64,000 nt of DNA. It comes from Halanaerobium kushneri. GTDB lineage: Bacteria > Bacillota > Halanaerobiia > Halanaerobiales > Halanaerobiaceae. Each line of letters starts with the position of its first letter. The stretch's first letter is position 1. Shown in pieces: positions 1 through 64,000 of the stretch. The position numbers and the translations under genes are program-made. Location of the stretch: contig NZ_FTNC01000009.1 of the NCBI RefSeq assembly GCF_900156285.1, forward strand, positions 58,620-122,619. The letters are read 5' to 3'. The notes beneath the pieces were generated by a model, which saw only the letters and a program-made list of their open reading frames with translations, ran no database searches and was not told where the DNA came from.

Positions 1-42
1 GACGGACTCGATGTCCTAATACTAACTCGACCATGCGTCTTA
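1..42 (+). rRNA. possible 3' end of 23S rRNA (partial)
   Basis: The first bases contain CTAATACTAA followed by a CTCGACC-like tail. This resembles the conserved 3' end of bacterial 23S rRNA, where a TACTAAT core is followed by the strand that closes helix 1. Base composition changes abruptly to very AT-rich DNA after about position 42. The 5' partner strand lies outside the window, so pairing cannot be checked. No 5S rRNA follows before the first protein gene. Confidence 0.42.
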
Positions 43-90
43 AAAAAGAAGAGTTAGTGAAAATTTTTCTGCTTTTAAAAAAGGATTTTT

Positions 91-118
91 TTGACGAATA
101 GAGAATAAATATTATAAG
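91..118 (+). promoter_or_regulatory. candidate promoter for the PPDK regulator operon
   Basis: TTGACG at 91-96 and TATAAG at 113-118 are separated by 16 bases, each 5/6 to the sigma-A consensus. It would give an AT-rich leader of about 240 bases before the first gene. It could instead be a chance match in AT-rich DNA. Confidence 0.4.
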
Positions 119-250
119 AGAAAACAATTTAGCTATGAAAGTTTAAATTAAAGTTTTATTTTAATATTAACTAATTTAATTAATGCTGAATAAACAAAAT
201 AATATTGCTGAAAAACATCCAATTAAAATACTTTATTTTAAATTTTCATA

Positions 251-288
251 ATTTTTTGCGAAAAGTAAAGGGTTATTTTGCAAAAAAT
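251..288 (+). promoter_or_regulatory. long inverted repeat in leader of the PPDK regulator gene
   Basis: ATTTTTTGC at 251-259 with AAAA at 261-264 is complementary, with one bulged G, to TTTTGCAAAAAAT at 276-288. The inner bases TAA and TTA extend the stem to a small loop. No T-run follows, so it is not a standard terminator. An operator or leader hairpin is possible. The rest of 43-366 is AT-rich with no gene that I can see. Confidence 0.4.
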
Positions 289-366
289 AGAAATAAAATA
301 CAGGTGGTGATATATAAAAAGAGATATATAATAATTGTAAAAAAGTCTGTAGGATAAGGTGATTAT

Positions 367-1176
367 ATGATAAAAAATTTCTTAGTCTATGTATTATCTG
401 ATTCAGTAGGAGATACTGCAGAACAGGTGGCAAGAGCTTCGGCAGAACAGTATAAAGACTCAGATTATGAAATTAAGAAATATCCCTATGTAGAAAGCAA
501 AACCAAAATTGATAGTATTATAGAAAGCTTGAATTCCGAAAATTCAATCTTTGTTTATACCATCGTTAATAAGGAGATATCTGAATATCTGCGACAGAAA
601 TGTGAAGAAAAAAAAGTTCCTTACATTGATGTAATGGCTCCCTGTTTGAATACTTTTACCGACTTTTTGGGACAAGAACCGGTGAGAGAATCAGGTGTTA
701 TTCGCAAACTTGATGAGGATTATTTCAAAAGGGTAGAAGCAGTGGAATTTGCTGTTAAATATGATGATGGTAAAGATCCACGGGGTATTTTGAAAGCAGA
801 TATTGTTTTAATTGGGGTTTCACGATCATCAAAAACTCCCTTAAGTATGTATCTGGCTCATAAAAACTATAAAGTGGTTAATATTCCACTTGTAAAGGGA
901 TCAAAAGTACCAGATGAATTGTTTGAAGTTCCACGCAGAAAAATAATTGGATTGATGATTGATCCTTCAGATTTAATAGAAATAAGAAGAGAGAGAATAA
1001 GGGTTTTAGGACTTGATAACAGTGTGGATTATGTATCAATAGAAAAAATTTACGAGGAGTTGGAATACGCTGAAAAGATAATGAGAAAAGTTGGTTGTCC
1101 TGTAATTGATATGACTAAAAAGGCTGTCGAAGAAGCTGCTAATTTAGTCATTGATATCATAAATGATCTTAACTAA
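367..1176 (+). CDS. PPDK regulatory protein (bifunctional kinase / Pi-dependent phosphorylase)
   Basis: This 269-residue protein has the full length of the DUF299/YqfL family. These enzymes inactivate pyruvate,phosphate dikinase by ADP-dependent phosphorylation of a threonine two residues before the catalytic histidine, and reactivate it by phosphorolysis. The N-terminus (VLSDSVGDTAEQVA) and the P-loop-like GVSRSSKTPLS segment near residue 150 are diagnostic. The next gene, 17 bases on, encodes the target PPDK, so regulator and enzyme are almost certainly cotranscribed. ATG at 367 follows AGGATAAGGTG. Assignment is by family motif and context; the homologous E. coli protein acts on PEP synthase, but the PPDK neighbour favours PPDK here. 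Confidence 0.93.
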   Translation: MIKNFLVYVLSDSVGDTAEQVARASAEQYKDSDYEIKKYPYVESKTKIDSIIESLNSENSIFVYTIVNKEISEYLRQKCEEKKVPYIDVMAPCLNTFTDFLGQEPVRESGVIRKLDEDYFKRVEAVEFAVKYDDGKDPRGILKADIVLIGVSRSSKTPLSMYLAHKNYKVVNIPLVKGSKVPDELFEVPRRKIIGLMIDPSDLIEIRRERIRVLGLDNSVDYVSIEKIYEELEYAEKIMRKVGCPVIDMTKKAVEEAANLVIDIINDLN

Positions 1177-1193
1177 CAAAAGGAGGGGTTTTG

Positions 1194-3815
1194 TTGAAGA
1201 AATATGTATATGGCTTTGAAGAAGGTAAAAAAGAAATGAAGTCACTGTTGGGTGGTAAAGGTGCCAATCTTGCTGAGATGAGTAAAATTGGTCTGCCAGT
1301 GCCTCCAGGATTTACAATCACTACAGAAGCCTGTATTCACTATATTGAAATTGGTGAAAAGTTGGAAGATAGTCTCAAAGAAAGTATTTTCGAACACTTA
1401 AAAGACTTAGAAAAGAAAATTGGTAAAGATTTCGGTGATGTAAATGATCCTCTCTTAGTTTCTGTTAGGTCTGGAGCAGTTATCTCTATGCCAGGTATGA
1501 TGGACACAATTTTAAATCTTGGTTTAAATGATAAGAGTGTTGAAGGACTTGCTAAAAAGACCTCCAATCCTCGCTTTGCTTATGATAGTTACAGACGTTT
1601 AATTCAGATGTTTGGTAATGTTGTACTGGGAATACCTGGTTATGAATTTGATAATTATCTAGAAAGAAAAAAAGAGAAAAAAGGCTATGACAATGATACT
1701 GATTTAACTGTTGATGATTTGAAAGATATAATAAAAGATTTTAAAGCTTTAATAAAAAATAGAAAAGACATAGAATTCCCACAAAAACCAGAAGAACAAC
1801 TATTAATGGCTGTTAAAGCTGTGTTTAGTTCCTGGAATAATAACCGTGCTATTTCTTACAGAAATCATAATGATATACCTCATGATTTAGGTACTGCAGT
1901 AAATGTGCAAACTATGGTTTTTGGTAACATAGGTGAAAATTCTGGTACAGGTGTTGCTTTTACTAGAAACCCTGCAACTGGAGAAAACAAAGTGTTTGGC
2001 GAATTTCTGCTTAATGCACAGGGGGAAGATGTTGTTGCAGGTATCAGAACTCCAAAAGATATCAGTGAACTTAATAATTTAATGCCTGATGTTTATGACG
2101 AATTTATTGAGGTAACTGAGACTTTAGAGCAGCACTATAAAGATATGCAGGATATTGAATTTACAATTCAGGAAGGAGATTTATTCCTGCTTCAAACCAG
2201 AACCGGTAAAAGAACTGCAGATGCAGCAGTCAATATTGCAGTTGACATGGAAGAAGAAGGTTTAATTGATAAAGAAACTGCTGTAATGCGAATCGATCCC
2301 GAGGATATAAGCCAGTTATTACATCCAAACTTTAAAGAAGAAGAGCTGGAAAAAGCAGATCTGTTGGCAAAAGGATTGGCAGCATCTCCTGGTGCAGCAA
2401 CAGGTAAAGTTTACTTTAACTCAGAAGATGCAGCAGAAGCAGCAGCAGATGGAGAGGATGTAATTCTAGTTCGTAAAGAAACTTCACCAGAAGATATTGA
2501 AGGAATGGTTAAGTCCAATGGTATTTTAACATCACGTGGTGGTATGACATCTCATGCGGCAGTTGTTGCACGTGGAATGGGAAAATGCTGTGTTGCTGGT
2601 GCTGGAGATATTCAAGTTGATGAAAGCTCCAGACAGTTTTTTGTTGATGATCGTGTGTTTAATGAAGGAGATTATATATCATTAAATGGTAGTACTGGGG
2701 AAGTTTATGCAGGAATTGTTGAAACTACAGATGCTAATTTAACAGATAATTTTAGAATGCTGATGGAATGGTCTGATGAATATCGCGAGATGGGAGTTTA
2801 TACTAATGCTGATACTCCTCATGATGCAGAAGTAGCTGTTGATTTTGGGGCAGAAGGTATTGGACTCTGTCGTACAGAGCACATGTTCTTTGATAGTGAA
2901 AGGATCATTTCTGTTCGAGAAATGATAGTTGCTGACAGTAAAAAGAAACGTAAAAAAGCTCTGGATAAGCTGTTCCCCTATCAAAAAGATGATTTTAAAG
3001 GAATCTTTAAAGTTATGCAGGATAAGACTGTAACAGTAAGGCTTTTAGATCCCCCATTACATGAATTCCTGCCTCAGAATGATAGAGATATTAAAAATCT
3101 TGCTGAACAACTTAGTATACCTGTTGATGAGTTAAAACGAATCATTGGTGAATTAGAAGAGATGAACCCAATGCTCGGTCACCGCGGCTGTCGTCTTGGT
3201 ATTACCTATCCTGAAATTTATAAAATGCAGGTTAAAGCAATAATGTCTGCCGCTCTGGAAGTTAAAGAAGAGGAAGGTTATGATGTTAAAGCAGATATTA
3301 TGATTCCTCTTGTTGGTACAGCCAAAGAATTAGAAATATTAAGAGAAGATGCTGTTGAAGTTGCAGAAGAACTTCTGGAAAATTCAAGTGTCAAAGTCAA
3401 TTACAGTGTAGGTACTATGATTGAAATTCCAAGAGCAGCTTTAACTGCAGATAAAGTTGCAGAACATGCTGATTTCTTCTCCTTTGGTACTAATGACCTA
3501 ACTCAGATGACTTATGGTTTCTCTCGTGATGATGCTGGTAAGTTTATTAGTAAATATCTAGATCAAGAGATATTTGCCAAGGATCCTTTCCAGGTCTTAG
3601 ATCAGGAAGGTGTAGGTCAACTTGTCGAAAAAGCTTCCGAGCTGGGACGTAAAACAAAACCAGAACTGAAACTTGGAATCTGTGGTGAACATGGTGGAGA
3701 ACCTTCTTCAATTGAGTTCTGCCATAAAACCGGCTTAAACTATGTATCCTGTTCACCTTATCGGGTTCCAATAGCTCGATTGGCTGCGGCCCAGGCTGCA
3801 TTAAAAAATGATTAA
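1194..3815 (+). CDS. ppdK: pyruvate,phosphate dikinase
   Basis: The protein interconverts pyruvate + ATP + Pi and PEP + AMP + PPi in the cytosol. It has the normal length (about 873 residues). The N-terminal ATP-grasp domain begins with GGKGANLAEM. The swivelling phosphohistidine domain carries GGMTSHAAVVARG with catalytic His454; Thr452 is the expected target of the upstream regulator. The C-terminal PEP/pyruvate barrel ends with GICGEHGG, whose Cys830 matches the known catalytic cysteine. Two adjacent TTG codons (1191 and 1194) could start it. 1194 is preferred because it lies 7 bases after AGGAGG, against 4 for 1191. A strong terminator follows. Confidence 0.97.
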   Translation: MKKYVYGFEEGKKEMKSLLGGKGANLAEMSKIGLPVPPGFTITTEACIHYIEIGEKLEDSLKESIFEHLKDLEKKIGKDFGDVNDPLLVSVRSGAVISMPGMMDTILNLGLNDKSVEGLAKKTSNPRFAYDSYRRLIQMFGNVVLGIPGYEFDNYLERKKEKKGYDNDTDLTVDDLKDIIKDFKALIKNRKDIEFPQKPEEQLLMAVKAVFSSWNNNRAISYRNHNDIPHDLGTAVNVQTMVFGNIGENSGTGVAFTRNPATGENKVFGEFLLNAQGEDVVAGIRTPKDISELNNLMPDVYDEFIEVTETLEQHYKDMQDIEFTIQEGDLFLLQTRTGKRTADAAVNIAVDMEEEGLIDKETAVMRIDPEDISQLLHPNFKEEELEKADLLAKGLAASPGAATGKVYFNSEDAAEAAADGEDVILVRKETSPEDIEGMVKSNGILTSRGGMTSHAAVVARGMGKCCVAGAGDIQVDESSRQFFVDDRVFNEGDYISLNGSTGEVYAGIVETTDANLTDNFRMLMEWSDEYREMGVYTNADTPHDAEVAVDFGAEGIGLCRTEHMFFDSERIISVREMIVADSKKKRKKALDKLFPYQKDDFKGIFKVMQDKTVTVRLLDPPLHEFLPQNDRDIKNLAEQLSIPVDELKRIIGELEEMNPMLGHRGCRLGITYPEIYKMQVKAIMSAALEVKEEEGYDVKADIMIPLVGTAKELEILREDAVEVAEELLENSSVKVNYSVGTMIEIPRAALTADKVAEHADFFSFGTNDLTQMTYGFSRDDAGKFISKYLDQEIFAKDPFQVLDQEGVGQLVEKASELGRKTKPELKLGICGEHGGEPSSIEFCHKTGLNYVSCSPYRVPIARLAAAQAALKND

Positions 3816-3860
3816 TTAATATCACAGACTCTAATTTTAAGGTTAGATATTAGATAAAAG

Positions 3861-3903
3861 AAAACTCCTTCCTGTTCAATTCCTTTTAACAGGAGGGAGT
3901 TTT
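3861..3903 (+). terminator. rho-independent terminator after ppdK
   Basis: Sixteen-base arms (3861-3876 and 3888-3903) pair fully apart from one G-U, around an 11-base loop. The 3' arm ends in TTTT. It closes the regulator-ppdK operon. Confidence 0.85.
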
Positions 3904-3945
3904 AATATTTGAATTTAATAAATATTTTTCTCAGCGACTTATTCC

Positions 3946-3975
3946 TTGACAAAAGGCTTAATTCCACTGTATACT
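3946..3975 (+). promoter_or_regulatory. sigma-A-type promoter of guaA
   Basis: Perfect TTGACA at 3946-3951 and TATACT at 3970-3975, spacer 18. The expected start near 3982 leaves only about 20 bases before the guaA ATG, so no purine riboswitch can fit in this leader. Confidence 0.8.
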
Positions 3976-4004
3976 TTAGTAAATAAAAGCGGAAGGGGAA
4001 TTAG

Positions 4005-5543
4005 ATGGATTACGATAAGATATTGATTCTTGATTTTGGCGGCCAGTACAGTCAGCTGATTGCAAGAAGAGTAAGAGAATTTAATGTTTATTCTGTAATT
4101 AGAGGGCATGATATTGAGCTGGAAGAAATCAAACAAATTGATCCAGCAGCTATAATTTTTTCTGGGGGTCCTGATAGTGTTACAGCTCCTGGAGCACCCG
4201 GGGTTGATCAGGGTGTATTTGAACTTGGGATTCCAATCTTAGGTATTTGTTATGGAATGCAGTTGATGGCCCAGCTTTTAGATGGTGGTCATGTAGAAAA
4301 AGCAGAGCATGGTGAATATGGTAAGGCTGATTTAGAAATTTATACCGAAAAAAAATTATTTAAAGAACTCGAAAACCACTCTCAAGTCTGGATGAGCCAT
4401 GGAGATCATGTCAAGGAAGTACCAGCAGGATTTGAAGTTATTGCTAAAACTGATTTAACAGCTACAGCAGCTATGGCTGATTTTGAAAGAAATTTTTATG
4501 GAGTCCAGTTTCACCCAGAAGTTAATCATACAATTCAGGGGAAAACTATTCTTCATAATTTTTTATTTAGGATTGTAGATGCCAGAGCGAACTGGAATAT
4601 GGCAGATTATATTAATGAAGAGGTTGAAAGAATAAGAAATCAGGTTGGTAAAGGCAAAGTTATCTGTGGCCTTTCAGGAGGCGTAGATTCTGCAGTTGCT
4701 TCGGCTATTGTTCATAAAGCAATAGGAGATCAGCTGACCTGTATTTTTGTTGATCATGGTTTACTTCGCAAAGGTGAGGCAGAACAGGTCAAGAGAACTT
4801 TTGGGGAAGAGTTTAATATTCCTTTAATTTATGTAGATGCCAAAGATCGTTTTCTGAGCCGATTAGAAGGGATAACTGATCCGGAAGAAAAAAGAAAAAT
4901 TATTGGTGATGAGTTTATCCAGGTTTTCGACGAAGAAGCTGAAAAATTATCAGATGTTCGTTATCTAGTTCAGGGTACAATTTATTCAGATGTCATAGAA
5001 AGTGGAGGCACAGATAAGGCAGCGACAATTAAGAGTCACCATAATGTTGGAGGCTTACCAGAAGAAATGAATCTTGAACTGGTTGAGCCGCTGCATTTTC
5101 TTTTTAAAGATGAGGTAAGAAAAATAGGTGAGGTACTTGGTTTGCCAGAAGAAATTGTCTGGCGCCAGCCATTTCCGGGTCCTGGACTTGCAATCAGAAT
5201 AATCGGTGATGTTGACTGGGATAAGTTAGAAGTTTTAAGAGATGCTGATGCAATAGTGCAGGAGGAAATAAAAGAAGCGGGTCTTTACCGTGACATCTGG
5301 CAGTCATTTGCCGTTTTACCGGATCTGAGAAGTGTTGGAGTTATGGGAGATGAAAGGACTTATGGCTATCCGATTATTTTGAGAGCTGTAAATAGTGATG
5401 ATGCTATGACAGCAGATTGGGCTCGCCTGCCCTATGAAGTGCTGCAGTCAATTTCTAATCGAATAGTTAATCAGGTGGAAGACGTTAATCGAGTTGTTTT
5501 TGACATTACTTCAAAACCACCTGGAACAATAGAATGGGAATAA
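4005..5543 (+). CDS. guaA: GMP synthase (glutamine-hydrolysing)
   Basis: Converts XMP to GMP with ATP and glutamine, the last step of guanine nucleotide synthesis. At 512 residues it is full length. The N-terminal class I amidotransferase has GICYGMQ with nucleophile Cys82 and the later FHPEV histidine/glutamate pair. The ATP-pyrophosphatase domain has the P-loop [10 protein letters not shown] near residue 224. The C-terminal dimerisation domain ends in the family-typical [12 protein letters not shown] at 4005 follows GGAAGGGG. It has its own consensus promoter and is followed 23 bases later by a TrpR-like regulator gene, probably cotranscribed. Confidence 0.98.
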
Positions 5544-5566
5544 TGTCCAGAAGAGAGGTGTAAACT

Positions 5567-5860
5567 TTGTCCAGAAATATAAAGGATAAATTTACTGAGC
5601 AGCTGTTTGAAGCCATTTTAAAGCTTGAAAGCAAAGAAGAATGCTATAATTTCTTTCAGGATATAGCAACAATTGGTGAGATAAAAGCTCTGGGTCAGAG
5701 GCTGGAAGTGGCTAGAATGCTTAAAGAAGGTTATACATATGATCATATAGTTGCAGAAACAGGTGTGAGTACAGCAACTATTAGCCGTGTTAAACGCTCC
5801 TTAGAATATGGTGAAGATGGTTATAATTTGATTTTGAGTCGCCTGGAAGAAAACAATTAA
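5567..5860 (+). CDS. YerC/YecD-family TrpR-like DNA-binding protein
   Basis: A 97-residue protein of the TrpR-related YerC/YecD family, whose role is poorly defined. The sequence shows an all-helical protein with a clear helix-turn-helix (YDHIVAETGVSTATISRVKRSL, residues about 58-79). The start is TTG at 5567, seven bases after AGAGAGGTG. It lies directly behind guaA before a strong terminator, so it is likely the last gene of a guaA operon. No tryptophan genes are nearby. Its regulated targets cannot be inferred from this window. Confidence 0.85.
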   Translation: MSRNIKDKFTEQLFEAILKLESKEECYNFFQDIATIGEIKALGQRLEVARMLKEGYTYDHIVAETGVSTATISRVKRSLEYGEDGYNLILSRLEENN

Positions 5861-5880
5861 ACAAATAATTAACGATTATT

Positions 5881-5911
5881 AAGAAAAAAGCTCATTTTGA
5901 GCTTTTTTCTT
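5881..5911 (+). terminator. rho-independent terminator after the TrpR-like gene
   Basis: Perfect 14-base arms (5881-5894 and 5898-5911) around a 3-base loop, with an A-run on the 5' side and a T-run on the 3' side. It should work in both directions. Confidence 0.88.
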
Positions 5912-5942
5912 TGATAATATAAAAAATTCAAGGAGGAAGAAA

Positions 5943-7199
5943 ATGAAAAAAACACTATTATTTCTATTAACAATTACAATTATTTTTTCGACAGCATTAA
6001 CTGCCTCTGCCGCACTTGATGCGGAAGCAATTGGGATGGGGGATAACTTTTCTACTATGACAGGTGAGGCAGCCTATTATTCTAATCCGGCTGGACTGGC
6101 TTTAAGAGATAATAATTTTGCCTTAAAAGCAAATCTAGGTTTTTCTATCTGGAATAATGTTTTTGAGAACAGTGAATTTTCTAAAGATGAGATTGAGAGC
6201 AAGTTAACTGGTGAAGATTTAATTTTGGCCGGTAGAAGTGCTTTTGGAACTCAGTTTTATTATAAGAATTTTGCTCTGGCAGTCAATGGAAGAGCAGAAG
6301 GAATGTTGAAAACAGATAGTGATGCAGCTGAGATTCTGACAGGTGATACACCTGAGATTAGTCTTGAGTCACTACAAGATAAAGGTTCAGTTACTGTTGA
6401 ATTTGGTGACAGTGCTGGTGGAGCAGCTGCTACAGCAGATGTTTCTTTAAGCTATGCTCGTCAGATTTTTAGAAACTGGTCAAATAATTCTCATAATATT
6501 GAGTCTGTATATTTTGGAGCTACATATCACTATCTAGAAGGAGAAATCTATAAATTTTCTGGTGGCGGAACAATTAAGGCGACTGTAAATGAAAATTCTG
6601 GTGACCCATATGTAGAGTATAGTACTTCAGATGCTGAATTTTATGAAAACCATTCTAAAGATGGAGAGGCGACAGGTGATGCTTTTGATTTTGGTTTAGC
6701 TATTAAAACAAGCAATGATTATACTTTTGCCTTCAGTGCAATGAATATTGGTGAATTATCTGCGGATAGTTCTGTTATTGATGGTACGGGATATGGAGTT
6801 ACAACAGAAAATAATCCAAATGATACTTTAACAGAAAATAATTTAAGTGGTGAAGAAGGTAAAATCACTTATCAACTTCCAAGAGTATATAGATTAGGAA
6901 TGAAAAAAGAATTCAGTCAAAACACTGTTTTATATGCTGATTATTCAAGAGTAAGCTATGATGGTGGACAGGATGATAACATTTATGCAGTTGGTAGTGA
7001 ATTTAGAAAGAATAAATTTATTCCCCTGCGTCTGGGAGTTAATTATTCTTCTTTAAGAGAGGATATTGAAGTTGCTGCTGGAATGGGAATTAATATCAGC
7101 AACAATGTTAAGGTTAATTTAGGTATTGCTGATTTATTAGCACTTAGTGACAGTGCCAAAGGTGTTAAGTTTGGTATTTCAACTTTGATTGGATTTTAA
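5943..7199 (+). CDS. predicted outer-membrane beta-barrel protein (PorV/TraF-like)
   Basis: A 418-residue secreted protein. The signal peptide runs from MKKT through a hydrophobic core to a likely cleavage at ASA-A (about residue 23). The mature N-terminus (EAIGMGDNFSTMTGEAAYYSNPAGLAL) is typical of the PorV/UPF0164/TraF_2-like outer-membrane barrel group. The rest is rich in alternating polar/aromatic strands, and the protein ends in a phenylalanine, as many barrel proteins do. This supports a diderm cell envelope. Its cargo or substrate is unknown. AGGAGG precedes the ATG. Terminators on both sides make it monocistronic. Confidence 0.72.
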   Translation: MKKTLLFLLTITIIFSTALTASAALDAEAIGMGDNFSTMTGEAAYYSNPAGLALRDNNFALKANLGFSIWNNVFENSEFSKDEIESKLTGEDLILAGRSAFGTQFYYKNFALAVNGRAEGMLKTDSDAAEILTGDTPEISLESLQDKGSVTVEFGDSAGGAAATADVSLSYARQIFRNWSNNSHNIESVYFGATYHYLEGEIYKFSGGGTIKATVNENSGDPYVEYSTSDAEFYENHSKDGEATGDAFDFGLAIKTSNDYTFAFSAMNIGELSADSSVIDGTGYGVTTENNPNDTLTENNLSGEEGKITYQLPRVYRLGMKKEFSQNTVLYADYSRVSYDGGQDDNIYAVGSEFRKNKFIPLRLGVNYSSLREDIEVAAGMGINISNNVKVNLGIADLLALSDSAKGVKFGISTLIGF

Positions 7200-7248
7200 T
7201 TTAAAATCTTGCAGAGTTAATTTAAAAATAAAATGAGAAATTTAACTA

Positions 7249-7280
7249 CCGACCTTAACTATTTCTTTAAGGTCGGTTTT
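7249..7280 (+). terminator. rho-independent terminator after the barrel protein gene
   Basis: CCGACCTTAA at 7249-7258 pairs perfectly with TTAAGGTCGG at 7267-7276, followed by TTTTTATTTT. Confidence 0.9.
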
Positions 7281-7333
7281 TATTTTGAAAAAAATAAAAT
7301 TAAAAGCAGGAATTTAACTTCTGGTCTAGAAAC

Positions 7334-7369
7334 TATAATATTGGTTTGTCTAAAAAATAATATTTAGAC
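7334..7369 (+). promoter_or_regulatory. -10 box and downstream inverted repeat before the flavoprotein gene
   Basis: TATAAT at 7334-7339 has no convincing -35. Just downstream, GTCTAAA (7348-7354) and TTTAGAC (7363-7369) form a perfect 7-base inverted repeat with an 8-base spacer, in the expected early transcribed region. It could be an operator or a leader hairpin. Confidence 0.45.
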
Positions 7370-7400
7370 TTTATTAAAAAACCTGGAGGTTTAAAAATTA

Positions 7401-8804
7401 ATGAGCAAAAAAGATTATGATGTGATTATCATTGGAGCTGGACCAACTGGAATATTTACTGCGATGGAATTTGTGAAAAAAGAAGCAGATTTAGATATTC
7501 TGATTTTAGAAAAGGGTACTGATCTGGAAAAAAGAGTCTGTCCAATGAAAGAAAATCCTGGGATGGGCTGTGTTAACTGTCCAAGCTGTGCAATAGTATC
7601 GGGCTGGGGTGGAGCAGGAGCTTATAGTGATGGTAAACTTTCTCTTTCTCCTGATATTGGTGGAAATTTAGAAAATTACATAGGAAGACAGCGATTAATA
7701 GATAATATTTCCTATGCAGATGATATTTATATGGAATTTGGTGCGCCTGATCGTATTTTTGGAGTAGCAGATGATAAACAAGATGAGATTAGGAAAAAGG
7801 CTGTCAGAGCAGAACTTAAGTTTATACCTGCCAGTTTACGGCATCTGGGAACAGGATACAGTCAGGTTGTTTTACAGAATATGCAGGATTATTTAGAAGA
7901 ACAGGGTGTAGAAATAAGGTTTGGAGTTAATGTAAAGCGTTTTATAGTAAAAAACAATAAAATTGAGGCTGTTAAAACAGCTGAAGGCGAAAAAATAACT
8001 GCTGACTTTGTGATGGCAGCAGCGGGTAGGGAAAACGCTGAATGGTTAACTAATGAGGCTAAAAAACTTGACATTGAGACGGCAATTAACCCTGTTGATA
8101 TTGGAGTTCGAGTAGAATGCCCAGCAGCAGTAACAGAATATATGACTGATAATTTATATGAATCTAAATTGATATATCATACTCCTACCTTTGAAGATAA
8201 GGTGAGAACTTTCTGTATGTCTCCTTATGGTGAGGTAGTTAGTGAAAATAATCAGGGTTTAATTACAGTTAATGGCCACAGCCATTCTGATCTTAAAACT
8301 CATAATACTAATTTTGCTCTACTGGTAAGCAAAACTTTTACAGAACCTTTCCATGAGCCAATTACTTATGGTAAAGACATTGCCAAACTGGCTAATATGC
8401 TTGCAGGAGGAGTTCTGGTTCAGAGGCTGGGTGATCTGCTGGAAGGTAGAAGAACTACTGAAGAAAGATTGAAACGATCTGTAACTGAACCGACTTTAAA
8501 AGATGCAACTCCTGGAGATTTATCTCTGGTACTTCCTCACAGACACCTGACAGGAATTATTGAAATGTTAAAGGCGCTTGATGAAATTACACCAGGAATT
8601 TATGGACGTGATACCCTGCTTTATGGAGTAGAGGTTAAGTTTTATTCTTCCAGATTAGATGTTAAAGATAATCTGGAAAGTAAGGTTGAAAATCTATTCT
8701 TTGGTGGGGATGGTGCCGGTATAACCCGAGGGCTGATGCAGGCTTCTGTTTCGGGACTTGTAATTGCTCGTTCAATTATGAAGAAGTTGGAAAAGAATAG
8801 CTAA
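7401..8804 (+). CDS. FAD-dependent dehydrogenase (COG2509 type)
   Basis: A 467-residue flavoprotein. The N-terminal dinucleotide-binding motif IIGAGPTGIFTA starts near residue 11, and a C-terminal FFGGDGAGITRGLMQAS segment completes the FAD site. A cysteine-rich stretch near residues 49-65 (CPMK...CVNCPSC) followed by GWGGAGAYSDGKL is characteristic of the COG2509 family of uncharacterised FAD-dependent dehydrogenases. Substrate and partner are unknown; the cysteines may bind metal or be redox active. CTGGAGGT precedes the ATG. It is flanked by terminators and stands alone. Confidence 0.85.
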   Translation: MSKKDYDVIIIGAGPTGIFTAMEFVKKEADLDILILEKGTDLEKRVCPMKENPGMGCVNCPSCAIVSGWGGAGAYSDGKLSLSPDIGGNLENYIGRQRLIDNISYADDIYMEFGAPDRIFGVADDKQDEIRKKAVRAELKFIPASLRHLGTGYSQVVLQNMQDYLEEQGVEIRFGVNVKRFIVKNNKIEAVKTAEGEKITADFVMAAAGRENAEWLTNEAKKLDIETAINPVDIGVRVECPAAVTEYMTDNLYESKLIYHTPTFEDKVRTFCMSPYGEVVSENNQGLITVNGHSHSDLKTHNTNFALLVSKTFTEPFHEPITYGKDIAKLANMLAGGVLVQRLGDLLEGRRTTEERLKRSVTEPTLKDATPGDLSLVLPHRHLTGIIEMLKALDEITPGIYGRDTLLYGVEVKFYSSRLDVKDNLESKVENLFFGGDGAGITRGLMQASVSGLVIARSIMKKLEKNS

Positions 8805-8833
8805 AAAGTTTGTATTAATTAAATAATAATAAT

Positions 8834-8876
8834 AAAGGCAGTAAGCTCAATCTCCTGGATGAGCTTTACTGCCTTT
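8834..8876. terminator. bidirectional terminator between the flavoprotein gene and tRNA-Pro
   Basis: Arms at 8834-8849 and 8860-8876 pair with a single bulged base. The plus-strand tail is TTTT. The minus-strand tail is TTTATTATTATTATTT, so it should also end the convergent tRNA transcript. Confidence 0.75.
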
Positions 8877-8891
8877 TAGTTTATAAATAAA

Positions 8892-8968
<77 letters not shown>

Positions 8969-8983
8969 TTAATATCATAAAAC

Positions 8984-8989
8984 ATTATA
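8984..8989 (-). promoter_or_regulatory. -10 box for tRNA-Pro
   Basis: The minus strand reads TATAAT at 8989-8984, about 16 bases upstream of the mature tRNA 5' end. The -35 region is weak. Confidence 0.5.
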
Positions 8990-9044
8990 TCACAATTTTT
9001 GTAAATACAAAAGCAAATAATTATGGAAATTGTTAAATTTTCAC

Positions 9045-9087
9045 TTGATATTAAATCTTAAGAGAGTTACAATTAACACAAGTTAAT
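9045..9087 (+). promoter_or_regulatory. promoter and operator-like palindrome of the peroxiredoxin gene
   Basis: TTGATA (9045-9050) and TACAAT (9068-9073) are separated by 17 bases. A perfect inverted repeat ATTAAC-ACAA-GTTAAT (9072-9087) covers the expected transcription start, the usual place for a repressor site. It is not a PerR box. Confidence 0.65.
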
Positions 9088-9125
9088 AACTCAGGTTTAA
9101 ATATATTTAACAGGAGGTATTTCAA

Positions 9126-9587
9126 ATGAAATTAACAAAAGGTGAAAAAATTCCAGAATTTAAGTTAAGTGATCATCAGGAAGAAGAAATTACTTTAGAA
9201 AAATTCAAGGGTAAAAATGTATTGCTTTCTTTCCATCCACTTGCCTGGACAAGTGTCTGCCGTAATCAAATGCAGGCTCTAGAAGAGAATTATGATCAAT
9301 TTGAAAAAAATAATACAGTTCCGTTAGGAATTAGTGTTGACCCTGTTCCTTCCAAACGTGCCTGGGCAGAGGATATTGGACTTGAAAATTTAAGACTTTT
9401 ATCTGACTTCTGGCCTCATGGTGAATTTGCTTCTAAACTGGGAATTTTCATCAGAGAAAAAGGAATTTCAGGTAGAGTTAATATTTTAGTTAATGATCAG
9501 GGAGAAATTCTCTGGGTAAAAGAATATGATATACCGGAACTTCCTGATATTGATGAAGTATTGAAAGTGGTTTCTGACAACGCATAA
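9126..9587 (+). CDS. peroxiredoxin (AhpC/TSA family)
   Basis: A 153-residue thioredoxin-fold peroxidase that reduces hydrogen peroxide or organic peroxides in the cytosol. The active-site segment PLAWTSVCRNQ (residues about 38-48) keeps the conserved Pro, Thr and peroxidatic Cys of the PxxxTxxC motif. The distal Arg is in SGRVNILV. No other cysteine is visible, suggesting a 1-Cys mechanism that needs an external thiol. AGGAGGT precedes the ATG. It has its own promoter with a palindrome at the start site, suggesting regulated expression, and is monocistronic. Confidence 0.9.
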   Translation: MKLTKGEKIPEFKLSDHQEEEITLEKFKGKNVLLSFHPLAWTSVCRNQMQALEENYDQFEKNNTVPLGISVDPVPSKRAWAEDIGLENLRLLSDFWPHGEFASKLGIFIREKGISGRVNILVNDQGEILWVKEYDIPELPDIDEVLKVVSDNA

Positions 9588-9696
9588 TTTATTGATATTG
9601 CTAATTTAATAAAATTTTTAAAAGCAACTGTTATTTAGCGGAATAAAGTAAAAAGTTCACAGTTTATTTATTCAAAAAAAATATTTAAGAGCTAGT

Positions 9697-9724
9697 AAAC
9701 CCTGTTTAGATGACAGGGTTTTTT
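9697..9724 (+). terminator. rho-independent terminator after the peroxiredoxin gene
   Basis: AAACCCTGT at 9697-9705 pairs with ACAGGGTTT at 9713-9721, followed by more T. Confidence 0.85.
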
Positions 9725-9743
9725 GCTTGCTCTTTGTTTTTTG

Positions 9744-9752
9744 TGTTATAAT
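9744..9752 (+). promoter_or_regulatory. extended -10 promoter before the DUF456 gene
   Basis: TGTTATAAT (TGn then TATAAT at 9747-9752) lies just after the terminator. The -35 (TTGCTT at 9723-9728) is poor, as is usual for extended -10 promoters. It may drive the downstream repair block. Confidence 0.5.
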
Positions 9753-9839
9753 AAAATTTAGCTTAGACTTTAGAAGTAGATTAAATGATTTATTATTTTT
9801 TTAAAAATTTGAGCAATTCGTTGCCTGGGAGTGATCGGG

Positions 9840-10319
9840 TTGGAAATTTTTTTATTACTTATGATTTTAATATTATTTACCCTGGAAATTGCGGCAATTT
9901 TTTTGCCGGTACTGCCTGATTCTGTTTTTTTCTGGGCTGCAGTTATCTTATACAGAATAATTAAAACTGATATCAGCTACTCACCCTATTTTTGGACCGG
10001 TGCAGTGTTGATTACAGTCATTATTTTTCTGGCAGATTATCTGGCTAATGCTTATTTTATTAAACGCCAGGGTGGTACCAACAGGACAATTATAGCTGCT
10101 GTTTTAGGAATGATATTAGGGACCTTATTTTTAGGACCGCTGGGTTTTATAATTGGTCCATTTCTTTTAATATTTATCGCAGAATACTGGCAGAGCAGAA
10201 ATAAAGGGAATTCCTTTAAACTTGCCTTAAGCAGCATCTTTGCTTTTGTTGCCAGTACAGCTTCTCGACTGGGGATGCAGATTTTTTTAATGATCTGGTT
10301 TTTTATCGAGATTTATTAA
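9840..10319 (+). CDS. DUF456-family membrane protein
   Basis: A very hydrophobic protein of about 160 residues with roughly four membrane segments. The glycine-rich central part (GMILGTLFLGPLGFIIGPF, residues about 94-112) is the hallmark of DUF456 proteins, whose function is unknown. TTG at 9840 is preferred because GGGAGTG ends six bases before it; GTG at 9831 in the same frame would place that site inside the gene. It is followed after 73 bases by the repair genes, but cotranscription is uncertain. Confidence 0.75.
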   Translation: MEIFLLLMILILFTLEIAAIFLPVLPDSVFFWAAVILYRIIKTDISYSPYFWTGAVLITVIIFLADYLANAYFIKRQGGTNRTIIAAVLGMILGTLFLGPLGFIIGPFLLIFIAEYWQSRNKGNSFKLALSSIFAFVASTASRLGMQIFLMIWFFIEIY

Positions 10320-10392
10320 TAACTAATTTGTTGTTCTTTTTTGAATTATATTTTAAAATTTTTTCATAATTTTAACTAAAGGAGACTGGCTG

Positions 10393-12372
10393 ATGTACAG
10401 TATTTACAGTGGCAATACGGGTAGTGGTAAAACTTCAAAACTGAAAACTGACTACCAAAGGCTGGCAGCTGAACAGGGTAGTGAAAAGATACTCTTGTTT
10501 TTAAATTCTGCCCGTTCCGTCAGTCAGTTTAGAGAAGAATTAGATATAGAAATGATGGGAAATTTAAATATCTATACTTATTTTGGCTTTGTCAATCAGC
10601 AGTTAAATAAGAACTGGCCTGCTGTAGAGCGAAAATACAGTGGCTCCAATCAACTGATAGAGCCAACATTTATGAATATTGAAACATCTCATTTTTTAAT
10701 GAGTAATTATGTGGCAAAATATAGAAAAGATAGATCATATTTTCGGAGTATTAAGGCCAGACCTGTTCAGATTGCAGTTCAGTTAATTGATAATTTGAAT
10801 TTGGCTGCTTTCAACATGCTTGGTTTTAAGGAGCTTAAGCAGAGAATGCTAGGTTGGACTCAGAATGATGAAGAACGTAGAAAATATGCAGAACAGTCTT
10901 TAGAGATTATGAAGACTTTTAGAAATTTTTCGCTTACTTATCGGCTCTTTGATTATTCCGCAGCTGTAAGTTTGTTTAACAAATATCTGCTGGCTGATCC
11001 TGATTATCTCAGTAATTTAAAAAAACAATATAATTATTTATTGGTAGATGATTTAGAAAAAATGATTCCAGCCGGGCAAGAATTGATAAAGTCATTGATT
11101 GAATCTCAGATTAAAGGTATCTTTACTTTTAATGAGAGTGGGGGTTTTAATCGTTTTTTTGGGGGTAATCCTGCTGCGGCCAAAAAGCGTTTTTTTAAAG
11201 CGGAAGCAGAAATAATTGAAATTAATAAAAACTACACTGCCTCAGAAGCGAGCAGTGATTTAGCTGCAGAAATAAAAAAAGTAATTAAAGAAAGAAAGTC
11301 CAATTTAGTACAGTCTTCACTCCTCTTGGAAGAAATTGATAGTGAGTTAAGAGGTGAAATGCTGATTAAAGTTGGGAAAAAGATTATTTCACTTCTAAAA
11401 AAAGGAGTCAAAGCTGATCAAATAGCGGTTATTTCTCCTAAAATTGACAAAGTACTGAGCTTTAGTTTGCAGCAGATTTTAGAAAAAAATGGTTATCGAT
11501 TGAGTAATTTTAACCGTTCTAAACGACTAATTGATATTCCTTTTGCACGAGCTCTATTAATTTTATATTTATTTCACTGTGAGAGAACTAATATAGTTGG
11601 CGTTTCTTCGCTGCAGCAGGCACTGTCGCTGCTTTTAGAATTGGATCCCCTGCGTTCATATATTCTGGCTGAGGAAATTGCTGCTTCCGGTATGAAATTG
11701 ATAGACCTTGACCAGAGTGGGTTGAGAGAAAAGATAAACTTCCAATCTGCTGAAAAGTATGATTATCTAAAAGACTGGCTGCAGGATAAAAAAGAGGAAG
11801 AGCTGGAAATTGAAGATTTTTTTCAGCTGGTTTTTAGTGAAGTTCTGGCCCCTTTAGATCCTTCCCAGGAAGATATTTTTGCCTGCAGACAGATGATCGA
11901 ATCAGTTGCCCGTTTCCATCAGGCAGTAGAAAATTTTCATCAGCATAAAAATGATCTAAGTGAACGTTATATTAAGATGATTTATGAGGGAACTCTGGCC
12001 GCAGAGACTCTATTTAAAGGTCAGGAAAAAGAAGCCGGAGTTATTTTGGCTTCACCCTATAAATTTTTATTTTCACCTGAACTGGCTGGAGTTGACTATC
12101 TATTTTTACTTGATATTTCCAGTAGTGACTGGCTGCAGAGTATTGCTAAAGAACTTGTTAATCCCTATATTTATACTGAACAGTGGCAGCAGATTGATAA
12201 TTGGAATGACAGTCTAGATCAAAAGATAAGGTTAAATCAGCTCAGTGATTTTTTAATCAGTTTAATTTATAAAGTTAAAAAAGGAATTTATATAGCAGAT
12301 AGTTTTCTAAACAGCAGTGGTAAAGAACAGGAAGGACCACTTTATCGCTGGCTTGATGTGAGAGGAGAGTAA
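10393..12372 (+). CDS. AddB-like ATPase/helicase-fold protein without nuclease domain
   Basis: A 659-residue P-loop protein. The Walker A motif GNTGSGKTSKL is at residues 7-17, right at the N-terminus as in AddB. A Walker-B-like LLVDDLEKM lies near residue 217, and a motif-V-like stretch (AGVDYLFLLDISSSDW) near residue 565. The other UvrD helicase motifs are weak, and the C-terminal nuclease/Fe-S part of real AddB is absent. Two bases separate it from a canonical UvrD-type helicase, followed directly by a nuclease gene that carries exactly the missing domain. I infer it is the AddB-like subunit of a three-part end-resection enzyme. AAAGGAGA precedes the ATG. Confidence 0.7.
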   Translation: MYSIYSGNTGSGKTSKLKTDYQRLAAEQGSEKILLFLNSARSVSQFREELDIEMMGNLNIYTYFGFVNQQLNKNWPAVERKYSGSNQLIEPTFMNIETSHFLMSNYVAKYRKDRSYFRSIKARPVQIAVQLIDNLNLAAFNMLGFKELKQRMLGWTQNDEERRKYAEQSLEIMKTFRNFSLTYRLFDYSAAVSLFNKYLLADPDYLSNLKKQYNYLLVDDLEKMIPAGQELIKSLIESQIKGIFTFNESGGFNRFFGGNPAAAKKRFFKAEAEIIEINKNYTASEASSDLAAEIKKVIKERKSNLVQSSLLLEEIDSELRGEMLIKVGKKIISLLKKGVKADQIAVISPKIDKVLSFSLQQILEKNGYRLSNFNRSKRLIDIPFARALLILYLFHCERTNIVGVSSLQQALSLLLELDPLRSYILAEEIAASGMKLIDLDQSGLREKINFQSAEKYDYLKDWLQDKKEEELEIEDFFQLVFSEVLAPLDPSQEDIFACRQMIESVARFHQAVENFHQHKNDLSERYIKMIYEGTLAAETLFKGQEKEAGVILASPYKFLFSPELAGVDYLFLLDISSSDWLQSIAKELVNPYIYTEQWQQIDNWNDSLDQKIRLNQLSDFLISLIYKVKKGIYIADSFLNSSGKEQEGPLYRWLDVRGE

Positions 12373-12374
12373 GA

Positions 12375-14585
12375 ATGGAGTTTAAACCCAGACCAGGACA
12401 GAAAGAAGTACTAGAATATCGAGGTGGAGAGCTTGCTGTACCTGCAGTTCCAGGAGCAGGGAAGACAACAGTTCTTGCTCATCTGGCAGCAGAATTGATT
12501 GCCTCTGAGTTAAATAATAACCAAAAAATATTAATTGTAACTTATATGAATTCAGCAGTGGCAAATTTTCGCAGAAGAATTGGCGATTTTTTAGCCAGCA
12601 AAGGACTTCCCCGCAGCCGGGGTTATAGTGTTAAAACCCTGCATTCTCTGGCGCTGGGGATTATTAAAGAAAAGCCAGAAGCCAGGCTGATCAATCAAGA
12701 ATTTGAATTAATTGAAGCCGGAAGGCGCTACCGCTGGATAAAAGATCTATGCCGCAAATGGGCCGGAGAAAATGGAGAGCTGCTGCAGCAGTTTTTTAAT
12801 TTAGAAAAAAACAGCTATCAATTTGATAAATATTTAAAAAAATGGAAAGAAGATGATTTTCCAGCCTATGTTGCGTCTATGATTTCTTATTTCAAATTAA
12901 AGCTGCTGGAAGGTGACGAGCTTAAAAATATGGTTAAATATTCAAATCTTAAATCAGCCAATATTTTATATCCTGCAGCAGAGATATTTGCCGAATATGA
13001 ATTTCGTATGGCTCAAGCTGGTTTATTAGATTTTGATGATCTTGTTCAGCAGAGTTTGAAATTACTGAAAGAAGATCCTGAGTTTACAGAACGAATTGCT
13101 TCTCAGTATGCATTTGTTTTTGAAGATGAAGCTCAGGATTCCAATCAGGCTCAGGAAGAGATGCTTTATCTGCTGGCTGGGGAAAACAATAATTTAGTAA
13201 GAGTTGGAGACAGCAATCAGGCGATTACAGGTACTTTTACTCTTTCAGATCCTGATATTTTTCGCAGCTACTGTAAAAGAGAAGATGTTGATGTAGAGAC
13301 TATGGCGGTTTCCAGCCGAAGCAGTCAGGATATTATAGACCTGGCAAATTATCTGGTTGACTGGAGCCAAAAAGAATTTGCTGAAAGAGAAATTGAGCCT
13401 CTGGAAAAAAAATATATTCAGCCGACTGTTAAGGATGACCCGGCTCCCAACCCCGACCCCGAAGGTTATAGAATTGGAAGCAGAGCTTTTAAAGATTGGA
13501 AGACAGAAAAGAAATTTATTGCCAGACAGGCTCTGCGTAAGGCAGGGGAAAATAACAATAACACTACAGCTGTACTGATGCCGACCGGCTGGCAGCTGGA
13601 AGAAATAGCAGGAGAGATTAAGAAACTTGGAGGAGAATTTCAGCTCGCCGGGAGCAGTTCAAGTGATGCCTTTTTAACAGAACTGGAAGTTATTTTAAAG
13701 TTTTTAACTTCACCTGCTTCTGCAGATAATTTAAAGCTTGTTTTTGCTGAAGTTTTTGCTAAAGAAAAGCCAAAATTAAATCAGCTGCTGGAAGCTGCAC
13801 TGGCAGAAAGAGAGAATCAGGAGTTGATATTCCCTCTCTCGGGTTTAAATCGTGATAATTTTGAGTCTGAATTTAGAAAAAGAGATAAATTTGATGACTT
13901 TTTTAAAGCCCTGACTCGAACTCAGGGATGGCTTGAGGCTTCAATGGATCTGCCGCCTGATGAACTTATTTTATTTCTGGCTGAAAGAATTGAATTGACC
14001 GGAAAAAAACTGGCGCTGGCCCAAAACCTGGCATTAGAATTTGGCAGACTTTTAAATGAAAATCCAGCCTGGAGGCTGGACCAATTAACAGCAGAGCTGC
14101 CTGAAATTAGAGATCGGCTGCGGCAGTTTGCTGAAACTTTAACTGAAATGGAAGGCTTTGAGGCCAAACCTGATCAGGTAACACTTTCCACCCTTCACAA
14201 AGCTAAGGGTATGGAGTGGGATACAGTTTTTATTGGTAGTTTAACTTCAAGCCATTTTCAGCATGATAATGATGATTATTTTATGGGTGAAAAGTTTTAT
14301 TTGAATGAAGAAATAAAAAACCCCAAAGCTTCGGCAAGAGCAGAATTAGAATATATTTTAAATGAAAAAAAGGAAAGAAATGCTGATTATAAGGCCCGGC
14401 AGGAGTTAATTGCAGAAAGAGTGCGTTTGCTCTATGTTGGAATTACCCGGGCCCGGAAAAACTTGTTTTTGAGCACCCATCAAAAAAAGGGCAAATGGGA
14501 TAAAGATCCTGCTTTTATGTTTATCTCTTTAGATAATTTTATCAAGGAGATAGTAAAGAAATATCAGGCAGAGGAGGCAGATTAG
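12375..14585 (+). CDS. UvrD/AddA-like superfamily 1 DNA helicase
   Basis: A 736-residue helicase with a complete motif set: motif I VPGAGKTT (residues about 26-33), motif II FEDEAQD (about 250), motif III VGDSNQAITGTF, motif V LSTLHKAKGMEWDTVFI (about 600), and motif VI LLYVGITRARKNL near the C-terminus. It should be an active 3'-5' translocase. It lacks the RecB-type nuclease domain found at the C-terminus of AddA. It lies between an AddB-like ATPase gene and a separate nuclease gene with almost no spacing, so the three are one translational unit. AGGAG lies 7 bases before the ATG. It is distinct from pcrA at 30436. Confidence 0.85.
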   Translation: MEFKPRPGQKEVLEYRGGELAVPAVPGAGKTTVLAHLAAELIASELNNNQKILIVTYMNSAVANFRRRIGDFLASKGLPRSRGYSVKTLHSLALGIIKEKPEARLINQEFELIEAGRRYRWIKDLCRKWAGENGELLQQFFNLEKNSYQFDKYLKKWKEDDFPAYVASMISYFKLKLLEGDELKNMVKYSNLKSANILYPAAEIFAEYEFRMAQAGLLDFDDLVQQSLKLLKEDPEFTERIASQYAFVFEDEAQDSNQAQEEMLYLLAGENNNLVRVGDSNQAITGTFTLSDPDIFRSYCKREDVDVETMAVSSRSSQDIIDLANYLVDWSQKEFAEREIEPLEKKYIQPTVKDDPAPNPDPEGYRIGSRAFKDWKTEKKFIARQALRKAGENNNNTTAVLMPTGWQLEEIAGEIKKLGGEFQLAGSSSSDAFLTELEVILKFLTSPASADNLKLVFAEVFAKEKPKLNQLLEAALAERENQELIFPLSGLNRDNFESEFRKRDKFDDFFKALTRTQGWLEASMDLPPDELILFLAERIELTGKKLALAQNLALEFGRLLNENPAWRLDQLTAELPEIRDRLRQFAETLTEMEGFEAKPDQVTLSTLHKAKGMEWDTVFIGSLTSSHFQHDNDDYFMGEKFYLNEEIKNPKASARAELEYILNEKKERNADYKARQELIAERVRLLYVGITRARKNLFLSTHQKKGKWDKDPAFMFISLDNFIKEIVKKYQAEEAD

Positions 14586-15383
14586 ATGGGAGTAAACAGC
14601 TTAAAAGATTTATATTTTTCTCAATCGGCCCTCTCTATCTTTAATAACTGCCGTCGTCGTTTTCGCTACCGCTATCTGGATGGTCTTTACTGGCCGGCTG
14701 AATGGGGAATGAAAGAAGAGGTAAAAAATGATTTAAAACAGGGAAGACAGTTTCACCTGCTGGCAGAAAGATATTACAGTCAGAGCCTGGGGGAAACCGT
14801 ACTTGATTCAGCTGATTTGCTGGCCGCCTGGTTCAATAGGTTAAAATCATTTTCGCCAGCAGAGAATGTAGTAGCTGCAGAGCAGGAACTTCGCTACAGG
14901 CAGGATAATTTAAAACTTCTGGCTAAATATGATCTATTAAAATATAATTCAGAAGCGAAAAAATTTATAATCTATGATTGGAAAACAGATAAAAAAAGCC
15001 TTTATCAAAAAGATGTTGAAAGCTCAATGCAGAGCCGTTTTTATTTATATCTTTTATATGAAGCTGGTTATGATTATTTTGCTGACGATTATAATCTCAA
15101 AGAAATGCCGGAACTTATTTACTGGAACCCCCGTTATCCAGATCAGCGGGTGAGAATCAATTATACTTCAGCGGATTTTGAGCAGGATAGAGAATATTTT
15201 AAGCAGCTGATCACTGAAATTTTAAATGAAAAAGATTTTCCCCTTACAGATGATTTAAATAAATGCAGATTTTGTGAGTACAGGCCAATCTGCAGAGATA
15301 AAAAAACGGAAGCCAGAGAAGTTATAGAAGATGATTTAGATTTGAATCTTGACTGGGAAGCGGTTGAAGAAATAGAATTTTAA
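14586..15383 (+). CDS. PD-(D/E)XK nuclease with AddB-like Fe-S cysteines
   Basis: A 265-residue RecB-family nuclease. Conserved residues are His57, Asp116 (KYDLLKY) and the Asp131-Trp-Lys133 of YDWKTDK, giving the H...D...DxK metal site. Cys22 (NNCRRRF) with Cys227, Cys230 and Cys236 (CRFCEYRPIC) has the spacing of the [4Fe-4S] cluster of AddB and Cas4-like nucleases. The ATG directly follows the stop codon of the helicase gene. Known AddAB carries this module at the C-terminus of AddB; here it is a stand-alone protein. Cas4 is an alternative family match, but no CRISPR genes are present. Confidence 0.82.
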   Translation: MGVNSLKDLYFSQSALSIFNNCRRRFRYRYLDGLYWPAEWGMKEEVKNDLKQGRQFHLLAERYYSQSLGETVLDSADLLAAWFNRLKSFSPAENVVAAEQELRYRQDNLKLLAKYDLLKYNSEAKKFIIYDWKTDKKSLYQKDVESSMQSRFYLYLLYEAGYDYFADDYNLKEMPELIYWNPRYPDQRVRINYTSADFEQDREYFKQLITEILNEKDFPLTDDLNKCRFCEYRPICRDKKTEAREVIEDDLDLNLDWEAVEEIEF

Positions 15384-15477
15384 GCGAAATTAGATTTAAT
15401 TAGATTCCTGCATTAGATTTTAATAAATAAAACGAGGTGAGTTTCTGGAGAATAAATTAAAAATTTATTCTTAAATT

Positions 15478-16056
15478 ATGTTTGAATACGAAGATGAGTA
15501 TCAGCTCCGCTACATTTATCACACCAATCAACACAACAATGCATATCTGGTTGAACTTAATTTAGATAATTATGATGATCTGTTTAACAGCTGGGATGGC
15601 TCAGCTCTTGATCGAAAAGAGCTTGATCCAGAATTGAGTCATTTTTTAGAAAGAGCAAGCTATGAGCTGCCCTTAAAGGAAAAAGTGGAGCTCTGCTTTT
15701 ATCTGCCAGAAGACAAACAGGACGAGGGAGTAGAGGCAGACTCCAGAGCGACAATAAAAAATAATTTTAGAATGAATTTATTTTTTATTGATCAGGATTT
15801 AAAAAATAATAACAAAAAAATTATGACCTATATTGTAATGGGCCTTTTATTTTTAATTACAGCCTATTTAATTCCAGAAAATAAAGACCTGTCACTTCTG
15901 ATTTCCCTGCTGATGGAAGGACTATTTGTAGGAGGCTGGGTTTTTCTCTGGGAAGCCTTTTCAATATTCTTTTTCGGCAGCCGTGAATTAAAAGAAAAGA
16001 AAAAAAGATATTTGCGCTATCTAAATTCAGATATAGTATTTAAATATAGAGAGTGA
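15478..16056 (+). CDS. conserved membrane protein of unknown function
   Basis: A 192-residue protein that I cannot assign a function. The N-terminal half (about 115 residues) is soluble and acidic and contains FNSWDGSALDRKELDPELSHFL. Two hydrophobic segments follow (about 120-138 and 141-166), and the C-terminus is basic and cytosolic (RELKEKKKRYLRYL). The pattern recalls an uncharacterised clostridial family. A ribosome site just before the ATG at 15478 is not obvious; the nearest CTGGAG is 28 bases away, and a stop codon six bases upstream excludes an earlier start. It sits between the AddAB-like genes and recJ. Confidence 0.72.
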   Translation: MFEYEDEYQLRYIYHTNQHNNAYLVELNLDNYDDLFNSWDGSALDRKELDPELSHFLERASYELPLKEKVELCFYLPEDKQDEGVEADSRATIKNNFRMNLFFIDQDLKNNNKKIMTYIVMGLLFLITAYLIPENKDLSLLISLLMEGLFVGGWVFLWEAFSIFFFGSRELKEKKKRYLRYLNSDIVFKYRE

Positions 16057-16069
16057 GTGGATTTGAGCT

Positions 16070-18376
16070 ATGCAGATTAAAAAAGCAGAAGTATTTGAAC
16101 CAGCTGAGGAATTAGTTGAATATCTTGAAAATAAACAGCTTGCCCGACTGGCTCAGAAGCGGGGGCTGAATTCAAAGGCTGAGTTAATAGAATTTATAGA
16201 ACCAGCTGCTTATTCCCAGCTTGAATTAAGAGACTTTCCTCAGATTATGGAAATTGCAGATTTTATTATAGAACATATTAAAGCAAATAATAAAATTTTA
16301 ATTTATGGGGACTATGATGTTGATGGAATAACTTCTACTTCAATTCTAGTTGGAGCGCTAAGCCGCCTTTCTGATCAGATAAGCTATCACATCCCTGATC
16401 GTTTTAAAGAGGGTTATGGTCTCAATAAAGAAGTACTGGCTTCATACCAGGATCAAATTGATCTGGTTATCAGCTGTGATTGTGGTATCAGTAATTATGA
16501 GGAAGTGAAATTTGCCAGAGAACTCGGAATGGATTTTGTCGTCACTGATCATCATGATCTGCCTGATGAATTACCTCCAGCAGATTATGTAATTTCCCCC
16601 CGGCTGCTGCCTGAAGATCATCAGGGATACTGGCTGCCAGGAGCGGGGATGGCCTATTTTTTAATAAAAGCAATTTATGAGCGGCTTGAGATGAATGGAG
16701 CTGAGAAAGATTATTTGGATTTATTATTACTTGCCATTATAGCTGATGTAGTTCCCCTAAAAGGAGAAAATCGTTACTTATTTAAAACCGGTCTAAAAAG
16801 ATTGAAAAATACAGATAGAATTGGGCTTAAGGCTCTTTACAATGAACTTGATATAAATCCTCTAACGATAAATGAAAAGACTCTGGGATTTCAGATTGGA
16901 CCCTTGTTAAATTCAGCTGGTAGAATTGACAGTGCTGAAAAGGGATTAAAATTACTTCTGGCAGATGATAAAAAGCAGGCAGCCGGACTGGCCGCGGAAT
17001 TATATCAAATTAACCAGCATCGAAAAGAAATAAGCCAGAAAATTTATCTGGAAGCAGAGAAGAAAATCGAAAGCGGCCAGCGGCAGGGAATTGTTGCTTA
17101 TGATTCCAGCTGGCATCAGGGAGTTATTGGGATAGCAGCAGGAAGAATTACTGAGAACTATCAGGTACCGGCAGTTTTAATGACTTCAAATCAGCAGAGT
17201 GAATTGATAACCGGCTCTGCCCGCTCGATTGAAGGCGTAAATATTAATAATTTGATCGGGAAGTGTTCTGATCTTTTAGAAAAACACGGGGGTCATGCAG
17301 CAGCAGCGGGTTTCTCATTAAAGAAAGACAGATTGGAAAAATTCCGTTTAAGACTGCAGCGTCTGATTGATCAAAAATTAACAGAGATTGATTCTGAGCT
17401 AAAAATTGAGACAGATTTGAATCTGAAGCTGGAAGAAATAAATGATGATTTTTATCAGGGACTGCGACTTTTTGCTCCCTTTGGCGAAGCCAATCCAGAG
17501 CCTCTTTTTTATCTGGAAAGCAAAGTCTTAAGCAGTCGTGAAATATCGGCTGGTAAACATAAAAAACTTATTTTCGGTGATCAGGATAAAAAAATCACAG
17601 CACTCTGGTGGTGGGCGGGAGAACTGGAAAGCAACTTTTTGCAGCAGACTGCCTGCAGATTAACTGAGAATATTTATCAGGGTAATAAAAGCCTGCAGCT
17701 TGAAATAAAAGCACTTGCACCACTAAAAGATGTCGCTAAAAAAGTTAAAAAAGGAAAAAATGAAAAAAGACTGCTTAAAGTAATTGACTGGCGCCAGAAA
17801 AAAATTTCAGAACTTGAAGCTGGTGCAGAAAACACGGTTTACTTTGCTGAGGGTCTGCAGGAATATCAACTTTATCCCTTAATAAATCGAAATTATTTTA
17901 AAAAGGCTGATAAATTAGTTTTGCTCACCATTCCTCCTTCACTACCTGTCTTAAAAGAAATTATACTTTTAAGTAACTGTCAAAAATTAATTTTAGTTAA
18001 GAGCAGAGAAGAGAGTTTAGTTTTTAATAAATTCATCCAAAAATTACTTTCGCTGCTTAAATTCAGCCTGAAGCAGGAGAACGGAATTTTTAATCTGGAG
18101 CGGGCTGCACTGGCCCTTTCAGCAGAGGAGATAGCTGTTAAGAGAGCTTTAGAGTTTATTCGGGCTAAGGGAATAATTAGCTTTGAATATATCAGTTATC
18201 AGGAACTTTTAATTACAAAAGATGGTTCCAGAGATCAGGGAAAAGCTAATTTAAGCAGGCAAAATTTAAAGAAATTACTAAATGAAAGTTCAGCCTTTAG
18301 ATCTTTTCTTAAAAATCAGGAAATAGAAAAAATTGAAGATCTTTTAAATAGGAGTCTGGCCTCAGCCAGATATTAA
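16070..18376 (+). CDS. recJ: single-stranded-DNA-specific exonuclease RecJ
   Basis: A 5'-3' single-strand exonuclease for recombination and mismatch repair. The DHH-family motifs are intact: motif I YGDYDVDGITS (residues about 83-93), CDCGISN, motif III VVTDHHDLP (about 157), and the DHHA1 motif GGHAAAAGFSL (about 407). An OB-fold follows. At 768 residues it is the long Firmicute form with an extra C-terminal region that is poorly conserved. The ATG is nine bases after GAGTGG. It lies 13 bases after the preceding membrane protein gene, so it is probably in the same transcript as the AddAB-like set. Confidence 0.95.
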   Translation: MQIKKAEVFEPAEELVEYLENKQLARLAQKRGLNSKAELIEFIEPAAYSQLELRDFPQIMEIADFIIEHIKANNKILIYGDYDVDGITSTSILVGALSRLSDQISYHIPDRFKEGYGLNKEVLASYQDQIDLVISCDCGISNYEEVKFARELGMDFVVTDHHDLPDELPPADYVISPRLLPEDHQGYWLPGAGMAYFLIKAIYERLEMNGAEKDYLDLLLLAIIADVVPLKGENRYLFKTGLKRLKNTDRIGLKALYNELDINPLTINEKTLGFQIGPLLNSAGRIDSAEKGLKLLLADDKKQAAGLAAELYQINQHRKEISQKIYLEAEKKIESGQRQGIVAYDSSWHQGVIGIAAGRITENYQVPAVLMTSNQQSELITGSARSIEGVNINNLIGKCSDLLEKHGGHAAAAGFSLKKDRLEKFRLRLQRLIDQKLTEIDSELKIETDLNLKLEEINDDFYQGLRLFAPFGEANPEPLFYLESKVLSSREISAGKHKKLIFGDQDKKITALWWWAGELESNFLQQTACRLTENIYQGNKSLQLEIKALAPLKDVAKKVKKGKNEKRLLKVIDWRQKKISELEAGAENTVYFAEGLQEYQLYPLINRNYFKKADKLVLLTIPPSLPVLKEIILLSNCQKLILVKSREESLVFNKFIQKLLSLLKFSLKQENGIFNLERAALALSAEEIAVKRALEFIRAKGIISFEYISYQELLITKDGSRDQGKANLSRQNLKKLLNESSAFRSFLKNQEIEKIEDLLNRSLASARY

Positions 18377-18437
18377 ATTTCTCTGGTGTTTAAAAAAATA
18401 TTAAGCCATAAAATTTGGAAGTTAGGGAAGTGGAAAG

Positions 18438-19136
18438 ATGGAAATAAAAAAACTAAAATTTTTAGAGGGAGCTGCAGAAGCAGAAGGCTTAACAGTAATC
18501 ATTGATGTTTTCAGAGCCTATACAACTGCCGCCTATCTTTTTGCAAATCAAGCAGAAAATATTTTTATAGTTAGTAAAATTAAGACAGCAAAACAATTAA
18601 AAAAGAAATTAAAAAATTCAGTATTGATTGGAGAGAGAAGGGGAATTAAAATTTCAGAATTTGACTTTAATAATTCTCCATACTTCATCTCCTGTCATAA
18701 TTTTGCGGATAGAAATATAATTTTAAGTACCAGTGCCGGTACTAAAGGAATCATTGCAGCCCAAAATGCAGCTGAAATTATTACAGGTAGTTTTGTAAAT
18801 ATTACTGCGGTGGCTGATTATATTAAAAGCAAGGATCCTCAACTGGTCTCTCTGGTAGCAATGGGCAATAACGGAGTCACAGAGGCAGCTGAGGATAATC
18901 TTTATATCGATCAATTAACAAGAATTTTAGAAAACAAAAAAACTTTTTCTAAGGCTGAAATTAAAAAGAGATTAAGGAGTCCTGCCGGAGATAGATTTTT
19001 TGTAGAAGAGACTCAATCAGAAATGCCGGCTGAAGATTTTGAGTACTGTCTAAAAATAAATAAATTCAATTTTGTGATTAAAGCAGAGAAAGTAGATTCT
19101 GATATTTACCAACTAAAAAGAAAAGAGGGTGATTAA
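18438..19136 (+). CDS. ComB-like 2-phosphosulfolactate phosphatase family protein
   Basis: A 232-residue ComB-fold protein. Features are VIIDVFRAYTTAAYLF near residue 20, IGERRGIKISEFDFNNSP near 60 and STSAGTKGI near 97, matching the metal-binding and phosphate-binding regions of 2-phosphosulfolactate phosphatase. In methanogens ComB takes part in coenzyme M synthesis. That pathway is not expected here and no ComA or ComC is nearby, so the substrate is unclear. AGGGAAGTGG precedes the ATG. The next gene starts directly at its stop codon. Confidence 0.82.
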   Translation: MEIKKLKFLEGAAEAEGLTVIIDVFRAYTTAAYLFANQAENIFIVSKIKTAKQLKKKLKNSVLIGERRGIKISEFDFNNSPYFISCHNFADRNIILSTSAGTKGIIAAQNAAEIITGSFVNITAVADYIKSKDPQLVSLVAMGNNGVTEAAEDNLYIDQLTRILENKKTFSKAEIKKRLRSPAGDRFFVEETQSEMPAEDFEYCLKINKFNFVIKAEKVDSDIYQLKRKEGD

Positions 19137-19427
19137 ATGAAAAATTTTTTAATAAGCTTAGTAATTATTCTGGTTTTGTTAGTCGGTGCAGCGGTTACGA
19201 ATCCTTCTCGGGAAGAATTTATCAACTGGGGTGTTGCAGAGATTCGTTCGCAGGCAGACAATGATATTGAAAGAATTTTTGGAGGTGCAGTTGCAGCACC
19301 AATGCTTGAGTTGCAGACCGAGGTTGATGATTATGTCTTTTTTAGTATTTTCACTCTACAGAAATCCGAGAGTGAAGTTAGGTATTTGGGGGTTTTTAAT
19401 AATTTCTTTATACTTACTGAAAATTAA
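19137..19427 (+). CDS. DUF4359-like small membrane-anchored protein
   Basis: A 96-residue protein with an N-terminal hydrophobic anchor or signal (residues about 4-21), followed by TNPSREEFINWGV, the Asn-Pro segment typical of DUF4359. The remaining part looks like a small exported beta domain. Function is unknown. Its ATG directly follows the TAA of the ComB-like gene, indicating translational coupling. Confidence 0.65.
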   Translation: MKNFLISLVIILVLLVGAAVTNPSREEFINWGVAEIRSQADNDIERIFGGAVAAPMLELQTEVDDYVFFSIFTLQKSESEVRYLGVFNNFFILTEN

Positions 19428-19465
19428 AATGAGAACTTTGTATAATTAAGTTAGAATAAAATAAT

Positions 19466-19493
19466 TTGACATTAGAGCTGAATTTAATAAAAT
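19466..19493 (+). promoter_or_regulatory. promoter of hslO
   Basis: Perfect TTGACA at 19466-19471 and TAAAAT at 19488-19493, spacer 16. Confidence 0.65.
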
Positions 19494-19555
19494 AATGTAT
19501 GGATAATTAAAATTATAATTTGATTTGTAGCTAATCAATCTGGAGGAGATTATAT

Positions 19556-20488
19556 ATGGATGATTATTTAATTCGTGCAATAACAACCAATAAGGAAATA
19601 AGAGCTCTGGCAGTTAAATCTACTAATGTTGTGAGAGAAGCACAGGAGAGACACCAGACTACCCCTGTAGCAACTGCAGCTTTAGGTAGGGTTATTACTG
19701 GTGCCTTATTAACTGGCTCATTAGTTAAGTCTGGAGATGAAATTGTTCTAAAAATTGAAGGTACTGGACCTGCCGGTAAAATTGTAGCTGATGCCAATCA
19801 GGAGGGTGAAGTAAGAGGTTATATTGAAAATCCAAACTTAGATTTATATCAAACTGATACAGGTAAGCTTGATGTGGCAAAGGCTGTTGGGGCAGGAGAA
19901 CTTTCTTTAACCAAAATTATGAGAATGAAAGAGCCTTATACAGGTAGTGTGCCGCTAGTTTCGGGAGAAATTGGGGAAGATTTAACTTATTATTTTACTG
20001 CCTCTGAACAGGTTCCATCAGCTGTAGGTCTGGGGGTTTTAGTAGACACAGATCTCAGTGTTAAAGCAGCTGGAGGATTTATTATCCAATTACTTCCTGA
20101 TGCTTCTGAAGAGACTATTCAGATGCTGGAAGATAATCTGGCAAAGGTAAGTTCAGTCAGTAAATTAATTGAGGCTGGAATGACTCCGGAAGAATTATTA
20201 GAGGAACTGCTGGGAGATATGGATTATAGAATTATGGCCCGCAAAGATGTTAAGTTCAAATGCCGCTGCAGTAGAGAAAGAAGTTATGAATTAATAGCCG
20301 GACTTGGCAGAGAGGATATAGAAGAGACTCTGGCTGAAGAAGGAGAAATCGAAGTTCGCTGTCATTTCTGTAATAACACTTATACTTTTAATAAAGAAGA
20401 AGTGGAAGAACTGCTTGCTGAACTGGAAGCAAAAGAAAAAGGGATTCCCGAAGTTGATACTGATCAAATAGTTGTTGAAAATGATTAA
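19556..20488 (+). CDS. hslO: redox-regulated chaperone Hsp33
   Basis: A 310-residue cytosolic holdase activated by oxidation. The C-terminal zinc switch is intact: CRC (KCRCSRE, near residue 237) and CHFC (RCHFCNN, near 269) supply the four cysteines. The N-terminal domain begins with DDYLIRAITTNKEIRALAV, as in the family. The acidic tail is longer than usual. CTGGAGGAG precedes the ATG, and it has its own consensus promoter. It fits an anaerobe that must survive oxygen or peroxide exposure, like the peroxiredoxin at 9126. Confidence 0.97.
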   Translation: MDDYLIRAITTNKEIRALAVKSTNVVREAQERHQTTPVATAALGRVITGALLTGSLVKSGDEIVLKIEGTGPAGKIVADANQEGEVRGYIENPNLDLYQTDTGKLDVAKAVGAGELSLTKIMRMKEPYTGSVPLVSGEIGEDLTYYFTASEQVPSAVGLGVLVDTDLSVKAAGGFIIQLLPDASEETIQMLEDNLAKVSSVSKLIEAGMTPEELLEELLGDMDYRIMARKDVKFKCRCSRERSYELIAGLGREDIEETLAEEGEIEVRCHFCNNTYTFNKEEVEELLAELEAKEKGIPEVDTDQIVVEND

Positions 20489-20524
20489 TCAGAATATAGA
20501 ATAGAATAATTTTTAAAAAGTAAG

Positions 20525-20551
20525 CCGCAGAGAATTTAAGCTTCTCTGCGG
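20525..20551. terminator. shared bidirectional terminator of hslO and hflX
   Basis: CCGCAGAGAA (20525-20534) pairs with TTCTCTGCGG (20542-20551), followed by a T-run on the plus strand. The hflX stop codon (20538-20536 on the minus strand) lies in the loop, so one arm is hflX coding sequence. The minus-strand tail is CTTACTTTTT. Confidence 0.82.
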
Positions 20552-21765
20552 TATTTTTTTAGTTTTGCAGCTGTAGTTTGAGGAAGCAGAGCTTTTAAAT
20601 AAATATTATTTTTCTGGTATTTTTCTTCATATACCTTAGCTGTATTGTGAATCCTTTCTACCCAGGATGCTTCAGAATAGGGAAGATCCAGCTCTACTTC
20701 TACCATTTCTTCGCTGATAATTTTATTTAGTTTCTCAACAACAGAATTAGTATTAATTCTTTTTAAAGCTGAGATAAAAAGAGCATCTGGATAAATTATT
20801 TTTAAATCAGCAAGTCGTGATTCCTCAATTAAATCAATTTTGTTAAAGACCTTGATGATTTTACAGTCAACTTCAACCAACTCTTTGATTTCGTCATTAA
20901 CCACCCTAATATTTCTTTCCAGATCAGAGTTTGAGGCATCAATTAAATGCAGAATAATATCAGCATTTTCTATTTCTTCCAGGGTAGTTCTAAAAGAAGC
21001 TACCAGCTGGTGGGGGAGCTTACTGATAAAGCCAACTGTGTCACTCAAAATAATATTCTGACCCACAGGTAACTCCAGCTGCCTCATAGTAGAATCAAGA
21101 GTTGCAAACAATTTGTCAGCAGTATAACTGTCTGCTCCAGCAAGTCTGTTCATTAAAGTTGATTTCCCAGCATTTGTGTAGCCAACCAGTGCTGCCACTG
21201 GGTCACGCCTGCTGCTGCGCTGAACTTCTCTGCTGGCTTTAATTTCTTTCAAATTTTCTTTTAAACGGTGGATTTTCTTTTCAATTCGACGGCGGTCAAC
21301 CTCGAGTTTTGTTTCACCAGGACCACGAGTTCCAATTCCACCTGCAAGTCTTGACATTTCTACTCCTCGTCCCTGCAAGCGGGGAAGACGATATTCTAGC
21401 TGTGCCAGTTCAACCTGAATTTTGCTTTCACGGCTGTGAGCATGACGGGCAAAGATATCTAAGATTACCTGAGAGCGATCAATTACTTTTATTTCAATTT
21501 TATCTTCCAGATTACGTTGCTGAACAGGTGAAAGTTCATTATCAAATACAATTAAATTGGCTGCTGCAGTTTCAGCTGCTTCTCTAATTTCTCTAACCTT
21601 ACCACTTCCTATATAATAGGCGGGATCAATTTTTCGGTCATGATAGGTCATTTTTAAAATGCTTTTTGCTCCTGCTGTTTCAACAAGAAGTTCCAGTTCA
21701 TTCAACTCACTTTCATTTTGACCAACCAGAACAGCTTTTTCTTCCATTTGTTCTATTTGATACAT
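20536..21765 (-). CDS. hflX: ribosome-associated GTPase HflX
   Basis: A GTPase that splits stalled ribosomes under stress. The N-terminal HflX domain contains YYIGSGKV and LSPVQQRNLE, then a coiled linker with GGIGTRGPGETKLEVDRR. The G domain has G1 GYTNAGKST (near residue 197), G3 DTVGF, and G4 NKID. The 409-residue length is typical. The start is doubtful: the ATG at 21765 has no good ribosome site, but an in-frame ATT at 21804 is preceded by AGGAG at the right distance. The downstream terminator is shared with hslO. Confidence 0.95.
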   Translation of the reverse strand: MYQIEQMEEKAVLVGQNESELNELELLVETAGAKSILKMTYHDRKIDPAYYIGSGKVREIREAAETAAANLIVFDNELSPVQQRNLEDKIEIKVIDRSQVILDIFARHAHSRESKIQVELAQLEYRLPRLQGRGVEMSRLAGGIGTRGPGETKLEVDRRRIEKKIHRLKENLKEIKASREVQRSSRRDPVAALVGYTNAGKSTLMNRLAGADSYTADKLFATLDSTMRQLELPVGQNIILSDTVGFISKLPHQLVASFRTTLEEIENADIILHLIDASNSDLERNIRVVNDEIKELVEVDCKIIKVFNKIDLIEESRLADLKIIYPDALFISALKRINTNSVVEKLNKIISEEMVEVELDLPYSEASWVERIHNTAKVYEEKYQKNNIYLKALLPQTTAAKLKKYRREA

Positions 21766-22031
21766 CTCATTTTTTTCATTGATTGTAAATTTATTATTAA
21801 TAATATCATCTCCTATTGTGTTATTCTAAATTATAGAAACTAGTCAAACTAAATAATTTGTACTTCATTTTATTCACTTTTGCTTATTATTATTATAACA
21901 TTTTTTAAAATAAACTAAAATTTTTAGCTGCTATCTAAATAAAACTGAGAATTAATAGGATTTAGCATAGTAAATGATAGCTAATCGCTTTTAAAGATTA
22001 AATATAATGTGAAATTAAACACTTTTATATT

Positions 22032-22040
22032 TGATATAAT
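22032..22040 (+). promoter_or_regulatory. possible upstream adhE promoter (extended -10)
   Basis: TGATATAAT at 22032-22040 has the TGn extension but no good -35. The 432-base hflX-adhE gap (21766-22197) is AT-rich. Apart from this site and the Rex-like site I see no gene or RNA in it. Confidence 0.3.
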
Positions 22041-22148
22041 AATTTTTGCGTGTTATTCTATAAATATCAGATAAGTTATAAAAATAAAAGGCTGATATAA
22101 CAACCATTATAATTTCATAAGATAAAGAAAATATTTTTTTATTAAAAT

Positions 22149-22166
22149 TTGTTATAATCTTCACAA
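22149..22166 (+). promoter_or_regulatory. Rex-like redox operator over the adhE -10 box
   Basis: The 18-base site TTGTTAT-AATC-TTCACAA matches the Rex consensus (TTGTGAA or TTGTTAA, four bases, then the mirror half). Each half agrees at six or seven of seven bases with one of the two forms. It contains the adhE -10 TATAAT at 22153-22158. Rex represses adhE genes when NADH is low, so site and gene agree. Confidence 0.65.
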
Positions 22167-22197
22167 TAACTTTATAAGTCCAAAAGGAGGATAACTA

Positions 22198-24792
22198 ATG
22201 AAGATTAAAAATGTTAGTACAGTAGAAGAATTTGATGAGATGATTGCTGAAGTAGAGACAGCTCAAGAAGAATACGCCGAGTATAGCCAGCAGGAAGTTG
22301 ATGCAATATTTAGAAGAGCTTCAATTGCTGCTAACGATCAGCGGATTGAGCTAGCTAAGCTGGCTGTTAAAGATACTGGAATGGGAATTGTTGAAGACAA
22401 AGTAATTAAAAATCATTTTTCATCCGAATATATTTATAATAAGTATCGTGATCAAAAAACATGTGGGATTCTGGAAGAAGATACTGCATATGGTATTAAA
22501 AAAATTGCGGAGCCGATTGGAATTATCGCCGGTATTGTTCCGGTAACCAATCCAACTTCAACAACAATTTTTAAGTCCTTAATTTCTTTAAAGACTAGAA
22601 ATGCTATTATATTTTCTCCCCATCCTAGTGCTAAAGAGTGTACAATTGAAGCGGCAAAAACTATTCTAAAAGCTGCAGTGGAAGCAGGAGCTCCCGAAAA
22701 TATTATTGGCTGGATAGATGAGCCTTCAATCGAGTTATCTCAGCATTTAATGCAGCATCCCAAAGTCAGTATGATCCTGGCAACTGGTGGCCCAGGAATG
22801 GTTAAGGCAGCTTATTCTTCAGGGAAACCAGCAATTGGGGTTGGTGCAGGAAATACTCCAGCAGTTATTGATGAGACAGCTCATCTAAAAATGGCTGTTA
22901 GTTCAATATTAATGAGTAAAACTTTTGACAACGGAGTTATCTGTGCTTCTGAACAGTCAGTAACTGTGGTTGATGAAGTTTATGATAAAGTAAAAAAGGA
23001 ATTTGAAGATCGTGGAGCTTATATTTTAAGTGAAGCTGAAAGAGAAAAAGTATCCGAAATTCTGCTTATTGACGGCCATATTAATGCTAAAATTGTAGGG
23101 CAGAGTGCTCATAATATCGCAGCAATGGCAGGAGTTAATGTACCTCAGGATGCAAAAGTATTAATTGCAGAAGTAGAAGAGGTTGGTAAAGAAGAGCCTT
23201 TTTCTTATGAGAAATTATCACCAACTCTTGCTTTATATAAAGCAGCTGAGTTTAAAGACGCAGTGGCTAATGCAGTTGAATTAGTTAAATTTGGTGGAAT
23301 TGGTCATACCTCCGTTTTATATACTGACAGTATAAATGATGAGCGTAAAGATTATTTCAGTCATCAGATGAAAACAGGTAGAATTTTAGTTAATATGCCT
23401 TCATCACAGGGAGCAATTGGTGACATTTATAACTTTAAGCTCGAGCCATCATTAACTTTAGGTTGTGGGTCATGGGGTGGAAATTCAGTCAGTGAAAATG
23501 TGGGGGTTAAACATCTAATGAATATAAAAACGACTGCAGAAAGAAAAGAAAATATGCTCTGGTTTAAAGTTCCCGAAAATATTTATTTTAAATATGGAGC
23601 GCTACCTTCTGCTCTGGCAGAATTGAAAGACAAAAAGCGAGCCTTTATTATGACAGATAAGCCGCTTGCCAAAATGGGCTATACTGATCGAGTTACAGAT
23701 GAACTGGATAAGCATGGTGTTGATTATAGAGTGTTTGCCGATGTTGAGCCAGATCCAGAAATTTCTATGGTCCGGAAAGCTGTAAAACAGATGCAGAGTT
23801 TTAAACCTGATTTAATCATTGCTCTTGGTGGGGGCTCACCAATGGATGCCGCAAAAATTGCCTGGCTGTTATATGAACATCCAGAGGCAGAGTTTAAGGA
23901 ACTCTCAATGACCTTTATGGATATCAGAAAGAGAATTTATAAATTTCCTGAATTAGGAAACAAAGCTGAACTGGTTGCGATTCCGACTACTTCCGGTACA
24001 GGTTCAGAAGTTACTCCTTTTGCAGTAGTAACAGATGACAGTACAGGAATAAAATATCCGATTGCTGATTATGAGTTAACACCAAATATGGCAATTGTTG
24101 ATCCTGATCTGGTGCTATCAATGCCTAAAACTCTGACAGCACATTCCGGGATAGATGCTTTAGTTCATGCAATTGAAGCCTATGTATCAGTTTTATCAAG
24201 TGAATATACCAGAGGCTTATCTTTAGAAGCCATAAGATTAATCTTTAAATATTTACCCGAGTCTTATCAGGGAGGAGCAGATGCCAGAAAAGCAAAAGAA
24301 AAGATTCATTATGCAGCTACAACTGCTGGTATGGCTTTTGCCAATGCCTTTTTAGGAATCTGTCACTCAATGGCTCATAAGCTGGGATCGGCTTTTCATT
24401 TATCACATGGATTGGCAAATGCTTTACTAATTAACAATGTCATCAAATATAATTCCAGTGATAAACCAGTTAAACAGACAGCTTTTCCACAGTATAAATA
24501 TCCAAGAGCTAAAATTAGATATGCAAAAATAGCAGATCACCTTGGTCTGGGAGGAAGAACTCCAGAGGAAAAGGTAGATCTTTTAATAGATGCAATTAAT
24601 GAACTGAAAACAGAATTGGATATTCCTGCAACAATTCAGGAAGCAGGAGTAACAGAAGAACAGTTTAATAAAAAAGTTGATGCGATCTCCGAATTAGCTT
24701 TTGATGATCAGTGTACAGCAGCAAATCCACGCTATCCGCTGATTTCAGAAATCAAAGAGCTATATCAAAAATCATTTAAAGGAGATTTATAA
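22198..24792 (+). CDS. adhE: bifunctional acetaldehyde/alcohol dehydrogenase
   Basis: Reduces acetyl-CoA through acetaldehyde to ethanol, regenerating two NAD+. At 864 residues it is full length. The N-terminal CoA-acylating aldehyde dehydrogenase (to about 440) has catalytic Cys249 in DNGVICASEQS. The C-terminal iron alcohol dehydrogenase (from about 455) has the NAD site GGGSPMDAAK and the metal histidines in HAIEAYVS and GICHSMAHKLGSAFHLSHG. AAAGGAGG precedes the ATG. A Rex-like operator covers its promoter and a terminator follows. AdhE forms spirosome filaments in other bacteria. Confidence 0.97.
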   Translation: MKIKNVSTVEEFDEMIAEVETAQEEYAEYSQQEVDAIFRRASIAANDQRIELAKLAVKDTGMGIVEDKVIKNHFSSEYIYNKYRDQKTCGILEEDTAYGIKKIAEPIGIIAGIVPVTNPTSTTIFKSLISLKTRNAIIFSPHPSAKECTIEAAKTILKAAVEAGAPENIIGWIDEPSIELSQHLMQHPKVSMILATGGPGMVKAAYSSGKPAIGVGAGNTPAVIDETAHLKMAVSSILMSKTFDNGVICASEQSVTVVDEVYDKVKKEFEDRGAYILSEAEREKVSEILLIDGHINAKIVGQSAHNIAAMAGVNVPQDAKVLIAEVEEVGKEEPFSYEKLSPTLALYKAAEFKDAVANAVELVKFGGIGHTSVLYTDSINDERKDYFSHQMKTGRILVNMPSSQGAIGDIYNFKLEPSLTLGCGSWGGNSVSENVGVKHLMNIKTTAERKENMLWFKVPENIYFKYGALPSALAELKDKKRAFIMTDKPLAKMGYTDRVTDELDKHGVDYRVFADVEPDPEISMVRKAVKQMQSFKPDLIIALGGGSPMDAAKIAWLLYEHPEAEFKELSMTFMDIRKRIYKFPELGNKAELVAIPTTSGTGSEVTPFAVVTDDSTGIKYPIADYELTPNMAIVDPDLVLSMPKTLTAHSGIDALVHAIEAYVSVLSSEYTRGLSLEAIRLIFKYLPESYQGGADARKAKEKIHYAATTAGMAFANAFLGICHSMAHKLGSAFHLSHGLANALLINNVIKYNSSDKPVKQTAFPQYKYPRAKIRYAKIADHLGLGGRTPEEKVDLLIDAINELKTELDIPATIQEAGVTEEQFNKKVDAISELAFDDQCTAANPRYPLISEIKELYQKSFKGDL

Positions 24793-24824
24793 TAAATTTG
24801 CCCAAATGTAAAATATACTCTAGC

Positions 24825-24855
24825 AAAAAGATGCTCTCCCCAGAGCATCTTTTTG
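24825..24855 (+). terminator. rho-independent terminator after adhE
   Basis: Perfect 13-base arms AAAAAGATGCTCT (24825-24837) and its complement (24842-24854) around CCCC, with a T-run. Confidence 0.9.
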
Positions 24856-24872
24856 TGATTCAAAATATCGTA

Positions 24873-24903
24873 TATAATAGATACTTTGTTGATTTTCGCA
24901 AAA
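24873..24903 (+). promoter_or_regulatory. candidate promoter of the hydrogenase cassette with a weak Rex-like site
   Basis: TATAAT at 24873-24878 lacks a clear -35. Around the expected start, 24886-24903 reads TTGTTGA-TTTT-CGCAAAA. The left half resembles a Rex half-site and the right half matches poorly. Promoter tentative, Rex site weak. Confidence 0.3.
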
Positions 24904-24959
24904 TTAAAAGTTAAAAACAGTAAGATTTAAATTACTTAAAACTTAGAGGAGGACATACA

Positions 24960-25208
24960 ATGAACGAAATAATTATATGTGTTGGCAGCAGCTGTCATTT
25001 AAAGGGGTCAGAGAAGATAATAGAAATTTTTAAGAAAGAAATTGAAAAAAATCAGCTTCAAGAAATAAAAATTTCTGGCAGTTTCTGTCAGGGGAACTGT
25101 ACGGCAGGCGTTAATATAGAAATAGATGGCCAGAAGATAGCTGCAGTCACTGAAGAAAATGCCAGAGGAATCTTCAAAAAATATTTGCTGGATGATCAAA
25201 ATGAATGA
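24960..25208 (+). CDS. thioredoxin-like [2Fe-2S] ferredoxin (NuoE/HydC-like), first copy
   Basis: An 82-residue thioredoxin-like [2Fe-2S] protein. The four cluster cysteines are arranged as CVGSSC (Cx4C, near residue 7) and CQGNC (Cx3C, near residue 43), as in the C-terminal domain of NuoE and in hydrogenase electron-transfer subunits. It likely passes electrons to or from the hydrogenase-like protein encoded next, whose start codon overlaps its last eight bases. AGAGGAGG precedes the ATG. It opens a five-gene cassette and has a paralogue at 28102. Confidence 0.88.
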   Translation: MNEIIICVGSSCHLKGSEKIIEIFKKEIEKNQLQEIKISGSFCQGNCTAGVNIEIDGQKIAAVTEENARGIFKKYLLDDQNE

Positions 25209-26928
25209 GACCTTGATTGTCAGGCCGGCCAGCTGTAAGGACTGTCATAAGTGTCTCCGGGAATGTCCGGTAGCAGCAATTGGATTTAAAGATAATCAGG
25301 CTTTTATTATTGAAGAAAAATGTATTTACTGTGGCAACTGTATTAAAACCTGTCCTCAGGGAGCAAAAAGTGCGCTTTTTGAAGAAAAGAAATTAGAAGC
25401 ATATTTGGAATCAGACAGCTATTTAATTGCCTCAATCGCACCATCGTTTGTGGCTGCTTTCTCTGAGCTTAAACCAGGACAGTTAGTTAAAGCACTAAAA
25501 TTAATTGGTTTTGATTATATAGCTGAAACTGCAGAGGCTGCTGCCAGAGTTGTACAGCAGTTTAAAGAGGAGAGAAAAGAGATGGATAAAACTCTGATGA
25601 CTTCCTGCTGCCCGGCGGTAGTAAATTTAATTGAAAAACACTATCCAGAATTACTGCCCCAACTAGCTTCCGTCCTCTCCCCAATGATGCTGCAGACAGC
25701 AGAATTAAAAAATAAATTTGAAAAGGCAAGAGTAGTTTTTATTGGTCCCTGTCTGGCCAAAATTGAAGAAAGTAAAAATGAAAAAAGAAGAAATTATAGA
25801 CCTGATATTGTAATAACCTTTGAACATCTCAGGCTTTTTTTAGAGAAGAAGGGAATTAAAATTTCTGAACTTAACGAGGTAGAGGTGGATCTTCCAGCCT
25901 CTCAGTTGACTGCAGATTATGCTCTTTCTGGTGGTGCTGTTAAAGCAGCAGATTTACTTCGAGCTGATCCCGGTTGTGGAAATAAAGCACTGCATTTAAG
26001 TGGTCTTGATAATATAATAAATTTTCTGGAAGATTTAAAAAGAGATAAGGCTAAGATTAAGGTAGAGCTGGTCGAACTGCTTGCCTGCTCAGGGGGGTGT
26101 ATTAATGGTCCAGCAATCAATAATGATTTAAGTATTCCTTTAAAAGAGTTAGAAGTTCATAATTATTTAACAGCTAATAAAAAAAATAAAATTAAAAGCT
26201 ATCTTCCTATAAATAAAGAGGTATCAATTAAAAGAGAACATCAGAATAAAAAAATGCAGCTGCCTGAAGTACCGGAGTCAGCAATTAGAAAAATATTGGC
26301 TTCGATTGCTAAAGAAAAGAAAGAGGACGAAAAAGACTGTGGTGGCTGTGGTTATTCGAGTTGTCGCGAAAAAGCAGCTGCAGTATATCATGGATTTGCG
26401 GAAAAGAAAATGTGTATTCCCTACATGAAATCAAGAGCTGAGTCTCTATCTCAAATTATAGTTGAGTCATCACATAATGCGATAGTTGTAGTCAACGATC
26501 AGATGGAAATTCAGAAATTTAATCCTGTGGCCCGAGAACTATTTACTCAGACGAATAGAGATTTGAAGGGGATAAAACTGGATAAATTTATTAACAGCAG
26601 TAGTTTTCAAAAAGCCTGGAATCTTAATCAGCGGCTTATTCACCAAAAATGCTCCTATAAAAAGGGAGGTATTATCGTCGATCAGACTATTTTCGCGCTT
26701 AAAGAACATAAAGTTATAGTTGGAATTTTAACTGATATCAGCCAGCAGGAAAAACAGCGGCTTGAGCTTCAGAAAATGAAAAAAGTAGCTGTTGAAAAAA
26801 CAAATGATGTTGTTAATAAACAGATGCAGACTGTGCAGGAAATAGCAGGTCTTTTAGGAGAAACAACTGTAGAAACAAAGGCTGCTTTAACAGAGCTTGC
26901 AGATCTGCTGCAGGCAGGTGATGAATAA
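25201..26928 (+). CDS. sensory-type [FeFe]-hydrogenase with PAS domain
   Basis: About 575 residues. Two ferredoxin [4Fe-4S] motifs lie at residues about 10-55. The hydrogenase domain follows with H-cluster cysteines in TSCCPAV (about 135), GPCLAK (about 184) and ACSGGCINGP (about 294). Next come an extra Fe-S motif CGGCGYSSC (from about 380), a PAS domain (about 420-520) and a helical tail. This order is typical of putative hydrogen-sensing group C hydrogenases, which pair with phosphatases or kinases, as the next gene does. ATG at 25201 overlaps the previous stop; an upstream ATG at 25159 has no ribosome site and would lie deep in the previous gene. Confidence 0.88.
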   Translation: MNETLIVRPASCKDCHKCLRECPVAAIGFKDNQAFIIEEKCIYCGNCIKTCPQGAKSALFEEKKLEAYLESDSYLIASIAPSFVAAFSELKPGQLVKALKLIGFDYIAETAEAAARVVQQFKEERKEMDKTLMTSCCPAVVNLIEKHYPELLPQLASVLSPMMLQTAELKNKFEKARVVFIGPCLAKIEESKNEKRRNYRPDIVITFEHLRLFLEKKGIKISELNEVEVDLPASQLTADYALSGGAVKAADLLRADPGCGNKALHLSGLDNIINFLEDLKRDKAKIKVELVELLACSGGCINGPAINNDLSIPLKELEVHNYLTANKKNKIKSYLPINKEVSIKREHQNKKMQLPEVPESAIRKILASIAKEKKEDEKDCGGCGYSSCREKAAAVYHGFAEKKMCIPYMKSRAESLSQIIVESSHNAIVVVNDQMEIQKFNPVARELFTQTNRDLKGIKLDKFINSSSFQKAWNLNQRLIHQKCSYKKGGIIVDQTIFALKEHKVIVGILTDISQQEKQRLELQKMKKVAVEKTNDVVNKQMQTVQEIAGLLGETTVETKAALTELADLLQAGDE

Positions 26929-28082
26929 TGGGACTGGTTTTTGAAGAATTTTATAGATCGATTCCTAAAGCTGGAGAGGAAGTCTGTGGTGATAGCGTAG
27001 AGATTATTAAAAAAGGAAATAAAACTATTGTCGTTTTATCTGATGGTCTGGGAAGTGGTATTAAAGCCAATATTCTTTCCACCTTAACCGCAAAAATTGC
27101 TTCCGGGCTGCTGGAAAAAGAACTACCTTTAAAAGAAATTCTTTCGACCATTCTGGCTACACTTCCTGTTTGTGAAGTTAGAGGAATTGCTTATGCTACC
27201 CTGGTTTTTTTAATAATTGATCAAAATCAGCAGCTGCGGCTGATAGAAATTGATAGTCCTTCAGCTTTTTTATTTAGAAACAAACAGGTGCAAAAATTAG
27301 ATTATAGAGAGTTTGAATTAGAAGGCAAAAAAATTAGAGAGGCCAATTTTAAATTTCAGCGTCAGGATCAGCTGTTTTTAGTTAGTGATGGAGTTACTCA
27401 TGCCGGGATAGGGGGACTTCTAAATTTCGGTCTGGGCTGGGAGGGAGTCGCCTGTGAAATTGAAAGAGTAGTTAAAAGAAGTCAGACAGATTTAAAAAAT
27501 AATATTAATAAACTAGTTAAAGTTTTTAATACTTTTTATGGGGATCAGGCTGGTGATGACTTTACAATTATTGGTATGAAATATCGTAGGAAAAGAAAAT
27601 TAAATATCTGGAGTGGTCCTCCTTTGAAAAAAGAAAATGACAGTCTTCTGGCCAGGAAAATTTCTGAAGCCGAAGGTAAAAAGATTATTAGTGGGGGAAC
27701 TACAGCTCAAATTGCAGCTCGCGAATTGAACAGAGATCTGGAGGTTGGATTTAAATATTATGATCGAGATATTCCTCCAATCAGTAAAATGGATGGAATT
27801 GAACTTTTAACTGAGGGATTATTAACTTTAAACCGGGTTCTTTCAATGCTAAAAAAATATAAACCTGGTCAGATTCCAGTTGAAGGTAAGGATGGAGCTT
27901 CTCGTTTTACCCGTCTGCTTTTGGAAAGTGATAGTGTTAAATTTCTGGTAGGCCGAGCTGTTAATGAATCTCATCAGAGTCTTAATCTGCCAATTAATCT
28001 TGGAATCAGAAGTCAGATAATTAGTCAGATTGCTGAGCAGCTGAGGCGGATAAAAAAGAAGGTCGAAATTGAATGGTTTTAA
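26928..28082 (+). CDS. SpoIIE/PP2C-type serine phosphatase with extra C-terminal domain
   Basis: A 384-residue protein. The N-terminal 220 residues are a PP2C/SpoIIE phosphatase with metal-binding aspartates in VVLSDGLGSGIKAN (near 37), FLVSDGVTHAG (near 150) and DQAGDDFTIIG (near 208). The C-terminal 160 residues (from WSGPPLKKEND, with ISGGTTAQIAARELNR) form a second region that I cannot name. The start codon overlaps the stop of the PAS-hydrogenase gene (TAATG), so the two are coupled. A hydrogen- or redox-controlled protein phosphatase is the natural reading; its target is not visible here. Confidence 0.82.
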   Translation: MGLVFEEFYRSIPKAGEEVCGDSVEIIKKGNKTIVVLSDGLGSGIKANILSTLTAKIASGLLEKELPLKEILSTILATLPVCEVRGIAYATLVFLIIDQNQQLRLIEIDSPSAFLFRNKQVQKLDYREFELEGKKIREANFKFQRQDQLFLVSDGVTHAGIGGLLNFGLGWEGVACEIERVVKRSQTDLKNNINKLVKVFNTFYGDQAGDDFTIIGMKYRRKRKLNIWSGPPLKKENDSLLARKISEAEGKKIISGGTTAQIAARELNRDLEVGFKYYDRDIPPISKMDGIELLTEGLLTLNRVLSMLKKYKPGQIPVEGKDGASRFTRLLLESDSVKFLVGRAVNESHQSLNLPINLGIRSQIISQIAEQLRRIKKKVEIEWF

Positions 28083-28101
28083 GTCAGAGGAGGTGGAATA
28101 G

Positions 28102-28341
28102 ATGTCCAAAAACATTTTGAAAATATGTATAGGAACTCCCTGTCATTTGATGGGAGCTGCGAATTTGCTTGAATCAGTAGAAAAATTTGATTGTAAGCTG
28201 CGGCAAAAAATAGAGTTAAAAACAAGTCACTGTATTGATAACTGTTGTGATCAGGCTCCAGTTGCTGAATTTAATGGTAAAGTTTATCAGAATTTAAATC
28301 CGGAAAAACTATATAAGATTATAAGAGAGAATATAAAATAG
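28102..28341 (+). CDS. thioredoxin-like [2Fe-2S] ferredoxin, second copy
   Basis: A 79-residue paralogue of the protein at 24960. Cluster cysteines are CIGTPC (Cx4C, near residue 9) and CIDNC (Cx3C, near 43), plus one further Cys directly after. GGAGGTGG precedes the ATG. It lies 19 bases after the phosphatase gene and 11 bases before a second [FeFe]-hydrogenase gene, so each hydrogenase in the cassette has its own small [2Fe-2S] partner. Confidence 0.87.
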   Translation: MSKNILKICIGTPCHLMGAANLLESVEKFDCKLRQKIELKTSHCIDNCCDQAPVAEFNGKVYQNLNPEKLYKIIRENIK

Positions 28342-28352
28342 GAGCTGTTAAA

Positions 28353-29774
28353 ATGAGTAATAATGCAATTTCTGAGATTGTTAAGTTAAAAAGAAAACTG
28401 TATGTTGAGCTTCTCAAGCTTGTTAAATCTGGAGATCTGACAGCAGAAATTTCGAATTTATCTAAAAAAATGATAACAAAAGATACAGCTCGCTACAGAT
28501 GCTGTGAATTTAAAGAAAGAGCTATTTTTGAGGAGCGAATTAAAGCAGTACTGGGTTTTAATATTGCAGAAAACAGCAAAAAAAGTTTGGAGGAACTGGC
28601 AGCTTCATTGCCACGCTGGCAGAAGAAAAAAAGGATAGTTGAAGTAATTGGTAAAGCATGTGACAGTTGTCCAATTGATAAATATCTAGTTACCGATGCC
28701 TGCAGAAATTGTGTAGCCCATAAATGTGTTAATAGCTGTCCGGTAAAGGCAATAGTAGTTATTCAGAATAAAGCTTATATTGATCAGGATAAATGTGTGG
28801 AGTGTGGCAAATGTGCTCAGGCCTGTTCTTATAATGCTATCTTAGAAAATGAACGCCCCTGCAGCAGAGCCTGTGAGCTTGATGCCATCAGTTCTGATTC
28901 CAATCGTCAGGCTAAAATTGATCAAAAAAAGTGTGTAAGCTGCGGCAGCTGTATAGCAGCCTGCCCTTTTGGAGCGATAACAGCGATTAGTGATCTGATT
29001 GAAGTTGCCCTAAATTTGTTTGCTGAAAAAAATAACTTGGCTGTGATGCTTGCGCCTTCATTTTTAGGCCAATTTGGACATCAGCAGAGTGCAGCAAAGG
29101 TAAATTATGCTCTGAAAAAAGTTGGTTTTAGGCTGGTGAGAGAAGTTGCTGCTGGAGCTGAAATAACTGCAGCAGCTGAAGCTGAAGAACTGGAAGAAAA
29201 AATTGAATTTAATAAGACATTACTTTCTTCCTGCTGTCCGGCCTTTAAAAAAATGGTAGAAAATGAATTTGAAGAACTTTCAGCTCTAATTTCTAAGACA
29301 GACTCTCCGATGTCAGTAACCGCGGCAGAAATTAAGAGTAAAACTCCTGAGCTGAAGACTGTTTTTGTGGGACCATGTACTGCCAAAAAGGCAGAGGCAC
29401 TAAAGGATAAAAATGTTGATTATGTTTTGAATTTTGCAGAGATGCTCGCCTTATTTACAGCCAGCAATATTAATTTAGCTCAAATAAATGAGGAAGAAGA
29501 ACTAAATGATGCCGGACAATTAGGCAGACAGTTTGCCTATGCTGGGGGTCTACAGCAATCTTTAAAGGAACTGACAGCATCTGATTTTAAATGCCGGCAG
29601 CTAGATGGATTAGGAAGACTAAAAAAGGAACTTTATTTAATCAGGGCAAATAAACATGATTATAATTTTCTGGAAGGGATGGCCTGTAGTGGTGGGTGTG
29701 TTGGGGGTCCATTTTCGATGATTAATCAAAATTTAGCTAAAAAATTAGTAAAAGAATTTGCAGAATCCTTTTAG
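28353..29774 (+). CDS. ferredoxin-fused monomeric [FeFe]-hydrogenase (group B-like)
   Basis: A 473-residue enzyme predicted to evolve or oxidise hydrogen. The first 90 residues are a helical region of unknown role. Several cysteine motifs for Fe-S clusters follow (about 100-210), including CVECGKCAQAC and CVSCGSCIAAC. The hydrogenase domain has H-cluster cysteines in LSSCCPAF (about 292), GPCTAK (about 341) and MACSGGCVGGP (about 445). The loop-3 form with GGP rather than GGGQP separates it from group A enzymes and fits group B. AGGAGC precedes the ATG. Maturases HydEFG are not in this window. Confidence 0.88.
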   Translation: MSNNAISEIVKLKRKLYVELLKLVKSGDLTAEISNLSKKMITKDTARYRCCEFKERAIFEERIKAVLGFNIAENSKKSLEELAASLPRWQKKKRIVEVIGKACDSCPIDKYLVTDACRNCVAHKCVNSCPVKAIVVIQNKAYIDQDKCVECGKCAQACSYNAILENERPCSRACELDAISSDSNRQAKIDQKKCVSCGSCIAACPFGAITAISDLIEVALNLFAEKNNLAVMLAPSFLGQFGHQQSAAKVNYALKKVGFRLVREVAAGAEITAAAEAEELEEKIEFNKTLLSSCCPAFKKMVENEFEELSALISKTDSPMSVTAAEIKSKTPELKTVFVGPCTAKKAEALKDKNVDYVLNFAEMLALFTASNINLAQINEEEELNDAGQLGRQFAYAGGLQQSLKELTASDFKCRQLDGLGRLKKELYLIRANKHDYNFLEGMACSGGCVGGPFSMINQNLAKKLVKEFAESF

Positions 29775-29822
29775 TTCTTGATTTTTGGTTTAAATAATAA
29801 TTGCTAAATTCCAGCTTAAAAA

Positions 29823-29851
29823 TTGATAAAAACTTATAAATGTATTATAAT
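29823..29851 (+). promoter_or_regulatory. promoter of the GIY-YIG gene, abutting a terminator
   Basis: TTGATA (29823-29828) and TATAAT (29846-29851) with a 17-base spacer. The predicted start near 29858 lies inside the 5' arm of the terminator hairpin, so transcripts from this promoter would lack part of the stem and escape termination. Confidence 0.65.
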
Positions 29852-29853
29852 TG

Positions 29854-29879
29854 AAATGCCGGGATACCGGCATTTTTTC
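29854..29879 (+). terminator. rho-independent terminator of the hydrogenase cassette
   Basis: ATGCCGG (29856-29862) pairs with CCGGCAT (29867-29873) around GATA, followed by TTTTTT. Confidence 0.85.
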
Positions 29880-29941
29880 TGTTCAATATGCAGGAAATAA
29901 GTGATTTTAACTTAAATAGAAAAGTTAGTGGAGTGATTGTA

Positions 29942-30385
29942 ATGAGTGAATCCCCTGCTGGTGGAGTATATATTTTAAAAATAAAAGTTGAATATCAAAA
30001 GAAGATTAGGATTGGTGCCCTGGGTAAGAAAGACTTTACTCCTGGTTATTATTTTTATGCGGGTACAGCTCAGCGGAACCTTGAAGCAAGAATTAAACGT
30101 CATTACAGCAGTGATAAAAAATTCCACTGGCATATAGACTACTTTTTAGCAGAAGTAAAGCTGGAAAAAGATTTTGTTTTTGAGCTCCCAGCTGAAGGAG
30201 AATGTTTTCTGGCCCAAACTTTAATCAATAATGGTGGTAGAACACCAGTAGAAGGTTTTGGGGCCAGTGACTGCAGCTGTGGCAGTCATTTAATTTATTT
30301 TTCTCTGACTGAAGGTAGAGAGATTATGGAGCAGCTAAGTTCAGAAAAGGATTTGGAAGCAGAATTTTATGCGGCTAAGGGTTAA
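29942..30385 (+). CDS. DUF123 / GIY-YIG-like nuclease-fold protein
   Basis: About 147 residues of the DUF123 branch of the GIY-YIG superfamily. GVYILKIKV corresponds to the GIY-like strand and YYFYAGTAQRN to the YIG-like strand. A later RHYSSDKKFHWHIDYFL segment and CSCGSHLI are typical of DUF123. Biochemical role unknown. ATG at 29942 follows GGAGTGAT at good spacing; the upstream ATG at 29888 has no ribosome site. It has its own promoter at 29823. Confidence 0.8.
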   Translation: MSESPAGGVYILKIKVEYQKKIRIGALGKKDFTPGYYFYAGTAQRNLEARIKRHYSSDKKFHWHIDYFLAEVKLEKDFVFELPAEGECFLAQTLINNGGRTPVEGFGASDCSCGSHLIYFSLTEGREIMEQLSSEKDLEAEFYAAKG

Positions 30386-30435
30386 AATAATAACATTTAA
30401 AAAAATAATAAGTTTTAAAATAAGGAAGTGATTTG

Positions 30436-32583
30436 GTGGAAGCAAGTGAAGTACTGAAAAATTTAAATCAGGCTCAAAAAGATGCTGTTAAACACCATAA
30501 AGGTCCAGAGCTGGTGCTGGCTGGTGCTGGTAGTGGAAAAACTAGAGTTCTGACCAGAAGAATAGGTTATTTAATCAACCATTATGGAGTTTCTCCCTAT
30601 AATATTCTTGCTGTAACCTTTACCAATAAAGCAGCAAATGAAATGAAAGAAAGAGTAAAGGATATGGTGGGAGGAGTAAACAGCAGCCTCTGGGTTAGTA
30701 CTTTTCACTCTTTTTGTGTTCGGATTTTACGCCGCGAGGCGGAAAAGCTTGGTTATAATAAAAATTTTGTTATTTTTGACAGTCTCGATCAGCGAAAACT
30801 GGTAAAAGAAGTTTTAAAATCAAAAAATCTAGATCCCAAAAAAACTAAACCGAGATCTGTTTTAAGTAAAATTTCAAATGCAAAAAATGAACTAAAAACT
30901 CCGGAAGAGATGCGAGCAGTTTCTGGCAGTTTTTTTGATCAGACTGCAGCTGATATTTATGCAGAATATCAAAAACGTCTTAAAGAAAATAATGCTATGG
31001 ACTTTGATGACCTGATTCAGCAAACTGTAAGGCTTTTTGAAGAATATCCACTTGTTCTGGAACACTATCAGGAACGTTTTAAATATATTCTGGTAGATGA
31101 GTATCAGGATGTCAATCATGCTCAGTACCAGTTGGTAAATTTGCTGGCAGAGAAATACCGAAATGTATGCGTAGTTGGTGATCCAGATCAGGGAATCTAT
31201 GGTTTTAGAGGAGCTGACATCCGCAATATTTTAAATTTCGAAGATGATTATCCGGATGTTAAAACTATTCGCCTGGAGCAGAATTATCGCTCTAAAGGGA
31301 ATATTTTAAAAGCTGCTCAGGCAGTAATTAAAAATAATGCCTCCCGCAAAGAAAAAGAACTGTGGACAGATCAAGGGGAAGGTCCTAAACTGGAACTTTA
31401 TGAAGCTAAAGATGAAAAAGAAGAGGCTGATTTTGTCTGTCGAACTGCAAAAAAACTGACTGAAAAGGAAGATTTAACCTTTGATGATCTGGCTGTTTTA
31501 TACAGAACAAATTCTCAGTCAAGAGCTTTTGAGGATATGCTGATGAAATATGGTATTCCCTATCAGATAGTCGGGGGAGTTCGTTTTTATGAACGAATGG
31601 AGATTAAAGATATTATGGCTTATCTGCGTCTTATTTACAATCCGGCTGATGATATCAGTTTTTTAAGGATTATTAACCGTCCTAAAAGAGGAATTGGAGC
31701 CGGGACTCTGGGTAAGATCCAGGATTTTGCTGAAGCAGAAGGTCTTAACTTATATCAGGCTGCTTTAAAGTCTAAAGAAAACCCTGCTTTAAGTGGAACC
31801 TATGCTAAAAGAGTGCTTCATTTTACAGAAATTATAGAAGAATTAAGAGCTGAACAGGATGAGATTGCCCTGGCCAGATTGACTGAAAAACTTTTAGATA
31901 AAAGTGGTTACCGTCACAATTTAGAAGAAGAAAAAACAGCTGAAGCAGAGAGTAGATTGGAAAATATAGAAGAATTATTTTCTGTTATCAATGAGTATAT
32001 GAAAAATAGTGACAACAATACTCTGGCTGGATTTTTAGAGGAAGTTACTCTAATGTCAGATATTGATTCTATGGAAGAGAATCAGAGTTCTTTAACTTTG
32101 ATGACCATTCATTCTGCTAAAGGATTGGAGTTTCCAGTTGTCTTTTTAGTCGGTATGGAAGAAGGAATTTTTCCTCACTCTAATTCAATGTTTGAACAAA
32201 AAGGAATGGAAGAAGAAAGGCGTCTCTGCTATGTTGGGATGACCAGAGCAGAAGAAAGATTATATTTAAGCAGAGCACAGGTCAGACTTCGTTTTGGGGA
32301 AAGAAAAATAAATCCTCCTTCTCAATTTATCGAAGAGATACCTTCTGAACTGCTTTCAGGGGCAGCTGATACCCGTTCTGAAATGGCAAAAGAGGAAGAA
32401 CTTATTCATAGTGATAATTCTGGTACTGATTATGCTATTGGTCAAAAAATTGTCCATCCTCGCTGGGGAATTGGAACTATTCTTTCTATTCGGGGAGAAA
32501 AAAATCCAGAATTAAAAATTGCTTTTGCCGAAGGTAAGACCAGAAATTTACTGGCAGAATATGCTCCAATACAGAAAGTTTAG
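30436..32583 (+). CDS. pcrA: DNA helicase PcrA/UvrD
   Basis: A 3'-5' superfamily 1 helicase for nucleotide excision repair, replication restart and removal of RecA filaments. Motifs are I AGAGSGKTRVLTRRI (near residue 33), II LVDEYQDVNHAQ, III VVGDPDQGIYGFRGAD, V MTIHSAKGLEFPVVFLVGMEEG and VI RRLCYVGMTRAEERLY. The C-terminal tail GQKIVHPRWGIGTILSI is the PcrA RNA-polymerase-interaction domain. GTG at 30436, seven bases after AGGAAG, is preferred over TTG at 30433. ligA follows after 12 bases, the usual pcrA-ligA arrangement of Firmicutes. Confidence 0.96.
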   Translation: MEASEVLKNLNQAQKDAVKHHKGPELVLAGAGSGKTRVLTRRIGYLINHYGVSPYNILAVTFTNKAANEMKERVKDMVGGVNSSLWVSTFHSFCVRILRREAEKLGYNKNFVIFDSLDQRKLVKEVLKSKNLDPKKTKPRSVLSKISNAKNELKTPEEMRAVSGSFFDQTAADIYAEYQKRLKENNAMDFDDLIQQTVRLFEEYPLVLEHYQERFKYILVDEYQDVNHAQYQLVNLLAEKYRNVCVVGDPDQGIYGFRGADIRNILNFEDDYPDVKTIRLEQNYRSKGNILKAAQAVIKNNASRKEKELWTDQGEGPKLELYEAKDEKEEADFVCRTAKKLTEKEDLTFDDLAVLYRTNSQSRAFEDMLMKYGIPYQIVGGVRFYERMEIKDIMAYLRLIYNPADDISFLRIINRPKRGIGAGTLGKIQDFAEAEGLNLYQAALKSKENPALSGTYAKRVLHFTEIIEELRAEQDEIALARLTEKLLDKSGYRHNLEEEKTAEAESRLENIEELFSVINEYMKNSDNNTLAGFLEEVTLMSDIDSMEENQSSLTLMTIHSAKGLEFPVVFLVGMEEGIFPHSNSMFEQKGMEEERRLCYVGMTRAEERLYLSRAQVRLRFGERKINPPSQFIEEIPSELLSGAADTRSEMAKEEELIHSDNSGTDYAIGQKIVHPRWGIGTILSIRGEKNPELKIAFAEGKTRNLLAEYAPIQKV

Positions 32584-34611
<2,028 letters not shown>

Positions 34612-34624
34612 GTGTTATTATTTG

Positions 34625-34642
34625 CTAATCATTTAAGATTAG
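34625..34642 (+). repeat. inverted repeat between ligA and gatC
   Basis: CTAATC-ATTTAA-GATTAG is a perfect 6-base inverted repeat in the ligA-gatC gap. It may be a weak hairpin or operator. No T-run follows. Confidence 0.35.
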
Positions 34643-34690
34643 AATTTTAAATAGATTATAAAATTATCCTAAAGTGAGGAGGAAATATAA

Positions 34691-34978
34691 ATGATTGATA
34701 AAAAAGATGTAGAGTATGCAGCAGGTTTAGCACAGCTTAAACTTGATGAGGAAGAAAAAGAAAAGTATACAGAACAGATTGGTGAAATACTTGATTATGT
34801 TGATAAGCTGAGTGAACTGGATACAGATGATGTTGTACCAACAGCGTATACAGTACCCATGAAAAATGTACTGCGTAAAGATGAGGTTCAGGAGTCACTT
34901 CCGCGTGAAAAATCACTGGCCAATGCGCCGGATAAAAAAGATGGGCAGTTTAGAGCACCAAAAATTATGTCAGATTAA
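34691..34978 (+). CDS. gatC: aspartyl/glutamyl-tRNA amidotransferase subunit C
   Basis: The 95-residue clamp subunit that holds GatA and GatB together. It shows the typical KKDVEYAAGLAQLKLDEEEKEKYTEQIGEILDYVDKLSELDTDDVVPTA pattern and C-terminal FRAPKIM. It is the first gene of gatCAB, with strong GAGGAGG before the ATG. The complex converts misacylated Glu-tRNA(Gln) (and Asp-tRNA(Asn)) to the correct form, so glutaminyl-tRNA synthetase is probably absent. Confidence 0.96.
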   Translation: MIDKKDVEYAAGLAQLKLDEEEKEKYTEQIGEILDYVDKLSELDTDDVVPTAYTVPMKNVLRKDEVQESLPREKSLANAPDKKDGQFRAPKIMSD

Positions 34979-35003
34979 GCAGCTAAGGAGGTAAGATAAT
35001 AAA

Positions 35004-36446
35004 ATGAATATTTATGATTTAACAATTCATGAACTAAAAGATAAGATTGCTGCCGGAGAAATGACTCCTGCAGAAATTAAAAAAGCTTTTGCAGATAGAA
35101 TTAATGATGTAGAAGATAGAGTAAAGTCTTATATTACAGTAACTGATGAGCTTGCAGAAAATGGGCTAGCAGATTATGAAAATAAGAAGGATGGTCTTTT
35201 AGCTGGGATTCCAATTGCAGTTAAGGATAATATGTCAACAGATGGCATAAAAACCAGCTGTGCTTCAAAAATGCTGAAAAATTATAAACCACCCTATGAT
35301 GCAACAGCTGTGAAAAAATTAAACGAAGCTGGAGCAGTTATTATGGGAAAAACCAATATGGATGAGTTTGCTATGGGATCTTCAACCGAAAACTCTGCCT
35401 TTTTCAACACCCATAACCCCTGGAATTTAGATCGAGCTCCCGGTGGATCCAGTGGAGGATCAGCAGCAGCAGTTGCAGCAGGCGAATGTGCAGCAGCTCT
35501 GGGATCTGATACAGGTGGTTCAATTAGACAACCTGCGTCTTATTGTGGAGTAGTAGGTTTAAAGCCTACTTATGGTATGGTTTCTCGTTATGGGCTGGTA
35601 GCTTTTGCTTCTTCTTTGGATCAAATTGGCCCTATTACAAAGGATGTTGAAGACAGTGCAATTTTGATGAATGTAATTGCAGGTCATGATCCAAAAGATT
35701 CTACATCTATTGAAGGCAAAAAAGAAGACTATACTGAATATCTTAAAGAAGATGTCAGTGGTATGAAGATTGGTATTCCAGAAGAATACTTTAATTTAGA
35801 TTTTGATAAAGATGTTAAAGAAAGTGTACTATCAGCAGTAGAAAAGCTTAAAGAAGCGGGAGCTGAAGTGGAAACGGTACATATGACAGATGCTTCTTAT
35901 GCTCTGGCAGCTTATTACGTAATTGCTCCAGCAGAGGCCAGTTCTAACCTGGCTCGTTATGATGGGGTTCGTTATGGTCTGCGCAGTGAACATGCTGCTG
36001 ATATTAGTGAAATGTTTACGAACACCAGACATGAGGGTTTTGGTGATGAAGTAAAAAGAAGAATAATGATTGGTACTTATGCCTTAAGTTCAGGTTACTA
36101 TGATGCTTATTATCTTAAAGCTCAGAAGGTTAGAACTCTGATTAAGGATGATTTTGACCGTATTTTCAATGATTTCGATCTAATTATTACTCCTACGGCA
36201 CCGACAACAGCTATTGAACTGGGATCAAATAGTGATCCGCTAGAAATGTATTATACAGATATCTTTACAGTACCAATTAATATTGCCGGTGTGCCAGCAA
36301 TGTCTGTACCCTGTGGCTTTGACAGCAAAGAAATGCCAATAGGGCTGCAGTTAATTGGACCTCACTTTGGTGAGGGGAAAATTATTCAGGCAGCTTATAC
36401 GCTGGAAAAATTATTAGATATTAGCAATAAAAGAGCGGAATTATAA
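35004..36446 (+). CDS. gatA: aspartyl/glutamyl-tRNA amidotransferase subunit A
   Basis: The 480-residue amidase that releases ammonia from glutamine. The Ser-cisSer-Lys triad is visible: Lys74 (PIAVKDN), cis-Ser149 (GGSSGGS) and nucleophile Ser173 (DTGGSIRQP). AAGGAGGT precedes the ATG. It lies 25 bases after gatC and 21 bases before gatB, in the usual gene order. Confidence 0.98.
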   Translation: MNIYDLTIHELKDKIAAGEMTPAEIKKAFADRINDVEDRVKSYITVTDELAENGLADYENKKDGLLAGIPIAVKDNMSTDGIKTSCASKMLKNYKPPYDATAVKKLNEAGAVIMGKTNMDEFAMGSSTENSAFFNTHNPWNLDRAPGGSSGGSAAAVAAGECAAALGSDTGGSIRQPASYCGVVGLKPTYGMVSRYGLVAFASSLDQIGPITKDVEDSAILMNVIAGHDPKDSTSIEGKKEDYTEYLKEDVSGMKIGIPEEYFNLDFDKDVKESVLSAVEKLKEAGAEVETVHMTDASYALAAYYVIAPAEASSNLARYDGVRYGLRSEHAADISEMFTNTRHEGFGDEVKRRIMIGTYALSSGYYDAYYLKAQKVRTLIKDDFDRIFNDFDLIITPTAPTTAIELGSNSDPLEMYYTDIFTVPINIAGVPAMSVPCGFDSKEMPIGLQLIGPHFGEGKIIQAAYTLEKLLDISNKRAEL

Positions 36447-36467
36447 ATACTTAAGAGAGGTGAAAAA

Positions 36468-37913
36468 ATGTCCACTAAATATGAAACAGTAATTGGACTT
36501 GAAGTCCATGTACAGCTAAATACAGATTCTAAGATTTTCTGCGGCTGCAGCACAGAATTTGGCAAAGAACCCAATGAAAATACATGTCCGGTATGTCTGG
36601 GATTACCTGGAACTCTGCCGGTATTAAATAAAAAAGCGGTAGATTATGCAATTATGGCAGGTTTAGCTCTAAATTGTGATATTGCTGAATACTCTAAATT
36701 TGATCGCAAAAATTATTTCTATCCAGATCTGCCAAAGGCCTACCAGATTTCTCAATTTGATCTGCCAGTTGCAGAAGACGGTAAAATTGAAATTGAAACT
36801 GATGAGGGTATCTTTAATATTGGAGTCACCAGAGTTCATTTAGAGGAAGATGCAGGTAAATTGATCCATGAGGGGAGTATTGATAAATCTAAAGGTAGTC
36901 TGGTAGATTATAATCGTACCGGAGTTCCTCTTATTGAAATTGTTAGTGAACCTGATATGAGAACTCCTGCTCAGGCAAGGGCTTATTTAACTGAGCTAAA
37001 AATGATCATGGAGTATCTTGAGATTTCTGACTGCAATATGGAAGAAGGCTCTCTACGCTGTGATGCCAATGTGTCCCTGCGGCCTGTAGGACAGGAAGAA
37101 TTTGGCACTAAAGCAGAGTTGAAAAACATGAACTCTTTCAGTGCAGTAGAAAAGGGTTTAGAATATGAGGTTAAAAGACAGCGTGAAATTCTGGAAGAAG
37201 GTGGGGAAGTTGTTCAGGAAACTAGAACCTGGGATGAGTCTTTAAATAAGACAATCTCCATGCGTGGAAAAGAAGAAGCACATGATTATCGCTACTTCCC
37301 TGAGCCTGATTTAGTTCCTCTAGAAATTGATGAAGCCTGGAAAGAAGAAATGCGTAAAGAAATTCCAGAACTGCCGCGAGAAAAGTATAAGCGCTTTGTT
37401 TCCGAACTGGGGCTGCCTGAGTATGATGCAGGTGTGCTGACAGGAGAAAAAGATATGGCAGTTTTCTTTGAAGAGGTTCTTAAAGACTATACTGACCCTA
37501 AAAACTTAAGTAACTGGATGATGGGAGAATTTTTGAGATTATTGAATGAAAATAATCATTCACCATTTGAGTCTGGTGTTACTCCACTGAATCTGGCAAA
37601 AATGCTGAAGCTGATTGATCAGGATGTTATCAGCGGTAAAATTGCCAAAGAAGTTTTTGAAAAAATGTATAACAGTGGTAATGATCCTGAGACTATTGTA
37701 GAGAGCGAGGGTCTAAAACAGATTAGTGATGAAGATGAATTAGAAAATATTGTTGATGGAATTATTGAAGCTAATCCAGATGCAGTAGAAGATGTTCAGA
37801 GTGGTAAGGATAGAGCAATAGGATTTTTAGTAGGACAGGTAATGAAAGAAACAAGAGGTAAGGCCAATCCTGGTCTGGTAAATCAGATGTTGAGGGATAA
37901 ATTGATGGATTAA
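36468..37913 (+). CDS. gatB: aspartyl/glutamyl-tRNA amidotransferase subunit B
   Basis: The 481-residue subunit that activates the misacylated tRNA with ATP and transfers ammonia. The N-terminus ([23 protein letters not shown]) with CPVCLG supplies the zinc cysteines. The cradle domain holds [21 protein letters not shown], and the C-terminal YqeY-like tail ends in [17 protein letters not shown] precedes the ATG. It is the last gene of the gatCAB operon. Confidence 0.98.
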
Positions 37914-37947
37914 ATAGAATTTAATTCAATAACTAATAAATAGCTTA

Positions 37948-37989
37948 TTTACTGGTCTCCGGAAAGCTGCATTTTTGGAGGCCAGTAAA
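37948..37989 (+). terminator. hairpin after gatB (probable terminator)
   Basis: Thirteen-base arms 37948-37960 and 37977-37989 pair with one G-U around a 16-base loop. There is no good T-run, so termination may be partial or need Rho. Confidence 0.5.
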
Positions 37990-38032
37990 ATTATTAAAAA
38001 ATAGATTAATATTATTTTTAAGGGTGATTTTT

Positions 38033-38647
38033 TTGAAAATTGAAAATATAAAAGCAAAGATTCAGAATAGAATACCCGGACCGACCAGAATACAGCATTA
38101 TTTTTCAGTTTTAATTCCTTTAGTTGAGATTGATGGTGAGATACATTTAATTTATGAGCTGCGATCTAAGAATTTAAACACTCAGCCAGGAGAAGTATCT
38201 TTTCCAGGAGGAAGAATTGAGAGGGGGGAGGAATTCTCTCAGGCTGCTGTTAGAGAATGTAGTGAAGAACTTTTGATTCCAGAAACAAAAATTGAACTTT
38301 TGGGAGAAACAGATTATTTAATAACACCATTTAATTTTATAATTTATGCTTTTGTTGGTAAAATAAATGTGAATTCAATTGAAGAAATCGGGGTTAATAA
38401 TTACGAAGTTGAGGAAATTTTTACAGTTCCCTTAAAATTTTTTTTGAATCATCAGGTGGAAAAGTATGCAGCAGTTTTAAAAAGTGAATTTGATCAGGAT
38501 TTCCCCTATCATCTTCTACCACAGGGAGAAAAGTATAACCCCAGACAGGGTGATTATCAAATTTATTTTTACCGCTATCAGGGACGAGTTATCTGGGGAA
38601 TTACAGCAGAAATAACAAAATCTTTTATCGATATCTTAAAACATTAA
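38033..38647 (+). CDS. Nudix hydrolase (CoA pyrophosphatase-like)
   Basis: About 204 residues. The Nudix box runs GGRIERGEEFSQAAVRECSEEL (residues about 60-81) with the REcsEE core. QPGEVSFPGG just before it matches the CoA-pyrophosphatase (NudL) subgroup, which cleaves CoA and related nucleotides. TTG at 38033 is chosen because AAGGGTGA ends six bases earlier; the in-frame GTG at 38024 overlaps that site. No partner gene is linked. Confidence 0.85.
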   Translation: MKIENIKAKIQNRIPGPTRIQHYFSVLIPLVEIDGEIHLIYELRSKNLNTQPGEVSFPGGRIERGEEFSQAAVRECSEELLIPETKIELLGETDYLITPFNFIIYAFVGKINVNSIEEIGVNNYEVEEIFTVPLKFFLNHQVEKYAAVLKSEFDQDFPYHLLPQGEKYNPRQGDYQIYFYRYQGRVIWGITAEITKSFIDILKH

Positions 38648-38668
38648 TTTATCTTTATTGGAGGAATT

Positions 38669-38749
38669 ATGCTTTTTGTCTGGAATATGGTACTAACAAA
38701 CAGTTTAAATAAATTTACTGGGAAAAAGGAGTTGGTTTCTAATGATTAA
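38669..38749 (+). CDS. possible 26-residue leader peptide before the YeeE genes
   Basis: ATG at 38669 follows GGAGG at ideal spacing and opens a 26-codon frame (MLFVWNMVLTNSLNKF...) ending TAA at 38749. Its last eight bases overlap the start of the first transporter gene. The overlap would couple translation of the transporter to this leader. The peptide resembles nothing I know. It could be a chance frame, but the ribosome site is better than that of many real genes here. Confidence 0.4.
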   Translation: MLFVWNMVLTNSLNKFTGKKELVSND

Positions 38750-39254
38750 GTTTATTTTTGCTGACAGTTGGTCACCCTATCTTGTGGGGACATTAATTGG
38801 AGTTTTAAGCTGGTTTTCCTTTATAATTTCCAGGAAAGCCCTCGGCACCTCTACCTCATTTGCCAGAGGGTCTGCAAAATTGGGAGCTCTTTTCCTGGGA
38901 GAAAAAGTTTATGATTGGAAGTATTATCAGAAATATAAACCCGAACTCGAATGGCAGTCAATGCTGGTAATTGGAATTGTAATCGGAAGTTTTATTTCCG
39001 CAGTTCTTTCTGGAGAGTTTAATCTCGCTTTTCTACCTCAAACAGAATTTGAGTCAATTTTAAATCAGAATCTAATCGGCAGAATTTTTTCAGCTTTTAC
39101 TGGAGGTATTTTACTGGGCTTTGGGGCTCGTCTGGCAGGCGGCTGTACAAGTGGGCACGGTATAAGTGGAACTTTTCAGTTAAGTATTGCCAGCTGGATT
39201 AGTTTAGTCGGATTTTTTGTTGGGGGAGCTATAACTGCATTTTTAATTTTTTAA
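38742..39254 (+). CDS. YeeE/YedE-family sulfur transporter, half 1
   Basis: A 170-residue membrane protein with about four membrane segments. The signature GARLAGGCTSGHGISG (residues about 126-141) carries the conserved cysteine used by YeeE/YedE (TsuA-like) transporters to handle thiosulfate or sulfane sulfur. A second half-size protein follows 19 bases later; together they form the PmpA/PmpB-type split transporter. The neighbours (MBL-rhodanese, ArsR, CoA-disulfide reductase fusion) support a sulfur role. AAGGAG lies ten bases before the ATG. Confidence 0.87.
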   Translation: MIKFIFADSWSPYLVGTLIGVLSWFSFIISRKALGTSTSFARGSAKLGALFLGEKVYDWKYYQKYKPELEWQSMLVIGIVIGSFISAVLSGEFNLAFLPQTEFESILNQNLIGRIFSAFTGGILLGFGARLAGGCTSGHGISGTFQLSIASWISLVGFFVGGAITAFLIF

Positions 39255-39273
39255 TTGAGGCAGGTGGAAAGAT

Positions 39274-39810
39274 ATGGAAAGCAAACTTAGATTAATTAAG
39301 GGACTGGGTACCGGAATATTTTTTGGTTTTCTGCTTCAGCGAGGAGGAGTAACTGATTATAATGTTTTAGTCGGTCAGCTTCTTTTAGAAGATTTTACGG
39401 TAGCCAGGATAATTTTAACTGCAATAGTTGTTGGAATGCTGGGAGTTTATTTTTTAAGCGATAGAGGGCTTGTTGTACTTAAACCTAAGTCCGGTTCCTT
39501 GCGGCGTACAATTTCTGGAAGTTTAATTTTTGGAGCAGGTTTTGCTCTGCTTGGTTACTGTCCGGGTACAATTGCTGGTGCTATTGGTCAGGGGAGTATT
39601 GACGCCCTTATCCCCGGTCTGCTAGGGATTTTTACTGGTTCCTTTATTTTTGCAGCTTTTTATGAAAAATATAGTAATTTTATAGAGAAAAATAAATTCA
39701 AGTTTAATACTTTTCCCGAGCTTTTTAAAATAAATCACTGGAAAATTATTATTCCCTTGACTACTGTAATTATTATCTTTTTATTCTGGCTGGAGAGTAT
39801 AGGCTTTTAA
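39274..39810 (+). CDS. YeeE/YedE-family sulfur transporter, half 2
   Basis: A 178-residue membrane protein, partner of the preceding gene. It has about four membrane segments and the motif FALLGYCPGTIAGAIGQGS (residues about 90-108), with the cysteine that matches the second half of the family. AGGTGG precedes the ATG. It likely pairs with half 1 to import reduced sulfur or move sulfane sulfur across the inner membrane. Confidence 0.87.
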   Translation: MESKLRLIKGLGTGIFFGFLLQRGGVTDYNVLVGQLLLEDFTVARIILTAIVVGMLGVYFLSDRGLVVLKPKSGSLRRTISGSLIFGAGFALLGYCPGTIAGAIGQGSIDALIPGLLGIFTGSFIFAAFYEKYSNFIEKNKFKFNTFPELFKINHWKIIIPLTTVIIIFLFWLESIGF

Positions 39811-39845
39811 GTTAGAGAGTCTGGGCTTTTGGGTTAGAGATTTAG
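39802..39845 (+). repeat. 22-base tandem duplication at the end of YeeE half 2
   Basis: GGCTTTT-n2-GTTAGAGA occurs at 39802-39818 and again at 39824-39840, a unit of 22 bases. The first copy contains the stop codon, so the duplication is in the 39811-39875 gap. It looks like replication slippage. Confidence 0.6.
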
Positions 39846-39875
39846 AATAAAATTACAAAAATGGAGTGGTTATTT

Positions 39876-41252
39876 ATGTTATTTGAAAAAATAAAATCAC
39901 CAGGACTTGCTCATATTTCATATTTAATTGGTGATGGTAGTGAGGCTGTGGTGATTGATCCCAGAAGAGACATTGATATTTACTTAGAAAAAGCAGTAGA
40001 AGCAGGATATAAGATTACTAAAGTTTTTGAGACTCATCGTAATGAAGATTATATAGTTGGCTCAAATGAATTAAAAGTAAAAACTGGAGCTGAAATTTGG
40101 CATGCAGATCGGATGCTGGATTATCAGTATGGCAAAGCTGTTGAGGATGGTCAGGAGTTTAAGGTTGGGAGTTTAAAGTTTAAAGCAATGCATACACCCG
40201 GACATACTCCTGGTTCAATGTCTTATCTTCTATATGGTTATGAGGGAGAACCCTGGATGGTCTTTACCGGAGATGCACTTTTTGCTGGAGATGTTGGCAG
40301 AATTGATTTTCTGGGTGAGGAGAATTTGGAGAAGACAGGAAGCTGGTTATATGATTCTATTTTCAATAAAATACTGCCTTTGGGAGATGAAGTTATTCTC
40401 TGTCCTGCTCATGGTGCTGGTTCGGTCTGTGCTTCAGCAATTTCTGATAGAGAATGGACAACTCTTGGTATAGAAAAGAAGTTAAACCCTAAACTTCAGG
40501 TTAAAAATAAAGAAGAATTTATTAATCTTGTTGGCGAAATGTTGGAATATCCTCCTTATTTTAAAAATATGGAAGAATCGAATTTAACCAGACAGGAACT
40601 TTTGGCTAACTATCAGCAGCCAGCTGCTCTTTCAGCTGCTCAGTTTACTGAGGCTATGGAAGATGATAATACTTATATTATAGATGTAAGAACAGAAGTC
40701 AGTTATGCATCTGCACATCTACCAGGTTCAATTTCTATTCCTCTACAAAATCTTCCAAGTTTTGTCGGTTGGTTTATTCCAACTGGAGCCAGGATTTTAC
40801 TGGTAACTGAAGGTGAATATCCTAAAGAAGCGATCAAGCATTTATATAGAACTGGTTATGATAATATTCTTGGCTATTTAGGAGGGGGAATTATTAAATG
40901 GCATATGACCGGCAGGAATAGTGAAGCGATTAATACGGTTACTGTTGATAAACTTTGTAAATTGCTGGATAATGACTCTGATGACTGGTTTATTCTTGAT
41001 ATTCGCTCTGAGGATGAGCTCGAAGAAGAGGGAGAAATTAAGTATGCAGAACATATTCATTTAACCCAGCTGCCTGAAAATTATAATCAGCTGCCTAAAA
41101 ATAAGCCAATATATATTTTCTGCGGTAGTGGTTTGAGGTCAATGACAGCAGCAAGTTTATTAAAAAATGCAGGTTATACTAACCAGTGGGTAGTATTAGG
41201 AGGTTTGACTGCCTGGAATTCAACAACCTGTCCAGTAGTTAATCATCAATAA
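39876..41252 (+). CDS. MBL-fold / double-rhodanese protein (persulfide-dioxygenase-like, altered metal site)
   Basis: About 458 residues. Residues 1-230 form a metallo-beta-lactamase domain like ETHE1/Blh persulfide dioxygenases. The HxHxDH motif reads His54-Arg-Asn56-Glu-Asp58-Tyr59, so two ligands are replaced; His110, Asp133 and His179 are kept. The first rhodanese domain (about 250-350) lacks its catalytic cysteine (LLVTEGE). The second (about 365-455) has Cys416 in FCGSGLRS. A sulfurtransferase role in sulfane-sulfur handling is likely. Oxygen-dependent chemistry is doubtful. ATG at 39876 follows GGAGTGG; an earlier in-frame ATG at 39861 overlaps that site. Confidence 0.85.
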   Translation: MLFEKIKSPGLAHISYLIGDGSEAVVIDPRRDIDIYLEKAVEAGYKITKVFETHRNEDYIVGSNELKVKTGAEIWHADRMLDYQYGKAVEDGQEFKVGSLKFKAMHTPGHTPGSMSYLLYGYEGEPWMVFTGDALFAGDVGRIDFLGEENLEKTGSWLYDSIFNKILPLGDEVILCPAHGAGSVCASAISDREWTTLGIEKKLNPKLQVKNKEEFINLVGEMLEYPPYFKNMEESNLTRQELLANYQQPAALSAAQFTEAMEDDNTYIIDVRTEVSYASAHLPGSISIPLQNLPSFVGWFIPTGARILLVTEGEYPKEAIKHLYRTGYDNILGYLGGGIIKWHMTGRNSEAINTVTVDKLCKLLDNDSDDWFILDIRSEDELEEEGEIKYAEHIHLTQLPENYNQLPKNKPIYIFCGSGLRSMTAASLLKNAGYTNQWVVLGGLTAWNSTTCPVVNHQ

Positions 41253-41270
41253 AATTAAGGTATAAATCCA

Positions 41271-41290
41271 GGTGGCCATTTTTGGCCACC
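41271..41290 (+). terminator. rho-independent terminator after the MBL-rhodanese gene
   Basis: GGTGGCCA (41271-41278) pairs with TGGCCACC (41283-41290) around TTTT, followed by TTATATTTTA. Confidence 0.75.
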
Positions 41291-41349
41291 TTATATTTTA
41301 GCTGGAAAATTTATTTTAAGCTGCTTTGTTAAATAATTCTTAAAATAGC

Positions 41350-41387
41350 TTGACATTTTATTCACTATATCGTATTATTTAAATAAT
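41350..41387 (+). promoter_or_regulatory. promoter and operator of the ArsR-family gene
   Basis: Perfect TTGACA (41350-41355) and TATTAT (41373-41378), spacer 17. The 14-base palindrome ATTATTTAAATAAT (41374-41387) overlaps the -10 box, a position and AT-rich form expected for an ArsR-type repressor. It suggests autoregulation. Confidence 0.72.
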
Positions 41388-41417
41388 GCAATACAAATTA
41401 AGATTGGAGGTAAAAAA

Positions 41418-41747
41418 ATGCCTTTTTTCACAGGTGAAGAGGGAAAAGAAATTTTAAAAGAACACGGAGATATATTGGAAGAAGAAGCAGAGTTATTAAA
41501 AGCGCTTGCTCATCCAGTAAGATTGATAATTGTTAAAGGACTAATGGCTGAAGAAGGCTGTAATGTTTCCGAAATGCAGCAGTGTCTGAATATTCCTCAG
41601 TCAACACTATCTCAGCATCTTGCTAAATTAAGAGAAGCTAATATCTTAAATAGTGAAAGAAATGGTCTGGAGAGAAATTATTATGTTGTTAATAAAAAAG
41701 CTATGGATATTATAAATGTACTTCAGGATTTTAAAGTAAACAAATAA
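41418..41747 (+). CDS. ArsR-family repressor, probably sulfane-sulfur responsive
   Basis: A 109-residue winged-helix repressor. The DNA-recognition region is NVSEMQQCLNIPQSTLSQHLAKLREANIL (residues about 49-77). Two cysteines, Cys48 and Cys56, lie next to the recognition helices and could form a di- or polysulfide switch. BigR/SqrR use cysteines at other positions, so the sensing chemistry is an inference. GGAGG precedes the ATG, and a palindrome covers its own -10 box. It lies between YeeE/MBL-rhodanese and the CoA-disulfide reductase fusion, its likely regulon. Confidence 0.85.
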   Translation: MPFFTGEEGKEILKEHGDILEEEAELLKALAHPVRLIIVKGLMAEEGCNVSEMQQCLNIPQSTLSQHLAKLREANILNSERNGLERNYYVVNKKAMDIINVLQDFKVNK

Positions 41748-41796
41748 ATTAAAGTTATTAGTAAAAGTTTATTAAAAAATAATTAGGAGGATAATA

Positions 41797-44301
41797 ATGC
41801 CTAAGAAAGTAGTTATAGTAGGTGGAGTTGCAGGAGGAGCAAGTACTGCAGCCCGGCTACGAAGAATGGATGAAGATATTGAAATAATAATGTTAGAGAA
41901 AGGAAAGCATATCTCTTTTGCCAACTGTGGTTTACCTTATCATATTGGTGAGGTTATAAAAGAAAGAGAGAAGCTATTGGTTCAGACTCCTCAATCTATG
42001 GAGGAGAGATTTGATATTGACGTTAGAATTCAGCATGAAGCTGTTAAAATTAATCGGGAGGCAAAAGTAGTAGAAATTAAGGATCTCCAGAGTGGTGAAG
42101 TATATCAGGAGAGTTATGATAAACTTGTTCTATCTCCCGGCGCAGAACCTATTAAACCACCACTGCCTGGCCTTGATTTACCTGAAGTTTTTACACTTAG
42201 AAATATTCCGGATACAGATAAAATAAAGAATTTTGTAGATGAAAAAAAACCTAGCCGGGCTGTAGTAGTAGGTGGAGGTTTTATTGGTCTGGAAATGGCT
42301 GAAAATCTTCATGAAAGAGGAATAGAAGTTTCAGTTGTAGAGATGATGGATCAGTTAATGGGATCACTTGACTATGAAATGGCTGCAATGCTTCATAATC
42401 ATCTTAGAACCAAAGGTATTGATCTGCATTTAGGAGATGGCATAACTGCTGTTGAAGAAGCGGATGGAAGGAAAATAGTAAAATTACAGAGTGGTAGAAC
42501 TGTAAAAACTGATCTTGTTATTTTGTCTATTGGAGTAAATCCAAGAACTGAACTGGCAGAAGAGGCGGGGCTTGAAATTGGAAGCAGTAAAGGAATTAAA
42601 GTAAATGAATATCTTCAAACTTCAGATCCCAGTATTTATGCTATTGGTGATGCTATAGAAGTTAAAGATCTGGTGACAGACAGGTCGGTTAGAATTCCTC
42701 TTGCTGGACCTGCTAATAAACAGGGTCGAATAGCTGCTGATAATATTTGTGGAAGGAAAGAGACATACAAGGGAACTCAGGGAACTTCAATTGCTAAAGC
42801 CTTTGATTTAACAATTGCTTCCACAGGGGTTTCCGAAAAGACACTTAAAGATCTAAAATGGGATTATCAGGTTGTTCATACAAATTCTAATAATCATGCC
42901 GGTTATTATCCAGGGGCAGTACCGATGATGATCAAATTAATTTTTGCTCCGGATAACGGCAGGATACTGGGAGCTCAAATTGCAGGTTATGATGGAGTTG
43001 ATAAAAGAATTGATGTTCTGGCTACAGCAGTTAGACAGGAAATGGATATTTATGATCTCCAGGAGCTAGAACTTGCTTATGCACCACCATTTGGTTCAGC
43101 TAAAGATCCAGTAAATATGGCAGGTTTTGCTGCAGGTAATATTTTAAATGGTCTGGTTGAGCCAGCTTACTGGCAGGAACTAGAAAATATTGATCCAGAG
43201 CAGACAGTAATTCTCGATATTCGCGAAGAAGTAGAAACACAGCTGGGAAGTATTGATAATTCAATTAATATTCCGCTAAATGATTTACGAGATAATTTAG
43301 ATCAGCTTGATCCCCAAAAGGAGTATATCGTCTACTGTGCTATAGGCTTAAGGGGATATATAGCTGCCCGAATATTAAACCAGAATGGTTTTAGTAAAGT
43401 CCGCAATTTAAGTGGTGGTTATAAACTATACAAGGCTGTTAAAGATGATCAGGAACAGGTTATTGAGGATCCGGCTGAAGCAAATTATAATTCTGCAGAA
43501 AGTCCGGAAGAAGCAAATCTTGCTGCTAAAGACATGTTAAAATATGGCAAAGGTACAGTGGTAGAACTGGATGCCTGTGGACTGCAGTGTCCGGGACCAA
43601 TTATGCAGGTATATAAAAAGATGGAGACAATGGAAAATGGAGATATGCTGGAGGTAACAGCAACTGATCCTGGATTTATGCAGGATATTAAAGCCTGGGC
43701 TAAAAACACTGGTAATACTGTTCTAAGAATAGAAGAACTTGCCGATAAAATAGAGGTTACTCTTTTAAAAGGCCAGTATAATCAAGGCCAGCAGGCAGAA
43801 ATGGTTCAGAATACTGCTGCTCAATCAGTTCAAAAAGGAAAAACGATGGTTGTTTTCAGTGGTGAACTGGACAAAGCTATAGCATCATTTATAATTGCCA
43901 ATGGAGCAGCTGCAATGGGTAATCAGGTAACTTTATTCTTTACATTCTGGGGTTTAAATATTTTAAGAAAAGATGGCCCGGTCAATGCGGATAAGAGTAT
44001 GATGGAAAAAATGTTTGCTAAAATGATGCCTCAGGGTAGTAAAAATCTGCCACTTTCAAATATGAATATGATGGGAATTGGACCAAAGATGATTCGAGGT
44101 ATTATGGAGAAAAAAGGTGTTGACTCTCTAGAAGAATTGATCGAAAATGCGGTGGAAAATGGAGTTAGACTTGTTGCCTGTCAGATGACAATGGATATGC
44201 TGGGAATTAAAAAAGAAGAATTAATTTCCGGAGTTGAAGTTGGAGGCGTGGCAACTTTCTTGGGCTCAGCAGACGAATCTAACATGAGCTTATTTATTTA
44301 A
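41797..44301 (+). CDS. CoA-disulfide reductase fused to rhodanese, TusA and DsrE-like domains
   Basis: An 834-residue four-domain protein. Residues 1-445 form an FAD/NAD(P)H coenzyme A-disulfide (polysulfide) reductase with redox Cys44 in FANCGLPYHIGE. Residues about 465-550 form a rhodanese with Cys514 in YCAIGLRG. Residues about 585-660 form a TusA domain with Cys598 in the CPGP motif. The rest is a DsrE/DsrE2-like domain (MVVFSGELDKAIASF...). All domains keep their reactive cysteines, so sulfur could be handed along one chain. AGGAGG precedes the ATG and a terminator follows. It is probably cotranscribed with the ArsR gene 49 bases upstream. Confidence 0.92.
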   Translation: MPKKVVIVGGVAGGASTAARLRRMDEDIEIIMLEKGKHISFANCGLPYHIGEVIKEREKLLVQTPQSMEERFDIDVRIQHEAVKINREAKVVEIKDLQSGEVYQESYDKLVLSPGAEPIKPPLPGLDLPEVFTLRNIPDTDKIKNFVDEKKPSRAVVVGGGFIGLEMAENLHERGIEVSVVEMMDQLMGSLDYEMAAMLHNHLRTKGIDLHLGDGITAVEEADGRKIVKLQSGRTVKTDLVILSIGVNPRTELAEEAGLEIGSSKGIKVNEYLQTSDPSIYAIGDAIEVKDLVTDRSVRIPLAGPANKQGRIAADNICGRKETYKGTQGTSIAKAFDLTIASTGVSEKTLKDLKWDYQVVHTNSNNHAGYYPGAVPMMIKLIFAPDNGRILGAQIAGYDGVDKRIDVLATAVRQEMDIYDLQELELAYAPPFGSAKDPVNMAGFAAGNILNGLVEPAYWQELENIDPEQTVILDIREEVETQLGSIDNSINIPLNDLRDNLDQLDPQKEYIVYCAIGLRGYIAARILNQNGFSKVRNLSGGYKLYKAVKDDQEQVIEDPAEANYNSAESPEEANLAAKDMLKYGKGTVVELDACGLQCPGPIMQVYKKMETMENGDMLEVTATDPGFMQDIKAWAKNTGNTVLRIEELADKIEVTLLKGQYNQGQQAEMVQNTAAQSVQKGKTMVVFSGELDKAIASFIIANGAAAMGNQVTLFFTFWGLNILRKDGPVNADKSMMEKMFAKMMPQGSKNLPLSNMNMMGIGPKMIRGIMEKKGVDSLEELIENAVENGVRLVACQMTMDMLGIKKEELISGVEVGGVATFLGSADESNMSLFI

Positions 44302-44323
44302 GTAATAAAATAAAGTTTTAGTT

Positions 44324-44364
44324 AAACCCCGGTCAAAGATTAATTTAATCTTGCCGGGGTTTTA
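44324..44364 (+). terminator. terminator after the CoA-disulfide reductase fusion
   Basis: AAACCCCGG (44324-44332) pairs with CCGGGGTTT (44354-44362), with inner pairing GATTAA/AATC, and a T-rich end. Confidence 0.85.
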
Positions 44365-44416
44365 TAGTTGCTTTAATGAATATAATTAAAATCTGATAGT
44401 CAGTTATTAATAAAAA

Positions 44417-45796
44417 CTATTTAGGATTCATGTTTTTTCTTTTTTCCATTCTGGCAAAAATACTTCTAAATTTTAACCGTAACCAGATTGAAGCTGGCAA
44501 AATACTGGCAGCTTCTGAAATTGGAAAAGCAAACCAGAGATATTCTAAACCGAAATAATGCCCCAATAAATACATTACGGGTAGTAAAACAACAATTTGC
44601 CTTAAAAATGAAAAGATGAGGCTGGGAAAGCCATTACCCAGTGCCTGAAAAGTAGTTGAAATAATAATTGCAGGTCCAATAACAGGAAAAGCAATACTTA
44701 TTTTTTTTAGAGCATTTGTACCAATTCGGAGAAGTTCAGGATCGCTGTTAAACATTTTAATTAGTAGACCTGGTACGGTTTGAAAAATTATAAAACCTGT
44801 TGTTGTAAAGGTGATTGCGACAAGAAGAGCAGACTTAAAAGTCTTTTTCATTCTTTCGGGATTATTGTGTCCATAGTTATACCCCATAATCGGCATATAA
44901 CCCTGATTGAGACCAAAAACAGGCATAAAAACAAAAGACTGCAGTCTAAAATAAATACCTGCCGCTGCAATTGCAGTACTGCCAAAACCGGCCAGAATTT
45001 TATTCATACCTCCGAGCATAAAACTGGCCAAAAATTGCATTACCATTGCCGGGAATCCAACTATATAAATATCTCTGATTATTTTAAAATCAAAAGAAAA
45101 ATCCTTCAAAGAAATTTGCAGCTCATTTTTTTTACTGAAAAGTAAAATGTAAATTAAAAAACTACCGCTGATTATTCTGGCAGCAACTGTTGCAATTGCA
45201 GCTCCAGCCACCCCCATCTCCGGAAAAATCCAGATTCCAAAAATTAAAAAAGGATCAAGAATTATATTTAAGACTGAGCCAATCAGCATAGCTATCATCG
45301 GGGTAAATGTATTACCCTCTCCCCGTAAAATATTATTACTAATCATCGGAAAAAACATAGCTATAGATCCAATTAAAATAATTTTTATGTATTCACTTCC
45401 CATTCTAATCAAATTTGCTTTATCTGTAAACAGCTGTAAAATTTGATCAGAAAATAAAAAGCCCAGAATAGCAACTATTACTCCATAAAAAATAGAAAGC
45501 ATAATACTGTGTTCAGCTGCATTAACTGCTGCATGATTATTGTTCTCTCCCAGTCTTCTAGAAATTAAAGAACTGGCACCTACTCCGGTTCCGACTCCGA
45601 TCCCGATCAGAATAATCTGAACTGGAAAGGCCAGGGAAAGTGCAGAAAGAGCATCGGTGCTAATACGACCTACATAAATACTATCCACTACATTATAAAG
45701 TGCCTGAATAGCCATTGCTATAATTGATGGTATTGAAAGCCTCATCAGCAGAGGAATTATTGGCTCTGTACCAAGTTTTTGAGAGTTACTTTGCAT
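44417..45796 (-). CDS. MATE-family multidrug/cation antiporter
   Basis: About 459 residues with twelve predicted membrane segments in two repeats. The N-terminus LGTEPIIPLLMRLSIPSIIAMAIQALYNVVDSIYVGR is the MATE signature of the DinF/NorM-like bacterial group. It exports drugs or cationic metabolites using a sodium or proton gradient; sodium is plausible in a halophile. ATG at 45796 is chosen because GGAGG lies eight bases upstream. The longer frame from 45811 begins on that same ribosome site. The AEC permease gene precedes it in the same transcript. Confidence 0.92.
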   Translation of the reverse strand: MQSNSQKLGTEPIIPLLMRLSIPSIIAMAIQALYNVVDSIYVGRISTDALSALSLAFPVQIILIGIGVGTGVGASSLISRRLGENNNHAAVNAAEHSIMLSIFYGVIVAILGFLFSDQILQLFTDKANLIRMGSEYIKIILIGSIAMFFPMISNNILRGEGNTFTPMIAMLIGSVLNIILDPFLIFGIWIFPEMGVAGAAIATVAARIISGSFLIYILLFSKKNELQISLKDFSFDFKIIRDIYIVGFPAMVMQFLASFMLGGMNKILAGFGSTAIAAAGIYFRLQSFVFMPVFGLNQGYMPIMGYNYGHNNPERMKKTFKSALLVAITFTTTGFIIFQTVPGLLIKMFNSDPELLRIGTNALKKISIAFPVIGPAIIISTTFQALGNGFPSLIFSFLRQIVVLLPVMYLLGHYFGLEYLWFAFPISEAASILPASIWLRLKFRSIFARMEKRKNMNPK

Positions 45797-45813
45797 TTTA
45801 GGTTCCTCCATTT

Positions 45814-46743
45814 TTATTTGAAATATGTTGTTAAATAAGAAATTAGTGGGATACTCAGAGCAGCCATTAAAGTTGATAAAAAGAGACTCTCAGCTGCAAA
45901 GATATAATTACCCTCATATCTTTCAGCAAAAATCACTCCATTGGCGGCAGCAGGCATTGCAATCTGTAATACAAGTATCGTTCTAACAGGATCAGAAATA
46001 TTGAATAGGTTTAAGATCATTAATGCAGCTGCTGGTATTAATAATAATTTCAATGCTGAGTAAGATATAATATTTAGATCTTTAAAAATTCCAGTGATTT
46101 TAATCTGAGCCAGTCCGCTTCCAATGACCAGCATTGAAAGTGGAAAGGTAGCATTTGCCAGCATATCAACAGCTGTCATAATTGTAGTTGGAAGTTTGAT
46201 TCCAGTCAGCATTAAAAATAAACCAATGATAATGGCAATAACTCCATTATTAAAGATATCTCTGAGATTAATTTTTTTGTTATCATTGTTTCGTAAAAAA
46301 AGGCTGGCTCCATAGGTCCATAAAAAGATATTAAAAACTACTACTCCAATTGAGCCAAAAAAGATACCGTTTTCTGGGAAAATTACATCTATTACTGGTA
46401 AACCCATATATCCAACATTACCAAAAATCAGGAAAAATTTAAGAACTACTTTTTTATCTCTGGAAATTGGAAATAATTTAGTAATAACTGTTGCCAAGAC
46501 TATCAGAATCAGATAAAAAGCAATCCAGTATAAAAATAAATTAATAAAATCTCCCAGCATTTTTGCAGTAATATCGATTTGTAGTGAAGAAATTAGCATA
46601 GCTGGCAGGATCAAATCCAAAAGGAGTTTCGAAATAGCACCGGTTTCTTTTTGATCTAAATGTTTGCTGCGCCGGAGAAAATAACCGACAGCAATGAGTA
46701 GAAATAATGATATAATTTGTGTTATGACAACCTGAAAGTTCAA
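45814..46743 (-). CDS. AEC-family (auxin efflux carrier-like) permease
   Basis: A 309-residue membrane protein with about ten segments arranged in two inverted halves. The N-terminal ISLFLLIAVGYFLRRSKHLDQKETGAISKLLLDLILPAMLISSL region is typical of the AEC/malate-permease family. The substrate is likely an organic acid or small metabolite. The TTG start at 46743 lies seven bases after AGGGGG. It heads a two-gene unit with the MATE gene. Confidence 0.88.
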   Translation of the reverse strand: MNFQVVITQIISLFLLIAVGYFLRRSKHLDQKETGAISKLLLDLILPAMLISSLQIDITAKMLGDFINLFLYWIAFYLILIVLATVITKLFPISRDKKVVLKFFLIFGNVGYMGLPVIDVIFPENGIFFGSIGVVVFNIFLWTYGASLFLRNNDNKKINLRDIFNNGVIAIIIGLFLMLTGIKLPTTIMTAVDMLANATFPLSMLVIGSGLAQIKITGIFKDLNIISYSALKLLLIPAAALMILNLFNISDPVRTILVLQIAMPAAANGVIFAERYEGNYIFAAESLFLSTLMAALSIPLISYLTTYFK

Positions 46744-46874
46744 AGAACTGCCCCCTTATAAAATTCCTTTAAATTGAATAAAAGTTTGACTGTTATTTAA
46801 AATCAATTTGTTTATAAATCATAAATATTCTATCAAATAATTCTACCACAGAAGCATTTAGCTGTAAAGCTGGC

Positions 46875-46904
46875 TTGATAAGCGGGAGTTTTTTGTGATA
46901 AACT
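46875..46904 (+). promoter_or_regulatory. candidate promoter of the RlmD-type gene
   Basis: TTGATA (46875-46880), spacer 18, and TAAACT (46899-46904) with a TGn extension. It lies in the divergent 46744-46954 gap, which otherwise holds no gene I can see. Confidence 0.45.
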
Positions 46905-46954
46905 TGATAGGGATAAGTTAAGAATTATTTTTAATAGATAGAGGAGTGCCAATT

Positions 46955-48310
46955 TTGAAAAAAGGTGAGATTAAAAATTTTAAAATAGAAGATTTAGCCC
47001 ACGGTGGAGATGGAGTTGCCAGAGCAGAAAATGGGATGGCTGTTTTTATTTCTCTGTCTTTACCTGGGGATCTGGTAAAAGCAAAAATTACTAAGATTAA
47101 AAAGGATTACGCCTTTGCTGAGTTAATAGAAATTATCGAAGCTGGAGAGGGAAGAACCGAAGCCCCCTGTCCGGTCTATAATGAATGCGGAGGCTGTCAG
47201 CTTCAGCATATTAATTATCAAAAAGAACTGGAATTTAAACAAAATAATATTAAACAACTAATTAATCGGATAGCTGAAATCGATAATTTTAAATTAAATG
47301 AGGTACTGGCGGCAGATGATGATTTTCGTTATCGTAATAAAGCTCAGTTTCCATTAGCTCTGGATGATAATGATCAGATAACAGCTGGATTTTATAAAAG
47401 AGGAAGTCATGATATTGTTCCTAATCATAATTGTTTAATTCAGCATCCTTTAATTAACAGGATTTTAAGAATTACTCTGGAAGAACTGAATAAATTTCAA
47501 CTGAGTGTATATAATGAAAAGACTCTAAAAGGACTGCTGCGGCATCTGGTGATTAGAGTAGGTACCTGCACAAATCAAGCTTTGCTGGTCATGGTGACTA
47601 ATGGAGATGATTTTATAGATAAAAATTTAATAGCCAGGACTTTGATGCGCAAAATACCTGAACTAAAGGGAGTAGTTCAAAATATAAACTCTCAAAATAC
47701 CAATGTTATTTTTGGGAGTAAGGATATACTTTTAGCAGGAGAAAATAAAATTACTGAATATATTGGCAGTACTGCATATTTAATTTCTGCCCGTTCTTTT
47801 TTCCAGGTTAATACAATGCAGGCTCAGAAATTATATGATACCGCAGCAAAATATTTGGGGAATACTCACAATTCCAGGGTGATTGATGCCTTTTCTGGTA
47901 CCGGGAGTATTGCCTTATACCTTGCAGATAAAGCGGAAAAAATATATGCTGTTGAATCTTTGAAGGCAGCTGTTAAAGATGCTAGAGAAAATGCCGGCCT
48001 GAATAATGTAAAAAATGTTGATTTTGAATTGGGTAGAGTAGAGGATAAACTGGCAAAGATACTAGAAAAAAATCAGATTGATTCGATTATCTTTGACCCG
48101 CCCCGTAAAGGATTGGATCAGAAAACTATTCAGCTGCTGCTTAAAAAGGAGCTAAATAAAATTATTTATATTTCCTGTAATCCAGCTACCCAGGCCAGAG
48201 ATCTAATGAATTTAAAAGAAAAATATAGATTAGTAGAAATTCAGCCTGTAGATCTTTTCCCTCAGACCTATCATATAGAGTCTGTAGCCTTATTAGAGTT
48301 AAAAAATTAG
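46955..48310 (+). CDS. rlmD: 23S rRNA (uracil-C5)-methyltransferase, RlmD/RlmCD type
   Basis: About 451 residues. An N-terminal TRAM domain (IKNFKIEDLAHGGDGVAR) is followed by the [4Fe-4S] cysteines CPVYNECGGC (near residue 70) and the C-terminal SAM methyltransferase. The catalytic region has DPPRKGL and YISCNPATQARDL with the nucleophilic Cys. In Firmicutes this family methylates U747 and/or U1939, so the exact target is open. TTG at 46955 is chosen, eight bases after GAGGAG; the GTG at 46946 overlaps it. Confidence 0.92.
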   Translation: MKKGEIKNFKIEDLAHGGDGVARAENGMAVFISLSLPGDLVKAKITKIKKDYAFAELIEIIEAGEGRTEAPCPVYNECGGCQLQHINYQKELEFKQNNIKQLINRIAEIDNFKLNEVLAADDDFRYRNKAQFPLALDDNDQITAGFYKRGSHDIVPNHNCLIQHPLINRILRITLEELNKFQLSVYNEKTLKGLLRHLVIRVGTCTNQALLVMVTNGDDFIDKNLIARTLMRKIPELKGVVQNINSQNTNVIFGSKDILLAGENKITEYIGSTAYLISARSFFQVNTMQAQKLYDTAAKYLGNTHNSRVIDAFSGTGSIALYLADKAEKIYAVESLKAAVKDARENAGLNNVKNVDFELGRVEDKLAKILEKNQIDSIIFDPPRKGLDQKTIQLLLKKELNKIIYISCNPATQARDLMNLKEKYRLVEIQPVDLFPQTYHIESVALLELKN

Positions 48311-48381
48311 AATTAGTAAATTATTACTACTATAAACAGCGTTAAACTTTAGTTTTCAGTCTCAAACTGTAAATTATTAAC

Positions 48382-48411
48382 TTGCTAAAACACTTTATTT
48401 TATGATATATT
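48382..48411 (+). promoter_or_regulatory. candidate promoter before the small membrane protein gene
   Basis: TTGCTA (48382-48387), spacer 18, and TATATT (48406-48411). Confidence 0.42.
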
Positions 48412-48470
48412 ATTATAAAGTTATATTTTAATTTCAAGAATCAGGAAACTCCATAACTGGAGGTTAAATT

Positions 48471-48743
48471 ATGAACTTATTTTTATTGATTATATTTTTG
48501 CTGGTTGGAATTGCCGGTCTTATTTATAATGTTGATTCAGGAGTCTTTATTGGTCTGGGATTAATCCCCTGGCAGATATTAAAAATTAAATTGAAACGAA
48601 AATTTGTTTTGACTGCAATAATTATTAGCTCAATCGCTGGACTCAGTTATTTTATCTACTATTCTAAATGGTTGATTGCTGCTTTATTTGTATTTATTCA
48701 GCTTTATAATTACTGGGGTTATCTAAATATTGTTAATGAATAA
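48471..48743 (+). CDS. small hydrophobic membrane protein, unknown
   Basis: A 90-residue protein made almost entirely of three hydrophobic segments (residues about 2-18, 40-58 and 63-80), joined by a short basic stretch KIKLKRK. I recognise no family. CTGGAGGT precedes the ATG at good spacing and a candidate promoter lies upstream, so it is likely real. The FmdB-type gene follows 39 bases later. Confidence 0.6.
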   Translation: MNLFLLIIFLLVGIAGLIYNVDSGVFIGLGLIPWQILKIKLKRKFVLTAIIISSIAGLSYFIYYSKWLIAALFVFIQLYNYWGYLNIVNE

Positions 48744-48782
48744 AAATTAAAATAGAAGAAAGGATATGAAGGAGGAATAAAA

Positions 48783-49016
48783 ATGCCGACATATTTATAT
48801 GAATGTGAAAAGTGTGGTAGATTTGAAGAATTTCAGAATATTAATGATGATGCCTTAGAAGAATGTCCGGAATGTAGTGGTGAGGTAAAAAGAATTATTG
48901 GTTCACCTGGAATAATTTTTAAGGGATCTAATTTTTATGTAAATCAGGATAAAAAGAAAGCAACTAAGTCTAAAGCAACTAAGTCTAAGGAAAAGAAAAG
49001 CGAAAAAGTTTCTTAA
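48783..49016 (+). CDS. FmdB-family zinc-ribbon protein
   Basis: A 77-residue protein. The zinc ribbon MPTYLYECEKCGRFEEFQ...CPECSGEVKRI holds the four cysteines, followed by the IIFKGSNFYV segment typical of FmdB/CxxC_CxxC_SSSS proteins. Function is unknown, probably regulatory. The tail is a lysine-rich low-complexity stretch encoded by a perfect 15-base tandem repeat. GAAGGAGG precedes the ATG. Confidence 0.88.
   Translation: MPTYLYECEKCGRFEEFQNINDDALEECPECSGEVKRIIGSPGIIFKGSNFYVNQDKKKATKSKATKSKEKKSEKVS
48957..48986 (+). repeat. 15-base tandem repeat in the FmdB-type gene
   Basis: AAAGCAACTAAGTCT occurs twice in a row (48957-48971 and 48972-48986), encoding two copies of KATKS in the C-terminal tail. 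Confidence 0.85.
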
Positions 49017-49080
49017 TCAGGTATTTATTCAGTTAATGCTTTAAATGCAGTAATTGAGTAAAGTAGAAAATTAAAGAAAT

Positions 49081-49110
49081 AAGCCGGCCTTAGTGCCGGT
49101 TTTAATTTTT
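49081..49110 (+). terminator. terminator after the FmdB-type gene
   Basis: CCGGC (49084-49088) pairs with GCCGG (49095-49099), flanked by A/T pairs and followed by TTTTAATTTTTT. Confidence 0.7.
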
Positions 49111-49135
49111 TCTTGAGCAGAAAGAAGGTAAAAAA

Positions 49136-50278
49136 ATGACTATTGTAGCTGCAAAAAAATGTGCAAGTTATCAAAGGGAAGAACTGGCTGCCAAACTTGA
49201 TTTATTATTAAATGAACTTGGTGGACTTGATAATTTCGTTAAGCAAGGAGATAGAGTGGTTTTTAAAACAAATCTTTTAATGGGTAAATCTCCTGAGGCT
49301 GCAGTAACGACTAATCCAGAATTTATAAGAGTTCTGGCCCAAAAAGTTAAAGCACTTGGAGCAAAAGTGGTTATTGCGGACAGTCCTGGAGGTCCTTTTA
49401 ATGAAAAATTATTAAAAAGAGCATATCAAAAATCGGGTCTTTACCAGCTGGCAGCTGAGGAGAATCTGGAATTAAATTATAATACTGATTCCAGAAAGCA
49501 TGAATATCAAGCTGGTAAGATTAATAAATCTTTTCAGCTGGCTTCATATTTAGAGAATGCTGATTTGATAATTAATCTACCAAAACTAAAAACTCATGGC
49601 TTAACAATGTATACAGGTGCAGTTAAAAATCTTTTTGGCTGTATTCCAGGGATTCTGAAAGCAGAATATCATCTCAGAATGCAGGCAGTAGAAGATTTTT
49701 CGCGGATGTTAAATGATCTGGCAGGACTTGTTAACCCGGCTTTGACAATCATGGATGCGGTTGTGGGAATGGAAGGTGATGGTCCCTCTAATGGAAGACC
49801 AAAAGAATTTAACTATTTGCTGGCATCTACTTCTCCTTATTATTTAGATCTGGCAGCTGTCAGTTTAATGGGTATAGATCCAGTAGAGAAGGTTCCGTCG
49901 ATTAAAGCAGCGATTGATGATCAGCTTATTCAAAAAGATAATTTAGAGCTTAGAGGAGATCCAATCCAGGCTCCAGCTGCAGTAGAAGTTCCCAAAATTG
50001 AAAAGGAAAATAATTTATTTGATACCAAATTGCCCACCTTTTTGTCAGATATTTTAGAAAAATTTCTGCGTCCAAAACCAGTTTTTAAAGAAGATAATTG
50101 TGTGGGCTGTCGTACCTGTGCCGAGAATTGTCCCCCAAATGCAATTACAATGGTTGATAATTTTCCAGAAGTGGAATTAGAAACATGTATTCGCTGTTTC
50201 TGCTGTCAGGAGTTGTGCTCCTATGATGCAGTTGAAATTAAGTATCCACTGCTGGCTCGACTGTTCTTTTCAAAGTAA
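49136..50278 (+). CDS. DUF362 domain protein with C-terminal ferredoxin
   Basis: A 380-residue protein. Residues 1-300 are DUF362, with VVFKTNLLMGKSPEAAVTTNPEFIRVLAQ near residue 45 and INLPKLKTHGLTMYTGAVKNLFG near residue 145. The C-terminal 60 residues hold two [4Fe-4S] motifs (CVGCRTCAENC and CIRCFCCQELC). The family is common in anaerobes and its reaction is not established; electron transfer to an unknown substrate is likely. AAGAAGGT lies before the ATG. The phosphodiesterase gene follows after 16 bases. Confidence 0.85.
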   Translation: MTIVAAKKCASYQREELAAKLDLLLNELGGLDNFVKQGDRVVFKTNLLMGKSPEAAVTTNPEFIRVLAQKVKALGAKVVIADSPGGPFNEKLLKRAYQKSGLYQLAAEENLELNYNTDSRKHEYQAGKINKSFQLASYLENADLIINLPKLKTHGLTMYTGAVKNLFGCIPGILKAEYHLRMQAVEDFSRMLNDLAGLVNPALTIMDAVVGMEGDGPSNGRPKEFNYLLASTSPYYLDLAAVSLMGIDPVEKVPSIKAAIDDQLIQKDNLELRGDPIQAPAAVEVPKIEKENNLFDTKLPTFLSDILEKFLRPKPVFKEDNCVGCRTCAENCPPNAITMVDNFPEVELETCIRCFCCQELCSYDAVEIKYPLLARLFFSK

Positions 50279-50294
50279 TGGAGGTTTAATAGAA

Positions 50295-50789
50295 ATGAAG
50301 ATAGGAGTTATTTCAGATACACATCTGCCCGGTGCAGATCAGGATTTTCCGAAAAAATTAATTGAAGAACTAAAGAATGTTGATTTGATTATTCATGCTG
50401 GTGATCACTGTGAATTAAGATTTTTAAATAAATTAAAATCTATTGCAGAAGTTAAAACAGTTGCCGGCAACAGGGATAGTTATCAGTTACAGCAGAAGTT
50501 AAAGGATAAAATCACTTTTGAGGCCGCTGGAAGGAAGATTTCAGTTATTCATGGTCATCAATTTAGAGGTAGAAATATTTTGCAGGGTTTAAACTACAGT
50601 TTTGGTGATAGTGATATTATTGTTTTTGGTCATACACACAGACCTTTTAATGAAAAGGTAAGTGATAAATTATTTTTTAATCCGGGTTCACCAACAGATA
50701 AACGCCTGGAAAAAAATTATACATTTGGTATAATAGAAATTGATGAGGAAATAAAAGCTGAAATAAAAATTTTGAAGGAGGAATCTTAA
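50295..50789 (+). CDS. YfcE/MJ0936-type phosphodiesterase
   Basis: About 164 residues of the calcineurin-like phosphoesterase fold. All metal-site motifs are present: MKIGVISDTHLPG, IIHAGDHCE, VAGNRDS, VIHGHQF and VFGHTHRPF. It hydrolyses phosphodiesters in a Mn/Ni-dependent manner in family members; the natural substrate is unclear. GGAGGT lies nine bases before the ATG at 50295; a longer reading from 50223 would overlap the DUF362 gene. Its stop overlaps the next start (TAATG). Confidence 0.92.
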   Translation: MKIGVISDTHLPGADQDFPKKLIEELKNVDLIIHAGDHCELRFLNKLKSIAEVKTVAGNRDSYQLQQKLKDKITFEAAGRKISVIHGHQFRGRNILQGLNYSFGDSDIIVFGHTHRPFNEKVSDKLFFNPGSPTDKRLEKNYTFGIIEIDEEIKAEIKILKEES

Positions 50790-51178
50790 TGTCAGTACAT
50801 GATACAGCACGGAGATTACAGAGAAAATTAAAAAAATCTGATGAATATCAAAATTATCTTGAACTTCGTAAAAAGGTAATGGCAAAAGAAGGTTCAAAGA
50901 AGATGCTGCTCGATTATCAGAATTTGATGATGGAAATGCAGAGCAAAAGAATGTCTGGAGAAGAATTGAGTGAGGATGATAAGGAAAGACTTCAAAACCT
51001 GCAGAATTTTATTGAAATTAACAATAATGTCAAAAAATATTTAGAAGCTGAATATGCACTCAGTAAGACAATACAGGATATTCAAAAAATAATCTTTTCA
51101 GATATAGAAGTAGGAATATCAGAAGCAGAATTGAATTCAGAGCAAGAAGAGTCAGATTTAGAAGCTGAAACGGAATAG
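50789..51178 (+). CDS. YlbF/YmcA-family protein
   Basis: A 129-residue helical protein. VHDTARRLQRKLKKSDEYQNYLELRKKV and YQNLMMEMQSKRMSGEEL are typical of the YlbF/YmcA family. In Bacillus subtilis these proteins form a complex with YaaT that helps RNase Y process mRNAs. The C-terminal 25 residues are acidic and variable. The start overlaps the preceding stop codon, so translation is coupled. AAGGAGGAAT precedes it. Confidence 0.87.
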   Translation: MSVHDTARRLQRKLKKSDEYQNYLELRKKVMAKEGSKKMLLDYQNLMMEMQSKRMSGEELSEDDKERLQNLQNFIEINNNVKKYLEAEYALSKTIQDIQKIIFSDIEVGISEAELNSEQEESDLEAETE

Positions 51179-51200
51179 AGAAAGAGTGATTGCTAAACAA

Positions 51201-51229
51201 AAAAGCATCCCCAGCTTGAGGATGCTTTT
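51201..51229. terminator. bidirectional terminator between the YlbF-type and NifU-like genes
   Basis: AAAAGCATCC (51201-51210) pairs with GGATGCTTTT (51220-51229). T-rich tails are present on both strands, serving both convergent genes. Confidence 0.88.
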
Positions 51230-51274
51230 AAACTCTTTTTATTTAAATGTTAAAAACTTAAATCTGTTAAAATC

Positions 51275-51496
51275 TTATACAGGTTTAACTTCTTTAACAC
51301 CATCAACATTTTGTTTTAAAGTTCTTTCAATACCATTTTTTATGGTTAAGGTTGACATTGGACAACCACTGCAGGCTCCTAAAAGCTTAACTTTAACAAC
51401 ACCATCTTCAGTAACTTCTACCAGTTCAACATCTCCACCGTCAGCCTGAAGACTGGGTCTGATTTTATCAATATATTTTTGTACCTCTTCTTTCAT
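51275..51496 (-). CDS. NifU-like Fe-S scaffold domain protein
   Basis: A 73-residue protein equal to the C-terminal NifU domain. The [18 protein letters not shown] segment has the CxxC that binds a transferable Fe-S cluster. [14 protein letters not shown] is also diagnostic. It likely delivers clusters to the many Fe-S proteins of this cell. Strong TTAGGAGGT precedes the ATG on the minus strand. It is monocistronic. Confidence 0.93.
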
Positions 51497-51592
51497 TCTT
51501 GCACCTCCTAAATTGACATTTGATTATATTATACAAAAAAACTCAAGATTTTACAAGCATAAATTAAGTATAAATTTAAAGGAATGATTTTA

Positions 51593-54500
51593 ATGTCCAA
51601 TTTTGTCCATCTACATAACCACACAGCTTTCAGTCTGTTGGATGGAGCTATCAGAATTGATTCTCTGATAAAAAAAACAAAGGAATATGGAATGAAGGCC
51701 GCAGCTATTACCGACCATGGTGTGCTTTACGGGATGATTGAGTTTTACAGAAAGGCAAAAAAAGAAGGTATTAAACCAATCATCGGAGCAGAACTTTATC
51801 TTGCTCCAGGTAGCCGCTTCGAAAAAAGCCGTAAGCGCTATCATCTGGTACTTCTGGCTCAGAATAAAGAGGGTTATCACAACTTGATTCAGTTGGTTTC
51901 TAAAGCCTGGCTGGAAGGTTTTTATTATAAACCTCGGGTTGACAAGGAACTGCTGGCAGAATACAGTCGGGGTTTAATCTGTTTATCTGCTTGTCTGCAG
52001 GGAGAGATACCACAGCTTATAATTAATGGAAATTATGATCTGGCTAAAAAGGCAGCTTCTGATTATCAGGCGATTTTTGGCAGAGATAACTTCTTTTTGG
52101 AACTTCAGGATCATAATTTACAGAAAGAAAAAGAGGCAGCTCAGGGATTACTCAGATTAAGTAGAGAAGAAAAAATTCCGGCAGTTGTAACAAATGACAG
52201 TCATTACTTAAATAAAAAAGATGCAGAACTTCAGGATATTCTGCTGGCCCTACAGACTGGTACTACAGTTGATGATGAAAATAGAATGACCTTCAGTGGA
52301 AAGGAATTTTATTATAAGTCACCATCCGAGATGCAGGCGCTTTTTCCAGAGCTGGAATCTGCCTATCAAAATACCGGAAAAATTGCAGATAGAGTTAGAC
52401 TTGACCTGGATTTTAATCATTTTTATTTACCTGAATATCCAGATTTAGGAGAAGCAAAATCTCCGGAGGAGCTTCTGAAGAAATTATGTTTTAAGGGTTT
52501 AAAAGTAAAAGGGATGGATTCAGATCAGCAGGCATTAGATAGACTAAAATATGAGCTTAAAATCATCTTTGAGATGGGCTATGCAGCTTATTTTTTAATT
52601 GTTTATGATTTTGTAAAATATGCAGAAGATAATGGTATTATGGTTGGTCCCGGTCGTGGTTCTGCTGCCGGTAGTTTGGTAGCCTATCTATTAAATATTA
52701 CCAAAGTTAATCCCTTAAAATATGGTCTGATCTTTGAACGTTTTTTAAATCCAGAGCGGGTAACCATGCCTGATATCGATATTGACTTTGATGAGAATCG
52801 GGATCAGATTATTGATTATGTAAGAAAAAGATATGGTACTGAAAGAGTAGCACAGATCGGAACTTTTGGAACTATGGCAGCCAGAGCAGCAGTCAGAGAT
52901 GTGGGCCGGGTGCTGGCCATCCCTTATAGTAAGGTTGATCGAGTTGCTAAATTGATTTCTTCTCGCCGAGGAATAGAACAGTCACTAAAAGACCAGAATA
53001 AATTAGCGGAACTCTATCAAAATGATCGAGAAATTAAAGAGCTGCTTGATTATGCCAGAGGAGTTGAGGGGCTGCCACGCCATATTTCCACTCATGCAGC
53101 TGGAGTAATTATTGGAGCTGAGCCGCTGGCGGAGATAGTACCCCTGCAGCAGCAGGATGAGAGTGTTATTACTCAGCTGCCAATGGGTGATCTGGAAGCA
53201 CTCGGGCTTTTAAAAATGGATTTTTTAGGTTTAAGAAACTTAACTGTGATTAAAAATACCTTAAAATTAATAGAGAAACGCCGCGATAAAAAAATTGATA
53301 TTGACAATATACCGCTTGCTGATCCAGAAGTATATGAATTTTTGTCTACCGGAAAAACCGCTGGTGTTTTTCAGATGGAATCATATTTATTTCAGTCTTT
53401 GAACAGAAAAATGAAACCGGAGAAGTTTAATGATTTAATTGCAATGTTGGCTCTGGGTCGCCCGGGCCCTCTGGGAAGCAATATAGTTGATGATTTTATT
53501 GCCATTAGACATGGTGAAAAAGAGGCTGAATATTTACATCCCAAATTGAAACCGATTTTAGAAGAAACATTTGGCATGATTTTATATCAGGAGCAGGTAA
53601 TGGAAATTGCCAGCAGCCTTGCTGGTTACAGCATGGGTGAGGCTGATCTTTTGCGTCGGGGAATGGGAAAAAAGAAATTGGAACTGGTAGCTGCCGAAAG
53701 AGAAAAATTTGTTAAAGGAGCAGTAGAACGGGGGATTGAAGAAAATACCGCCCAGGAAATTTTTGATCAGATGGAGTATTTTGCTGGTTATGGATTTAAT
53801 AAATCACATTCTACTGCCTATGCTTTTCTGGCCTATCAGACTGCTTATTTAAAGTATCATTACCCGGAAGAGTTTATGGCTGCTCTTTTTTCTTCGGTTA
53901 TGGGGAATCAGGATAAGATTGCAGACTATATAAAAGCTTCTCGAGAAATTGGTCTGAAAATATTAGCTCCTGATATTAATCGAAGCTATCATGATTTTAC
54001 AGCTGAAGCTGAGGATAAAATCCGCTATGGTTTAAAAGCTATCAAAAATGTTGGTTCTGCTGCGATTCAGGCTCTGGTTAAAGCCCGAAAAGAAAGGGAA
54101 TTTACTTCTTTAATTGATTTTTTGAAAAGGGTGGATATCTCTGCAATTAATGTTCAGTCTCTGGAAGCTTTTATTAAGGCAGGGGCCTTTGATCAGATTG
54201 CTGTCAGTAGAGCTTCACTGCTTTTAAATTACGAAGATTTATATAATAAATATAATAATTTAGCAAAACATCGAGCCCAGGGTCAGCAGTCTTTTGCAGA
54301 ATTATTTGAAGATCAGAATGATTTTATGGAAGAAGATTTAAATTATACCGAAGTAGAAGAGTTAAAAACAGAAATTATTTTAGAACAGGAGAAAGAATTT
54401 TTGGGGATCTATCTTTCTGCTCATCCTCTGGATCAGTATCAGGAGAAGCTAAAACATTTAAAAACATATTCTGTTAATCAGGTTCTTAAAGCTTCTGAAG

Positions 54501-54949
54501 GACAGAAAATTTTAACAGCAGCTTATTTGACAAACTATAAAGAGCACATAACAAAACGTAATAATAAAATGGCTTTTTTAACAGTTAGTGACCAGGATGA
54601 AAAAATTGAAGTCATAGTTTTTTCTGATTTGTTTAGAAAAATCAGATTTGATCTAAGAGAAAATAGAGGTCTTTTAATTTATGGTGAAAAAAATGATGAT
54701 CAGTTAATTGCTAAAAAAATCATATCTTTAAAGCAAAAATTGTTATTGATGGATATTTCTCAGCTTTCTCAAAACAGAATTTCTAAATTGAAAAGGTATT
54801 TAATAAAAAAAGAAGGTAATATTCCGGTTCTATTGAAAAGAAATAATAAGCTGATAATTACTGCTGATAAGTATAATATCGACAGCAGTCAGCAGACTCA
54901 AACAGAACTGGCAAGAGCTATGCAAAAATCAGAGTATAAATTTATTTAA
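51593..54949 (+). CDS. dnaE: DNA polymerase III alpha subunit
   Basis: About 1118 residues, DnaE type with no intein. The N-terminal PHP domain has VHLHNHTAFSLLDGA and AITDHG. The polymerase core has GPGRGSAAGSLVAYLL and the catalytic aspartates in PDIDIDFDENRD. The finger and beta-clamp regions, HhH motif and C-terminal OB fold (EVIVFSDLF) follow. It lacks the proofreading exonuclease of PolC. ATG at 51593 is nine bases after AAAGGA; the in-frame ATG at 51584 directly abuts that site. Confidence 0.97.
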   Translation: MSNFVHLHNHTAFSLLDGAIRIDSLIKKTKEYGMKAAAITDHGVLYGMIEFYRKAKKEGIKPIIGAELYLAPGSRFEKSRKRYHLVLLAQNKEGYHNLIQLVSKAWLEGFYYKPRVDKELLAEYSRGLICLSACLQGEIPQLIINGNYDLAKKAASDYQAIFGRDNFFLELQDHNLQKEKEAAQGLLRLSREEKIPAVVTNDSHYLNKKDAELQDILLALQTGTTVDDENRMTFSGKEFYYKSPSEMQALFPELESAYQNTGKIADRVRLDLDFNHFYLPEYPDLGEAKSPEELLKKLCFKGLKVKGMDSDQQALDRLKYELKIIFEMGYAAYFLIVYDFVKYAEDNGIMVGPGRGSAAGSLVAYLLNITKVNPLKYGLIFERFLNPERVTMPDIDIDFDENRDQIIDYVRKRYGTERVAQIGTFGTMAARAAVRDVGRVLAIPYSKVDRVAKLISSRRGIEQSLKDQNKLAELYQNDREIKELLDYARGVEGLPRHISTHAAGVIIGAEPLAEIVPLQQQDESVITQLPMGDLEALGLLKMDFLGLRNLTVIKNTLKLIEKRRDKKIDIDNIPLADPEVYEFLSTGKTAGVFQMESYLFQSLNRKMKPEKFNDLIAMLALGRPGPLGSNIVDDFIAIRHGEKEAEYLHPKLKPILEETFGMILYQEQVMEIASSLAGYSMGEADLLRRGMGKKKLELVAAEREKFVKGAVERGIEENTAQEIFDQMEYFAGYGFNKSHSTAYAFLAYQTAYLKYHYPEEFMAALFSSVMGNQDKIADYIKASREIGLKILAPDINRSYHDFTAEAEDKIRYGLKAIKNVGSAAIQALVKARKEREFTSLIDFLKRVDISAINVQSLEAFIKAGAFDQIAVSRASLLLNYEDLYNKYNNLAKHRAQGQQSFAELFEDQNDFMEEDLNYTEVEELKTEIILEQEKEFLGIYLSAHPLDQYQEKLKHLKTYSVNQVLKASEGQKILTAAYLTNYKEHITKRNNKMAFLTVSDQDEKIEVIVFSDLFRKIRFDLRENRGLLIYGEKNDDQLIAKKIISLKQKLLLMDISQLSQNRISKLKRYLIKKEGNIPVLLKRNNKLIITADKYNIDSSQQTQTELARAMQKSEYKFI

Positions 54950-54967
54950 AGATGGAAATGCTTCCAG

Positions 54968-54992
54968 TTTATTTGACTCTGAGTCGAATAAA
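54968..54992 (+). repeat. near-perfect 25-base palindrome downstream of dnaE
   Basis: TTTATTTGACTC (54968-54979) and GAGTCGAATAAA (54981-54992) are complementary apart from one pair, around a single T. It lies 45 bases before the mtrB promoter and might be an operator or a weak hairpin. Confidence 0.5.
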
Positions 54993-55036
54993 ATTTAAAA
55001 TTAGGATAAACTTTGTGTTAAAAATGTCAAAATTTC

Positions 55037-55066
55037 TTGACAATGCTTTTTTGCTTATTATATTAT
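55037..55066 (+). promoter_or_regulatory. promoter of mtrB
   Basis: Perfect TTGACA at 55037-55042 and TATTAT at 55061-55066 with an 18-base spacer; TATATT at 55059-55064 (spacer 16) is an alternative -10. The leader to the mtrB ATG is about 20 bases. Confidence 0.68.
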
Positions 55067-55090
55067 TAAGTGGATAAAGGGGGAAAAACC

Positions 55091-55312
55091 ATGGATGTTA
55101 ATGCTGATTATATTTTAATTAAAGCTCTGGAAGATGGAGTTACAATTATTGGTTTAACCAGAGGCAAAGATACTAAATTTAATCATACAGAAAAATTGGA
55201 TAAGGGAGAAATCCTGGCTGCTCAGTTTACCGAAAATGTTTCTGCAATGAAAATTAGAGGTAAAGCTGAAATCATGAGCAAACACGGCAGTTTAAATTCT
55301 GAGGGAAAATAA
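55091..55312 (+). CDS. mtrB: trp RNA-binding attenuation protein (TRAP)
   Basis: A 73-residue protein closely matching Bacillus TRAP, which forms an 11-subunit ring that binds tryptophan and then wraps RNA with repeated GAG/UAG triplets. ILIKALEDGVTIIGLTRGKDTKF and EKLDKGE are near identical to the family. The RNA-binding trio is kept as Lys35, Lys54 and Arg56 (SAMKIRG). ATG at 55091 follows AAAGGGGG; the frame extended to GTG at 55070 would begin before that site. No trp genes, GTP cyclohydrolase or anti-TRAP gene lies in the window, so its targets are elsewhere. Confidence 0.93.
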   Translation: MDVNADYILIKALEDGVTIIGLTRGKDTKFNHTEKLDKGEILAAQFTENVSAMKIRGKAEIMSKHGSLNSEGK

Positions 55313-55363
55313 AGGCTTTGTTTTCTGATGCATTAAGGATCAGAGATTGAAAGGAGCTTATAA

Positions 55364-55540
55364 ATGTGGCAGGTAGTATATATAGCTTCCTCAAAAGAGG
55401 AAGCTGATAATATTTTAAAAATTATGGAAAAAGAGGGCTTTATGGTTCAGGTTGATGATGCCGGCTCCGGCAGCTACCAAATTAAGGTCCCGGCAATTGA
55501 AGCTGAAGAAGCCTATTCCTGTTTACATAAAAACTTTTAA
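55364..55540 (+). CDS. 58-residue DUF2007-like protein before pfkA
   Basis: ATG at 55364 follows AAGGAG at seven bases and opens a 58-codon frame: MWQVVYIASSKEEADNILKIM and on to QIKVPAIEAEEAYSCLH. It resembles the small alpha-beta proteins often found just upstream of pfkA in clostridia, of unknown function. The gap of 14 bases to pfkA suggests cotranscription. Confidence 0.75.
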   Translation: MWQVVYIASSKEEADNILKIMEKEGFMVQVDDAGSGSYQIKVPAIEAEEAYSCLHKNF

Positions 55541-55554
55541 TTGGAGGAATATAA

Positions 55555-56553
55555 ATGAAAAAAGTAGCAGTACTTACAAGTGGAGGAGATGCTCCAGGTA
55601 TGAATCCAGCCATCAGATCAGTAGTAAGAACAGCAATTTATTATAATCTGGAGGTAGTTGGAGTTAGGCATGGATATAAGGGATTAATTGAAAAAGATTT
55701 TTTTCCAATGGATAGAGGTTCAGTTGCAGATATTGTTCAGCGTGGGGGCACAATTTTGCTGTCAGCACGTTGTGATGAATTTAAAACAGAAGAAGGTAGA
55801 AAAAAAGCCTATGCCAATATGAGGGAAGAAGGTATTGATGCAATAGTTGTTATTGGTGGTGATGGTTCTTTGCGCGGTGTCCAGAAAATTAATGCTGAAA
55901 GTGATATTAAAGCAGTAGGTATTCCCGGCACAATTGATAATGACTTATCCTGCACTGATTATACAATTGGTGTTGATACAGCTATGAATACAATTCTGGA
56001 TGCAATTAATAAAATTCGTGATACAGCCACCTCACATGAAAGAACTTTTGTAATCGAATGTATGGGGCGGGATTCTGGTTATCTTTCTTTAATGACAGGT
56101 CTTGCCGGTGGTGCAGAATATATTCTGGTTCCGGAAATTGATTTTACACCACAGGAAGTTTGTGATAAAATTACACAAGGTTTTAAAAGAGGTAAGTTAC
56201 ACAGTCTAATTTTAATTGCCGAAGGAGTAAAGGCTCCATTTGCTGATTTAGAAGAATATCATGGCAGTCCCGGGATGGCAATGGGAGATTTAATTAGAGA
56301 AAAAACTGGTATGGAAACCAGGGTAACTATTTTAGGTCACCTGCAGCGTGGTGGTAGTCCAACTGCAACTGATAGGATCGTTGCCAGTCGAATGGGAGCT
56401 AAGGCCATTGATCTTTTATTAGAAGGTAAAAGAGATAAGATGGTTAACTACAAAGATAATTCAATCGGTTACTGCAAGATTGAAGATGCAATTAAAAAGA
56501 CTGAAACAATAAATATGGATATTTATAATTTAGCAAATATTTTATCAATGTAA
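55555..56553 (+). CDS. pfkA: ATP-dependent 6-phosphofructokinase
   Basis: Phosphorylates fructose 6-phosphate, the committed step of glycolysis. At 332 residues it is full length. The N-terminus has LTSGGDAPGMNPAIRS. The nucleotide site IGGDGSLRG (near residue 101) has the glycine of ATP-dependent enzymes rather than the aspartate of PPi-dependent ones. The catalytic PGTIDNDL and MGRDSGYL segments and the LGHLQRGGSP effector region are intact. TTGGAGGA precedes the ATG. pyk follows after 21 bases. Confidence 0.97.
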   Translation: MKKVAVLTSGGDAPGMNPAIRSVVRTAIYYNLEVVGVRHGYKGLIEKDFFPMDRGSVADIVQRGGTILLSARCDEFKTEEGRKKAYANMREEGIDAIVVIGGDGSLRGVQKINAESDIKAVGIPGTIDNDLSCTDYTIGVDTAMNTILDAINKIRDTATSHERTFVIECMGRDSGYLSLMTGLAGGAEYILVPEIDFTPQEVCDKITQGFKRGKLHSLILIAEGVKAPFADLEEYHGSPGMAMGDLIREKTGMETRVTILGHLQRGGSPTATDRIVASRMGAKAIDLLLEGKRDKMVNYKDNSIGYCKIEDAIKKTETINMDIYNLANILSM

Positions 56554-56574
56554 GTTAATAATTGGGAGGTTAAT

Positions 56575-58329
56575 ATGCGAAAAACGAAGATAGTATGTAC
56601 TTTAGGTCCAGCAACAAATGACAAAGAAATAATTAAAAAAGTAGTGGAATCCGGGATGAATGTAGCCAGGATGAATTTTTCTCATGGAGATCATGATGAA
56701 CACAAACAAAGAATTGAGATGGTAAAAGCTGCAGAGAAAGAGACTGGTCAAACAGTAGGTTTGATGCTTGATACCAAGGGTCCTGAAATCAGAACTGGAG
56801 AAATGCAGGGTGATAAGATCCAGCTAGAAGCTGATACTGAGCTTATAATTTCCAGAGAAGATGTTGAAGGTACAACTGATAAAATTTCTGTATCCTATAA
56901 AGATTTAGCAGAGGATATGGAAGTTGGAAATAGAATTTTAATTGATGATGGTTTAATCGAACTGGAAGTTACAGCCATTGAAGGTGGAGATGTAGTAACT
57001 CGAGTTGTTAATGGAGGAGAACTTGGTTCACGTAAAGGTGTTAACCTACCTGGTGTTAAAGTAAGTTTACCTGCATTAACAGAAAAGGATATTTCTGATA
57101 TCCGTTTTGGTGTCAGTCAGGGGATTCACTTTATTGCGGCCTCTTTTGTTCGTAAAGCAAGTGATGTAATTGAAATCCGCAAGATTTTAGAAGAAAGCGG
57201 AGATGAAGATATTTTTATTATTGCTAAAATTGAAAATCAGGAAGGTGTAGAAAACCTTGATGATATTTTAGAAGTAGCAGATGGAATCATGGTAGCTCGT
57301 GGTGACCTTGGTGTAGAAATTCCTGCAGAAAAGGTACCAATTGTGCAGAAGATGATGATCAGAAAGTGTAATGAAGCTTCCAAACCAGTTATTACAGCAA
57401 CTCAAATGCTGGATTCTATGATCAGAAACCCACGCCCAACGAGAGCAGAGGCTTCTGATGTTGCCAATGCTATTTTTGACGGTACAGATGCCACTATGTT
57501 ATCAGGAGAATCAGCAGCCGGTAAATATCCAGTAGAGTCAGTTAAAACTATGGCTCAGATTGCAAGAGAGGTAGAAGGTTCAGAAAGTTATAAAGAAAAA
57601 TTTGCCGGTAAATATGAGTTTGCAGCTGAATCAGTTACTGCTGCTATTTCACTGGCCACCTGTCAGACTTCCGAAGAACTGGGAGCAGAAGCGATTATTA
57701 CTTCTACCGGTTCTGGTCTAACAGCAAGAACAGTATCTAAATTTAGACCACAGACTCCTATTATCGCAGTTACTCCAAATAAGAGAGTTCTTCATCAGCT
57801 GGCTATGACCTGGGGAGTTTCTCCACTATTAGCTGCTAGAAGCTCTACAACTGATGAAATGATGGAAAATGCTGTCTCAACTGCTTTAGACCATGAATTA
57901 ATAGAAGAAGGAGACTTAGTTACTATTACAGCCGGTACTCCTGTTGGTATTTCTGGTACAACTAACTTAATTAAGGTAGATGTTGTTGGTAAACCAGTTG
58001 CTGATGGACAGGGGGTTGGCAAAGGAATTGTTGTTGGTAAAGCTAAACTTGTAAAAACTGCAGAAGAGGCCATGGATAAGATCGAAGAAGGAGACATAAT
58101 GATTGCTCCAATGACTGACCGTGACTTTGTACCTGCAATGAAGAAAGCAGCAGCAGTAGTTACCTTTAGTGGAGGTTTAACCTCACATCCAGCAATTGTT
58201 GGTCTAAATATTGGTATTCCTGTGGTAGTTAATACAGGAGATATTAGTGATGACTTTAAAGATGGTGAGATAATTACTGTAGATGGTGTTAGAGGCTTAG
58301 TTTATAGAGGTCAGGCACATCTTAAGTAA
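56575..58329 (+). CDS. pyk: pyruvate kinase with C-terminal phosphohistidine-like domain
   Basis: Makes pyruvate and ATP from PEP. Residues 1-475 form the normal A, B and C domains with the catalytic AKIENQEGVENLDDIL and MVARGDLGVEIP motifs, MLSGESAAGKYP, and the C-terminal TTGSGLT-like STGSGLTART. The extra 100 residues are a PEP-utiliser-like swivelling domain with GGLTSHPAIVG, as in Bacillus/Geobacillus enzymes. The TSH histidine matches the PPDK phosphohistidine, though it is not known to be catalytic in this family. GGGAGG precedes the ATG. It forms a pfkA-pyk operon. Confidence 0.97.
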   Translation: MRKTKIVCTLGPATNDKEIIKKVVESGMNVARMNFSHGDHDEHKQRIEMVKAAEKETGQTVGLMLDTKGPEIRTGEMQGDKIQLEADTELIISREDVEGTTDKISVSYKDLAEDMEVGNRILIDDGLIELEVTAIEGGDVVTRVVNGGELGSRKGVNLPGVKVSLPALTEKDISDIRFGVSQGIHFIAASFVRKASDVIEIRKILEESGDEDIFIIAKIENQEGVENLDDILEVADGIMVARGDLGVEIPAEKVPIVQKMMIRKCNEASKPVITATQMLDSMIRNPRPTRAEASDVANAIFDGTDATMLSGESAAGKYPVESVKTMAQIAREVEGSESYKEKFAGKYEFAAESVTAAISLATCQTSEELGAEAIITSTGSGLTARTVSKFRPQTPIIAVTPNKRVLHQLAMTWGVSPLLAARSSTTDEMMENAVSTALDHELIEEGDLVTITAGTPVGISGTTNLIKVDVVGKPVADGQGVGKGIVVGKAKLVKTAEEAMDKIEEGDIMIAPMTDRDFVPAMKKAAAVVTFSGGLTSHPAIVGLNIGIPVVVNTGDISDDFKDGEIITVDGVRGLVYRGQAHLK

Positions 58330-58358
58330 GATAGAAATAAAATTATATAGAATAATTG

Positions 58359-58395
58359 GAGGGCGGATATTCATTTTCGTCCTCTTATTATTGTT
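58359..58395 (+). terminator. terminator after pyk
   Basis: GAGGGCG (58359-58365) pairs with CGTCCTC (58378-58384) with one G-U, followed by TTATTATTGTTTT. Confidence 0.55.
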
Positions 58396-58470
58396 TTGAA
58401 ATTTTTTAGCTCAGATTTTATGTTTAAAGAAAGTAAATTTAATTAATTTAGTATTTTTTTACCTCAGCAC

Positions 58471-58499
58471 TTTACAACAATAAAGTAATAAAGTATAAT
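58471..58499 (+). promoter_or_regulatory. promoter of the amino-acid ABC transporter operon
   Basis: TTTACA (58471-58476), spacer 17, TATAAT (58494-58499). Confidence 0.7.
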
Positions 58500-58528
58500 A
58501 GAGTAAAATAAGTCGAGGGGGAAAAAAA

Positions 58529-59323
58529 TTGAAAAAGAATTTATTTAATATTTTGGTGGTTGTTGTTCTGGCATTACTTCTAGTTGGTGGCAATGTTATG
58601 GCTGAGGACTCCTTAGCTGAGATTAAAGAAAAAGGTAAAATGGTAGTTGGACTTGATGACAGTTTTCCACCTATGGGTTTTAGAGATGAGAGTGGAGAAA
58701 TTGTTGGTTTTGATATAGATCTGGCTAAAGAAGCAGCAAAAAGAATAGGGGTAGATGTTGAATTTAAAGCGGTAGATTGGGATGGCGTCATTCTTAGTCT
58801 TAAAAATGGAATGATTGATGTAATCTGGAATGGTTTAACAATTACTCCTGAACGGGAAGAAAGTATTGATTTTTCTCAGCCTTATTTAGAAAACTCTCAG
58901 AGTATTGTTGTTCAGGCTGATAGTGAAATTGAAACCAAATCTGATTTAGAAGATAAAATTGTTGGTGTTCAGCTTGGAAGTAGTGCGGTGAGTGCTGTAG
59001 AATCTGAGCCAGAAGTACTGGATACTTTTCAGGAACTGCGCAAATTTTCCAATAATACAGAAGCTTTAATGGATCTTCAGACTGGCAGAATTCAGGCCGT
59101 TGTTTTAGATGTAATTGTTGGCCGCTATTATATTAGTCAGCGCCCGGGTCAATTTAAAGTTTTAAAAGATGATTTCGGGGGAGAAAAATATGGAGTTGGT
59201 GTTAGAGACGGAGCTGATTCTTTTAGAAAAGCTCTTAATAATGCTCTTGATGAAATGATTGCAGATGGAACAGCAGCTGAGATTTCAGAAAAATGGTTTG
59301 GCGAGGACATTGTTCTTAAGTAG
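58529..59323 (+). CDS. polar amino-acid ABC transporter, substrate-binding protein
   Basis: A 264-residue exported binding protein of the family-3 solute-binding group. The signal peptide is residues 1-26 (MKKNLFNILVVVVLALLLVGG...MAED); no lipobox cysteine is seen, so it is probably free in the periplasm. Mature motifs include MVVGLDDSFPPMGFRDESGEIVGFDIDLAKE and WDGVILSLKNGMIDVIWNGLTITPEREE. The ligand is likely a polar amino acid such as cystine, glutamine or arginine. The TTG start follows CGAGGGGG. The permease and ATPase genes follow. Confidence 0.92.
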   Translation: MKKNLFNILVVVVLALLLVGGNVMAEDSLAEIKEKGKMVVGLDDSFPPMGFRDESGEIVGFDIDLAKEAAKRIGVDVEFKAVDWDGVILSLKNGMIDVIWNGLTITPEREESIDFSQPYLENSQSIVVQADSEIETKSDLEDKIVGVQLGSSAVSAVESEPEVLDTFQELRKFSNNTEALMDLQTGRIQAVVLDVIVGRYYISQRPGQFKVLKDDFGGEKYGVGVRDGADSFRKALNNALDEMIADGTAAEISEKWFGEDIVLK

Positions 59324-59334
59324 GAGGCATTTAT

Positions 59335-59979
59335 GTGTTTGATTATATAATTAACGTATCAGGATATATACTGGAAGGTAGTATAGTTACCTTCCAGCTC
59401 TATTTTGTAACAGCAATATTTTCTGTGATAGTTGGGATTGCAGGTGCTTTGGGAAAAATCTCTAAAATTCCGCTGTTGGAATCGATTTTATCACTTTATA
59501 CCTGGGTTTTTAGAGGAACACCTCTATTATTACAGCTCTTTTTTGCCTATTATGGTCTGCCGGTTCTGGGAATAACTTTACAGCCATTTCCGGCTGCTGC
59601 ATTAACCTTTATTATTAATTATGGAGCTTATTTTACTGAAATATTTAGAGGTGGCATAGAATCGATTGATGAGGGACAGTATGAGGCAGCAAAAGTTCTC
59701 GGGATGAATTATAGACAGACGATGAGTAGAATTATTATTCCCCAGACAGTAAAGCGAGTACTGCCCGCAACCAGTAATGAAGCAATTAATCTAGTTAAAG
59801 ATAGTGCATTAGTAGCTGTAATTGGTCTTGGTGATTTACTCAGGGCTGCAAAAGTTGCAGTAACAAGAGATTTTTCTATAATTCCCTTTATAATTGCTGC
59901 GGTTTTTTATTTGGTAATCAGTTCAGTTATTGTAACAGCGTTCCGCAAATTAGAGGAAAAATATTCTGTTTACGAATAG
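59335..59979 (+). CDS. polar amino-acid ABC transporter, permease
   Basis: A 214-residue inner-membrane permease of the HisM/GlnP family with about five membrane segments. The EAA loop for ATPase docking is EAAKVLGMNYRQTMSRIIIPQTVKRVLP (residues about 115-142). The GTP LLLQLFF segment near residue 62 is typical. The GTG start at 59335 is seven bases after GGAGG; the ATG two bases upstream is out of frame. Only one permease gene is present, so it probably works as a homodimer. Confidence 0.93.
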   Translation: MFDYIINVSGYILEGSIVTFQLYFVTAIFSVIVGIAGALGKISKIPLLESILSLYTWVFRGTPLLLQLFFAYYGLPVLGITLQPFPAAALTFIINYGAYFTEIFRGGIESIDEGQYEAAKVLGMNYRQTMSRIIIPQTVKRVLPATSNEAINLVKDSALVAVIGLGDLLRAAKVAVTRDFSIIPFIIAAVFYLVISSVIVTAFRKLEEKYSVYE

Positions 59980-59988
59980 GTGATAAAT

Positions 59989-60729
59989 TTGGAAATGATT
60001 AAAGCAAAAAATATTTACAAAAGTTTTGGTGAACTAGAAGTGCTTTCCGGTGTATCTTTTAATGTTAATCAGGGAGAGGCTATTTCGATTATTGGTCCCT
60101 CAGGTTCAGGAAAGAGCACTCTTTTGCGCTCACTGATTGGTCTGGAAGAGATAAATTCTGGTGAATTATATATTGAAGGAATTTCGATTAAAGAGTCTGG
60201 CAAAAAAGCTTACGAGAAAATGGGGATGGTCTTTCAGGGATTTAATCTTTTTCCTCATAAAACAGTACTCGAAAATTTAATTGAAGCTCCAGTAGTGGTA
60301 AAAGGAGAAAAAAAGGCTGAGGCTCAAGCTAAGGCGGAGGAATTATTAAAAAAAGTTGGCCTTTCTGATAAAGTAGACAGTTACCCGGCTCAGCTTTCGG
60401 GAGGACAAAAACAGAGAGTGGCAATTGCAAGAGCTCTTGCTATGGAGCCAGATATTATGCTTTTTGATGAGCCAACTTCTTCTCTTGATCCTGAATTGGT
60501 GGGAGAGGTTCTGACAGTTATTAGAGATTTAGCTGAAGAAAATATTACAATGTTAATTGTAACTCACGAGATGGGTTTTGCACGCGATGTTTCAGACCGA
60601 GTGTTTTTTATGGATCACGGCAAAATTATCAGTGATACTGTTCCAGAAAAAATATTTGTTAATCCTGAATCAGAAAGAATTAAGAGTTTTTTAACTAAAA
60701 TATTGAGTCAAACTAACAGCTCCCATTAG
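59989..60729 (+). CDS. polar amino-acid ABC transporter, ATP-binding protein
   Basis: About 246 residues of the GlnQ/HisP family. Walker A is GPSGSGKST, the Q-loop is [18 protein letters not shown], the signature is LSGGQKQR, Walker B is [15 protein letters not shown], and the H-loop is [12 protein letters not shown] at 59989 is five bases after AGGTGAT; GTG at 59980 and ATG at 59995 are alternatives in frame. The stop codon lies in the loop of the operon terminator. Confidence 0.95.
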
Positions 60730-60741
60730 GGAGCTTTTTTC
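60718..60741 (+). terminator. terminator at the end of the ABC operon
   Basis: AGCTCCC (60718-60724) pairs with GGGAGCT (60729-60735), followed by TTTTT. The ATPase stop codon (60727-60729) falls in the loop. Confidence 0.85.
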
Positions 60742-60864
60742 AATTGATATTTGCTTTTAGGCGGAAGGCCTGTTAAAATGTTTACAGATAATTAATAGTT
60801 AAGTAATGTATTATTAAGCTGACTTTTATAAGTTAATAAGCAAATAAGGAAGGGAAGTGTTAAG

Positions 60865-61617
60865 ATGTTAAAAATTAATACAGATATGCATACTCATACA
60901 GTAGCAAGTGGCCATGCTTACTCTACAGTTGACGAGATGGCAAAAGGCGCTTTTACAAAGGGAATAAAGCTGATTGCAATTACTGATCATGGGCCTCAAC
61001 TGCCCGGTGGTCCGCATATTTATCATTTTGGTAATATATCTGTTGTACCAGACAAATTATATGGAGTTAGAATAATTAAAGGGGTGGAAGCTAATATTTT
61101 AGATAGGGGTAGACTTGATTTAGAAGCTGAAGATCTGGCCCGACTGGATTTTGTTTCTGCAGGTCTGCATCGTCTAACTGGTCACAAGCTTAAAAATAAA
61201 AAAGATTATACAGAAGCCACAATTAAGGCAATGGAAAATCCCTATCTGGATATGATTACTCATCCAGTTCAGAAAGAATATCCACTTGATTTAGAAAAGG
61301 TAGCCAGAGCAGCTGCCGAGAATAATGTGATTTTAGAGCTAAATGCAAGTTCTTACAGCCCGAAAAAGGATCATACACGTGGAATAAAAAGTGAATCACT
61401 TAAATTAGTTAAACTGGCTCAAAAATATGGATTTAAACTGGCTGTAAACAGTGATGCTCACTTTCATGATGAAATTGGTGAATACTCAAGTTTGAATTTT
61501 ATCTTTGAAAGTGATATTTTTGATGAAAAGTTAATTATAAATCGCAGTCCTAAAAATATAATAAATTATTTAAAAAATAGAGAAAAACGGCTTGCAAAAT
61601 TGAAGAAAACAGTTTGA
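60865..61617 (+). CDS. PHP-domain phosphoesterase (YcdX-like)
   Basis: A 250-residue PHP-fold enzyme. Metal motifs are DMHTHTVASGHAYS (residues about 7-20), AITDHGPQLPGGPH (about 39), KGVEANI, GLHRLTGH, MITHPVQ and NSDAHFHDEIG. Together they match the YcdX trinuclear-zinc phosphatase group. It likely hydrolyses a small phosphomonoester. GGAAGGGAAGTG precedes the ATG. The radical SAM gene starts 11 bases after its stop. Confidence 0.9.
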   Translation: MLKINTDMHTHTVASGHAYSTVDEMAKGAFTKGIKLIAITDHGPQLPGGPHIYHFGNISVVPDKLYGVRIIKGVEANILDRGRLDLEAEDLARLDFVSAGLHRLTGHKLKNKKDYTEATIKAMENPYLDMITHPVQKEYPLDLEKVARAAAENNVILELNASSYSPKKDHTRGIKSESLKLVKLAQKYGFKLAVNSDAHFHDEIGEYSSLNFIFESDIFDEKLIINRSPKNIINYLKNREKRLAKLKKTV

Positions 61618-61628
61618 GGAGTGTAGAA

Positions 61629-62582
61629 ATGGAAGAACCTTATTATAAGTATTCGCAGTTTTTGAAAGATAAATATGGGGAAAAAACATATAAATTACCT
61701 GTTAATTTGCCTACAACCTGTCCTAATCGCGATGGCAGTTTTGCCAGAGAAGGCTGCTATTTCTGTGGGGAAGAAGGGGCAGACTTTGAAATGCTTCCTG
61801 AAGATATGTCAGTCCGAAACCAACTACTGGAAAACAGAGAATATATTGGAGAACGATATGGTGTTGATCAATTTATTGCTTATTTTCAAAATTATACAAA
61901 TACCTATCTCCCTTTAGATCGTTTAAAAGAATATACAAAGGAAGCTGCAGAGATCGAAGGAGTAGTAGCAGTTTATTTTTCAACCAGACCTGATGCTATT
62001 AATGAAAGATATATTTCTGCTTTAAAAAATTCTCTGTTGGAGGTTTCTTCGGAAATAGAACTGGCATTTGAATTTGGACTGCAGACTGTGAATTATAAAA
62101 CCTTAAGAAAAGTTAACAGACAGCATGGTCTGGCAGAATTTATAGATGCAGTCTTAACTGCCAAGCGTTTTAAAGTTGAAGTTGGGGCCCATATGATTTT
62201 GAATCTTCCTGGTGATGATCGAGAAGATATTGTCGAAGGTGCCAGGATTTTATCTGCTCTGGAGGTTAATCATGTTAAATTACACGCATTATTTATTAGA
62301 GAAAATTCTGTTTTTGCCACTCAGTATAAAAAAGGAGAACTTGAAATTTGTTCAATGGATGAATATATTGATCGAGTAATTTTATTCTTAGAGAATCTGG
62401 CTCCAGATATTGCAGTTCAGCGTTTAATTGGCAGGGCTCCTGGAGAAGAATCAATTTTCGAAAATTGGGATACTCCCTGGTGGGAAATCCACGATTTGAT
62501 TATAAAAAGAATGAATGAGCGTAATACCTATCAGGGTAGATCATATAATTATTTAAAAGGGAAGGCACTGGCCAAATTTTAG
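61629..62582 (+). CDS. TIGR01212-family (YhcC-like) radical SAM protein
   Basis: About 317 residues. The [4Fe-4S] cysteines occur as CPNRDGSFAREGCYFC near residue 32, with 11 residues between the first two cysteines instead of the usual three. This spacing is characteristic of the TIGR01212/YhcC family. IAYFQNYTNTYLP and FEFGLQTVNYKTLRKVNRQH are also typical. Its substrate is not known. ATG at 61629 is five bases after GAGGAGTG; the frame extended to 61614 overlaps the previous gene. Confidence 0.9.
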   Translation: MEEPYYKYSQFLKDKYGEKTYKLPVNLPTTCPNRDGSFAREGCYFCGEEGADFEMLPEDMSVRNQLLENREYIGERYGVDQFIAYFQNYTNTYLPLDRLKEYTKEAAEIEGVVAVYFSTRPDAINERYISALKNSLLEVSSEIELAFEFGLQTVNYKTLRKVNRQHGLAEFIDAVLTAKRFKVEVGAHMILNLPGDDREDIVEGARILSALEVNHVKLHALFIRENSVFATQYKKGELEICSMDEYIDRVILFLENLAPDIAVQRLIGRAPGEESIFENWDTPWWEIHDLIIKRMNERNTYQGRSYNYLKGKALAKF

Positions 62583-62626
62583 ATCTGATTTAGATAAAAA
62601 TTAATCTAAAAGACTGAAATTGGTTC

Positions 62627-62655
62627 TTGATTTATAAAAGAAAAAGTATTATAAT
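62627..62655 (+). promoter_or_regulatory. promoter of the metallophosphoesterase-like gene
   Basis: TTGATT (62627-62632), spacer 17, TATAAT (62650-62655). The leader is about 55 bases. Confidence 0.65.
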
Positions 62656-62717
62656 TAAAGATAATCATAATAATACAGTTACGAAGTCAACATTTAGAGT
62701 ATCAGAGGAGTGATTAG

Positions 62718-63353
62718 ATGACTTCAGTAATCAGAAAAGTATTCAATAATTTCAGCAGCGGTATTTCTGATTTTAAAAATCGTTATAAATTACCGGAAGA
62801 GTTTCATAGTTCTCAAGAATTGAAAATAATGCATATCAGTGATACTCCGGAATCCATTTATTCTCATATTTATAAAATGTTAAACTACAGTAAACCGGAT
62901 ATTATTATTCACACTGGTGATCTGGTTGATAATCTAAAATTGGAAGATTCCGGGAAAGATTTGTATCCTCTTTATCAGAAAAAATCTGCTGAGTTTATCA
63001 GTAATTTAGAGAAGCTTACAGCAGCCAGGATTATTTATGTACCCGGCAATCATGATGATATCAATATTATAGAAGATAATAAAAACAGAAGTGAGATTAT
63101 GGCGGAAGGAACAATAATTGAGTTAGATGGAGTTAAGATTGGACTGGCTCATTATCCTGATAACCTGCCCGAAGGTGCAGATATCAACCTGTTTGGCCAT
63201 AATAAGCAAAAACAATTTGCCGGTGAAAATAAATATCTTAACGGAATATTAAATATTAATTATCTGCTTTTGCCTTCAAAAACAGATTATAAGGTAAATT
63301 ACCCCTGGATAGTTGATCAGGGAAGGCAGTATAAACACTTTAATATGATTTAA
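62718..63353 (+). CDS. metallophosphoesterase-like protein with altered ligands
   Basis: A 211-residue calcineurin-fold protein. Motifs in order are HISDTPES (usually DxH; the histidine is a proline), IHTGDLVDN, VPGNHDD, LAHYPD and FGHNKQ (usually GHxH; the second histidine is a lysine). The Asp, Asn and His of the central motifs are kept, so it might bind one metal or act on an unusual substrate. The first 35 residues have no family match. AGAGGAGTG precedes the ATG. It has its own promoter and terminator. Confidence 0.78.
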   Translation: MTSVIRKVFNNFSSGISDFKNRYKLPEEFHSSQELKIMHISDTPESIYSHIYKMLNYSKPDIIIHTGDLVDNLKLEDSGKDLYPLYQKKSAEFISNLEKLTAARIIYVPGNHDDINIIEDNKNRSEIMAEGTIIELDGVKIGLAHYPDNLPEGADINLFGHNKQKQFAGENKYLNGILNINYLLLPSKTDYKVNYPWIVDQGRQYKHFNMI

Positions 63354-63367
63354 ATATGTAATTAATC

Positions 63368-63404
63368 TTAGTCAGATTTGCAAGGATCTGGCTAATTTCT
63401 TTTT
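63368..63404 (+). terminator. terminator after the metallophosphoesterase-like gene
   Basis: TTAGTCAGAT (63368-63377) pairs with ATCTGGCTAA (63386-63395) with one G-U, followed by TTTCTTTTT. Confidence 0.8.
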
Positions 63405-63456
63405 AACTTAAGTTTTTAGAAAGTTTAAATAATTTTTAGACAGCAGGAGTGATTTT

Positions 63457-64000
63457 ATGAATTTTGTCCGCAGTGGACCCCGCTACTTATTTTTAAAAGT
63501 TGAATCACCAGAATTATTTTCAGATACTCTTTCACAAAAAACCGAGGTCAGAAAACTTGACTTTCAGACTGCTATTGAGCTGGCAGCTGAAGAATCTGTA
63601 ATACTTTTTTTGAGTGATTATCAAAATAAAAGTTTTAGGGTGGGAGATTCTGATTTAATTTTATATGTGACTCTGAATTCTACAGCTCTGCTGACAATGA
63701 TTTTGAATGAAGAAAAACTGGCTCAGTTAGTAAAAAAAGTTACTGCTGGACCTGGGCAGCTTGTAATGAGGATTCCCGAGTCGGGGGAAGAGGTAATCAA
63801 AGAGATCATTGCTAATTATCAGGCTGAAGAAATTTCAATTTTAGCTGGAATTGACAGAGGAAATGCAGACAGTACGATTATTTCCTTTACAGAACAGCCA
63901 ATAAAGTCAAGATTGAAATCTCTAAATAAAGTTAGAGATAATATTTTAATTAATAAAGAAGCTACTCTTGTTTTTGAAGAGCTGCGGCGGGATGCAGTAA
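63457..64000 (+). CDS. unidentified gene, truncated by the window end
   Basis: ATG at 63457 follows CAGGAGTGA and opens a frame with no stop for 181 codons up to the window edge. It begins MNFVRSGPRYLFLKVESPELF. I recognise no family. The visible part looks soluble, mixed alpha/beta, without membrane segments or obvious catalytic motifs. A strong terminator lies just upstream, so it starts a new transcription unit. Confidence 0.75.
   Translation, partial: MNFVRSGPRYLFLKVESPELFSDTLSQKTEVRKLDFQTAIELAAEESVILFLSDYQNKSFRVGDSDLILYVTLNSTALLTMILNEEKLAQLVKKVTAGPGQLVMRIPESGEEVIKEIIANYQAEEISILAGIDRGNADSTIISFTEQPIKSRLKSLNKVRDNILINKEATLVFEELRRDAV

Follow-up and report, generated by a model that had tools for sequence, protein, structure and literature searches.

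To our knowledge, bacteria have three forms of end-processing enzyme, in which nucleases are fused to motors. AddAB carries nuclease domains fused to both of its subunits. A 2017 survey noted operons, mainly of Clostridiales, that contain UvrD and Cas4-like genes as separate, unfused genes, and suggested a repair role for them (PMC5704561). In Synechococcus elongatus, loss of uvrD, of a cas4-like nuclease gene or of recJcy each raises the establishment of plasmid RSF1010 and natural transformation (PMC10653904). Here we analysed a window of 64,000 nucleotides from Halanaerobium kushneri in which three adjacent genes, termed A, B and C, are followed by a recJ gene, recJ2. No published description of the four-gene A-B-C-RecJ2 unit was found in the open-licence literature. 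We consider it rather probable that the unit codes for an AddAB-like ATP-dependent helicase-nuclease in split form, together with its dedicated RecJ, acting in end resection or in the degradation of foreign DNA. If true, the split form with its dedicated RecJ would be another build of end-processing enzyme, RecJ could be a committed subunit, and end processing in some lineages that lack AddAB would be accounted for.

The predicted proteins share with the AddAB of Bacillus an AddB-like helicase half without active motifs, an AddA-type helicase and an AddB-type Fe-S PD-(D/E)XK nuclease. They differ from it in that the nuclease is a protein of its own, the AddA nuclease is absent and a dedicated RecJ is linked. 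An ATP-dependent UvrD-family motor with a RecB-family nuclease is also found in AdnAB and RecBCD, but both of these fuse the nuclease to the motor, whereas here the two are unfused and the operon has no RecD- or RecC-type gene. The RecQ/RecJ resection of the RecF pathway likewise combines a 3'-5' helicase with the RecJ 5'-3' exonuclease; here, in contrast, the helicase is of the UvrD/AddA type, it is joined by a degenerate partner and by an additional Fe-S nuclease, and the RecJ is a system-specific paralogue. The survey's operon resembles the locus in its adjacent UvrD and Cas4-like genes, but its text mentions neither RecJ nor an A-type protein (PMC5704561). The S. elongatus set is alike by protein type, having a UvrD beside PcrA, a Cas4-like nuclease and a RecJ paralogue beside the housekeeping RecJ, but is known from genetics only and was not reported to include an A homologue (PMC10653904).

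Layout of the locus and its predicted proteins

Genes A, B and C follow one another at spacings of 2 bases (A to B) and 0 bases (B to C), and both these spacings and the ORF positions were exact in the preliminary description (Table 1). The recJ placed downstream by that description is present, but in this species an additional ORF of 192 aa intervenes. Since this ORF is present in only part of Halanaerobium, the membrane protein that it is predicted to encode is probably outside the conserved unit.

Table 1. Features of the A-B-C-recJ2 locus, in positions of the window
Feature	Position	Strand	Description
gene A	10393..12372	+	659 aa, predicted SF1-like, AddB/UvrD-related ATP-binding subunit, without nuclease domain
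gene B	12375..14585	+	736 aa, predicted UvrD/AddA-type SF1A 3'-5' helicase, without nuclease domain
gene C	14586..15383	+	265 aa, predicted stand-alone RecB/AddB/Cas4-type PD-(D/E)XK nuclease with 4-Cys Fe-S ligands
192-aa predicted membrane protein	15478..16056	+	between C and recJ2; no Pfam match
RecJ2	16070..18376	+	768 aa, DHH/DHHA1/RecJ_OB plus C-terminal extension; second, operon-specific RecJ

Protein A had been read as AddB-like, with an N-terminal Walker A and no nuclease part. The Walker A motif, GNTGSGKT, occupies residues 7-14, which leaves no space for a Q motif. It starts at residue 7-11 in most A homologues, compared to 24-27 in B, and its Lys is kept in 37 of 38 homologues. The sole Pfam match of A was to the UvrD N-terminal domain (1.2e-7), with no nuclease domain, so that both the early Walker A and the missing nuclease part stand. 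At the motif II-like VDDLE, the position of the catalytic Glu is D or N in 36/38 homologues and Glu in 2/38. Canonical motif VI is absent and the later helicase motifs are lost, yet A retains its full length and has many invariant residues. The N-terminal Walker A and degenerate later motifs resemble AddB; in contrast to AddB, A ends without a nuclease, and the Fe-S nuclease is encoded separately by gene C.

Profile-profile comparison revealed that A is colinear with the helicase-like half of AddB (A 1-575 against AddB 2-597; probability 98.5%, E 1.7e-15). The match to B/UvrD was nearly as good (97.9%, 4.8e-13), and A did not align with this genome's own divergent AddB (0.4%). The AddB-like reading is thus upheld as one of layout, and probably of role, rather than as proven descent from AddB. 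A is 92% identical to its counterpart in Halanaerobium saccharolyticum, a species to which this genome is close. Structure prediction of A and C from near-identical rows gave unusable models (pLDDT 34 and 38).

B matched UvrD_N (2e-44) and UvrD_C (1.3e-22) and no nuclease domain, as expected of the full UvrD/AddA-type helicase without its nuclease that had been claimed; AddA, in contrast, carries a fused C-terminal nuclease. Thirteen of the 14 SF1A key residues examined are invariant in all 35 homologues, the exception being R66, which is kept in 26. C matched PDDEXK_1 (3.4e-30). All the residues on which its description as a stand-alone PD-(D/E)XK nuclease with Fe-S cysteines was based are present: H57, D116, K133 and the cysteines C22, C227, C230 and C236 are each invariant in 34/34 homologues, and D131 is kept in 33. 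The expected relation to AddA and AddB was borne out in profile-profile comparison, in which the helicase of AddA was matched by B (100%, 4.8e-49) and the nuclease of AddB by C (96.6%, 4.9e-10).

Residues 248-265 of C form a conserved acidic tail with the consensus D-W-[ED]-x-[IV]-E-E-[IM]-x-F. In this genome C ends in DWEAVEEIEF, and the Trp of the tail is kept in 33/34 homologues. The tail bears some resemblance to the C-terminal tip of SSB, which in this genome ends in DDFDVPF. In other bacteria the SSB tip recruits RecJ. Mimicry of the SSB tip by the tail of C is speculation from the sequence, since some C homologues run beyond the terminal Phe or are without it.

Distribution of the trio and its relation to AddAB

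Within the order Halanaerobiales, 25 of the 38 genomes carry A. Among 299 genomes sampled from the phylum, 19 have full-length A and exactly those 19 have C; the other A and C matches in the 299-genome lists were short, weak and located within other UvrD or nuclease proteins. Synteny of A-B-C was observed in Halanaerobiales and in 15 further genomes scattered among other Bacillota. Wherever the contig permits, the three genes are contiguous and in the same order, and they mostly overlap or abut. Loss of synteny in relatives, which would have counted against the preliminary description, was not seen wherever contigs permit, with the exception of Ilyobacter. The large plasmid pILYOP01 of Ilyobacter polytropus carries an A homologue with no B or C beside it (L132 8001-9974). 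A complete contiguous A-B-C-recJ is present on the 56-kb plasmid pSR56 of Salinibacter ruber M8 (L133), which belongs to another phylum. There an XRE-family regulator and a hypothetical gene lie upstream of it. The A-B-C pattern is far beyond chance.

Replacement of AddAB by the trio had been proposed as one possibility. This is ruled out for this genome, since it has a complete AddB-AddA pair on another contig, contig 24. This AddB has 876 aa and a C-terminal PDDEXK_1 domain with Fe-S cysteines, and this AddA has 1066 aa, with a Walker A and, at its C-terminal end, a nuclease stretch. An AddAB pair is present in most trio genomes. In two near-complete (99%) sister genomes that carry the trio, G041 and G088, no AddAB was detectable: the only PDDEXK_1 match above the cut-off was C, and no UvrD-family ORF of AddA size was found. 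G157, G126 and G314 show the same pattern at lower completeness. The trio therefore coexists with AddAB in H. kushneri, whereas at least one lineage has the trio by itself. Some Halanaerobiales (G014:C5, G007:C217 and G024:C2) have a further AddAB-like pair of ~883-1001 and 1071-1089 aa, which looks distinct from the common AddAB.

RecJ2 as the fourth gene of the unit

The preliminary description counted three genes in the unit. The A-B-C block stands, but a dedicated second RecJ had been missed. RecJ2 scored 502 bits against a TIGR00644 cut-off of 396.9, and its catalytic motifs are intact and invariant. Another recJ is located on contig 21 of this genome, making the trio-linked gene a second copy. 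Most of 24 trio genomes have two recJ copies, compared to one in each of six trio-negative relatives. In G220, G244 and G144 the trio-linked RecJ was the sole RecJ found. In quick trees built without bootstraps, all trio-linked RecJs, the RecJ of the Salinibacter plasmid and a RecJ encoded apart from the trio in the trio-bearing genome G082 formed one clade (SH-aLRT 100), separate from the housekeeping RecJs encoded in the same genomes. RecJs of E. coli, Bacteroidota, Fusobacteriota, Thermodesulfobacteriota and other Bacillota all fell outside this clade. The downstream gene did not group with the RecJs of trio-negative relatives (SH-aLRT 100), which rules out that it is the housekeeping recJ. 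Given the second recJ in trio genomes and the separate clade, RecJ2 is part of the conserved unit, which thus comprises four genes, A-B-C-RecJ2. In a mirror-tree comparison of distance correlations, A-RecJ2 (0.893) and A-RecJ1 (0.902) were similar, and RecJ2 was not singled out.

Proposed mechanism and alternative readings

The 5' strand is the one on which the Fe-S nucleases of AddB and Dna2 act; RecJ degrades DNA 5'-3', and UvrD-family motors travel 3'-5'. In the split machine that we favour, B would be the single active 3'-5' motor. A would be its degenerate SF1 partner, binding nucleotide but probably not hydrolysing it, and may serve as an AddB/RecC-like scaffold or sensor. C would be the only Fe-S nuclease, similar in type to those of AddB and Dna2, which cut the 5' strand, and RecJ2, as a 5'-3' ssDNA exonuclease, would clear the 5' strand once it is displaced. 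Such a machine is predicted to leave a 3' overhang for RecA. Removal of foreign DNA could draw on the same chemistry. The machine would have no second nuclease of the AddA/RecB type for the 3' strand, on which Chi-controlled switching depends. Lacking an AddA-type nuclease, it is predicted neither to digest the 3' strand nor to have a Chi switch like that of AddAB. Synteny suggests that the proteins form a complex, and we infer the polarity, the division of labour and the repair role. A repair role is favoured by the flanking genes, which are variable and mostly housekeeping in the ten flanks examined, where a single Mrr-type nuclease and a single IS605-type transposase also occur. The complete AddAB of most trio genomes, however, leaves no obvious gap in end resection for the unit to fill.

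A patchy distribution (19/299) and one plasmid-borne copy count against the split resection machine and also fit defence. Taken with the S. elongatus phenotypes, they make the elimination of foreign DNA a serious alternative, possible in our view although on the unlikely side. Instead of repairing the chromosome, the four proteins would then break down plasmid or transforming DNA that enters the cell, or else DNA at plasmid forks that have stalled. B, C and RecJ2 are the same three protein types as the products of uvrD, cas4-like and recJcy in S. elongatus (PMC10653904), and the Salinibacter unit itself resides on a plasmid. On the other hand, the unit is vertically inherited in Halanaerobiales among mostly housekeeping neighbours, and no trio was found in the phage records or viral contigs searched, which gives no sign of a phage or viral origin. 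An Argonaute search gave no match in 35 genomes, but the S. elongatus control was likewise unmatched, which shows this search to be insensitive. If the proposed machine is real, the A-B-C-RecJ2 operon would be a ready-made test case for the unexplained plasmid resistance conferred by the UvrD, Cas4-like and RecJ-paralogue genes of cyanobacteria.

A stronger form of the split-machine reading is doubtful. It holds that the unit is an obligate four-subunit enzyme and a distinct, ancient class that ranks alongside RecBCD, AddAB and AdnAB. RecJ would be built in, perhaps through the acidic tail of C, and the enzyme would resect or destroy foreign and broken DNA, would be shared with the cyanobacterial UvrD/Cas4-like/RecJcy set and could take over from AddAB.

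It is improbable that the locus merely groups repair enzymes that act independently and form no complex, namely a spare UvrD, a Cas4-like nuclease working solo and a spare RecJ, with A a degenerate UvrD of no special role. The closeness of A to UvrD/B, the unlinked RecJ2-clade gene of G082 and the solitary A of the Ilyobacter plasmid fit this, but three observations do not: distant genomes, and another phylum, have the genes either all together or not at all, the genes overlap or abut, and full-length A has many invariant residues.

Several named systems do not fit the locus. There is no GajA-like domain (an OLD ATPase with TOPRIM) among the neighbours, as Gabija would have, and B matches GajB models as any UvrD-family protein would. 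A UvrD-Cas4 fusion defence protein does not fit separate genes whose neighbours are mostly housekeeping rather than restriction-modification, and the same flanks, together with generic PADLOC matches, exclude membership of a defence island. C is not a Cas4, as it scored 32.7 bits against a cas4 model cut-off of 65 and is not adjacent to cas1 or cas2. A separate CRISPR system on contig 29 (L006 1001-1591) has a Cas4-like gene of its own beside cas2-, cas1- and cas3-like genes.
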